From: Candidatus Parcubacteria bacterium
GTDB taxonomy: Bacteria > Patescibacteriota > Saccharimonadia > Saccharimonadales > 2-12-FULL-41-12
Direction: 5' to 3'
DNA: 39,522 nt
NCBI GenBank assembly: GCA_019347895.1
Contig: JAHWKM010000012.1
Location: 1-39,522, forward strand
Translations under genes and position numbers: made by a program
The notes under the pieces: model-generated
Seen by the model: the letters and a program-made list of their open reading frames with translations, nothing else
Databases searched by the model: none
Told to the model about the DNA's origin: nothing
Shown: one piece after another, positions 1 to 39,522 of the stretch
How positions within the stretch are numbered: the first letter of the stretch is position 1
Layout: each line of letters opens with the position of its first letter

Positions 1-221
1 CCCAGGCCGCGCGGAGTGATAGGAATAATCCGCCCCCTTTCGGCCAGCTGCCAGCTGAAGCGGGCTGTTTTGCGCAGGTCATTCTCGTTGCGCGGATAGG
101 CTACCATCGCCGGCGTGAGAGTCAATATACTGGCATCGGTTGAGAAATGCCGGCGGGCGTCATCACTGGTTACTACTTCGCCTAGCAAATGTTCTTGCAA
201 ATAATGGGCAACTTTATTCAT
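1..221 (-). CDS. FAD-binding oxidase (FAD_binding_4 / glycolate oxidase-like), N-terminal fragment running off the window edge
   Basis: Reverse-strand translation MNKVAHYLQEHLLGEVVTSDDARRHFSTDASILTLTPAMVAYPRNENDLRKTARFSWQLAERGRIIPITPRGLG resembles the N-terminus of FAD-linked oxidases; no stop before the window edge. Confidence 0.7.
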   Translation of the reverse strand, partial: MNKVAHYLQEHLLGEVVTSDDARRHFSTDASILTLTPAMVAYPRNENDLRKTARFSWQLAERGRIIPITPRGL

Positions 222-390
222 CCGGTCAGAGTCCTTTTATCTTGAGTGGTTGGTAAATCATTATAGCGCATATGCTTTTTTAAGTTCTTTTGGGCTCTAA
301 CGGGATTCATACATAAGTTTAAAAATTTAATTCTAAAAGTTAGAAATTACTAAGATATATTAACACATGTGCGCTGAGCTTATGGTGTGT

Positions 391-2181
391 TCATAAAACC
401 TTGTCCTGGCGGATGGACCATTTTTCCACTTCAGTGTATCTATCGGTCGGCGATACCATTCTCTCGGAATTAAAGCCCGCGAAAGGCGTGCGTACAATAA
501 ATGTATACCGCGGCTGGTACAAGGCCAAGGCCGGGTTGTCCTTGAGCCAGGCTTTTAAAAACGGTTCGTATTTGGCCGCCCTAATTTCCGGATTCGAACG
601 GGAACGGCCGGCTACCAATGATTCGTCGGCAACGCTGGATTTATATTCGCTGAAGTTAAGCCGGGTGCGGGAATGTGGACTGGCCTGCGAACTATGCCAG
701 TAGGCAAAAACGTCGGGATCGGCGCCGGTCAAAATAGCCGAAATCAAGGCCTCGTAATTATGGTCGGAAACGGTGGCTTTTAATTCTTCGCTATCTTGAA
801 GCTTGACTATTACGTTGACGCCTAGCTCTTTCCACTGGCTCTGCAGCGCCTGGGTCACGGCGCTGTATTCGGCGCTTGCCTCAGAATGCAGCTGGAACTG
901 CAGGGGTTTTTTATCTTTCATGCGCACGCCTTTGTTCGGATCCAATTTCCAGCCGGCCTTATCCAGTATCTTTTTGGCCTGTCCTATATTGCCGGTTATC
1001 TGCGTATAATCCTCGCTGTAGCCGACCTGAGAAGATAAAAGCGGACTGTTATTTGCCTTAAGAGGATAGCCGACGCTCTTAATTACTTTTTGCCTGTCCG
1101 CGCCCAGCACCAAAGCTTTTCTAACCTCCCCGTCAGCTAAAACCCCTTCCGAGGTCTTGAAAAAAACCATTACCTGGGCGCTTAGAGGCACGGTAAGCTC
1201 ACTGTTTTTTATGTCGGCCAATATATTTTTTGGAGTGGGGAATAAGCCGCCAATAGCCTGCACTTTTTTATTGTCATAGCTGCTTTGCAGTTCTTCTTGG
1301 CTAGGGTAAGTTTTAATTGTGTAGCGTGAGAGCCGGGGTTTGCCTTTGTGATAATTATCAAAAGCCTGCAAGCCAATTTGCTGCTGTTTTATTTCCTCAG
1401 CTTTTACGGTATCCACCTCCACTACATCGAACTTAAAAGGACCGCTGCCAATCGGGCTAAGGGTGTTAAACGCATTTGACCTAAGCCGGTCGTGAGGCAC
1501 GTCTCTTAATATATGCTCAGGAATAATTCCGGTGGTAAGCGAATGAGGAAAGGGGCTTAACGTGTCTTTTAGCGTAAAAACTATCGTTTTATGATCTGGC
1601 GCTTCGATAGTTATGTCCTGCCAGCTGGGCAATAAAAACGACTCGGCATTTGGTTCTTTTATAGTGTTAAAAGTAAAGACAACATCTTCAGAATTTAGCG
1701 GTTCGCCGTCGTGCCAACGGAGATTGTTTTTAAGTTTGACCGTATATATGGTCTCGGTTTCGTCAACACTGATTGATTCGGCCAAATCCGGAGCCAGCTG
1801 ACCCTGGCTGTCATAAGTAAATAGGCCGGCAAACACCAGCTCCGACACTGAGGTGTCTACTGACCCGGAAGCGTAAATCGGATTGATATTGGTATACTCG
1901 CCTACTATTCCTTCATTAAAAATTCCGCCGCTGACAAACACTGTTTTTTCCGATTGCTGCTTCATAAAATTAAATTGTAAAAATACAGCTAAGCCAAGCA
2001 AAAGTATCAAAGCGATCCAGCCAATCAAAAACCGCCTTACGGCTAACAGATTGCTCAGACGCCGAAAGAAATGGCGGTTAATATTCTCATCGGCAACATG
2101 GCTTAAATCTTCAACTTCCTGTTTGCTCTTTCTGGCAAAACGGCGAAAAGTTAGTCTTATAGATCGACGGTTGAATATCAT
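391..2181 (-). CDS. ABC transporter substrate-binding protein, oligopeptide/dipeptide type (SBP_bac_5), N-terminal membrane anchor
   Basis: 596-aa ORF; TM segment near N-terminus; motifs YTVKLKNNLRWHDGEPLNSEDVVFTFN and GSGPFKF typical of OppA/DppA. Confidence 0.9.
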   Translation of the reverse strand: MIFNRRSIRLTFRRFARKSKQEVEDLSHVADENINRHFFRRLSNLLAVRRFLIGWIALILLLGLAVFLQFNFMKQQSEKTVFVSGGIFNEGIVGEYTNINPIYASGSVDTSVSELVFAGLFTYDSQGQLAPDLAESISVDETETIYTVKLKNNLRWHDGEPLNSEDVVFTFNTIKEPNAESFLLPSWQDITIEAPDHKTIVFTLKDTLSPFPHSLTTGIIPEHILRDVPHDRLRSNAFNTLSPIGSGPFKFDVVEVDTVKAEEIKQQQIGLQAFDNYHKGKPRLSRYTIKTYPSQEELQSSYDNKKVQAIGGLFPTPKNILADIKNSELTVPLSAQVMVFFKTSEGVLADGEVRKALVLGADRQKVIKSVGYPLKANNSPLLSSQVGYSEDYTQITGNIGQAKKILDKAGWKLDPNKGVRMKDKKPLQFQLHSEASAEYSAVTQALQSQWKELGVNVIVKLQDSEELKATVSDHNYEALISAILTGADPDVFAYWHSSQASPHSRTRLNFSEYKSSVADESLVAGRSRSNPEIRAAKYEPFLKAWLKDNPALALYQPRYTFIVRTPFAGFNSERMVSPTDRYTEVEKWSIRQDKVL

Positions 2182-2193
2182 ATTAAGCTAAAT

Positions 2194-2406
2194 CTAGACA
2201 AGAATGCCCATGATCAACGATAGGGCGAATACTACGACCAATAAAATAGTTATATAATGAATCGTTCTGTCGGATCCGCGGCGCACAGTATTTACTTCCC
2301 CGCCGCCGCCTAAACCAGCACCCAAGCCGGCGCCTCTGGTTTGCAGCAATATCAAAATGGTCACTAAGATCATTGAACCGATTGTTATATATCCAAAAAT
2401 ATTCAT
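2194..2406 (-). CDS. secG: Preprotein translocase subunit SecG
   Basis: 70 aa, two TM segments, LLQTRGAGLGAGLGGGGEVNTVRRGSDR signature. Confidence 0.85.
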   Translation of the reverse strand: MNIFGYITIGSMILVTILILLQTRGAGLGAGLGGGGEVNTVRRGSDRTIHYITILLVVVFALSLIMGILV

Positions 2407-2481
2407 CCCGTTAGAATTCCTTGATTTTTAAGTTTGTTTATCATTTAACCCAGATCATTTCCCGCAAATTCTAACGGGATT

Positions 2482-2853
2482 TTATCGTTCCACGAACGTC
2501 ACTAATAAGTAGTTTACCAAGCCTATGATCATTCCCGCAAGCATCGCGAAGCCAAAATTAGTAACGTGCAGTCCGCCGTATAGCAGGCTGGCTAAAAGCA
2601 CCATCAGCCCGTTAATGACAATCATAAACAATCCCAAGGTGATAAGCAGGGCCGGCAAGGTTATAAATACCACTATCGGCTTAACCAATGTGTTGACTCC
2701 CGCCAGCACCAAGCCGGCTAGAATTATTACAGTTATACTGTTGCCTACGCTTAAATTGTCGCCCAGCAAAGCGGCGGCGATTCCCAAGCCCAGCGAAGAT
2801 ACAAACCACCGGAATAAAAATTTGCCTACCCTAGACCGTCTTTTTGTTGTCAT
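2482..2853 (-). CDS. Phage holin family IV / 4-TM membrane protein
   Basis: 123 aa with 4 predicted TM segments; NTLVKPIVVFITLPALLITLGLFMIVINGLMVLLAS motif typical of this family. Confidence 0.8.
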   Translation of the reverse strand: MTTKRRSRVGKFLFRWFVSSLGLGIAAALLGDNLSVGNSITVIILAGLVLAGVNTLVKPIVVFITLPALLITLGLFMIVINGLMVLLASLLYGGLHVTNFGFAMLAGMIIGLVNYLLVTFVER

Positions 2854-2864
2854 GCGTTTCTATT

Positions 2865-4097
2865 CTAACCTGGCTCAATACGGCGCGACAAGTTTTTGGA
2901 AAGCACCTCATTTCCTTTTTCGGAGATTAATACGTCATCTTCAATCCGGACGCCGATAGATTCCTCGTCAATATATATACCCGGCTCAACCGTCAGCACC
3001 ATACCGGACGCCAGCGGTTTGGAATAATCGCCCACGTCGTGGACGTCAATTCCTAAAAAGTGGGAGGTCCGGTGGCGAAAATGCTTAAAAACGGATTTCG
3101 GGTTAACATCGCCGATCAGCCCCAGCTCGCGCAGTTTTTCACCGGCAAACCTGGCGACCTGCTTTTCGTATTCCCGCGGTATGGTTCCGGATTTTAAAAG
3201 TCCAAGGGCGTAGGTTTGGATTTCTAAAACCGCCGAATAAACCGCCTCTTGCCTGTTACTCGGCTCCGGACAGATTACTCTGGTTAAATCGGCGCAGTAG
3301 CCGTTAGTCGAGTAGCCGATATCCAGCAGGGTAATTTGTTTTTTATCAATACCGGCCTGGTTTTGGTGGTAATGAAGCGTGCAGGCATTCTGGCCGTTAG
3401 CTACAATCGGCGAAAAGGCCTGGTTGAGGCCGTGCTTAGCGCCGTAGCAGATAAGTTCCGCCTCGATTTCCCGCTCGTTTTTATAGCCGGCAAAGTTTTT
3501 GGATATAAGCGAGTACGCCTCGACCGTGTGGTCTATGGAGTATTTAATGGCGCTGATTTCGGCTTCGGATTTAATACTGCGCATATCCGCCAGCTCTGGG
3601 CGAAGATCAGCCAGGCTTAAGTTTTTATTCACGTTTTTTAGGCGCTTGACTAGCCGGCGGGCGGCGGGGTTGGTATATACATTATATATCCGGTCGTACT
3701 CGGGCTCAGGTTTGAAAGTACCTACCTGCCGGACGGTTTTCAAGGTTCCTGCCAGCCGGCGCCAACCCTCCTGATTAGAGTAGATGGTATTTATTCCTGA
3801 AAGGCGCGCAATTTTTAGGCTGTCAAACCCACCGCTAAACACTTCAAATCTAGCGTCGCGCTTAGGCAAAATTATATATTCTTCGCTGGCGTCCATCACC
3901 AGCACCATGTCCGGCTCGTTTATCCCGGTTAAATACCAGAAATTTGCGGACTGCTGAAAAGCAAAGGCGTCGTCGTCGCGCGTCTTTTGTAAAAGCCCGT
4001 TGCCGGTTATAATTATCGGATCGCCGCCGAATCTGGCTTTTAACTCAGCACGATTGCCGGCAAAAAATTTAGAACCGAATCCTTTAAAATTTTCCAC
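2865..4097 (-). CDS. pepP: Xaa-Pro aminopeptidase (M24B)
   Basis: DIGYSTNGYCADLTRV, HRTSHFLGIDVHDVG, LTVEPGIYI metal-site motifs. Confidence 0.92.
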   Translation of the reverse strand: MENFKGFGSKFFAGNRAELKARFGGDPIIITGNGLLQKTRDDDAFAFQQSANFWYLTGINEPDMVLVMDASEEYIILPKRDARFEVFSGGFDSLKIARLSGINTIYSNQEGWRRLAGTLKTVRQVGTFKPEPEYDRIYNVYTNPAARRLVKRLKNVNKNLSLADLRPELADMRSIKSEAEISAIKYSIDHTVEAYSLISKNFAGYKNEREIEAELICYGAKHGLNQAFSPIVANGQNACTLHYHQNQAGIDKKQITLLDIGYSTNGYCADLTRVICPEPSNRQEAVYSAVLEIQTYALGLLKSGTIPREYEKQVARFAGEKLRELGLIGDVNPKSVFKHFRHRTSHFLGIDVHDVGDYSKPLASGMVLTVEPGIYIDEESIGVRIEDDVLISEKGNEVLSKNLSRRIEPG

Positions 4098-4812
4098 GCG
4101 CCGGCTCCTTGCCTACATCTATACTCTCTAAAAATGCCGGCACCCAATTGCTTCTATAGCCATAAGCAGAAGGATGAAACCAATCAACAGCAAAGGTTTT
4201 GAACCCTGAATTATCACGGGTTCGTGCATATAAATCCGCCAAATTTAAACCGTGCTTTTCAGCCAGTCTGTCTATTATTTTGTTGGCTTTTTTGACATTA
4301 GGTTCCGATCCCCGGTTAATGCCGGCCCCAAAATAAGGAATATTCGAAATGACAGTTTGCTTGGGCAGCCGGCTCATAAGTTCATTCATCTCGCGCTCAA
4401 ACTTTACGTCCTCAAAATTTTTCATGTCATTTGCGCCAATTTCTATGGTTATAACGCTGTCGCTGCTAATATTGGCGCTTTTGAGTTTTGGCAGCTGACT
4501 GTTTACGGCGTCGGAAACTTTAGCACTCGTTTCCCCGAAATTTAAAATTCTCACCGAACGGCCGGTCTTTTCCTCCAGCTCCCTGGCAATATAACCGACA
4601 TAGCCGTTTTGCGGCTTATTGGCTCCGATACCCACGGCCGTAGAATCGCCCAGCGCCACATACAAAATTTCATTGGCTTGGGCCGGCAAGTGATTTTGCC
4701 TGTTCCAGTATGTTTGATACCGGCCGGCTTGGGTATATAGCTCGCCAAGCCGAACCGCGTATATGGCAAATATGACCGTAGCAACAGTTAAAACAAACTT
4801 CATGGCCCTCAT
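4084..4812 (-). CDS. SGNH/GDSL-type esterase with N-terminal anchor
   Basis: VALGDSTAVGIGA block I, EIGANDM block III, DWFHPSAYGY block V. Confidence 0.88.
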   Translation of the reverse strand: MRAMKFVLTVATVIFAIYAVRLGELYTQAGRYQTYWNRQNHLPAQANEILYVALGDSTAVGIGANKPQNGYVGYIARELEEKTGRSVRILNFGETSAKVSDAVNSQLPKLKSANISSDSVITIEIGANDMKNFEDVKFEREMNELMSRLPKQTVISNIPYFGAGINRGSEPNVKKANKIIDRLAEKHGLNLADLYARTRDNSGFKTFAVDWFHPSAYGYRSNWVPAFLESIDVGKEPARGKF

Positions 4813-6374
4813 TATTGCATGAAACTCTTGATTAGACGGGCTTTTTTGCTGCCGACGAATTTTTCCAGTTCTTCCATTGAAGCGCTGGCTACGCCCCGGC
4901 TGCTGCCAAATTGGCGGAGTAATTTCTTTTTGGTGGCCTCGCCGACACCCGGTACGCCGTCCAGCACGGACACCGTTTGCCGATTCCTCTTTAAGGTAGA
5001 ATGGTAACTCACCGCAAACCGATGGCTTTCGTCGCGGATCCGCTGAAGAAGCTTAAGCGCGTCGCTGCTTTGCTCCAGCCTAACAACCTTAAATTCCAGC
5101 CTCGGAGGCGATTCAACGCCTTGAGCTTGATCAAGGACAATTTGCGATTTTGTCGCATTTCCCCCTTCTGTTTTACTTGTATCCAGAACTTTTTCATAAA
5201 CACTTCTTACGATTTGCGACTTTGTCGCAAATTGATAATAGGGAATTATTATCTCTTCATATCTCTTGGCTAACCCTATCAAGGGTATATTGATATTTAG
5301 CGCATTAAGAATCTCTAAGGCGGCGCTAACTTGCCCTTTGCCGCCGTCAATTAATATTAGGTCCGGTTTGCCCCAGGCCTTGATATTTTTTTCGCTGAAC
5401 CGCCTAGCCATTGCTTCGCGCATGTGGGCAAAATCGTCGTTGCCTTTGACTTTGGATTTGAATTTACGGTACTGGCTCTTATCCGGTACGCCGGCTACGA
5501 ATACTACCATGCTGGCCGTGGTATCGGTGCCGCTCATGTGGCTTATATCAAAGCCTTCTACCCGCCGGGGCGGTTTTTCCAGCTTTAATATCTCGGCCAG
5601 CTCAACCAGTCCGAGGTCTTTGCTGATATCCATGTTCTCTCTGTCGCCAAAAATTATTTGCGAATCCAGATTTTTTAAGGCGTATATTTTATTACGCAAT
5701 TTGGCGGCTGCTTCATAGTCATGGTTTTTGGCGGCTCGCTTCATCGCTGCCTCAAACTCGCTGATAATTTTCTTGCGTTTGCCGGTAACATAGCGGCTCA
5801 ATTGTTTTAGGTTTTTCCGGTACTCATCCAGGCTGGTTATATCGTCTTCCAGGCCGGGACATAGCCCGAGCTGCGCCTGCAGGCAAGCCCGGCGCGGGAT
5901 ATTGGTTGGCGCATGGGTGGAATACGGAAAGACCTTTCGCAGGTGTTTTAAAGCCCGGTTAATGATAAATTTACTAAGGTAGGGTCCGAAGTACTCAGCT
6001 TTGTCATCCAGCGGCCGGCGGGTAAAGGTAACCGTCGGATGAGTCGACTTAAAATCAATCCGCACATACACGAAGCTTTTATCGTCCCGAAGCAAAATGT
6101 TGTAGCGCGGCATGTAGCGTCGTATCATTTCAGCTTCTAAAAATACCGCGTCCAGCTCGGTTTCTACTCCCGTCCAGTCAGTGTCGATGATCTCGGCGAC
6201 CAGCGCGTCGGTCTTGGCATCGCTTAGCCGCGATTTTTGAAAATACTGCCGCACCCGGCTCCGCAAGTTCGCCGCCTTGCCAATATAAATAATCTCCCCG
6301 GATCCGGATTTATGAAAATAAACCCCGGGCGTTGCCGGCAAGCCTTTCAGTTTTTCGTCCAATGCTTCACTCAC
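4812..6374 (-). CDS. uvrC: Excinuclease ABC subunit C
   Basis: GIY-YIG N-terminus (GVYFHKSGSGEIIYIGKAANLRSRVRQYF), UVR motif, GFDISHMSG, HhH C-terminus; contains an unusual internal insert (see findings). Confidence 0.95.
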   Translation of the reverse strand: MSEALDEKLKGLPATPGVYFHKSGSGEIIYIGKAANLRSRVRQYFQKSRLSDAKTDALVAEIIDTDWTGVETELDAVFLEAEMIRRYMPRYNILLRDDKSFVYVRIDFKSTHPTVTFTRRPLDDKAEYFGPYLSKFIINRALKHLRKVFPYSTHAPTNIPRRACLQAQLGLCPGLEDDITSLDEYRKNLKQLSRYVTGKRKKIISEFEAAMKRAAKNHDYEAAAKLRNKIYALKNLDSQIIFGDRENMDISKDLGLVELAEILKLEKPPRRVEGFDISHMSGTDTTASMVVFVAGVPDKSQYRKFKSKVKGNDDFAHMREAMARRFSEKNIKAWGKPDLILIDGGKGQVSAALEILNALNINIPLIGLAKRYEEIIIPYYQFATKSQIVRSVYEKVLDTSKTEGGNATKSQIVLDQAQGVESPPRLEFKVVRLEQSSDALKLLQRIRDESHRFAVSYHSTLKRNRQTVSVLDGVPGVGEATKKKLLRQFGSSRGVASASMEELEKFVGSKKARLIKSFMQ

Positions 6375-6421
6375 AGAGTCTATTTTAACCTGTAATTCAT
6401 TACAGATATACTAGCGGCAGC

Positions 6422-7315
6422 TTAATTGGCTTGTTTAACCCCTGAGTGGTTTTCGCATAGGATTTTTTGGGCCTTGGTGCAATTGACGCAGATTAAAACC
6501 AATCGATTGCAGGATTTGTCGGCGCAATTTTCAAAGCTGCTGGTAAGCCCGCTGCAATGCACGCACTGTCCGATGTCCTTGGATTTATCGGAGAATCTGC
6601 GGCTCATCCGATCGTCAAAAATATATAAAGAGCCTTCCCACAGCCCGTCGTCGCCGTATTTTTCGCCGTATTTCACGATTCCGCCCTCTATTTGATAGAC
6701 CTCTTTGAAACCGCGGTTCTTCATAAGCACACTTAGGACTTCGCAGCGGATACCGCCGGTACAGTACGTCACTACCGGCTTGTCCTTTATGTGATCGTAC
6801 TTGCCGCTTTCCAGTTCGCTCGCAAAATCCCGGGTATTTTTGGTGTCAGGCACAACGGCGTTTTTAAACCGGCCGACCTTTGCCTCGTAGCTATTGCGTC
6901 CGTCAAAAAATACTACGTCTCCCCGCTCTATAGCCAGTTTATTAACTTCCGCGGGTTTCAAGTGCTTGCCGCCGCCGATTACGCCCTTTTCGTTCACTTT
7001 TATCTCGTCAGGTTTTTGGAAAGCCACCAGCTCCGGCTTGGCCTTTACGCTCAACCGAGGAAATTCATTTCCCGTCCCATCGCTCCATTTATAAATTATG
7101 CCTCGGAAAACCCCGGATTTATTCATCTCGCGTTTATAAACCCGCAAATTTTCAATCTCGCCGCCCAGAGTTCCGTTAATGCCGTGAGGACTGACAATAA
7201 TCCGGCCCTTTAAATTAAGCCGGGTACAAAGTTCCTTCTGCCAGCGCATGGTCATTTCACCGTCAGCCAGCGGCACGAATTTATAAAACAAAATCACCTT
7301 TTCCATCTCAAACAA
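6422..7315 (-). CDS. trhO: tRNA uridine(34) hydroxylase / rhodanese-related protein
   Basis: ISPHGINGTLGG-like N-terminus, VTYCTGGIRCE rhodanese active site, Cys-rich C-terminus (CVHCSGL...CVNC). Confidence 0.9.
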   Translation of the reverse strand: MFEMEKVILFYKFVPLADGEMTMRWQKELCTRLNLKGRIIVSPHGINGTLGGEIENLRVYKREMNKSGVFRGIIYKWSDGTGNEFPRLSVKAKPELVAFQKPDEIKVNEKGVIGGGKHLKPAEVNKLAIERGDVVFFDGRNSYEAKVGRFKNAVVPDTKNTRDFASELESGKYDHIKDKPVVTYCTGGIRCEVLSVLMKNRGFKEVYQIEGGIVKYGEKYGDDGLWEGSLYIFDDRMSRRFSDKSKDIGQCVHCSGLTSSFENCADKSCNRLVLICVNCTKAQKILCENHSGVKQAN

Positions 7316-7338
7316 TTATACCAAAACAAAAAAACACC

Positions 7339-7379
7339 GAGGCTACAAAAAATCGGCGATCGTCGAAAAAGTGTTACAC
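7339..7379 (+). repeat. 41-bp direct repeat, copy 1 (immediately upstream of the PaaX/Cas2-like gene)
   Basis: gaggctacaaaaaatcggcgatcgtcgaaaaagtgttacac; one mismatch to copy 2 at 7897-7937. Confidence 0.97.
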
Positions 7380-7386
7380 TTTTTAC

Positions 7387-7893
7387 ATGTCTACCAAAAA
7401 TGAGCTGCAAAAAAAGTATCGATCATCGACAGATTATATTTTAAAAAGCTTAATTCCATATAGCGAGCCCAACATTAAACTGGCGTATAAACCCAATCAA
7501 TTTTTTGACGACCTGGAAAAACTGGACGGCTGGCAGGCCAAACGAAAATCGTTACGAACTAGCTATTATCGAGCAATTAAAAAAGGACTATTAGAAATAG
7601 ATGAAACAGGCATACCCCGGCTTACAGAGAAAGGAAAAAATAAAATAAAGGTTTACAAACCAAAAAAACTTGGAAAAAACGCCAGAATTCTTGTAACCTT
7701 CGATATTCCTGAGGTAGAAAAACGAAAGCGGGAAAGACTAAGAGTGCTTTTGCGGGAACTTTATTTTAAACAAGTGCAAAAAAGTGTCTGGGAAACAGAG
7801 TATGACGTTATTGATTATTTAAAAGCCGAAATTGAAGAAAAGCGTTTGCAGCCGTACGTTAACGTTTATGAATCCCTCAAAATAAATCTATAA
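7387..7893 (+). CDS. PaaX-like regulator with winged-helix N-terminus and Cas2-like/ferredoxin-fold C-terminus (often auto-annotated as Cas2)
   Basis: 168 aa; C-terminal ARILVTFDIPEVEKRKRERLRVLLRELYFKQVQKSVW matches the Cas2/PaaX central-domain pattern; N-terminal half resembles HTH (RKSLRTSYYRAIKKGLLEIDETGIPRLTEKGKNKI). Confidence 0.7.
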   Translation: MSTKNELQKKYRSSTDYILKSLIPYSEPNIKLAYKPNQFFDDLEKLDGWQAKRKSLRTSYYRAIKKGLLEIDETGIPRLTEKGKNKIKVYKPKKLGKNARILVTFDIPEVEKRKRERLRVLLRELYFKQVQKSVWETEYDVIDYLKAEIEEKRLQPYVNVYESLKINL

Positions 7894-7896
7894 AAT

Positions 7897-7937
7897 GAGG
7901 CTACAAAAAATCGGCGATCGTCGAAATAGTGTTACAC
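7897..7937 (+). repeat. 41-bp direct repeat, copy 2 (downstream of the PaaX/Cas2-like gene, upstream of ku)
   Basis: gaggctacaaaaaatcggcgatcgtcgaaatagtgttacac; 40/41 identical to copy 1. Confidence 0.97.
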
Positions 7938-7982
7938 ATTCAATAGTTATATTGGTCTTTGGTTTATGTTCTAAAGTTAGAA

Positions 7983-8012
7983 AAAATACAGCAAATAAAA
8001 TGCCTGTATTTT
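7983..8012. promoter_or_regulatory. Inverted repeat upstream of ku (operator or terminator candidate)
   Basis: AAAATACAG-12 nt-CTGTATTTT, perfect 9-bp arms, ending 29 nt before the ku ATG. Confidence 0.5.
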
Positions 8013-8041
8013 ATGCTTGAATCACCATTAAGGGAGGTGGC

Positions 8042-8854
8042 ATGCGCGCAGTATGGACAGGTTCACTTAGTTTCGGACTTATTAATATACCCGTTAAAAT
8101 GTACAACGGCGAAAATCCGCAGTCCGACCTGAAGTTTAATTTGCTCGATAAAAAAACACATTCCAAAATTCGCTATGCCCGGATTAGCCGCAAAACCGGC
8201 GAGGAAGTTCCTTACGAGGATATAGTTAAAGGCTACGAATACCAGGACGGGGATTACATTATTTTGACCGATGAAGACTTTAAAAAAGCCAATCGCCAGC
8301 GGCAAAAAACAGTTGATATAAAAGCTTTTGTCGACGAAGAAGAAATAGACAAGCGCTACTTTAAAAAACCTTATTATTTAGAGCCTGAAAAAGGCGCCGA
8401 GAACGCCTACGCTTTGCTGCTGGAGAGTTTACGGCGCGCCAAAAAAATGGCCGTTGCCAAGTATGTCCTGCATAACCGCGATCATATAGCGGCCATAGGA
8501 CCCATTGGCCGGGTGGTGACATTGTTTGAGCTGCGTTTTTTAAAGGATGTCCGGGAACCGACCAGATTAAATCTACCCGACCAGGAAGCCGCGTCCGACG
8601 AGCAGGTCAAAATGGCCCTGGCTTTGATTGACCAGCTGTCTAAGCATTTTATTCCGGAAGATTATCACGATACTTATGAAGATGAAATGCGCGAGATTAT
8701 TGAACAAAAAGCCAAAGGCCGGCCCGTGAAAGCCAAAGGCAAAGAAAAGGCCCCGACCCAAACAGAAGATATTATGGACATGCTCAAAGCCAGCCTGGAT
8801 AAGGCCGGTTCGAAAGAGCGGACTTCTAAGAAAAAGGAACTGGCAGGCAGATAA
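8042..8854 (+). CDS. ku: Non-homologous end-joining protein Ku
   Basis: MRAVWTGSLSFGLINIPVKMY N-terminus and YYLEPEKGAENAYALLLESL signature of bacterial Ku; strong SD (gggaggtgg) before ATG. Confidence 0.96.
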   Translation: MRAVWTGSLSFGLINIPVKMYNGENPQSDLKFNLLDKKTHSKIRYARISRKTGEEVPYEDIVKGYEYQDGDYIILTDEDFKKANRQRQKTVDIKAFVDEEEIDKRYFKKPYYLEPEKGAENAYALLLESLRRAKKMAVAKYVLHNRDHIAAIGPIGRVVTLFELRFLKDVREPTRLNLPDQEAASDEQVKMALALIDQLSKHFIPEDYHDTYEDEMREIIEQKAKGRPVKAKGKEKAPTQTEDIMDMLKASLDKAGSKERTSKKKELAGR

Positions 8855-8857
8855 GTC

Positions 8858-11344
8858 ATGTCTCTTAAGGAATACAAGTCAAAACGTTCATTTGACTCAA
8901 CCCCTGAACCCGCCGGACAGTCTGAGGCCGGCCAAGACCAGCAGCTGAGGTTCGTAGTGCAAAAGCACGACGCCTCGCACTTGCACTATGACGTGCGGCT
9001 GGAAAATGCCGGGGTACTGGTCAGCTGGGCCGTACCCAAAGGGCCTTCGCTCAATCCCAAGGACAAACGCCTGGCAATGATGACCGAAGACCACCCCTAT
9101 GATTACCAGTATTTCGAAGGCTTGATTCCCAAGGGCAATTACGGCGCCGGCCAAGTTATAGTTTGGGACAGCGGTACCTATGAACTGGTTGGCGAGGGTA
9201 GCAAAACCGACCAGGAAAAAGCTTTTAAAAAAGGCCTGCAGGAAGGCAAAATTTCCTTTATATTACATGGCAGGAAACTAAAGGGAGAATTCACGCTGGT
9301 TAAAAGCCCGAAGCCCAACCAGCCAAACAGCTGGCTGATGATAAAAAAGGCTGACCAATATTCCAGCCAACGAGACATTACCAAAGAAGACCGCTCGGTT
9401 ATCAGCAACATGCAGGTGGAAGAAATAAATGAAACAGAGACTTTTAACTGGGAAGAGTGGCAAGATTGCATTGCTAACTATGAGCTGCCCAAACGGGATA
9501 TGCCGACCCGTGTTGAGCCGATGCTGGCTACGCTTATTGATGGGCCGTTTTCTGATAATAATTGGATTTTCGAAGTCAAATGGGACGGCTATCGGGCCAC
9601 GGCCCGGATTAGCGGCGGCAAGGTAGCGTTGCAATCGCGCAACCAAAAAAGTTTTAACAGCAAATACCCTGCGATTGTTGAGTCGCTGCAAAAAGTTTCG
9701 GTGCCGGCGGTGATGGACGGCGAAGTCGTGGTTCTCAGAAAAAACGGCTTGTCCAGTTTTAGCGACCTGCAAAACTACGATTTTAAAGCCAATGCGCATT
9801 TAGTTTATTACGCCTTTGATCTTCTCTGGCTGGATGGTTACGATATGACCAACGCGCCTTTGCACCTGCGCAAAACATTTCTTAAAAAAATTTTGCCGGC
9901 CACCGACAATGTACGGTTCAGCGACCATGTCACGGGCCGAGGGGAAGAATTTTTTGAAGCGGCTTGCCGGCAAAACCTGGAAGGCATTATAGCCAAGCAA
10001 TCAACCGGCACATATCACATGGGCAAAAGGGTGAAATCCTGGCTCAAAATTAAAACAGTTAAACGCCAAGAGACGGTCATCGGCGGTTTTACCGAGCCCC
10101 GGGGCGGCCGGAAGGGCCTGGGCGCTTTGATTTTGGGAGTTCACAAGGATAACGATCTGGTTTATGTGGGCCACTCCGGCACGGGCCTGTCCGACAAAGA
10201 GCTGATTGATATAAGGCAAGAACTGGAGACCATGGAGCAAAAAACCAGCCCTTTTAAAACGCCGCCCAAACCCAACGCGCCGGTGCATTGGGTCAAACCG
10301 AAGCTTTTGTGCGAAGTAGCTTTTTCTGAGTGGACAAATGACGGGCAAATGCGCCATCCGAAAATAGTCGGTCTGCGTACAGATAAGCCGGCCAGCGAAA
10401 TTGTGCGGGAACAGCCGGTTAAAAAACAAGAGGCGCTAAAGGAAAAAACCCCCGCCTCGAAAGTAGAATTCACTAACCGGGATAAAATTTTCTGGCCGGA
10501 CTTGGGCCTGCACAAAGGCGACCTTATAGATTATTACCAAACCATGGCCGGCAAAATAATGCCTTACGTGAAGAACCGTCCAATGACCCTGCTGCGCCAT
10601 CCGAACGGCCTCCGCGGCAATCCGTTTTTTCAAAAACACATGGACCAACCCCTGCCGCACGGTTTTAAAACTTTCCGGCGATATTCGGAGTCCAATAAAA
10701 AAGATATCGATTATTTTGTCTGCGACAGCCAAGACGCGCTGCTCTACATGATCCAGCTAGGCTGTATCGAGATAAATCCTTGGAACTCTACCGTCAACTT
10801 GCCGGAAAATCCGGATTGGCTGGTGCTGGACCTCGATCCCGAAGGTATTGGTTTTGAGGCGGTAATTCAGACAGCTTTGGAGACTAAAAAACTGCTGGAT
10901 GAGCTCAAGCTGCCCGCATTTGTTAAAACTTCGGGTAAAACCGGTATGCATATTTATCTGCCGACAAAAACGCGTTACGACTATGACCAGGTTCGCCGGT
11001 TTAGCGAACTACTAGCCCGCCTGGTGGTTCAGCGGCTGCCGGATATAACCAGCGTGGAGCGCTCGCCTTCTAAGCGCCAGGGCAAAGTTTATGTTGATTT
11101 TCTGCAAAACCGGGTCGGCCAAACTTTGGCGGCACCGTTTTCGGTCCGTCCGACTCCAGAGGCGACGATATCCATGCCGCTGGATTGGAGTGAAGTTAAC
11201 AAAAAGCTGCTTCCTGAAAACTTTACGCTTCAAAACGCCGGCCAGGTTTTAAGCCGGCGGACAAATCCATGGCAGGATTTTTTCAGCTCGAGGATTTCCA
11301 TAGAAGACGCCGTAGAGGCAATAGAAGCCAGTGGCCAAGGCTGA
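8858..11344 (+). CDS. ligD: ATP-dependent DNA ligase D, domain order phosphoesterase-ligase-polymerase
   Basis: PE domain (FVVQKHDASHLHYDVRLE), ligase (FEVKWDGYRATARI with catalytic Lys), POL domain (FTNRDKIFWPDLGLHKGDLIDYY, LDLDPEGIGF). Confidence 0.96.
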   Translation: MSLKEYKSKRSFDSTPEPAGQSEAGQDQQLRFVVQKHDASHLHYDVRLENAGVLVSWAVPKGPSLNPKDKRLAMMTEDHPYDYQYFEGLIPKGNYGAGQVIVWDSGTYELVGEGSKTDQEKAFKKGLQEGKISFILHGRKLKGEFTLVKSPKPNQPNSWLMIKKADQYSSQRDITKEDRSVISNMQVEEINETETFNWEEWQDCIANYELPKRDMPTRVEPMLATLIDGPFSDNNWIFEVKWDGYRATARISGGKVALQSRNQKSFNSKYPAIVESLQKVSVPAVMDGEVVVLRKNGLSSFSDLQNYDFKANAHLVYYAFDLLWLDGYDMTNAPLHLRKTFLKKILPATDNVRFSDHVTGRGEEFFEAACRQNLEGIIAKQSTGTYHMGKRVKSWLKIKTVKRQETVIGGFTEPRGGRKGLGALILGVHKDNDLVYVGHSGTGLSDKELIDIRQELETMEQKTSPFKTPPKPNAPVHWVKPKLLCEVAFSEWTNDGQMRHPKIVGLRTDKPASEIVREQPVKKQEALKEKTPASKVEFTNRDKIFWPDLGLHKGDLIDYYQTMAGKIMPYVKNRPMTLLRHPNGLRGNPFFQKHMDQPLPHGFKTFRRYSESNKKDIDYFVCDSQDALLYMIQLGCIEINPWNSTVNLPENPDWLVLDLDPEGIGFEAVIQTALETKKLLDELKLPAFVKTSGKTGMHIYLPTKTRYDYDQVRRFSELLARLVVQRLPDITSVERSPSKRQGKVYVDFLQNRVGQTLAAPFSVRPTPEATISMPLDWSEVNKKLLPENFTLQNAGQVLSRRTNPWQDFFSSRISIEDAVEAIEASGQG

Positions 11345-11375
11345 AATATAATTTGGGTAATTTTAGCGTTAGTGG

Positions 11376-11381
11376 TATAAT
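11376..11381 (+). promoter_or_regulatory. Candidate extended -10 element (TGGTATAAT) for the ABC exporter transcript
   Basis: gttagtggTATAATgc, ~170 nt upstream of the GTG start at 11551. Confidence 0.45.
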
Positions 11382-11550
11382 GCTTCCCTACATAGTAAAT
11401 TTAAGGAAGGGCCGGCTAGAAAAATGTTGAGCAACACATCTAAAACCTTATTCAACCGATTGTCGGCTTATTCCGACTCTCTTTAGAAAAATTACATTTA
11501 AATAACTTTTAGTCAGTAGCATTAGCAAATGCTGGTTTTAGGAGGAACCA

Positions 11551-13338
11551 GTGGATAAAAATTCGACCAAACAAACCTTGAGGGTGTATTGGCAGCACGC
11601 CTGGAAGTACAAGCGCTACCTTATACCTTTGCTTATAACTTCACCGTTAGCGACAGTAGGCCTGCGCTTGCTGCCGCCGCTTATCGCCGCTGAAATTATC
11701 CGTCGGCTGGGAGCCGGTGAGTTTATTGCCGGTGACTTTTGGGCCAGCTTCGGCGGTAACATCGTAATTTATGCCATCATTAGCATCTTGGGCGGGATTG
11801 TTTTTACCAGATTGGATTTGTATCTAATGTGGAAACTTGAAAGCTATGTTAACAGAGATTTGGGCCGCACAATGTTTAATCATTACATGAAACTGGACAG
11901 CGGCTTCCACGAAAGCAGCTTTGGAGGTTCGCTGGTATCGCGCGTCAATAAACTGATTGGCAGCTACATTCGATTTGCCGATACAGTTCTTTTTCAACTT
12001 ATACCCACCATAACCAGCTTCTTCTTCATTATGATAGTAATGTATCCCCGCTCACCGGCGTTCGTCTACAGTTTTGTGTTGCTTTCCACTTTATATATAG
12101 CTATCACTTACGCCTTTAGCAAGAAAGTCCGTAAACTGTCGGCAATTGAATCCGATGCTGACCATAAAACTACCGGTGCCTTGGCTGACGCGGTTACTAA
12201 TGTCCTGGCCATCAAAAGTTTTGCTTCCTGGAAATACGAGAAGAAAAAGTTCGCGGGCATTTCGGAAAATACCCGGCAGCGTTCGCTGGAGGTAATGCAC
12301 GCCACGTTGGTGCGGGATTTCTTTGCGTCGATCATTACAAGCTCCTTGCAGGTCGCGGCTGTAGTCGTGGCGGTAATTGCTATAGTCGAGAGAAACGCTG
12401 ATTTAGCCACTGTGTTTTTGATGCTTTCATACGCTTCGCTGATTGCCGATTATCTCTGGCAGTTTAGCTCGCAAATCTTGCGTAATTTCAGCCGGTCAAT
12501 GGGCGACGCTCAGCGGGCCGTAAAAACCTTAGGCAGAAAGCCGAAAATTGTTGACCCTGACCATCCGGAAAAACTAAAAATATCAAAAGGCAATATAGAA
12601 TTCAAGGACGTCACTTTCGACCACGAAGAATTAAGAGAAAAACAAGAAGCCTTGTTTCATAACTTGAATATTTCTATAAAGCAGGGCGAAAAAGTCGGCT
12701 TGGTCGGCCATTCCGGCGGCGGCAAAACTACCATTACCAAATTGCTGCTGCGTTACATGGATACCGATGATGGAGAGATATTGATTGACTCTCAGAACAT
12801 TGCCAAAATTTCGCAAGACGACCTGCGAAAGGTTATTACTTACGTCCCGCAAGAACCGTTGCTGTTCCACCGCAGCCTGGCCGAAAATATAGCCTATGGA
12901 AAGAAAAACGCTACTCATGACGAGATAGTAAAAGCTTCCAAGATGGCGCATGCCCATGAATTTATAAGCAAGCTGCCAGATAGGTATGAAACCTTGGTTG
13001 GAGAACGCGGCGTTAAATTATCCGGAGGCCAAAGGCAGCGGGTGGCAATTGCCCGGGCCATGCTTAAAGACGCGCCGATTTTGCTGCTGGACGAAGCTAC
13101 CAGCGCGCTGGATTCCGAATCCGAAAAGCTGATCCAAGCTGCTCTATGGAAATTAATGGAGGGCAAAACCGCCATTGTCATAGCCCACAGGCTCAGCACG
13201 ATTCAGAAAATGGACAGAATACTGGTGCTGGAAAACGGTGAAATAGTCGAAGCCGGCTCGCACAAACAATTAATAAAAAATAAAGCAATTTACGCCGAAC
13301 TTTGGAAACACCAATCCGGCGGATTTCTGGAAGATTAG
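11551..13338 (+). CDS. ABC exporter, fused permease/ATPase (MsbA/multidrug type)
   Basis: TM domain followed by Walker A GHSGGGKTT, signature LSGGQRQRVAIARA, Walker B ILLLDEATSAL; GTG start with SD aggagg. Confidence 0.93.
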   Translation: MDKNSTKQTLRVYWQHAWKYKRYLIPLLITSPLATVGLRLLPPLIAAEIIRRLGAGEFIAGDFWASFGGNIVIYAIISILGGIVFTRLDLYLMWKLESYVNRDLGRTMFNHYMKLDSGFHESSFGGSLVSRVNKLIGSYIRFADTVLFQLIPTITSFFFIMIVMYPRSPAFVYSFVLLSTLYIAITYAFSKKVRKLSAIESDADHKTTGALADAVTNVLAIKSFASWKYEKKKFAGISENTRQRSLEVMHATLVRDFFASIITSSLQVAAVVVAVIAIVERNADLATVFLMLSYASLIADYLWQFSSQILRNFSRSMGDAQRAVKTLGRKPKIVDPDHPEKLKISKGNIEFKDVTFDHEELREKQEALFHNLNISIKQGEKVGLVGHSGGGKTTITKLLLRYMDTDDGEILIDSQNIAKISQDDLRKVITYVPQEPLLFHRSLAENIAYGKKNATHDEIVKASKMAHAHEFISKLPDRYETLVGERGVKLSGGQRQRVAIARAMLKDAPILLLDEATSALDSESEKLIQAALWKLMEGKTAIVIAHRLSTIQKMDRILVLENGEIVEAGSHKQLIKNKAIYAELWKHQSGGFLED

Positions 13339-13415
13339 ATTTGCTGCTGATCTGTATGATTGAAAAGAACTATTAATTGAATTGCAGCTAGAACATTGGT
13401 AATAATTATACCTAG

Positions 13416-13754
13416 ATGGAAGTTGGAGAAAGGATAAATCAGCCGGTCGGAGAAGTTAGTGGGCAAAATGGCTTGCATTTATCGGGAAATTTTATGAAGC
13501 GGGCTGGAGGAGCTGTCTTAGCTTTGCTTGCTGTTGGGGTAATTGCGCCCACCCAATTCTCAGAAGCTCCCGATAAACTTCCAACTCCAAAGGAAGTTGA
13601 AATAAAATCTGGCGGTGAAGATGACTGTAGTACATTTAGACATATGAAAAACGGGCGATTCTTTGGCATTGCTTGCGCCAGCCGGGGAGACAGGTCGATA
13701 CCTGTTGGCTATAATCAAGAATACAAAAGGTGGGTTTACGCTCATTTATATTAA
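13416..13754 (+). CDS. Hypothetical exported protein, N-terminal part (probably frame-split with the following ORF)
   Basis: Hydrophobic segment AGGAVLALLAVGVIAPT; ORF runs into 13663..14265 in another frame with overlap. Confidence 0.5.
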   Translation: MEVGERINQPVGEVSGQNGLHLSGNFMKRAGGAVLALLAVGVIAPTQFSEAPDKLPTPKEVEIKSGGEDDCSTFRHMKNGRFFGIACASRGDRSIPVGYNQEYKRWVYAHLY

Positions 13755-14265
13755 AAAAGACGGCGTATTTAAATGTGGTTACATAAGGCCTATATTGCCA
13801 AGGCTAAAAAATATACACGTAAAAAAAGAGCATGGCAGCAAATCACTCAATCAGGGGGCTTCTTTTTGCGTGAATGATAAAAATAAGGTGAAAAGCCCAA
13901 CCCATTATTTATACAAGCATAATTGCGGGCAAAAAAAGAATGGAAGAGATAAATGCAGTGATGGATCCTTCAAAAAAATAAACGAGTCATGCGATGGCTT
14001 GGAAAGGCGATCGTACGGTAATTTTACTCCCCGCGGCCCTAAGCCTCATTTCTTGAATGTCTATGGCGCGAAAAATAAAAAAGCACTTACTTTCCTCAGA
14101 AGTAAAAACTTGGATGTGACAGGAGCTTACCAGCGTTTTGTGGTAAAGCGAGGCGGTATTGAGAAAGGCAAAAAGTTCCAGGCAGCTGTGGTAAGAACAG
14201 AAGCTGTTGATGGAAACATAGGATGGAGCTATATGAGGCGAAAGTGCGGTGAGTGGGATAATTAA
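13663..14265 (+). CDS. Hypothetical Cys-containing protein, C-terminal part of the frame-split gene
   Basis: Long ORF with no antisense competitor; continues naturally after a +1 shift near 13750. Confidence 0.5.
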   Translation: MALLAPAGETGRYLLAIIKNTKGGFTLIYIKKDGVFKCGYIRPILPRLKNIHVKKEHGSKSLNQGASFCVNDKNKVKSPTHYLYKHNCGQKKNGRDKCSDGSFKKINESCDGLERRSYGNFTPRGPKPHFLNVYGAKNKKALTFLRSKNLDVTGAYQRFVVKRGGIEKGKKFQAAVVRTEAVDGNIGWSYMRRKCGEWDN

Positions 14266-14456
14266 TTTGGAACATCCCTAAAACTGGCAGTAAACTCAGT
14301 ACTTGGAAGCACCAATCCGGCGGATTTATAGAAGAGTAAACCGAGGCTATAGAGGATAATTTGGGGTAGCGAATTTAACTAATAAGTTTTCAAATGCTTG
14401 GGCAGATCAATTTTTTTCCTGGCCTGCGCCGACTTCAAGTTCAACCATATATAGGT

Positions 14457-15152
14457 CTATTCAGAGGTTTTATCCTCTGTTTCGGCAGGTTCCGGAGCTG
14501 TTTCGCCGGCTTCCTCAACCTCGGCTGGTTCTTCTTCGACGGCACCTTCGGCGGCAGCTTGTTCTTCCAGGGCGGCGTCGGCTTCGGCTACTTGATCTCT
14601 CGGTGTTTCGACAGAGGCTATTAAGTGGTCCTGGTCGGTTTTTACGGTGACGTTTGACGGAACCTTGATGTCGCTGACATGTAATCTGTCGCCGGCTTCG
14701 ATTAAGGTTGAGCCGTCAACTTCGATAGAATCCAGCAGGTCTTTTGGCAAGGCTTCCACCTCCAGATAATCAAGATGAGTCAAAACCAGCAGGTTGGCGC
14801 GGGCGGCTGGAATTTCATCGCTAAGTTTTATCGGCACCTCGGCGGTTACTTTTTCGTCTTCCTTAATTGACTGAAAAACCGCGTGATAAAATGAATAACT
14901 GGCCGGGGCATTAGTTACTTCCTTGATGATAGTGGTATATTTTTTGCCGTCGACGTCCAGTTTGATGGCATGGTGCCGGCCAGCGGCCGAAAAAGCTTTT
15001 TTAAACAGGGCCGAATCAACTGACACGTGCAGCGACTCGCCGCCTCTTTGATGAACAACAGCCGGAGTGTATCCTTCGCGGCGCAAGCGCCTTACCTGCT
15101 TGCCTAGAACATTGCGTTTTTGGGCAGTCAGGGTTATATCGGCTTTACTCAT
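14457..15152 (-). CDS. rplY: 50S ribosomal protein L25/general stress protein CTC
   Basis: ITLTAQKRNVLGKQVRRLRREGYTPAVVHQRG and beta-barrel domain with acidic C-terminal tail. Confidence 0.9.
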   Translation of the reverse strand: MSKADITLTAQKRNVLGKQVRRLRREGYTPAVVHQRGGESLHVSVDSALFKKAFSAAGRHHAIKLDVDGKKYTTIIKEVTNAPASYSFYHAVFQSIKEDEKVTAEVPIKLSDEIPAARANLLVLTHLDYLEVEALPKDLLDSIEVDGSTLIEAGDRLHVSDIKVPSNVTVKTDQDHLIASVETPRDQVAEADAALEEQAAAEGAVEEEPAEVEEAGETAPEPAETEDKTSE

Positions 15153-15239
15153 CTAATCTGTGATCTCCAAATCTTTAAGAAGTAATTTGAGGCTATTATA
15201 ACACACATTGAAGGTTGCCTTGCTGTTATACTTGATCTA

Positions 15240-15869
15240 ATGTCGTTCCTCGAACCAAATGAGTTGATCAAAGCTGGCGGCTTGGCCTTGATTGCCTTCA
15301 TTGTTTTTGCCGAGAGCGGTCTGCTTTTTGGGTTTTTCTTCCCTGGTGATACGCTGCTATTTGCTGCCGGGGTACTTGCCGCTACCGGAGAATTCAACAT
15401 AGTGGAAGTAACGGCGGTAATTGTTTTTGCCGCGATAGCCGGCGGCTACTCCGGTTATTGGATCGGCAAAAAGGCCGGGCCAAAGCTGTTTAAAAAAGAG
15501 GAAGGCATCATCTTTCGCCGCGAATACATTGAACGCAGCGAAAGGTTTTATGAAAAGCATGGCGGCAAAACAATCATGTTCGCCCGCTTCATACCGGTTA
15601 TCCGCACCTTCGCGCCAGTCGTGGCCGGCATTGGCAATATGAACCAAGCCAAATTCATGTTCTACAATGTTGTTGGAGCCGCTTTTTGGGGAATCAGCAT
15701 AACCCTGGCCGGATTTTTCTTCGGCAGTAAAATCCCCAATATTGAAGCTTACGTATTCCCTATCCTTTTGTTAGCCATGGCCTTAACGGTCAGCCCGACC
15801 ATCTATCACATCTTAAAAGACCCGCGCGCCCGCCAAAAAATCGCCGAAAAACTACGCCGCATTCTGTAA
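15240..15869 (+). CDS. DedA family (VTT/SNARE-associated) membrane protein
   Basis: FAESGLLFGFFFPGDTLLFAAG and FARFIPVIRTFAPVVAGIGNM motifs. Confidence 0.93.
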   Translation: MSFLEPNELIKAGGLALIAFIVFAESGLLFGFFFPGDTLLFAAGVLAATGEFNIVEVTAVIVFAAIAGGYSGYWIGKKAGPKLFKKEEGIIFRREYIERSERFYEKHGGKTIMFARFIPVIRTFAPVVAGIGNMNQAKFMFYNVVGAAFWGISITLAGFFFGSKIPNIEAYVFPILLLAMALTVSPTIYHILKDPRARQKIAEKLRRIL

Positions 15870-16340
15870 TGCTACTTCTGTTTCGGATACTAAAGCAAGC
15901 CTACCGGTTTCAACAGCTAAAGAATATTCCGGCCCGTAATGGGAGCCATGGTAATTAGGATTGTTTCCAAAGATTTCTCTCCGCGCTCCACGCCAATGGG
16001 CTGCTTGAAGAGTTTCATGGCCGAGAGATAAAAATTGTAATTTTGGAAGCCATTTTGCCGATCGGTATTTATCTGAGTATATTTTTGCATTTTCTCGTCC
16101 TCTAGCAGCCCAAAGAGTAGCTATATTAGGATGATTTTTTGGATCTTCGATTTCCCGGTTTACCAGTGCATCATATATAATAATAAAATCAGCAATAGCA
16201 TTTTCTTGAGATTGTATAAAATCGGCTTCAAACGGATCCTCTTCTTTAAATGGTGTTTGAGTAGTAACATGTAATAACCTGCAGGCTTCGAAAGACATGA
16301 CTTCCAGTTTTGTATCACCCATTTCTAAAGCACTTAACAT
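15852..16340 (-). CDS. Hypothetical protein, 162 aa
   Basis: Only long ORF in the segment; 18-bp convergent overlap with the dedA gene. Confidence 0.55.
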   Translation of the reverse strand: MLSALEMGDTKLEVMSFEACRLLHVTTQTPFKEEDPFEADFIQSQENAIADFIIIYDALVNREIEDPKNHPNIATLWAARGRENAKIYSDKYRSAKWLPKLQFLSLGHETLQAAHWRGARREIFGNNPNYHGSHYGPEYSLAVETGRLALVSETEVALQNAA

Positions 16341-16348
16341 GTAAAATA

Positions 16349-19156
16349 TTATAGCATATTCTTAAGAAATTGGCCAGTATAGCTTTTGGTGTTTTTGGCT
16401 ACTTTCTCGGGCGTGCCCTCGGCTATAATCCGGCCGCCGGCTTCGCCGCCTTCGGGCCCCATGTCGATCACGTGGTCGGCGGATTTTATGACGTCTAAGT
16501 TGTGCTCGATAACTATCATACTGTTGCCCGCCTCTACCAGCGCGTGCAAAACATTTAGCAGTTTATCAACGTCAGCCATATGCAGCCCGGTAGTCGGCTC
16601 GTCCAACACATAGAGCGTCCGGCCGGTCGGCCGCTTGGACAGCTCGCTAGCCAACTTGATTCTTTGCGCTTCCCCACCAGAAAGTGTAGTGGCCGGCTGG
16701 CCCAGGGCAATGTAGCTTAGGCCGACGTCGACCAGCGTCTGCAGCTTGCGGGCAATTGCCGGAATATTGGCGAAGAATTCCAACGCTTCTTCGCAGGTCA
16801 TACTCAGCACGTCGCTGATGTTTTTGTCTTTGTAATGAATCTCCAGGGCTTCGCGGTTATAACGCTTGCCCTTGCAGACTTCGCAGGTCACGTAAACATC
16901 CGGCAAGAAGTGCATTTCAATTTTGATAATCCCATCACCGGCACAGTTTTCGCAGCGCCCGCCTTTGACGTTAAAGCTAAAGCGCCCCGGGCTGTAGCCA
17001 CGCAGCTTGGACTCCGGCATAGCAGCAAACAAGTCACGGATCGGCGTAAAAAGTCCGGTGTAGGTGGCCGGGTTGGATCTGGGCGTGCGGCCTATCGGCG
17101 ATTGGTCGATCACTATTACTTTGTCTAATTCTTTTATCCCTTGGATTTCATCATGCTTGCCGGGAACGCTGTGGGAACGCATTAATCTGGCTGAGAGTTC
17201 TTTGGACAAAATGTCGTTGATCAAGCTGGATTTACCGGAGCCGGATACGCCGCTCACTACCACTAATTTGCCTAGCGGAATATCAAGATTGAAGTTTTTA
17301 AGGTTATTTTCCCGGGCGCCTAAAATACTTAGTTTGCGGCCGTTGCCTCTTCGGCGTTTTTTAGGAACGGCGATTTGTTTTTTGCCGCTTAAATAATGGC
17401 CGGTAATGCTAAGCGTGTTACCTGCGACTTCGTCCGGTGTGCCCTGCGAGATAACTTCGCCGCCGTGCACGCCGGCGCCCGGACCGATGTCCAGCACATG
17501 GTCGGACGTTCTGATGGTTTCTTCGTCATGCTCCACCACAATCACCGTGTTGCCAAGGTCACGCAAGTTTTTAAGCGTCTTGATAAGCCGGTTATTGTCG
17601 CGCTGATGCAGACCGATACTTGGCTCGTCCAATACGTACAAAACTCCTTGCAGTCCGCTGCCGATTTGGGTCGCCAGCCGGATTCGCTGAGCTTCCCCGC
17701 CGGACAGCGACACCGCACTGCGCAGCAAGCTCAGATAATTCAGGCCAACGTCTTGCAAGAATTTCAAGCGGGCATTTATTTCTTTTAAAATTTGCCTGGC
17801 AATCATCTCCTCCTTGCTTTCCAGGGTTAAACCCTGGAAAAAGGATTTGGCGTCGTCGATTGAGAGGTCGCAGATATCCATAATGGATTTACCTTTGACG
17901 GTGATGGCCAGCACTTCCGGTTTAAGCCTTCTGCCCCGGCAGGCATGGCAGGGCCGCTCCTGCATAAAACGCTCGATGTCCCGGCGCATAAAATCGCTGT
18001 CGGTTTCTTTGTGGCGGCGCTCCAGATTCGGTATAACTCCTTCATAAGTCGTATCGTAGCTGCGGCCCATTCCCAGCTTGACCCTAAAAGTTTCCTCGCC
18101 GGTACCATAAAGAATTGTGTCCAGGTCATCTTGCTTGAGTGCACTGGTCGGCACGTGCAGCGAGAAATTATAGCGATCTGCCACGGCTTGCATTTTTTTC
18201 ATGTACCAGGCATCGGAATTTACCCTGTTAAATGGGCGAATTGCCCCCTCGGCAATAGTTAGCCGTCCGTTGGGAATTACTAAATCCGGGTCTACTTCCA
18301 GTCGGTTGCCCAAACCAGTACAAACCAGACAAGCGCCATGCGGACTGTTAAAACTAAACGTTCGCGGCTCTAGCTCCGGAATCTGAGCCTCCGGGTGGTC
18401 AATGCAAGCATACATTAGGCTGTATTGATGTTCCGATTTATCATCGGCATTCACAACCAGCAGGCGCCCGTCGGCCAGCTCCAAAGCTTGTTCTATGCTC
18501 TGGGTTAGCCGGCCGCGGCTTTCTTCGTCATTGACGACGCGGTCAACTACGACTTCTATTCTATGCTTGTATTTTTTATCCAGATGGGGCCATTCGTCCA
18601 GCGAGTAAACTACGCCGTCCACGCGGGCACGGGCAAATCCGGCGCGGGCAAATTGTTCCGGCACGTGTTCAAACTGCCCTTTTTTGTCAATTACTATAGG
18701 GGCCAGCACCATGAGCTTGGCATTTTTATTATTATGAACTACTTGGTCGACTATCATAGTGGGGTTGGACCGTTCGACGGTTTTGCCGCAAACCGGGCAA
18801 TGCGGCGTGCCAATGCGGGCAAATAGCAAACGCAAATAATCATAAATTTCGGTGACGGTAGCTACGGTACTGCGCGGATTGCGGCTGGTGGATTTTTGGT
18901 CAATGGATATGGCGGGAGAAAGCCCGTCTATTTGGTCAACGTCCGGCTTTTCCATCAGGCCGAGGAACTGCCGGGCATAAGCGCTCAAGCTTTCTACATA
19001 ACGGCGTTGGCCTTCGGCGTATATCGTGTCAAAAGCCAGCGACGATTTACCGGAGCCGGACAAGCCGGTAATAACCACCAGCTTGTTCCGCGGTATGTCC
19101 ACACTGATGTTTTTTAGGTTGTGTTCCCTCGCTCCTTTGATACATATGTATTCCAT
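16349..19156 (-). CDS. uvrA: Excinuclease ABC subunit A (start likely at [14 protein letters not shown] rather than the ORF-track M)
   Basis: [58 protein letters not shown]; two ABC modules, Zn fingers. Confidence 0.97.
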
Positions 19157-19211
19157 GAGGCGAATAGTATACGCTGTTTCCCTAACTTTTTCCAGTCCTT
19201 TTTGCGGTCTC

Positions 19212-19241
19212 TTGACAACAAAGGAAAAACTTAAGCATAGT
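19212..19241 (+). promoter_or_regulatory. Candidate sigma70-type promoter (TTGACA - 18 nt - CATAGT)
   Basis: Consensus -35 TTGACA at 19212-19217; the ATG of a 51-aa ORF follows at 19250, so the transcript could be nearly leaderless. Confidence 0.35.
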
Positions 19242-19249
19242 ATAAGAAT

Positions 19250-19405
19250 ATGCAAGTTTTACTCAATGGACCTGAACTTATAGGGTTAGACTTTAGTTTT
19301 CAGCAAGGTAAATTTGCAGGTAGTGAAAAAGCGGCCCAAAGATTTAGCGATAGAACAGCAATTAATCTGATGGAGTTAGGGGCCAGCAAACTATACTTTT
19401 TGTAG
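19250..19405 (+). CDS. Short ORF of unknown origin (51 aa), possibly a truncated gene fused onto the rarA remnant
   Basis: [51 protein letters not shown]; ends out of frame inside rarA-like sequence. Confidence 0.3.
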
Positions 19406-20277
19406 ATGAAATCCATAGATTCAACAAGGCCCAGCAAGACGCTTTTCTGCCGCATGTAGAAAAAGGAACGATCATACTTATCGGCGCTACTACCGAAAAC
19501 CCCAGCTTTGAAATTATCAATCCCCTGCTGAGCCGCAGCCGGGTGCTGGTGCTAAAGCCTCTTAGCAAATCAGAAATCATCCAAATTATTAAACGGACAG
19601 TAAAGTCCGAAAAAATTCCGGCCAAACGCCTGCCGGCTAAAAGTATCGATCTGTTAGCCGAATTATCCGGCGGTGACGGCCGGGTGGCGCTGGGAAATTT
19701 AGAGCTGGCTTTGCAGCTAAGCAAAGGGAAGCTGACCGAAGAAGTAATAATAACCGCCGCCCAAAAACGGGTGCCAGGCTATGACAAAGCCGGAGAAACG
19801 CACTATAACGTGATCAGCGCCTTTATAAAATCTATGCGCGGCAGCGACCCGGCGGCGGCTTTATATTATCTGGCGAGGATGCTGCAAGCCGGCGAAGACC
19901 CGAAGTTTATTGCCCGGCGAATGGTAATATTTGCTTCGGAAGACGTAGGGATGGCGGCACCGGCGGCGCTCAACCTGGCCGTCAGTACTTTTCAGGCTGT
20001 CGAGAGAATAGGTGTGCCAGAATGCCAATATAACCTTTTCCATTGTGCTTATGTGTTAGCTAAAACCGAAAAATCCCGAGCGGTAGCTGAGGCCATGGGC
20101 AAAGCCCTGCAGGCAGCCAAACAGCATCCGGATTTACCCGTCCCGCTGCACCTAAGAAACGCCCCGACTGAACTTATGAAAGATTTAGGCTACGGCAAAG
20201 GGACCAAATGGGAGGCCGGCTTTAAACATCCCAAAGGTTTCTTGCCGGAGGAAATACGCGATATTGATATTGTATAA
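19366..20277 (+). pseudogene. rarA: Replication-associated recombination protein A, N-terminally truncated (no Walker A)
   Basis: Reading frame opens after a stop at 19363-19365 with ...[45 protein letters not shown]...LHLRNAPTELMKDLGYG; the ~100-residue N-terminal part with the P-loop is absent upstream. Confidence 0.75.
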
Positions 20278-20279
20278 AT

Positions 20280-20567
20280 TTACTGCTGTCCGCCGCCCTC
20301 GGTAGGGTTTGTGGGCGGATTGGGATTGGACTGCGGGAGCTGAATATTTGTGTCCTGCGTAGGCGCTTCTATGTCTTGAGTGTTGTTATCGATCACGCTT
20401 CTTGCCAGAAATATTAACACCAATATTACTATTAAAACCACTGCTAATATGATCCAGCCTGTACTGCTGCTATGTTTCTCGTCTTTTACTACTACTGTCT
20501 CTCGGGGCTCTTCAGTTTCGTATTCGTTATCATTTTTATCTGCCATAAAAATCCTTTTTTTAACCAT
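20280..20567 (-). CDS. Hypothetical single-TM protein with Pro/Asn-rich tail
   Basis: 95 aa; TGWIILAVVLIVILVLIFLARSVI TM segment. Confidence 0.65.
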   Translation of the reverse strand: MVKKRIFMADKNDNEYETEEPRETVVVKDEKHSSSTGWIILAVVLIVILVLIFLARSVIDNNTQDIEAPTQDTNIQLPQSNPNPPTNPTEGGGQQ

Positions 20568-20609
20568 ATAACAATATCAGCCCCAGAAAAGCTAACTATA
20601 AAATATCTT

Positions 20610-20630
20610 ACATATTTCGATCAAATATGT
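20610..20630. promoter_or_regulatory. Operator-like inverted repeat
   Basis: ACATATTT-CGATC-AAATATGT in the divergent intergenic region. Confidence 0.35.
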
Positions 20631-20687
20631 ATTATCATGTAGTATGTATGCGCTGAAAAGCAGCAGTAAGTAAGAATAAAAAATTTA

Positions 20688-21362
20688 ATGGATTTTATAT
20701 ATTATATCTTTAAAGACTTTGTGTATTTCTCTGCGATTTTTTTCGTATTGCTGATTGCCGCGGCGTCCATAGCAGCTATGATTAAACCTGGCTTGATGCC
20801 AAGCCGGCTAAAGATGTTTTCAAGCCGTAAAAGCACAGCTATTGGAAGCTTGGCTTCTATTCTTTTTCTTGTCGGCCTGGTTAACATTATCGGTCCTAGC
20901 AGTATGGAACAACTGCGCCGCGACAAAGAGCTCGCCAACCAGCAACAAGCTGCTAAACAAAAGAAAACCTTCCAGGCCAATCCCCAGGAACCAATAGAGA
21001 AAAAAATACAAAAGGTAACCCAAACAATTCCATATGCAAAGCAAGAAAAAATCGATAGCGATCTGGCGCCAGGCAAAAGCAAGATTACTCAAAAAGGTAT
21101 GAACGGCACAAAATTGTTGATTTACGAAATTATTTACCGGGACGGTAAGGAAATTAGCCGCATCCTAAAATCTGAGGTGGCCACAAAACAGCCGGTGCCG
21201 CAAATAACTTCTATGGGTGTCCTTAAATCTTCCGCTCACCACTCCGATAATGCTAGGCCGTCTAGCGGGTCATCGGACAAATCTGAGCGTCGCTGCAAAT
21301 CTTTTTTAAATTCATTATTTGCAAGACTGTACGGTAACAAATGTTCAGCGGCAGAAAGTTAG
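20688..21362 (+). CDS. Membrane-anchored protein with G5 domain
   Basis: N-terminal TM segments; KVTQTIPYAKQEKIDSDLAPGKSKITQKGMNGTKLLIYEIIYRDGKEISR.. matches the G5 pattern. Confidence 0.75.
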   Translation: MDFIYYIFKDFVYFSAIFFVLLIAAASIAAMIKPGLMPSRLKMFSSRKSTAIGSLASILFLVGLVNIIGPSSMEQLRRDKELANQQQAAKQKKTFQANPQEPIEKKIQKVTQTIPYAKQEKIDSDLAPGKSKITQKGMNGTKLLIYEIIYRDGKEISRILKSEVATKQPVPQITSMGVLKSSAHHSDNARPSSGSSDKSERRCKSFLNSLFARLYGNKCSAAES

Positions 21363-21429
21363 TTATTTACTTTATTGACAAGTTCGTATTTTAGTGCATA
21401 ATCAAAATACATTATTGGAGTAACATTAA

Positions 21430-21747
21430 GTGTTGGAATTTATCGTTTCAGGCAGGGTACCCTTCACCGATATAAAACTTTCGTTTGTTGAAGTATTTTT
21501 ATTTATTTTATTGGTAACGGCCGGAGTTTATTATTCGGCGCAGAAATTTCAATATTTTAAGCGGTCAAAACTAGGGCAAAATGCTTTCCGCGTACAAACG
21601 CAGCTCTTCAAGCAAATATCGCTTTTTATCGGTAAGTACACCGAGCTTATCCTGAGAAAGGTCTTCAAGACGCTGGCTAAATTTGGCAATGCGGCTTTGG
21701 GCGCCGCTCGCCAGAAGCGCGTGCTTACAAAACTCCTCCCACGCTAG
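21430..21747 (+). CDS. Small hypothetical membrane protein; 3' half overlaps the exonuclease I gene
   Basis: GTG start, hydrophobic VEVFLFILLVTAGVYYSA; C-terminal region is antisense to the 3' end of sbcB. Confidence 0.35.
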   Translation: MLEFIVSGRVPFTDIKLSFVEVFLFILLVTAGVYYSAQKFQYFKRSKLGQNAFRVQTQLFKQISLFIGKYTELILRKVFKTLAKFGNAALGAARQKRVLTKLLPR

Positions 21748-23004
21748 GCGCTCTTCCTCAGACAGATGCTTCGGAAAATTCCGGGCTTTATAAAGCGGCA
21801 ATAAGTTTTTCAGCCGATCATCATGCACTTTCAGCGCAAAACCGGATAGCTCCTGAACGGTTGAACTTCTAATCTCCAGCAGAAGTCTCCGGTCACCGTC
21901 GCCTAAGAAACTGTCATACAATTGAGCGTCAACTTCACTGACGGCGCTAATAAGCGCGGTTTGTTGGCGGTTATTATTTAGAATATCAAGAGCTTTTAAT
22001 ACATTGCCCGCAAAAGTTTCGGCATCTTTGAGTTTAGCCAGATTCGCTTCAATTTCGTTCATATTTATTTTTAGGCGTTTTGTTGATGGTCGATCAAGCA
22101 CGCTCAATGGAGCTATAGCCGGGCAACGGTTTGGCTGGAGTGATTTAACCGGCAAACGCGGCTCTCCGCTGTCTTTTTTCCAGCGCCATAACTCAGCTAG
22201 TTTTTCAGGGCTTAAGCCTGTATACTGCGCCGGATCATGGCGCAAATCATAAACTAACTTACCCCTGCCCTGCGGATGATCAGCCAAGACAGTAACAATA
22301 GCTGTTTTTTCAAACTCGCCGGGGTATTTACCGCTGGTATATAAAAAAACTTCATTCTGGCTTAAGAATTCTCCCACGGCATTTTTACCGCGCATGTTTA
22401 ACAGATAATCAAAAAGCTTGGGTTGTTTGTTTTTTATCAGACGCGCCAAAGCAATGGTGGCATCTACGTCGCTCAAAGCATCGTGGGCGGAAGCATGGTC
22501 AAGCTTATTAACTGCGGATAGGTATTCCAGACGATTAGTCGGCTTGCCCTCGCTGTCAACCGGCCACTTTATACCATCCGGCCGAAGGGCCCTGGCCATT
22601 CGTGAAACGTCTAAAATATCCCATCGGCTGCATGAGTTTTTCCAGTGCCATTCGTAGGGGTCGTGAAAATTACGCCAAAATAAAAAACGCATAAATTCAT
22701 CGTCAAACCTAACGCTGTTAAAGCCTACAAAAATAGTTCCCGACTGGTTAATCTCCTCAAATAGTTCGACAAATTCCGCTTCTGTAATACCCTCGGTTAT
22801 AGTTTTCTGAGGAGTTATTCCAGTTACCAATACGGCGTCCGGATCCGGCAGTATATCTTCGCTAAGCCTGATCAAAATATTTACCGGTTCGCCGATAGGG
22901 TTCAGGTCCATATCAGTCCGGCGGCCGGCAAACTGCATTATCCGGCTGGACCTCGGATTTACCCCGCTAGTCTCCAAATCATAAAAGAAAAAACTCTTAT
23001 CCAT
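21571..23004 (-). CDS. sbcB: Exodeoxyribonuclease I
   Basis: FFFYDLETSGVNPRSSRIMQFAGRRTD, GFNSVRFDDEFMRFLFWRN, AHDALSDVDATIALA (DEDDh-type exonuclease), ExoI C-terminal region. Confidence 0.92.
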   Translation of the reverse strand: MDKSFFFYDLETSGVNPRSSRIMQFAGRRTDMDLNPIGEPVNILIRLSEDILPDPDAVLVTGITPQKTITEGITEAEFVELFEEINQSGTIFVGFNSVRFDDEFMRFLFWRNFHDPYEWHWKNSCSRWDILDVSRMARALRPDGIKWPVDSEGKPTNRLEYLSAVNKLDHASAHDALSDVDATIALARLIKNKQPKLFDYLLNMRGKNAVGEFLSQNEVFLYTSGKYPGEFEKTAIVTVLADHPQGRGKLVYDLRHDPAQYTGLSPEKLAELWRWKKDSGEPRLPVKSLQPNRCPAIAPLSVLDRPSTKRLKINMNEIEANLAKLKDAETFAGNVLKALDILNNNRQQTALISAVSEVDAQLYDSFLGDGDRRLLLEIRSSTVQELSGFALKVHDDRLKNLLPLYKARNFPKHLSEEERLAWEEFCKHALLASGAQSRIAKFSQRLEDLSQDKLGVLTDKKRYLLEELRLYAESILP

Positions 23005-23008
23005 ACAT

Positions 23009-23602
23009 TTAACTATTCGCGGCTACCGCGATGCCGATTGAGCCAAGCAGACGAATTTTATGACGAATTTTATTCTTTGGTCGAGGATCTTGATCTGGCG
23101 GTTCCGACATTTCTGATTTTGCCTTCAGATATTTTTGCACATATCTATTGTGATCACGAAATGTCTGAAGACCCAGTTTAGTTTGAGGGTCCAAGCTGAA
23201 TCCTTCAGTAGTAGGAGTGGGTATTTTAGACTTATCTTTTACAGTCCCCCTTCCTTTTACTGAAAAAGCATGATCGTTAGTAGGAGTAGTCCCACACAAC
23301 TTTACTTCACTCAATATAGCCTTATTTTTGTCAAAACCTATCGAACAAAAAGATACATCGTCACCGTCCAGTTTAGTCCAAAAATGAGTCTCGTCACCCG
23401 AAGCATTTTTGATTTTGCCTATATGTGCTTCTGATCCCGCTTCAGACATCGGATCATGCGGGCGGCGGCTGCCCCAAATGTGGAGCTCGATTATATCGTT
23501 GCGTAAAGTGTGCAATTGACCTTCGCTTGGGACTGCCAAAACTTCACCATTGAAAGAAGGTGATGCGACTGCTTCCCCGCCAGCTTCATTTAAATTATGC
23601 AT
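23009..23602 (-). CDS. Hypothetical protein, 197 aa
   Basis: Long ORF without competitor between sbcB and obg. Confidence 0.55.
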   Translation of the reverse strand: MHNLNEAGGEAVASPSFNGEVLAVPSEGQLHTLRNDIIELHIWGSRRPHDPMSEAGSEAHIGKIKNASGDETHFWTKLDGDDVSFCSIGFDKNKAILSEVKLCGTTPTNDHAFSVKGRGTVKDKSKIPTPTTEGFSLDPQTKLGLQTFRDHNRYVQKYLKAKSEMSEPPDQDPRPKNKIRHKIRLLGSIGIAVAANS

Positions 23603-23629
23603 AATAATTATATTATACCATGATTTAGG

Positions 23630-24901
23630 TCAGTATTCAAGACTATTTTGATCGACAATTATTTTTTGGCCGGGTTTTATTTGGCGGCGCTCCAGCTCGT
23701 TCATGATACCCATTTTGCGCATAATGTCGCGCAAGCGCTGTACACCGGCTGAACTGTCAAAATCGGTTCTAGAGGCAAAACGCTCTATTTTTCTGCCGAT
23801 AACCACAAATTCGTTTTTGCGTTTCACAACCCGCCAGTCGGCTTCTAATTTAGGCAGCTTTATGACCGGCAGTTCGTCTTCCGGCCTCTTGGTTTTGGCT
23901 TGTTTCTCTGCTACCTTTTGCAGATACTTTTTAATTTCGAATAGCAGCTGCTGCACGCCTTGTCCGGAGTGGGCGGAAATGGCTAGTATTTTCGTACCTC
24001 TTTTAGCGGATTTTTTGATAGTGTTGATGTGGTCGCCGATAATTTCCTGGTCAAGTCCCTCTATTTTATTAATCACTACAATCTGCGGTTTTTTAGCCAG
24101 CTTTGGACTGTAAGCCGCCAGCTCGTCAATTATAGTCTGATAGGCCTGAGCGATATTGTCTTGATAGGCGTCAACCAAATGAACCAGCAGCTTAGTACGT
24201 TCCACATGGCGTAGGAACTCGTCGCCCAGGCCCTTGCCTTGGCTGGCGCCTTCAATCAGGCCGGGAATATCAGCAAATAAAACCGTGGTATCCTTGTCTA
24301 TATCTACTACGCCCAAGTTTGGCTTGAGTGTAGTAAAAGGATAGTCGGCAATTTCCGGCCGGGCATTGCTGATCTTAGCTAGAAGGGTTGATTTGCCGGC
24401 GTTAGGCAAACCTATCAGCCCGATGTCAGCTATCATTTTAAGCTCAAAGACCGCCGCGAATTCTTCGCCGGGCTCGCCAAACTCGGCAATTCGAGGAGCC
24501 TGGCGAGTGCTGCTGGTAAAGTGGGCATTTCCAAAGCCGCCTTTGCCGCCTTTGGCGATAAGTTCTTTTTGGCCGTTATAAGTCAGGTCAGCGATCACAT
24601 TGCCGTCGGCGGTTGTAATAACCGTACCCACAGGCAATTTAACGACCAGATTTTGGCCTGCCCGGCCGTGTTTTTTGCGTTTTTCGCCGTTATCCCCAGG
24701 ATTGGCGGCCACTAGTTTTTTATATCGAAAACTAGCCAAGGTATTTTGGTTGTTAGAGGCCTCGGCGTAAACGTCTCCGCCGTTACCGCCGTCGCCGCCG
24801 TCCGGGCCGCCGCGTTCCACGAATTTTTCATGGCGAAAACTCAGCTTGCCGTCGCCGCCTTTTCCCGCCCGAATAGTAACCTCAACTTTATCAACAAACA
24901 T
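23630..24901 (-). CDS. obg: GTPase Obg/CgtA
   Basis: FVDKVEVTIRAGKGGDGKLSFRHEKFVERGGPDGGDGGNGGDV, GLPNAGKSTLL, C-terminal OCT-like domain. Confidence 0.97.
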   Translation of the reverse strand: MFVDKVEVTIRAGKGGDGKLSFRHEKFVERGGPDGGDGGNGGDVYAEASNNQNTLASFRYKKLVAANPGDNGEKRKKHGRAGQNLVVKLPVGTVITTADGNVIADLTYNGQKELIAKGGKGGFGNAHFTSSTRQAPRIAEFGEPGEEFAAVFELKMIADIGLIGLPNAGKSTLLAKISNARPEIADYPFTTLKPNLGVVDIDKDTTVLFADIPGLIEGASQGKGLGDEFLRHVERTKLLVHLVDAYQDNIAQAYQTIIDELAAYSPKLAKKPQIVVINKIEGLDQEIIGDHINTIKKSAKRGTKILAISAHSGQGVQQLLFEIKKYLQKVAEKQAKTKRPEDELPVIKLPKLEADWRVVKRKNEFVVIGRKIERFASRTDFDSSAGVQRLRDIMRKMGIMNELERRQIKPGQKIIVDQNSLEY

Positions 24902-24909
24902 ACCTTTTT

Positions 24910-24951
24910 AGAGTAAAGAGTAAAGAGATAAGAGTAAAGAGATAAGAGTAA
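24910..24951. repeat. Degenerate heptanucleotide tandem repeat (6 units)
   Basis: agagtaa agagtaa agagata agagtaa agagata agagtaa, upstream of obg. Confidence 0.95.
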
Positions 24952-25064
24952 AAATTACTCCGCGTTGTTATTGGAACCAGGCCATTTTATTTTTTTAAAA
25001 TCCGCTTGGGAGGTGAGCAGCCAGAGAAAATTTCCAAGCGGAATACCTGAGGATTGAGATAAGT

Positions 25065-25213
25065 GCATTTGAGTGCAATACAAGGAAGTTATGAAGCGCG
25101 GAGTAAAGCGTACAAATGTACGCTGCACGAGCACTGGAATAACTGACGCAGTAGTGTGCCAAAAGTACTGGCAGGGTTTTGAGCTCTGCTTAAAAGCAGG
25201 TCAGAACGGTGCA
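25065..25213 (+). ncRNA. Candidate structured RNA / conserved repeat element, copy A
   Basis: ~84% identical to 35732-35882 (-) over ~150 nt with three compensatory base-pair changes and a 2-nt indel in a hairpin loop. Confidence 0.65.
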
Positions 25214-25219
25214 CTTAGC

Positions 25220-26347
25220 TCAATAGATGAAGCGGTAGTTGCCGGTTTCGCTGGCTGGAACGGTACGGTAGGTTACCTGTCCCCAATATGGATAGTTCAT
25301 ATCAGACACCAGAAAAGATCCGTTGGAATTAACACTCTCCACGTATGCTACGTGGCCCAATCCTCCGATGTTCAGGTGGTACAATACGGCGCCAGCCCTA
25401 GGAGCAGTACCTGTAGGCAGTCCGGCTGCACGGGCACCGCCTAACCAGGAAATCGCATTGCCTAAATTGCTGGGAATAGGATTTCCGGTCTGTGCCCGCC
25501 TATTGGCGGCATGCCAGGTACACCAGCCGTAATCGTAGGCATTAGCTCTATAAACCGGAGTCAGGCCGAATGAAAAGGCTGAGCCGCGAGCTGAAGCATA
25601 GTTATAAGTATTTTGCGCGGGAGGTTCTAGCCCGTCAGGGATAACTATTCTATCGCCAACCTTAAATTTTCCGGTAAGTTCCGCGTCATTAAAAGCGATT
25701 AAAAGGTTTCTGTCGGCCCGGTATTTTGCGGCAATAGTGCCCGGAGTATCGCCGGACTTTACGGTGTAGACAAGGCCATTGACCGGGCTGATCACTAATG
25801 TGGTTCCGATGGCTACCGTGTCACCGCTGAGACCGTTAGAAAGTCTAATAGTATCAGAGCTGACGTCGAATTTTTTAGCGATGCTGGTCACCGTATCGCC
25901 TTCGACTACCTTGTACGATTTAATGTCTTTTTTAGATTTCAATGCTTCGGAAATAATCTGGGGCTTTGCAATAAGCTTGTCGTCATCAGAGGCCACGCTA
26001 AGCGCGCTCACCCTAACCGTGTCTGCCTTGTTAGTTACGGCGTTTTCTTCCGGCAGATTAGCTGCCCGGGCAATGTTAACCGCAATGTCAGCCGAAGACA
26101 ACTTGTCTAAAGGATTAGCAAGTTTTTGGGTTTCGGCGGCCACAAAGCTGCTGGAATAATTAGCCTGGTTGGAAGGTTTGTTTGCCGCTACTAAAATACC
26201 GACAATACCGAAAACAGCCAGATTAGCTGCTAAAAAGCTTAAACGCACAAACCTTCTATGCGATCTGGTAAAAAAACGAGTCAAAATAGTAATTTTTGAC
26301 TCTTTTCGCGCCCTTAAAGATCGTTGCCATGGTAAACGGTGCGTCAC
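25220..26347 (-). CDS. LysM (x2) - CHAP domain peptidoglycan hydrolase
   Basis: YKVVEGDTVTSIAKKFDVSSDTIRLSNGL and YTVKSGDTPGTIAAKYRADRNLLIAFND LysM repeats; CTWHAANRR...GAVLYHLNIGGLGHVAYVE CHAP motifs. Confidence 0.93.
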   Translation of the reverse strand: MTHRLPWQRSLRARKESKITILTRFFTRSHRRFVRLSFLAANLAVFGIVGILVAANKPSNQANYSSSFVAAETQKLANPLDKLSSADIAVNIARAANLPEENAVTNKADTVRVSALSVASDDDKLIAKPQIISEALKSKKDIKSYKVVEGDTVTSIAKKFDVSSDTIRLSNGLSGDTVAIGTTLVISPVNGLVYTVKSGDTPGTIAAKYRADRNLLIAFNDAELTGKFKVGDRIVIPDGLEPPAQNTYNYASARGSAFSFGLTPVYRANAYDYGWCTWHAANRRAQTGNPIPSNLGNAISWLGGARAAGLPTGTAPRAGAVLYHLNIGGLGHVAYVESVNSNGSFLVSDMNYPYWGQVTYRTVPASETGNYRFIY

Positions 26348-26630
26348 TACACCTGCTTTATTGCGAATTATGCTCTCCTAGTTCTAGCGAAAAGAGATTG
26401 CCCGGAAATTAATTCCTAAGCATCTTTTGGACTTGCTATGGCGGCCTGTCTATTAGTTAATATTTTCTAAAGTTATTAGGCCCGCAAGTAACAGCTACCG
26501 AATGATTTCTACAGTTTGAATTAGTTTATGTTTCATCCTTTAGCTGTAAGGTCTATTTAACCAAAACTAAGCATAAAAATCAAGCTTTTTAAGTACAATT
26601 TACAACAGTTTTACATCTGTTGACGGTTTG

Positions 26631-27689
26631 TCAATAGGATTTGCAAAGTTCTTTGCAGTGTTTTTTGGTTAGGGCTTCGTGTTCTTCCAGGGTTTTTGAA
26701 AAATAGGTCACGCCGTCGTCGCCGGCTACAAAGTACAGCCAATCGGTTTTGGCCGGGAAGGCTACGGCCTTCAATGAATCCACGGCTGCATTGCCGATCG
26801 GGCCAGGCGGCAAACCGCTATGCTTGCGGGTATTGTACGGCGAATCATGATGCAGGCTTGGCTCTTCCCCGTCTTTTATGGCTCCGTAAAGAGCCGTGGG
26901 GTCGGCGCCGAGTTTCATGTCTTCCTTGTATCTTTTTAAGAGCACCTGGGCGACCATTGGCTTGTCGGCTACTTTGCTGACTTCCTGCTCGATAATGGAG
27001 GCTAATATAACGGACTGGTGAACGCTTAGACCCTGTTCAAAAAAGCCGGCTCTCACCTCTGGAGATAGATACCGCGACATTTCATCCAGCGACTTTTCAA
27101 TAATTTGCAGCGGCGTAGTTTCGGCGGTTTTTTGAAAACTTTCCGGGTATAAATATCCCTCGAGATCGGCAGTTTTCGGTTTATCCGTCAAGGCGGGATG
27201 CCCCGGATAATTAGCCGGGTCCAGCGCCTTGTCTATAGCGGCAGCCTTAAAACCGTCCTTTAAAAGCCCGTCTCTTATTTGGTCCAGCCGCTGGCCGGGC
27301 AGAATAGTTACTAAATCGGTTGCTACTTCACCGTCGACAATCTGGTCGACTATATCCGGTATCGACTGGGCCTGGCGGAACACATATGTGCCGGCTTTCA
27401 GACTGCCGCGCAAATTTTGGTTGCGTACGTACCATTCAAATGCCCAGTCGCTTTTGATGACGTTTTTGGATTTTAAATTGTCGGCTATCGCGCTGGGTGC
27501 GCTGCCCTGCTCAATAGTCACGATTATGGAGTCTTCGTTATTGCTAAACGGTTTTAAGCTGTCCTGGTAAGCGCTGCGGACAGCTACGGCGCTGCCGACT
27601 ATGGCTAGGATCAATAAAACAATTCCAGCCAGAATCAGTTTGCTTCTTCCGTATACCTTCGTCCCGTTTTTATGGTTAAAATTATTCAT
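26631..27689 (-). CDS. mltG: Endolytic transglycosylase MltG
   Basis: LASIIEQEVSKVADKPMVAQVLLKRYKEDMKLGADPTALYG, SPYNTRKHSGLPPGPIGNAA; start chosen at MNNFNHKN giving an ATGA overlap with ruvX. Confidence 0.95.
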   Translation of the reverse strand: MNNFNHKNGTKVYGRSKLILAGIVLLILAIVGSAVAVRSAYQDSLKPFSNNEDSIIVTIEQGSAPSAIADNLKSKNVIKSDWAFEWYVRNQNLRGSLKAGTYVFRQAQSIPDIVDQIVDGEVATDLVTILPGQRLDQIRDGLLKDGFKAAAIDKALDPANYPGHPALTDKPKTADLEGYLYPESFQKTAETTPLQIIEKSLDEMSRYLSPEVRAGFFEQGLSVHQSVILASIIEQEVSKVADKPMVAQVLLKRYKEDMKLGADPTALYGAIKDGEEPSLHHDSPYNTRKHSGLPPGPIGNAAVDSLKAVAFPAKTDWLYFVAGDDGVTYFSKTLEEHEALTKKHCKELCKSY

Positions 27690-28090
27690 AATTTGCCGCT
27701 TAAATATTCTTCTAGTATATAACATGCCGCTACATCATCTTGGTACTTCGAAGGTGATTTTTTGTAGCCGCGACTGTCGGCGGCCCTGACGGAGCTAAGA
27801 CTTTCATCGGCAAAAACCACCGGCTTGACGGTATGCCTGGCCAGATCATCGGCAAACCTGCGCACCGCTTTTGACTGCTCGGTTTCCCGTCCGCTCATGT
27901 CTCTCGGCAGGCCAACTATCAGCTTATCGATTTTTTCGGCGGATATTACTGACTCTATTTTCTTAAATATTTCGGCGTCATTAGGCAATACACAATACGG
28001 GGAAGGCAGCTTAGCAATCGAATTAGCCAGCGCCAGGCCGATTCTCGCCTCGCCAAAATCAATTCCAAGATAGTGTTCGACCGGTTTCAT
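27686..28090 (-). CDS. ruvX: Putative pre-16S rRNA nuclease / Holliday junction resolvase-like YqgF
   Basis: YLGIDFGEARIGLALA, LIVGLPRDMSGRETEQS, FADESLSS. Confidence 0.93.
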   Translation of the reverse strand: MKPVEHYLGIDFGEARIGLALANSIAKLPSPYCVLPNDAEIFKKIESVISAEKIDKLIVGLPRDMSGRETEQSKAVRRFADDLARHTVKPVVFADESLSSVRAADSRGYKKSPSKYQDDVAACYILEEYLSGKL

Positions 28091-28099
28091 CGCTTCATC

Positions 28100-29773
28100 C
28101 TAATTGCCGGGGATATCAGATCCGTCTGCCTGCTGAACATCTACGGAAATTTTAGAGCTTTTAGGAATTTTACTGACCCAGAACGGACTGAGTTCTACGC
28201 TAGGGTCGGTTATGCCGACTCGTTTTTTCAACAGTTCTTCGGCTTCGCCTTTTTTCTTGCCGGTAATTTGCTGTTTTATCTCATCATGGTTGATGTCGGG
28301 ACCGGTGATAACTTTGGTTTTAAGGTTGAAGGCCGTCTGGCTGTCGCTCAGGCCGTTGCCAGCCGTAGACGGTCCGAAGACAGCTTCCGCCAGGCCGTCG
28401 TTAAGCACCGTCTGCGCGCCGTGTTCTGCTTGCTTATTTACTTCTTCTTTAATAAGTTCCTTTAAATCTTGCTCATTGACGCCGAGCATAGAATATTTGA
28501 CATCGACGCTGACGGTCACTTCGCTGGCTTCGGCTCCTACCTTGGCCGAAGGTGTGTAATCCGCGTCGCTGCCTTCAAATGTCTCGGTGATGGCGACGTA
28601 GCCTTCACGGCCAAATTCAGTTTTCAACTCTTCCTGGACGGTGTTTTGCTTACTGTTTAACCGTTCTCTGGCCTTGTCTATATCAGTTTGGGAAACAACC
28701 TTTACTTTTTTATCCGTACCCCCGCTAGCACTGCCGCTGGCTGATACGTCGGAACGGCCGGCAACCTTGAAGCTGGACGAACCGCTGATGTTAAATTTCT
28801 CGCCCGGACTTTGAGCTGTAATAGGTGTAGGATTGGTAGCTTTGTAATCAGCACAATTGCCTTGACCTCCCGATAGAACAAAGGTTGTATTATTTTGAGT
28901 TATATATGTTTGACCATTAGCGCTAACACCAGTTCCCGCAGGAACTGAAGCCGGAGCATCAAGGGGATTATCGCATTTTTCACTTACAGACATGGTGACG
29001 CTGCCGCTAGCTTTTTTGCCTTTATTTTCTTCGCCGGAGGCTTCAACTTTTTCGCTGTCGTTTTTCTGAGCCTCTTTGCGCAAGGCTTGGACGACTTTCT
29101 TTTCCTTGTTTAACTCCGTAGCCGTGGTGTCGGCTATGAAAGGCAATGAAAGCGGGACATTAGATGTCTGGGCCTTGACGACCACATTAGCTTTAGGAGC
29201 GATAACCAAGGCGTAGATCAGGCCAAATATCAAAAGAAGTACGGCTAGGGCTCCGATAATGATTTTTTTACGGAATTTGGTAAAGTTAGGTATTTTGAAT
29301 TTATTGCCTTTGGCGGCAGCCGGTTTGGCGGCTGGGGCCGCTCCAGCCTTCGGGGTATTATCAATCTCTATAGGAGATTGGTCATCGGCAAATTTAGCAT
29401 CGGGCGCTAAGGCAGAAACTGGTGTATTCGGGTCTATCTCGCCTTCGTCAATTACACTGGAATTATCCGAGGATATTCCCTGCGGTTCGTCCGGCAAATA
29501 CGGCTTGGAGGTAAGATTGGGCGCCACATGAAGTTTGGCTATTCCGGCCAGCGGCAGCAGGCGCGGTTCGGAGGTAATGAGAACTACTTGCTTATCTGTT
29601 TGATCGGCTGTGCGCTTGAGGAGCTTCATATTGACGATGGACTGCATTGAATTGGCCCGTTTTGGCAGCACTAGTGCAACTATCTTCTTAGGACTGTTTT
29701 GGATTCTATCAACGATGCCGGTGATTTCCTCGTCAACATCTATATAAATTGTATCCTTGCCTTTAGGATTCAT
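28100..29773 (-). CDS. Baseplate J/gp47-like membrane protein with N-terminal cytoplasmic domain and single TM
   Basis: 557 aa; N-terminal VALVLPKRANSMQSIVNMKLLKRTADQTDKQVVLITSE; TM IIIGALAVLLLIFGLIYALVIAP; extracellular Ser/Gly-rich region with VPAGTGVSANGQTYITQNNTTF. Confidence 0.65.
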   Translation of the reverse strand: MNPKGKDTIYIDVDEEITGIVDRIQNSPKKIVALVLPKRANSMQSIVNMKLLKRTADQTDKQVVLITSEPRLLPLAGIAKLHVAPNLTSKPYLPDEPQGISSDNSSVIDEGEIDPNTPVSALAPDAKFADDQSPIEIDNTPKAGAAPAAKPAAAKGNKFKIPNFTKFRKKIIIGALAVLLLIFGLIYALVIAPKANVVVKAQTSNVPLSLPFIADTTATELNKEKKVVQALRKEAQKNDSEKVEASGEENKGKKASGSVTMSVSEKCDNPLDAPASVPAGTGVSANGQTYITQNNTTFVLSGGQGNCADYKATNPTPITAQSPGEKFNISGSSSFKVAGRSDVSASGSASGGTDKKVKVVSQTDIDKARERLNSKQNTVQEELKTEFGREGYVAITETFEGSDADYTPSAKVGAEASEVTVSVDVKYSMLGVNEQDLKELIKEEVNKQAEHGAQTVLNDGLAEAVFGPSTAGNGLSDSQTAFNLKTKVITGPDINHDEIKQQITGKKKGEAEELLKKRVGITDPSVELSPFWVSKIPKSSKISVDVQQADGSDIPGN

Positions 29774-31071
29774 ATCTTTAACATCCTATCAAATCTAGCC
29801 CTCAGGCCGCTAGTCGATTCCAGCCCTTCGGCTTGCGTGGTAGTGTCCAGCCCCACCCTGAGCAAACCCATGGCCGTTATGTAAGTGTGGTCGTCAATCT
29901 TGCCGCTGATATCTTCGATGCCCACGACTTGGCCGGGTTCAATTAATGAAATGATCGGTTTGCGGGCAAACGGCAGCTGGCTGTACCAGTTAGTTTGATT
30001 TAGCGTGTCCGTCAGTACGTTCAAACTGGCGCCGCCGCCGCAAAGCAGAATCTGATGGGGCAAATTTTCCAGGTTAGTGAATTCGCTCAAGGCCAGCTCT
30101 ACCCCGCCCAGCCAAACATCGCAAGTTTTCTCCAGTGATTTGGCTACCGACTCGTGCTGCTGCAATTCAGTTTGACTCCTGGCAGAAAAGTTGATTTTAA
30201 GCTTCTCGGCCATGTCAAATTCCACGCCGAGATCACGCTCGATAGACCGGGTGAAGGCCCGTCCGCCGATACCAAACATTTTGGTGCCCTGTACGCCGCC
30301 TTCGTTGATTACGGCTATATCGGTCGTACCGCCGCCGACATCCATCAAAATCGCGCTCATATTGGCGTTGGGGTTGTCGCCTATGACTGACCGGGCCACG
30401 GCAAACGGCTCGGCCGCTACCGCCATTAGGTCCAAATCCAGTTCGGACGCCACTCTCTCCAAGGCCGCGATGTGAATCATCGGCGCAAAGGCCGTATAAA
30501 GCTGGACAAGCACATCGCGCCCCTTAAACCCGATCGGATTGGTAACTTCGTAACCGTCAATGCTAATACTAACCAAAGCGCTATTTACCAGCCGTACGTC
30601 GACCTGACGGCCGCCGAGTTCCCATTCCAGAGTTTTTCGGGCGGATTTTTCGGCGCGTTCCTGGACCAGCTCGATGATGTGTTCCATCTCGTCAATGTCC
30701 ATCTCCACATTCGGATCCTTGCGGCTGCAACGGACGCTGGTGGTGGTGCCCTTAACCAGCTCGCCGGCAATGCCTGCTACCGCTGTCCTAACGCTCATTT
30801 GGGCTTGTTCTTCGGCCACCGCTAGCGCTTGATTGCAGTTTTGGATAACAGCGCCAATGTCAGCCACCGCTCCGGCCTGCATATCGGTTAAACCCTGGTG
30901 CGCCCGGCCGACTCCCACGACTTGCATGGTATTGCCATTGACTCGGCCTATCAATGCCTTGACGTTTTCCGTGCCTACATCTAAGGCCAGAATGTATTGA
31001 TCGGCGTTTGGCCTTGAAGAAAAAGCCTTGGCCGATAATGCCCGTGAAGCACTTTTAATTTTGTTAAGCAT
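29770..31071 (-). CDS. FtsA/PilM-like actin-family ATPase (SHS2-containing)
   Basis: ALDVGTENVKALIG, ILMDVGGGTTDIAVI, LPHQILLCGGGASL; FtsA-like 1C region; start may be MLNKIKS (31071) or MESLLQG (31092). Confidence 0.85.
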   Translation of the reverse strand: MLNKIKSASRALSAKAFSSRPNADQYILALDVGTENVKALIGRVNGNTMQVVGVGRAHQGLTDMQAGAVADIGAVIQNCNQALAVAEEQAQMSVRTAVAGIAGELVKGTTTSVRCSRKDPNVEMDIDEMEHIIELVQERAEKSARKTLEWELGGRQVDVRLVNSALVSISIDGYEVTNPIGFKGRDVLVQLYTAFAPMIHIAALERVASELDLDLMAVAAEPFAVARSVIGDNPNANMSAILMDVGGGTTDIAVINEGGVQGTKMFGIGGRAFTRSIERDLGVEFDMAEKLKINFSARSQTELQQHESVAKSLEKTCDVWLGGVELALSEFTNLENLPHQILLCGGGASLNVLTDTLNQTNWYSQLPFARKPIISLIEPGQVVGIEDISGKIDDHTYITAMGLLRVGLDTTTQAEGLESTSGLRARFDRMLKI

Positions 31072-31363
31072 ACCCTGTAGTAGACTTTCCATTATTTAAA
31101 TTTTTCATCTGTGAAAATTCTTCTCTTAACATTTTCTTGAGTGTTTTATTACCTGGAGTAGTTTTTAAATATTTTTCACGGCGGCGAGCATCAGCTTCGC
31201 TCCTATGTGCTTCATAGTATAACAGTTTCCAAGGCGCATATGCTTTTGTAGAAAAATTTAAACCTTTATTATGTTCTGCGACTCTTTTGCGAAGATCAGT
31301 CGTAAAACCTACATATAGTTTTTTACTATAATTTGACGACAAAACGTAAACATAGCAGAACAT
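31064..31363 (-). CDS. GIY-YIG nuclease superfamily protein (YhbQ/UPF0213-like)
   Basis: MFCYVYVLSSNYSKKLYVGFTTDLRKRVAEHNKGLNFSTKAYAPWKLLYYE. Confidence 0.92.
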   Translation of the reverse strand: MFCYVYVLSSNYSKKLYVGFTTDLRKRVAEHNKGLNFSTKAYAPWKLLYYEAHRSEADARRREKYLKTTPGNKTLKKMLREEFSQMKNLNNGKSTTGYA

Positions 31364-31418
31364 TATGGAAAGCTCACTACGGGGCATAATCGTCGTCTAT
31401 TATAGCACGGCGTATCTG

Positions 31419-31835
31419 TTATAGATCGAGGGAATCGTCTGAGAGTTTTTCGCTTGGGAAATCAGAGTCAGCGCTCAAGTTGGTTATATCGTCGTTCACC
31501 GAGTTATTTAAATTTTCCAGCTCTAACGCCGAAGGTTCTTTAAACAAATTTGCCGGAGCGCTTTCTTCGCTCGGAGTTTGCTGGGAATTATCGCTGCCAG
31601 AGGTCAGAAAAACAACAGCAGCGAGTATTATAAAAACGCCGATCAACCCGCCCAGAATTATAGTAATTTTTTTAGTCTTAGAGTCCGACGGCTCGTAATT
31701 ATGCGGCTGGGGCGGCGGCCCGGCTGGCTGGGGCGGATTCGATGCGCCATAAACCTGGCCGGGGGGAGGACCATATTGGTTTTGCGGGGGCTGGCTGGAA
31801 GGCTGGGGGTTTGTGTCGGGATTTATTGAGTCCAT
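31419..31835 (-). CDS. Hypothetical Pro-rich single-TM protein
   Basis: PQPSSQPPQNQYGPPPGQV N-terminus, TM IIILGGLIGVFIILAAVVFLTSG (approx.), SD ggag. Confidence 0.7.
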   Translation of the reverse strand: MDSINPDTNPQPSSQPPQNQYGPPPGQVYGASNPPQPAGPPPQPHNYEPSDSKTKKITIILGGLIGVFIILAAVVFLTSGSDNSQQTPSEESAPANLFKEPSALELENLNNSVNDDITNLSADSDFPSEKLSDDSLDL

Positions 31836-31837
31836 TT

Positions 31838-31980
31838 CATATCTCCATTATGTTAAGTGAAGGCCGAATGGGTGGATGCGCCGCGGCGTCTTTGGGAAGG
31901 AGGCATATCTGAAGATATGTTGACGAGTCAAAACGTCGCGGAGTACCACCGATTCGGTTTGAAGCTGGAATGGAGATATG
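31838..31980 (+). ncRNA. Candidate structured RNA with nested helices
   Basis: P1 CATATCTCCATT/AATGGAGATATG (31838-31849/31969-31980); P2 CCGAAT/ATTCGG and GGTGG/CCACC; P3 CCGCGGCGT/ACGTCGCGG with one G-U on the + strand; P4 CATATC-TGAA-GATATG. Confidence 0.75.
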
Positions 31981-31993
31981 TGATGGGCTCATA

Positions 31994-32638
31994 CTACTCC
32001 TGGCTGGCTCTTGGTCTTAATTCGCTGGCATGGCCGGTTAATAAGGGCTTAACCTCGTTAACTACGTGATCCGTTATCCCGTTGGAGCGGGTTCTGATCT
32101 GGGTATTGTACAGCCTGGCAGTTTCTACGAAAGCTTTGAACCCGACCACGTCGGCCGCACAGTTTATACTGACCATGTCATCCAGTGTTTGCCTGAATTC
32201 TCCGGCTGTGGATTCAAAACCGTTGACTTGGCGCACGAATTCAGCACGCTGCTGTTCCAGCTTAAACGTGTCTTTATTGACATATTTCAGGCTGCCTATA
32301 GCCACCCAGAGCTTGGCGTCGACCTTACGATAAATTTCACTGCGTTTATCAAATATGCTGACATATTCATCCCGGACTTGTCGAAGCTTAGTTTGGGCTC
32401 TAACGCAACTGTCTTCCAGCCGCTTAGTAGTCCTTTCATCCAGCTTGATTTTACGCTCGGCCTTTCGTTGGGCTACCCGCTGTTTTAGCGAACTCCCCGG
32501 CTTAGTCGGCTCCGGCGCTGACTGGGCGTTTACTATTGAGCCGCTAAATACCGCCAAAATAATCAGCAAAGGTAGGAATATAAACCAGTTTTTTGTTATA
32601 ACAGCGAATTTAAACATATATAATCTACTATAAATCAT
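31994..32638 (-). CDS. Hypothetical exported coiled-coil protein
   Basis: Signal/TM FIFLPLLIILAVFSGSIVNAQSA followed by charged helical region. Confidence 0.7.
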   Translation of the reverse strand: MIYSRLYMFKFAVITKNWFIFLPLLIILAVFSGSIVNAQSAPEPTKPGSSLKQRVAQRKAERKIKLDERTTKRLEDSCVRAQTKLRQVRDEYVSIFDKRSEIYRKVDAKLWVAIGSLKYVNKDTFKLEQQRAEFVRQVNGFESTAGEFRQTLDDMVSINCAADVVGFKAFVETARLYNTQIRTRSNGITDHVVNEVKPLLTGHASELRPRASQE

Positions 32639-32684
32639 TTTTATTTTACCATAAGCACCTCAGGACTTATATAGGGACCGGCAT

Positions 32685-34583
32685 TCAGACCAAAATAGCC
32701 TTGATGCGGCGGACTCCGGCGCTGGAGGCTTCTTCTTTTTTTATCTTAAAAATTTTACCGTCCTCGCCTAGCTGGCCGGTGTGCTCAACGTGCGGGCCGC
32801 CGCAGATCTCTATGCTGAAGGGTTTTTCGCCATTTTGCCCCATGATGTAGACCTTTACCTTGTCACCGTATTTATCGCCAAATGCGCCCTTGGCCCCTAG
32901 CTTGAAGGCTTCGTCTGTCGGATATTCGTGCCACTGCACCTTTAGGTCTTTTTCAATCTGTTCATTGACGATTTTCTCGACTTGATCCAGCTGCTGGCGG
33001 GTAACCTTTTCAGAGTGTGAAAAATCAAAACGCGTACGCTCGGCATTTACATTTGAGCCGCGCTGGATGACATGGTCGCCTAGCACTCTTCTGAGTGCTT
33101 CGTACATCAGATGAGTCGCCGTGTGCAGCTTCTTTGTTTCTTCCGAATGATCAGTCAGCCCGCCCTTGTACACGCCCTTGCCGGCCGTCTGGCTCCGCTC
33201 CCGCTGTTCGCGCATCAAAGATTCGAACTCTTCTTTCCAAGCACTTTCCAGCTCGATGTCTCTTCTAAAAAGCTCTTCCAGGGTAAGCTCAACCGGGAAG
33301 CCATAGGTATCGTATAGCTCAAAAATTGCTTGCCCCTGGCTTTTGACTTTTGGCTTTTGGCTTTTGACTGCGAAAAGGCGCTCGAATTCTTTGAGTCCTT
33401 TTCGCAAAGTCTGGCGGAAAATCCTTTCTTCGCGGACTAGACTTTCTATAACTTCTTTCTTCTTTTGGGCAACTTCCGGGTAATCTTCTTCGTATACTCC
33501 GGCTATAACGGGCACGATTTGCTCAATAAAATCCTGCTCAATGCCGAGATTAAAAGCCTTTAAAATTGCCCGGCGCATCAACCGGCGGGCAACATATCCT
33601 TGCTCTTTATTGCTTGGTGCTACGCCGTCGACGGCTAGGAATACCGCGCCACGCAGATGGTCGGCAATGATGCGCATGTCGTTGGTATGTGAATCATAAT
33701 TTTTGCCGGATAATTCCTCCAGCTTTTGGACTATCGGCCAAAGCAGACTGATCTTGAATACATCCGGGTTGTCTATGCTGGCCGCCGCCATGCGCTCCAG
33801 ACCGCCGCCGAAATCTACGTTGGGCTTGGCTAGCGGCTCAAAACCGCTGTCGGTGCGCTTGTAAGCCATGAATACGCTGTTGGCTATCTCTAAAAACCGG
33901 CCGCAATCGCAATTTGGTTGGCAATTCTCGCCAAATTCAGGGTTGTGTGCCGTGCCAAAATCATAAAATACTTCGGTATCGGGACCGCCGGGATCACCCG
34001 TGGGAGTTTGCGATTCCCCGCCGGCTCGAGACCACCAATTCTTAGAGCCGTCATAGAAAAATATCCGTCCGTCCCTCATGCCTTTGGCGTATCCGTCGGC
34101 TTCCGAACCAATCTCAACTTGTACCGGATCTATCTTTTTACTTTTGAAAAGCTCTGACCAGATACCGGCGGCTTCCGTGTCTTTAGGAATGTTAAATTCT
34201 TGGTTGCCAAGGTAACAAGTGACGTATAGTTTTTTCGGATCCAGCCCGACTACATTAACCAAAAATTCAAACAGCCAATTTATCTCTTCTTTTTTGTAAT
34301 AATCGCCTAATGACCAGTTGCCCAGCATCTCAAAAAACGTCGTGTGGCGGTTGTCCCCCACTTCCTCAATATCCTGAGCCCGAAGGCAGGTTTGGCTATT
34401 GACTAATCTTGTACCCGCCGGATGAGTCTCGCCGAGAAGATACGGAATCAGCGGCTGCATACCCGACCCGGTAAAAAGCGTAGTGGGATCATCTTGAGGC
34501 ACCAGCAACGCCCGCGGAATCACCGCGTGCCCACGTTCTTTAAAGAATTTTAGATAAGCCCTCCGAATTTCCTGCGCTGTCAT
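32685..34583 (-). CDS. alaS: Alanyl-tRNA synthetase, short form lacking the C-terminal C-Ala/DHHA1 domain
   Basis: FLKFFKERGHAVIPRALLVP-like N-terminus, HTTFFEMLGNWSLGDY, editing-domain HTATHLMYEALR and CGGPHVEHTGQLG; ends right after the editing domain. Confidence 0.93.
   Translation of the reverse strand: MTAQEIRRAYLKFFKERGHAVIPRALLVPQDDPTTLFTGSGMQPLIPYLLGETHPAGTRLVNSQTCLRAQDIEEVGDNRHTTFFEMLGNWSLGDYYKKEEINWLFEFLVNVVGLDPKKLYVTCYLGNQEFNIPKDTEAAGIWSELFKSKKIDPVQVEIGSEADGYAKGMRDGRIFFYDGSKNWWSRAGGESQTPTGDPGGPDTEVFYDFGTAHNPEFGENCQPNCDCGRFLEIANSVFMAYKRTDSGFEPLAKPNVDFGGGLERMAAASIDNPDVFKISLLWPIVQKLEELSGKNYDSHTNDMRIIADHLRGAVFLAVDGVAPSNKEQGYVARRLMRRAILKAFNLGIEQDFIEQIVPVIAGVYEEDYPEVAQKKKEVIESLVREERIFRQTLRKGLKEFERLFAVKSQKPKVKSQGQAIFELYDTYGFPVELTLEELFRRDIELESAWKEEFESLMREQRERSQTAGKGVYKGGLTDHSEETKKLHTATHLMYEALRRVLGDHVIQRGSNVNAERTRFDFSHSEKVTRQQLDQVEKIVNEQIEKDLKVQWHEYPTDEAFKLGAKGAFGDKYGDKVKVYIMGQNGEKPFSIEICGGPHVEHTGQLGEDGKIFKIKKEEASSAGVRRIKAILV
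33336..33370. repeat. Heptanucleotide repeat inside alaS (5 units)
   Basis: ctggctt ttgactt ttggctt ttggctt ttgactg; encodes KSQKPKVKSQ on the minus strand. Confidence 0.85.
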
Positions 34584-34599
34584 TAAAATTATTGTAACA

Positions 34600-35736
34600 C
34601 TAAATAACAGATGAAATAATTCCGCCGCCTAGACATTGATCGCCTGCGTAAAACACGGCGGATTGGCCGGAAGCTATGGCGCGCTGTTCATCCTTGAGAG
34701 TTAACTTATTCCCTTTTAGTTCGCAATCGATCAATGGCCCCCTATACCTTAATCGAGCACGCAGCTTCTCTGCCTTTTCATTCTTCATTCTCCGTTCTTC
34801 ATTCTCTATGTTGTCGATCCAATGTAAATCTCCCAGCTGTATTTCTTTACTCCATAATTCTTTATCTGAGAGATCCGTTGTTACGTAAACGGTATTATTG
34901 CTCATGTCTTTTCGGGTTACATAATAAGGCAGGCCACCGCCGAGATTCAGGCCATGGCGCTGGCCAATGGTGTAGAAAATTGCGCCCTCGTGCTCGCCGA
35001 TAGTTTCGCCTTCGCTGGACAGCGAATGGTTAATGATTGGACCCGGCTCGGCCTTAATGTAATGGCTCAAAAATTCTTTGATTCCCACCTGGCCGACAAA
35101 ACAAATGCCCTGACTGTCTTTTTTTTCCGCCGTCGGCAAACCAAACTTCTTGGCCAGTTCTCGCACCTCTTCTTTCGAATCAAACTCGCCTATCGGAAAC
35201 AGGGTTTTAGACAACGCCTCACCCGTAACCCGCGCCAAAAAATAAGTCTGATCCTTATTTTTATCCGCCGCCACATGCAACTCACTGTGAAAGGTGAGAC
35301 CTCTCACATTTTCCTGCTTGACTCTTGACTCTTGATTCTTGACTCTTACCACCTGGGCGTAATGGCCGGTAGCGATCATATCAGCACCTTGTTCTAAGGC
35401 GGTATTCAAAAATAGCTTGAACTTTACTTCTTGGTTGCACATAATGTCCGGATTGGGCGTCCGGCCAGCTTTGTACTCATCAATCATATAGTCGACTACT
35501 TTTTGCCTATATTCTTTTTGAAAATCAAACACCTTAAAATCAATGCCCAGCTTGGTCGCTACGCACTTAGCGTCCCGATAATCTTCCGTCCAGGGACACT
35601 CAAAGCCGGCAATATCTTCCGTCCAATTTTTCATATAGACTCCGGTCACGCTGTAGCCTTGCTCTTTGAGCAAAGCCGCTGTAACGGACGAATCCACTCC
35701 CCCGCTCATACCCACATAAACATACGGCTTATGCAC
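34600..35736 (-). CDS. mnmA: tRNA-specific 2-thiouridylase MnmA
   Basis: YVYVGMSGGVDSSVTAALLKEQGYSVTGVYMKNW, CNQEVKFKLFL, GICFVGQVGIKEFL; GTG start. Confidence 0.96.
   Translation of the reverse strand: MHKPYVYVGMSGGVDSSVTAALLKEQGYSVTGVYMKNWTEDIAGFECPWTEDYRDAKCVATKLGIDFKVFDFQKEYRQKVVDYMIDEYKAGRTPNPDIMCNQEVKFKLFLNTALEQGADMIATGHYAQVVRVKNQESRVKQENVRGLTFHSELHVAADKNKDQTYFLARVTGEALSKTLFPIGEFDSKEEVRELAKKFGLPTAEKKDSQGICFVGQVGIKEFLSHYIKAEPGPIINHSLSSEGETIGEHEGAIFYTIGQRHGLNLGGGLPYYVTRKDMSNNTVYVTTDLSDKELWSKEIQLGDLHWIDNIENEERRMKNEKAEKLRARLRYRGPLIDCELKGNKLTLKDEQRAIASGQSAVFYAGDQCLGGGIISSVI
34778..34805. repeat. Heptanucleotide repeat inside mnmA (4 units)
   Basis: tcattct tcattct ccgttct tcattct; encodes NEERRMKNE on the minus strand. 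Confidence 0.85.
35319..35346. repeat. Second heptanucleotide repeat inside mnmA (4 units)
   Basis: tgactct tgactct tgattct tgactct; encodes RVKNQESRVKQ on the minus strand. Confidence 0.9.
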
Positions 35737-35882
35737 CGTTTTGTCCTGCTTCCGGGCAGAGCCCGAAACCCTGCCAAAACTTTTGGCACGCTACGGCGTC
35801 AGATACTCCAATGCTCGCGCAACGTACGAATGTGTACGTTTTGCTCTGCGCTTCGTATCTTCCTTGTATCGCACTCAAATGC
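35732..35882 (-). ncRNA. Candidate structured RNA / conserved repeat element, copy B, ending at the mnmA start codon
   Basis: Homologous to 25065-25213 (+); its 3' end aggacaaaacgGTGca includes the mnmA SD-like region and GTG start. Confidence 0.65.
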
Positions 35883-35968
35883 AAAACCCGTAAAACTTCA
35901 TGCAAATTCATAGGAATCCTATTTTACCACGCCCGTATGGACACCCTATCGCGGTGTGTATGTTATGG

Positions 35969-36835
35969 TTATTTTTTTTCTAGGCGTTTGCGCAATACTT
36001 GCAGTTCATGGCGCCGACCGAGCCAAAAAGCGGCAGCTATTAAGGGGATAGTGGCTAAGACCGGCTGCCACATTATTATTGTTTTAGTTTTGGTCAAGCC
36101 GCCGGCTTCATCGCCCTGGTTGTCTTGGGTTACTTTTCCGTTGGCAATACCGATAAGCTGCAAAAATGCCACGCTGCCGTTTTTGTCCGCGGCCCGCACA
36201 ATAATAGTGTAAACACCCGGTGTATCATATACATGTTCAATGTTAAATGTACCGGCAAACTCCTGGCTTATCACATCCGGCGGCTTGCCATCGCCCCAAT
36301 CCACCGTTATGGCGTAAGGGCCGCTACCGCCGCTCAAAATGATCGGCCAAGTCAGCGTAGCGCCTGGATTGGCACCTTTTTTAGCGAAAGTAGAAGTTAA
36401 GGTAACGCGCCGGGTAGCCTCAAACTGGCTTATAGGATAAGTCACCGTTACCTTATTAGAGTCCGGTCCCTGCTGGTCCAGGTCATCAAAAACCCTGGCT
36501 ACAAGCTCGTTTGTCCCGCCAAACAGATCGATCTGCACTGAATAACTGCCATTTACGCACGGTGCGGCGCCGGCAAACACGTTATTTTTAAAAACTTTAA
36601 CAATTACGTCCGCCGGACAAAGCCCTGTTACGGTTACCTTACCTTCTTTTATGACAGCCCCGTTCCTCGGAAAGGCTATGGTAGCGGCTTGGCTTGGCGG
36701 CGCCGCGCTAATCTTGCCTTCTATGCCGATTGAACCGCTTTCTTCGGCTGCCCGGACCACGCCAGGCAAGACCAATGATAAACTCATGCCTGCTGTTATA
36801 AATCCGATAGCCAAATGTTTGTTTATTGTAATCAT
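35969..36835 (-). CDS. Exported protein with PKD-like domain and C-terminal TM
   Basis: GGSGPYAITVDWGDGKPPDVISQEFAGTFNIEHVYDTPGVYTIIVRAAD; signal peptide; C-terminal IIMWQPVLATIPLIAAAFWLGRR. Confidence 0.8.
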   Translation of the reverse strand: MITINKHLAIGFITAGMSLSLVLPGVVRAAEESGSIGIEGKISAAPPSQAATIAFPRNGAVIKEGKVTVTGLCPADVIVKVFKNNVFAGAAPCVNGSYSVQIDLFGGTNELVARVFDDLDQQGPDSNKVTVTYPISQFEATRRVTLTSTFAKKGANPGATLTWPIILSGGSGPYAITVDWGDGKPPDVISQEFAGTFNIEHVYDTPGVYTIIVRAADKNGSVAFLQLIGIANGKVTQDNQGDEAGGLTKTKTIIMWQPVLATIPLIAAAFWLGRRHELQVLRKRLEKK

Positions 36836-36906
36836 TTTTAACTGATGTTCAGATCAATATTAACACAAGCACTGTAGCAACTGATGAGGCTACCGGATTA
36901 AAGGTG

Positions 36907-37890
36907 CTACCTCCTGGATTTTCTTCTGGATTTGCTAGAGGCATATTTTTTCTTGTAGAGGTAATATCCGCCGCCGCCTATCAAGGCAATCAGCACTAAC
37001 ACAGCCAGCAAGAACCAAGCCGGCAAATACCAGAAGCTGGATTTATAGCTTATAACCTCGCCTCCGTTACCGTGGGCCATCGAAGCAGTCGCCGTATAGC
37101 GTCCTGGTGTTTTTACGCCTTCAATACTGTCTATAAATACCCTTGAAGATTTTGGCAATACCACGCCTTTAGGCTGGGAGTTATTCGGTTCATAATTAAA
37201 AACTTCTTTGCCGAACATATTGTTAATAGTTACAGTTCCAAATGGGCGCGAAAAACCATTGCCCAAATTCTTTATAGCCAGGGCGGCCTTATTGGGTGAT
37301 TTGAAAAATATCGAACTCGCGCTATTGTCCCTTTGCATCTTAAGGCTCTCTATTTGAATTTGTTTATTTATCTCACCGGTTACCTCTATCAACACCAAGT
37401 GCGCTACGCTGGCTGTTAGGGCTAATTGCCTTTCGGCTTCACTGATGGCTTTTTTTGGCAGCGCTAAGTAACGCACCACGCCGAAGTACGCGCCCGGCGC
37501 CGCATTTTCAGGTACGTCTACGGTAAGATTAACTTGCTGTTCTTCCCCCGGCTTTAAGTCGTAATCCTGCAAACCGCTGACAAAATTGCTAATAGTAGTA
37601 GGAGTTCTTTCGTTAATGTCGACAATTATCTGCGGGTTGCCGGTTACCCCGTCCGATTCAAAATCGTTGATAACCGCTTCTGCTTTTATTTCCCCGCTTG
37701 TAATGTTTTTTAGTAAAAATGAAAAACTTTTCTTTTCGCCGGGCAATAGATTAATCTCTGTTCTGGTAGGCGATATTTGCAGCCCGTTTCCGCCATCTTC
37801 ATTTTGCTGCTGCGCCAATGCTAGTGAGGCAAATGCACTAAACGCAATTAAAATAGCGCTTGCAAATGCCATTATTTTGCGTTTTAACAC
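36907..37890 (-). CDS. Membrane-anchored exported protein resembling DUF916/WxL-interacting proteins
   Basis: Signal peptide; LQISPTRTEINLLPGEKKSFSFLLKNITSGEIKAEAVINDF; C-terminal TM plus basic tail. Confidence 0.65.
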   Translation of the reverse strand: MLKRKIMAFASAILIAFSAFASLALAQQQNEDGGNGLQISPTRTEINLLPGEKKSFSFLLKNITSGEIKAEAVINDFESDGVTGNPQIIVDINERTPTTISNFVSGLQDYDLKPGEEQQVNLTVDVPENAAPGAYFGVVRYLALPKKAISEAERQLALTASVAHLVLIEVTGEINKQIQIESLKMQRDNSASSIFFKSPNKAALAIKNLGNGFSRPFGTVTINNMFGKEVFNYEPNNSQPKGVVLPKSSRVFIDSIEGVKTPGRYTATASMAHGNGGEVISYKSSFWYLPAWFLLAVLVLIALIGGGGYYLYKKKYASSKSRRKSRR

Positions 37891-37966
37891 GATTTTTATT
37901 CCTCCATTTGTTTTTTATGCTTTAGATTAAGTATAAGCAGGGGGCAAGCGAATGTAAACCCTATTG

Positions 37967-39013
37967 TTAAAAAGCCGCGGTCGCAATATAAGTTATCGTC
38001 GAAGAATACACTCCGGGCTTTTGGCTGTTTGACACGTTTACCAGATAGCTAACTGTCAAGGTATTGTAATTTGTCGGCAATGAGGAGGCCGCTATAGGTT
38101 CGTTTTTGAATTTAAAAAGGTTTGGCGTCTTATAGCCGGGTAAAGCCGATACCGTACCGCTTCCTATGCGGTTTTGGCCGACTGCCGGATTGGAATTGGC
38201 AACCAGATTAATACCGAACTGGCTTGTCCCTGGTTTACTTGCCTGGAGCGCCGTAAGAGCCGGTATGATGTTAGTCCCTGATGCCATAGTATTTCCAGCC
38301 ATAAAGACAGAATATCCTCCCGGGTCATTGGTAGCGCCCGCAAACTGCGAGGTCGAATAATTAGCGCTAGTTTTTGAAAACTCCCCGAGGTTAATAAAGC
38401 TTCCGGACATGCTGGCGCAATTGCCGGAAATCGTAATGCCAACACAGAAAGTCAGGTAAGGAGGCACGAAGGCCTCCACCGATAAACCCCTGGTAATTGC
38501 GAATACTACCGCCCCGCTATCGGTTCTAGGCCCGGTTCCGTCATCAGTGGCAAAAGTACTAATCCGCACAAAGATAGACGGGGCATCCGCGGTGGGGTTA
38601 ACGATATTAGAAAAATCATAGCTTGCCGGCTGCGACGCCAGATTAGGCGCCGGGATTCTGGTTATCAGCAATCGGTTTGCGGTCGTAGAAGGATCTATGG
38701 CAAATCCGGTTTCACCTGATTGGTTATCAATAGCTGCCCCCGACACGTCAAGGCCGTTAGGAGCCGTGCAAGCCGTCCCGATAAATGGATTGTTCGAACA
38801 ATACTCGAAGTCAATAGAACCAAGCGGGCCTGCGGTGGGTATGGTGAAGTCCAGCTTATGGCTGGTGGTTACACTCGGCCTGGATGAACCTATGGTAATT
38901 GACCTGTTGGTAAGATTTTCAGCCAAGGCTTTGGGTTGGAAATACAAAGCTGGCGCTACCATTAAATGTAGCGCCAGCACCAGGACTGGTATTTTACCAA
39001 GTCGTTTTCTCAT
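37967..39013 (-). CDS. Exported hypothetical surface protein ending in STITYIATAAF
   Basis: Signal peptide (VLVLALHLMVAPALYFQPKALA); beta-rich; C-terminal motif shared with the next ORF. Confidence 0.65.
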   Translation of the reverse strand: MRKRLGKIPVLVLALHLMVAPALYFQPKALAENLTNRSITIGSSRPSVTTSHKLDFTIPTAGPLGSIDFEYCSNNPFIGTACTAPNGLDVSGAAIDNQSGETGFAIDPSTTANRLLITRIPAPNLASQPASYDFSNIVNPTADAPSIFVRISTFATDDGTGPRTDSGAVVFAITRGLSVEAFVPPYLTFCVGITISGNCASMSGSFINLGEFSKTSANYSTSQFAGATNDPGGYSVFMAGNTMASGTNIIPALTALQASKPGTSQFGINLVANSNPAVGQNRIGSGTVSALPGYKTPNLFKFKNEPIAASSLPTNYNTLTVSYLVNVSNSQKPGVYSSTITYIATAAF

Positions 39014-39067
39014 ATATTAGATTGTAAACCACCTGCCCAAAACTCGTGAATATGTCGCTTACGTTTA

Positions 39068-39522
39068 TTAGAACGTAGGAGTCGCTATGTATGTAGTAGT
39101 AACCGTGTAGGCACCGGTCGGGGTAGTAGCTGCAGCTGTAGCGCCGAAACTTAGCTTGACGATCTCATTGTCAACCACACCAGATGAGCTGGCTAGGTTA
39201 GCCGCGGTTGCCGAATCATTCCAGGCGAATTTAGTATTGGCTTCGTTTTCACAGTCAGCAACTGTAGCGAAAAGTCCATCGTCACCGCTGTAAGCCAACG
39301 GCACGCTGCCTAAGTTAGCGGTTTTGCTACGCGTACCGTCATTTTGGTCAATGCAGGGGACATATAGGCCGAAGCGTTCTGTGCCGGCCACAAAGGTTTC
39401 GCCGGTGCTGACAGCGTCAATAAAACATTGGTCAGTCGCGGAAGTGCCAGACGTACAGGTGGCACCGGACACCCTGAAGGAACGGAGCTCTATCGAACCA
39501 GTCGTAGCCGCTTCAGGATAGT
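39068..39522 (-). CDS. Exported hypothetical surface protein, partial (continues past the window edge), ending in TVTTTYIATPTF
   Basis: Frame stays open upstream of the ORF-track start to the window edge (YPEAATTGSIELRSFRVSGATC...). Confidence 0.6.
   Translation of the reverse strand, partial: YPEAATTGSIELRSFRVSGATCTSGTSATDQCFIDAVSTGETFVAGTERFGLYVPCIDQNDGTRSKTANLGSVPLAYSGDDGLFATVADCENEANTKFAWNDSATAANLASSSGVVDNEIVKLSFGATAAATTPTGAYTVTTTYIATPTF

Follow-up and report, generated by a model that had tools for sequence, protein, structure and literature searches.

The window, which is the whole stretch of 39,522 nucleotides analysed here, is contig G000:C3 of a 907-kb, 27-contig Saccharibacteria assembly; this genome is referred to as G000 and its same-genus congener as G001. 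Analysis of the window revealed two copies, A and B, of a palindromic element. Copy A lies between obg and a LysM-CHAP gene, where the first-pass annotation had placed it and where Pfam identifies GTP1_OBG, LysM and CHAP, and is opposite in strand to both genes, while copy B lies near the 5' end of mnmA. The features are as follows.

23630-24901, minus strand: obg, flanking copy A (Pfam GTP1_OBG).
25053-25058, plus strand: left locus-specific arm of copy A, ATTGAG (outer P1), complementary to 25219-25224.
25060-25068, plus strand: 5' strand of P1 of copy A, pairing with 25209-25217 (minimum free energy fold identical to the centroid fold; covariation in the A2/A4 alignments).
25061-25216, plus strand: core of copy A, a predicted P1-P2-P3 three-way junction (fold z -4.3; covariance model R1, 158.5 bits, E 6e-34, a score that is not independent because R1 was built in part from copy A itself).
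25069-25163, plus strand: P2 of copy A, a long hairpin with small sequence-conserved internal loops (AAGGAA..GAAGCGCGGAGUAAAGCGUAC / GUACGCUGCACGAGCACUGGAA), from fold and covariation.
25165-25207, plus strand: P3 hairpin of copy A (..GAGCUCUGCUUA..), from fold and covariation, absent from short-form members.
25219-25224, plus strand: right locus-specific arm of copy A, CTCAAT, overlapping the minus-strand CHAP gene at its stop codon.
25220-26347, minus strand: LysM-CHAP gene, flanking copy A (Pfam LysM, CHAP).
34600-35736, minus strand: mnmA, interrupted near its 5' end by copy B (Pfam tRNA_Me_trans).
35729-35886, minus strand: core of copy B (R1 155.4 bits, E 3.1e-33; fold z -3.4).
35729-35911, minus strand: 60-aa leader open reading frame through copy B (MNLHEV..GQNGA), running from the presumed original mnmA start codon, with its stop overlapping the GTG restart of mnmA.

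Short tandem-like AGAGTAAAGAGATA repeats were also observed upstream of obg (24905-24955).

A search of the own genome with copy A recovered copy B at 83% identity over 152 nt (E = 3.2e-39), which excludes chance and agrees with the duplicated ~150-nt element at ~84% identity that had been counted by hand. The duplicated stretch is real, but the extent first given, 25065-25213, was too short, the core spanning 25061-25216 and carrying in addition arms of ~6 nt, the right one of which reaches the stop codon of the CHAP gene. The 2-nt length difference between the copies, previously located in a hairpin loop, is indeed placed in the apical loop of P2. Two intergenic loci common to G000 and G001, that of copy A (25061-25216, L176 in G001) and that of L111 (L172 in G001), carry the element in opposite orientation in the two genomes, by either in-place inversion or separate insertions.

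Copies A and B folded separately gave the same branched structure (z -4.3 and -3.4, respectively), in which P1 closes the element, P2 is long with several small internal loops and P3 forms a hairpin. Comparison of A with B showed 10 pairs changed on both sides, three changed to or from G-U and three broken, while a random null breaks ~18, so that the compensatory base changes first noticed by eye are upheld. The two copies differed at 25% of paired and at 6% of unpaired positions, indicating that the stems drift together while the loops are held. The MAFFT alignment of 17 copies gave a consensus of 54 pairs, 48 of which had at least one compensated change. Among 87 distinct copies, whose alignment was fitted to the model and is therefore biased towards the fold (the 17-copy alignment was not so fitted), double changes occurred at 52 of the 54 pairs, standard pairing in 94.1% of pair cells, and the covariation score was 0.842 compared with 0.255 after shuffling and at most 0.123 with the pairing partners slid. 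Pair cells outside the Watson-Crick rules comprised 324 G-U compared with 60 A-C, and G-U prevailed in some columns as in a conserved wobble, which agrees with a structured single strand, RNA or DNA, having the sense of the element itself.

The covariance model R1 was built from the 17 MAFFT-aligned copies. Blastn detected relatives of copy A in 13 of 100 related genomes, and R1 recovered ~32-34 copies in G000 (32 at E<=1e-4) and, at the same threshold, 36 in G037, 24 in G005 and 23 in the congener G001; fuller scoring of 39 relatives ranged from no copy (12 genomes) to 36. Across the order, matches were found in at least 150 of 396 genomes and at least 86 of 156 genera, counts that are lower bounds since few candidates were scored per genome, and 48 of 389 genomes sampled phylum-wide had matches, in other families too. 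The presence of the element in the single-contig genome G040 indicates that it is not an assembly artefact, and public records with copies include JANWIN010000012.1, JACDFO010000013.1, JAICHO010000023.1 and JAQGGX010000062.1. No Rfam family reached its gathering threshold and nothing credible appeared at E<=10. Viral contigs searched with two degenerate patterns gave 0 matches and phage and plasmid records searched with blastn gave none, both searches being sensitive to close relatives only.

In G001 the mnmA gene starts ATGAATTCC.. (ATGAAT..) without the element; in the window, copy B comes after this ATGAAT. By this comparison of sequences, copy B is an insertion directly after the predicted mnmA start codon. 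The earlier argument that a frame shift between A and B speaks against a protein stood in part: copy A and many others are closed by stops in every sense frame, but copy B has an intact 60-aa open reading frame and other copies lie in frame within genes. A subfamily found mostly just before gene starts (L117, L119, L121, L122, L125-L129 and L133) has a common open frame of ~55 codons, and several of its members (L117, L119, L122 and L129) have a promoter-like box and a start codon directly upstream.

Alignment of glmS showed that the G000 protein has ~49 residues more than that of the congener, placed right before GIGHTRWATHG, the insert being open and in frame. This insert is missing from the other 12 aligned relatives, G001 having a short linker at the site, while glmS of G014 carries the element at a different position and represents a second glmS insertion. 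In G001, tsaD and a Y-family polymerase gene each contain the element in frame; the corresponding G000 sites are empty. Further own genes with the element are those coding for methylpurine-DNA glycosylase, UDP-glucose dehydrogenase and, at its N-terminus, a HAD hydrolase; the Pfam domains interrupted by inserts are MPG, TsaD and PolA exonuclease. Two of the own genes, ugd and glmS (G000:C11:6936-7859 and 15046-15589), each contain an in-frame copy and are preceded, directly before the start codon, by a further copy in the same orientation, which may reflect either local re-insertion or chance.

A short form lacking P3 occurs in the G360 genus, where it interrupts ileS (three times), polA and parB, for the most part on the antisense strand, and pyrG in the sense orientation; ileS, pyrG and polA were named by Pfam and parB from its sequence only. 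Site 866 of ileS is filled in one of 28 readable congeners, G360 (165 nt compared with 60 in the closest relative), site 719 in G360, G788 and G219, and site 215 in a few congeners. Shortened inserts (26 codons net) persist at site 719, and R1 matches in ileS are restricted to carriers of an insert. In all gene-internal copies examined the frame is open and the length of the insert is a multiple of three, and the sense copies use mostly one reading frame of the element.

The element is mobile, as relatives have empty sites at glmS, mnmA, tsaD, the Y-family polymerase gene and ileS; it is real, phylum-wide and outside Rfam. The first-pass annotation had suggested a dispersed family of structured RNAs or mobile palindromic repeats, and both halves are borne out by the additional copies, the covariation and the empty sites. 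Neither outcome that it had named against itself, a lack of further copies or conservation of a reading frame in place of base pairs, occurred: copies exist in the genome and in relatives, and covariation is strong. The in-frame gene-internal copies, the position of copy B right after the mnmA start codon and the locus-specific inverted flanks had been overlooked.

Analysis of these flanks revealed that P1 extends ~6 nt beyond the core, Watson-Crick pairing being 63-82% at offsets 1-6 compared with 25-48% between mismatched copies and falling to background from offset 8 onwards. Of the copies, 49% stand between inverted runs of 6 nt or longer, compared with 3% of controls, while direct target duplication was at control level (mean longest direct repeat 3.09, compared with 2.95 in mismatched controls). 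The arms are locus-specific: in copies with 70-86% similar cores the outermost positions are at or near background identity, and no conserved terminal inverted repeat was found there. Since the outer arms are not common to copies with similar cores, guide arms carried by the donor were rejected. At six loci (glmS of G000, glmS of G014, the Y-polymerase gene, tsaD, mnmA and ileS site 866) the 3' flank in element orientation looks host-like while the 5' arm looks additional and is complementary to the 3' flank, a polarity read by eye from alignments of ~70-78% identity anchored by the coding frame or the gene start. There are exceptions: both arms look inserted at L164, and host bases seem to be replaced at L131. 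The empty glmS sites of G001 (AAGATATCTT) and G004 (AAAGCTTT) are themselves palindromic, which leaves room for insertion into pre-existing palindromes, while the empty sites at the Y-polymerase gene and at L164 are not palindromic.

Rickettsia palindromic elements (RPEs) are 105-146-bp palindromes whose open reading frames are fused in frame to Rickettsia genes, and a guanylate kinase carrying an RPE insert is still active (PMC2229807, PMC10969869). Like RPEs and the Wolbachia palindromic elements (PMC2229807, PMC10969869), the Patescibacteria element is palindromic, dispersed, intergenic as well as in frame in unrelated conserved genes, and tolerated by the protein; it is a multicopy dispersed palindrome of ~100-160 bp with empty alleles in relatives. 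A non-autonomous mobile palindromic element that acts in Patescibacteria as RPEs do in Rickettsia is, in our view, the probable explanation. Unlike RPEs, the element belongs to another phylum and is spread across it, reaches up to three copies per essential gene, mostly antisense in one genus, and has outer arms that differ at every locus, with no conserved terminal repeat; it is further set apart by description through a branched P1-P2-P3 fold that is far more constrained and has sequence-conserved internal loops. With miniature inverted-repeat transposable elements (MITEs) such as ERIC, Correia/NEMIS and RUP the element shares a size of 100-200 bp, non-autonomy, terminal pairing, multiple copies and occasional in-frame fusions (PMC2229807), but it lacks a conserved terminal inverted repeat, its direct target duplication does not exceed that of controls, and no parent transposase was found for it, no copy being seen next to a transposase in the proteomes, which were unannotated.

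The unit is the 110-160-nt core, folding on one defined strand to P1-P2-P3 (P1-P2 in the short form), with variable stems and internal loops that are held. It enters intergenic and genic sites alike and survives in genes only where the frame is kept, the enzymes gaining ~26-58 residues in loops or at their ends. Some enzyme may recognise the folded single strand, either ssDNA or RNA, which would explain why the loops and the pairing are conserved while the stem sequence drifts. The 3' end would then be joined to the host and the 5' side would gain an arm copied as the reverse complement of the host 3' flank, so that every insertion would bear an individual inverted flank in place of a direct duplication, and selection would finally purge insertions that break genes. 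The family, its fold, its insertions, their open frames and the inverted flanks are demonstrated by the data. We infer single-strand mobilisation and templating of the flanks, and tentatively suggest, as a possibility short of an even chance, that the folded single strand is inserted by novel machinery that seals the 5' side by copying the host 3' flank, with an inverted flank duplication of ~6 nt as its signature. To our knowledge an insertion signed in this way has not been described for bacterial mobile DNA.

Among the candidates examined for a mobilising protein, RVT_1 and Y1 transposases, none was found to be the mover. Reverse transcriptase was rejected, RVT_1 being missing from G000 and G001 and showing no association with carriers. 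REP/BIME elements with their TnpA_REP (RAYT) are strand-specific hairpins in many copies, as the element is, and Y1 transposases occur in many carriers; a REP/BIME-type element moved by resident TnpA_REP-like transposases would account for the association of Y1_Tnp with carriers (17 of 40, compared with 2 of 21 non-carriers, p 0.009), and a palindromic, strand-specific single-strand structure suits Y1 chemistry. We nevertheless consider this unlikely. REPs are 20-40 bp long with a GTAG or CGTC tag (PMC3733652), while the core of the element is 110-160 nt and tagless, no tag standing at its foot and at most 12% of feet having one within 10 nt. Y1_Tnp is missing from many high-copy genomes, G001, G004 and G015 among them, although these assemblies are incomplete. 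The two TnpA_REP-like Y1 genes of G000 (G000:C20:46923-47147 and G000:C23:57349-57591, one of them interrupted by a stop codon) have short palindromes on either side (TTGCAAGGCCGGGCC.. and AGGTCGGACCT..) which, read by eye, are unlike the element. The Y1 transposases, associated with carriers as they are, probably go with other palindromes.

A functional structured RNA family, either a regulatory element or a small RNA, under RNA selection at each locus and spread by old duplications, is rather improbable as an explanation, although the pairing itself speaks for it. Orthologous copies of G000 and G001 (L107/L175 and L130/L186) show compensatory changes, one pair having 8 double changes and 5 broken pairs where the null breaks ~18 and the other 11 broken compared with ~19, so that the structure persists after insertion too; a function at the locus or hairpin-templated correction fits this as well as a selfish element does. 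The large excess of G-U over A-C on the element strand is a further point in its favor. In several copies, which stand at gene starts, the right arm of P1 extends into the start region. The contexts nevertheless disagree, comprising starts of same-strand genes, stops of opposite-strand genes and the interior of genes in sense and in antisense; orthologous sites in close relatives have no copy, and the orientation of the element is opposite in G000 and its congener at two loci. A consistent riboswitch-like 5'-leader position on same-strand genes was not seen, copies occurring in both orientations, inside genes and at gene ends.

A self-splicing or otherwise processed intervening sequence removed from the mRNA would accord with the strong conserved fold, its sequence-conserved loops and the interruption of essential genes, but is very improbable, since the gene-internal copies examined are open and multiples of three as an intron need not be, the element is antisense to most interrupted genes in one genus, and the 26-codon inserts persist at ileS site 719. 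Equally doubtful is a family of small genes of ~55-60 aa whose similarity reflects peptide conservation: about ten own copies have a common open +2 frame, several with the promoter-like box and start codon noted above (L117, L119, L122 and L129), and copy B has its 60-aa frame, but many copies including A are closed in all sense frames, gene-internal copies lie mostly in another frame or on the opposite strand, and compensatory pair changes dominate.

Integron attC sites are recognised as a single strand and their structure is better conserved than their sequence. The element resembles them in keeping structure better than sequence, but lies outside cassette arrays, the neighbours in genomes with clustered copies looking like ordinary housekeeping genes that often contain the element. 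For genus g55, cassette arrays were rejected, the clustered copies being located within housekeeping genes and in the spacers that separate them.

The Patescibacteria element is thus of the protein-coding palindromic kind, here in a variant form, and its insertion signature could make more of it. Such palindromes have so far been reported from Rickettsia and Wolbachia and are now found in a streamlined, mostly uncultured phylum, in numbers that reach tens of copies per 0.6-0.9 Mb, and in genes that cannot be lost; a literature search confined to open-access journal papers, and therefore weak evidence, found no published protein-coding palindrome for Saccharibacteria or Patescibacteria. The same essential enzymes (IleRS, GlmS and PolA) present a natural series of insertions in varied decay from which one can read directly how far an inserted peptide is tolerated. 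Annotation is affected as well: apparent insertions and start sites of Patescibacteria proteins may be derived from the element, as with mnmA here. The interest lies in the missing mover and in the unusual-looking marking of the insertion site: the fold and the inverted flanks make the movement of such palindromes testable, and a templated inverted flank, if true, would be a novel mode of insertion, phylum-wide in ultrasmall bacteria.

The ileS genes of G245 (L411) and G302 (L409) harbor a second in-frame palindromic insert, apparently unrelated and without R1 match; in L411 its peptide is SRGVSQAAAENEAARAREDGPRERRPRE and, at one site there, it is flanked by an inverted copy of ~20 nt of the host flank.

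Follow-up and report, generated by a model that had tools for sequence, protein, structure and literature searches.

Between two minus-strand genes of an operon, the window (i.e., the whole stretch of 39,522 nucleotides [nt] analyzed here) carries a long nested inverted repeat. A sequence-only reading had placed the repeat at 31838-31980 and interpreted it as a probable structured RNA of the + strand, opposite to the flanking genes, while allowing for a leader role on the minus strand.

The inverted repeat and its fold

Sequence and fold both bore out every pairing that had been named, but the extent had been set too short: folding of the wider region showed that the closing helix continues outward to an outermost base pair at 31828-31990. 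The element and its surroundings comprise the following features.

31826..31994, + strand: whole element (cmsearch with our second covariance model, R2; 144.7 bits, E 8e-28)
31828..31849, + strand: 5' arm of the closing helix, GAGTCCATTTCATATCTCCATT, pairing with AATGGAGATATGTGATGGGCTC; on the - strand it carries a Shine-Dalgarno sequence (GGAG) followed by ATG at 31835
31969..31990, + strand: 3' arm of the closing helix, AATGGAGATATGTGATGGGCTC, with an outward Shine-Dalgarno sequence and ATG on the + strand that lead here only to a short frame
31852..31862, + strand: conserved internal-loop region, 5' side, around GTTAAGTGAAG, facing 31959-31969
31959..31969, + strand: conserved internal-loop region, 3' side, around TTGAAGCTGGA, facing 31852-31862
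31895..31932, + strand: apical module made up of GGGAAGGAGG, the hairpin CATATCTGAAGATATG, and TTGACGAGTCAA; contains tandem G.A pairs and is better conserved than any other part of the family
31419..31835, - strand: downstream operon gene, 138 aa, no Pfam match, with a start codon from the element
31994..32638, - strand: adjoining operon gene, lying upstream, 214 aa without Pfam match

The + strand of 31838-31980 reached a folding energy of -75.9 kcal/mol compared with a mean of -37.5 kcal/mol for 200 shuffled sequences (z = -9.9), whereas the - strand reached only -49.6 kcal/mol (z = -7.0); the broader segment 31818-32010 gave -97.6 kcal/mol. The inverted repeat is far beyond chance, and its + strand is the preferred one, as had been proposed. 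More specifically, the + strand forms a single rod with conserved G-A-rich internal-loop regions and a conserved apical module, and the internal-loop region (31852-31862/31959-31969) is invariant in a second copy from the same genome and in close homologues. The view that this is not a terminator was upheld. The left arm had been seen to lie over the Shine-Dalgarno sequence of the gene at 31835; in fact, both that sequence and the start ATG lie inside the arm. We looked for a promoter-like site near the window copy and found none.

Elsewhere in the window, 8042-11344 (+) encodes Ku followed by a LigD-like protein with the domain order phosphoesterase, ligase, polymerase; the two make up a complete bacterial pair for end joining, here in a genome of 0.9 Mb. 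The protein at 7387-7893 (+) matches the central Cas2-like domain of PaaX as well as CRISPR Cas2, and the frame at 19543-20277 (+) encodes no more than the C-terminal region of an MgsA-type AAA+ ATPase, whose N-terminal region was not seen in this frame.

Copies, range and insertion sites

BLAST of the element against its own genome returned a second copy, 73% identical, and BLAST of relatives returned several further copies, some of them partial. A covariance model then matched 57 of the 396 genomes of the order (14%, in a patchy distribution), and the second model, built on 100 copies, matched 48 of 389 genomes sampled across the phylum, other classes included, and found six copies in the source genome itself. 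Copy length is nearly constant at around 165 nt (about 160-175 nt), and the outer helix of the family, which constitutes near-perfect terminal inverted repeats, spans ~22-24 bp, 92% of its cells being paired over the 100 copies. Copies are dispersed over different contigs and occur in both orientations relative to neighboring genes. The copy-rich genome G155 yielded 11 arm-pattern matches per strand; near-identical pairs of recent copies were present within genomes (95% in G155, 98% in G185), as were half-copies (G212). Arm sequences vary between subfamilies, and conserved loops are common to copies from different classes. One subfamily, with the arms CTGGACTTACGCAAAATCG / TTTTGCGTAAGTCC (L173, L202, L203, L095, and L096), is unusually similar between Saccharibacteria and another class of Patescibacteria, a likeness in sequence that suggests transfer between classes.

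The element could be assigned to no described family, and the sequence-only reading had likewise named none. In Rfam, at gathering and at relaxed thresholds, the window element and other element-bearing loci gave chance matches only, no family (6S, raiA, OLE, ROOL, GOLLD, and all others) scoring above its gathering threshold. A wide pattern scan of genome contigs returned 16 matches, five of them from Candidatus Saccharibacteria, to which all named full matches belong; four of the 11 other matches (L112, L114, L120, and L123) were run against the model and failed. The element was not found in phage, plasmid, and viral collections, where the 80 matches to a loose pattern that were run against the model failed, and literature searches combining Patescibacteria with miniature inverted-repeat transposable element (MITE) terms, along with a broader CPR query, returned no description of the family.

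Comparison with relatives indicates how the window copy came to its place. In a genome of the same genus (G001), the two flanking genes have orthologues (61% and 43% identical) that lie 16 nt apart without the element, and the junction, ACGGAGTAACAGATGGGACC, supplies a native Shine-Dalgarno sequence and ATG for the downstream gene; G004 is likewise empty between the same two genes. Judged by these empty sites, the window copy is an insertion. A dedicated + strand RNA gene at this locus, as first proposed, does not fit with a dispersed insertion that is absent from a same-genus relative, occurs in both orientations, and lacks a detectable promoter-like site. Native starts split at TA were readable outside the element at other loci, namely, in topA at L031 (ATGAG-TA[element]TA-AAAACCTC) and L040 (ATGGC-TA[..]TA-AGAATTT), at L054 (ATGGC-TA[..]TA-AG..), and similarly at L022, L064, and L098. 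The ten host genes scanned were topA (three times), tmk, ruvA, metK, mnmA, a pilT-family ATPase, ftsA, and a response regulator. Over all 100 copies the boundary signals are less sharp: TA lies within 3 nt of the boundary in 46 copies on the left and 51 on the right, a noisy signal, and a 2-bp direct repeat flanks 24 copies versus 14 expected (p = 0.002), a weak sign of target-site duplication.

The arms themselves offer a way for such insertions to be tolerated. Each arm of the Saccharibacteria copies carries an outward Shine-Dalgarno sequence and ATG, and the main-subfamily arm, GGAGATATGAAATGRGYTC, points outward at both ends. Of the 81 ends that face a gene and could be tested by virtue of a long open frame, 62 have the arm ATG in the reading frame of that gene (p = 2e-15 versus one third, although p-values here overstate independence because element copies share ancestry). 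Since only some insertion phases keep the frame, in-frame arms most simply reflect the survival of tolerated insertions. The element would insert at a gene start, the gene split there being translated again from the ribosome-binding site and ATG of the arm, and the copies surviving in compact genomes would be mostly those whose insertion phase allows the arm ATG to restore the frame. Outside the order, arms often show ACA or ATA in place of ATG, and most have no ATG; the start-codon property is therefore a lineage feature rather than the core of the family, which consists of the G.A-rich internal loops together with the apical module (pair 102-191 of the latter is retained in 99% of the 100 copies).

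A family-like rod was also observed within an RNA gene. The 607-nt class A RNase P RNA of G025 (contig C7; L004:1403-2009, -) contains such a rod at 1433-1599 (52 bits), inserted in + orientation just before the conserved ACAGAACCCGG.

Covariation and selection on one strand

Compensatory changes were already evident among five sequences, at 40 of 71 pairs. Once 100 copies were compared, every one of the 71 pairs showed changes on both sides, and the covariation score was 0.806, versus 0.236 for shuffled alignments and 0.10-0.13 for slid partners; the expected structured element with covarying helices in relatives was thereby recovered. The + strand was the more stable one in 99 of the 100 copies and folded better in 48 of 48 members of the phylum set. 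Mismatches in a strand-symmetric alignment of the two arms were likewise unequal, with 633 G.U and 161 A.C (188 and 59 in the phylum set). Most homologues came from a + strand model, which favors + strand pairing; the G.U bias is kept in copies found by BLAST alone (13:1 in L011, 4:0 in L003, 4:0 in L012, and 5:2 in L013).

Two comparisons bear on the source of this bias. First, G.U exceeded A.C in GC-rich (297:105) and AU-rich (183:112) columns alike, so a C-to-T bias alone is insufficient to account for it. Second, the ratio of G.U to A.C was similar where the adjacent gene is antisense (4.1) and where it is sense (3.5) to the + strand. Because the bias is equal for sense and antisense genes, selection does not act on the host messenger; because the excess holds whatever the direction of the neighbor gene, the target of selection is the + strand in single-stranded form. 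As read from these substitution patterns, the + strand fold is shown to be under selection regardless of neighbor gene direction.

Between copies occupying the same site in different genera, in tmk (L071/L072) and ruvA (L028/L039), 16 and 17 pairs, respectively, have changed on both sides with pairing preserved. These compensatory changes are more than movement alone can account for, and they are the least explained of our observations. The pairing kept at shared sites is suggestive of maintenance of individual copies in place, and such maintenance may proceed via a + strand function, replacement from other copies, or palindrome repair.

Origin of the element and competing explanations

Taken together, the window element is very probably a non-autonomous, MITE-like mobile element, a copy of a Patescibacteria family inserted between operon genes; the name MITE fits because of the size, inverted repeats, dispersal, and empty sites. 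Several findings stand against this reading: no mobilizing protein was found among the transposase and reverse transcriptase families tested, the sign of target-site duplication over all copies is weak, the arm differences between subfamilies are unusual for a MITE moved by a DNA transposase, and the compensatory changes at same-site copies go beyond what movement alone would produce. A transposase flanked by the element's own arms, which would be its autonomous partner, was looked for and not found; such a partner is not strictly required, given that most bacterial MITE families also have no known one (PMC2229807). IS630-type DDE_3 transposases were present in one of 27 element-bearing genomes, showing no association, and the same was true of RVT_1 reverse transcriptases (10 of 40 element-bearing genomes versus six of 40 others, none in G155). 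We rejected a group II intron or retron on the ground that the cognate reverse transcriptase is not associated with the element. An integron attC site was also rejected: GTTRRRY/RYYYAAC is absent, the ends instead reading GARYYC...GRRYTC, and copies are scattered over contigs rather than arrayed.

On the manner of propagation, our account is tentative. The family could form a phylum-wide mobile class that is propagated or kept as a folded single strand, either RNA or single-stranded DNA, and recognized via its tandem G.A modules, the terminal repeats in Saccharibacteria serving as two-way portable start sites that make gene-start insertion tolerable. A mobilizing or maintaining factor would then recognize the folded + strand, its points of recognition presumably being the G.A-rich internal loops and the apical module.

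It is possible, if rather doubtful, that the copies instead constitute a functional non-coding RNA family, in which each copy yields a + strand rod RNA with a host function (e.g., binding a protein through the G.A modules) and has used mobility solely to spread. Deep covariation, a near-constant length of about 160-175 nt, loops conserved across classes, compensatory changes at same-site copies in different genera, and a copy kept in + orientation inside RNase P RNA would all suit such a family; its patchy presence in 14% of the genomes of the order, the two orientations relative to neighbor genes, the truncated copies, and the lack of a promoter-like site near the window copy would not.

Less likely is a single-stranded-DNA hairpin moved by a Y1/HUH transposase (RAYT or IS200-like) in the manner of REP/REPIN sequences. 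The strand-specific fold, with G.T tolerated, suits such a hairpin, and Y1 proteins were more frequent in element-rich (14 of 20) than in element-poor (five of 20) genomes (p = 0.01), but the most copy-rich genome, G155, gave no Y1 match. Moreover, a search of 24 Y1 loci found an element copy at only two, both on G228 contigs and not flanking the gene in a REP-like manner. RAYT mobilization was therefore set aside, the partial association coming without general physical linkage and the RAYT genes carrying other palindromes. These RAYT-type proteins (about 205-235 aa) are common in the Saccharibacteria studied (G000:C20:46923-47147; G000:C23:57349-57591, a copy containing TGA; and L188-L206), and most are flanked by short REP-like palindromes of their own, such as TGCAAGGCC...GGCCTTGCA. 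IS200-type TnpA is confined to 10 of the 396 genomes of the order. An IS200 origin of the arms was considered because the start of the G153 tnpA matches the arm, and was rejected; a 67%-identical homologue aligns only from residue 5, which together with the rarity of IS200 TnpA makes this look like another gene-start insertion.

A cis-acting leader (a riboswitch or thermometer) that sequesters the Shine-Dalgarno sequence and AUG of the adjacent gene is highly improbable for the family. Both signals do fall within the arms, each of them paired to the arm across the helix, yet the + strand bias is alike for sense (3.5) and antisense (4.1) genes, the adjacent genes are unrelated (topA, tmk, ruvA, metK, mnmA, pilT, and ftsA), and outside the order most arms have no ATG. 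The minus-strand leader role entertained for the window copy holds only insofar as the gene at 31835 takes its start site from the arm; the conserved fold belongs to the other strand. In view of the empty sites and the orientation-independent bias, we rejected an antisense non-coding RNA gene and a cis leader alike. Least probable of all is a palindrome that evolves neutrally, its symmetry maintained during replication by template-switch correction and not by selection. Such correction could repair the two arms at once and would operate at fixed positions such as the same-site pairs, but leaves unexplained both the G.U excess over A.C in GC-rich and AU-rich columns and the conserved unpaired G.A loops.

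The MITE-like reading also places the family among known repeats, since MITE-like elements form stem-loops and often have no known transposase (PMC2229807, PMC10969869). With ERIC (RU-1, 127 bp, enterobacterial), Correia/NEMIS, and RUP elements it shares a length below 200 bp, the lack of coding capacity, terminal inverted repeats, TA ends, a mainly intergenic dispersal, and transcripts predicted to form one long stem-loop (PMC2229807). Those elements are each confined to one genus or family (PMC2229807), whereas the present family is phylum-wide in Patescibacteria and differs further in its deep strand-specific covariation, in the outward Shine-Dalgarno sequence and start codon of its Saccharibacteria arms, and in that no related IS was found. 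Rickettsia palindromic elements (RPE), as summarized in PMC2229807 from Ogata (2000, 2002), are likewise palindromic and in frame at protein genes, and are reported there from RNA genes including RNase P RNA, comparable to the G025 copy; according to that summary they are read through inside genes, while the present element restarts genes at the 5' end and has a different architecture. REP/REPIN sequences with their RAYT (Y1) proteins are also hairpins in dispersed positions, and they too are plausibly recognized as single strands in a strand-specific way (PMC3116915), but the present element is several times longer, and the palindromes beside RAYT genes in these genomes are short and of another kind. 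Pneumococcal BOX, RUP, and SPRITE share the character of structured interspersed repeats that can be cotranscribed with neighbor genes; BOX is modular, and the parts of the account consulted describe no start codons from both arms for any of the three (PMC3049150).

The family described here is a new one, phylum-wide in Patescibacteria, and of the known kind of small palindromic MITE-like mobile element (ERIC, Correia, and RPE). Patescibacteria are hard to culture and have very compact genomes, and few mobile elements have been described from them. In element-bearing genomes, the N termini of some core genes (topA, ruvA, tmk, metK, and others) are derived from a mobile element. The family further provides a clear case of selection for a repeat's fold on one strand, irrespective of how the repeat is oriented in the genome, and this strand-selected fold opens the old problem of the movement of MITE-like repeats to direct testing.
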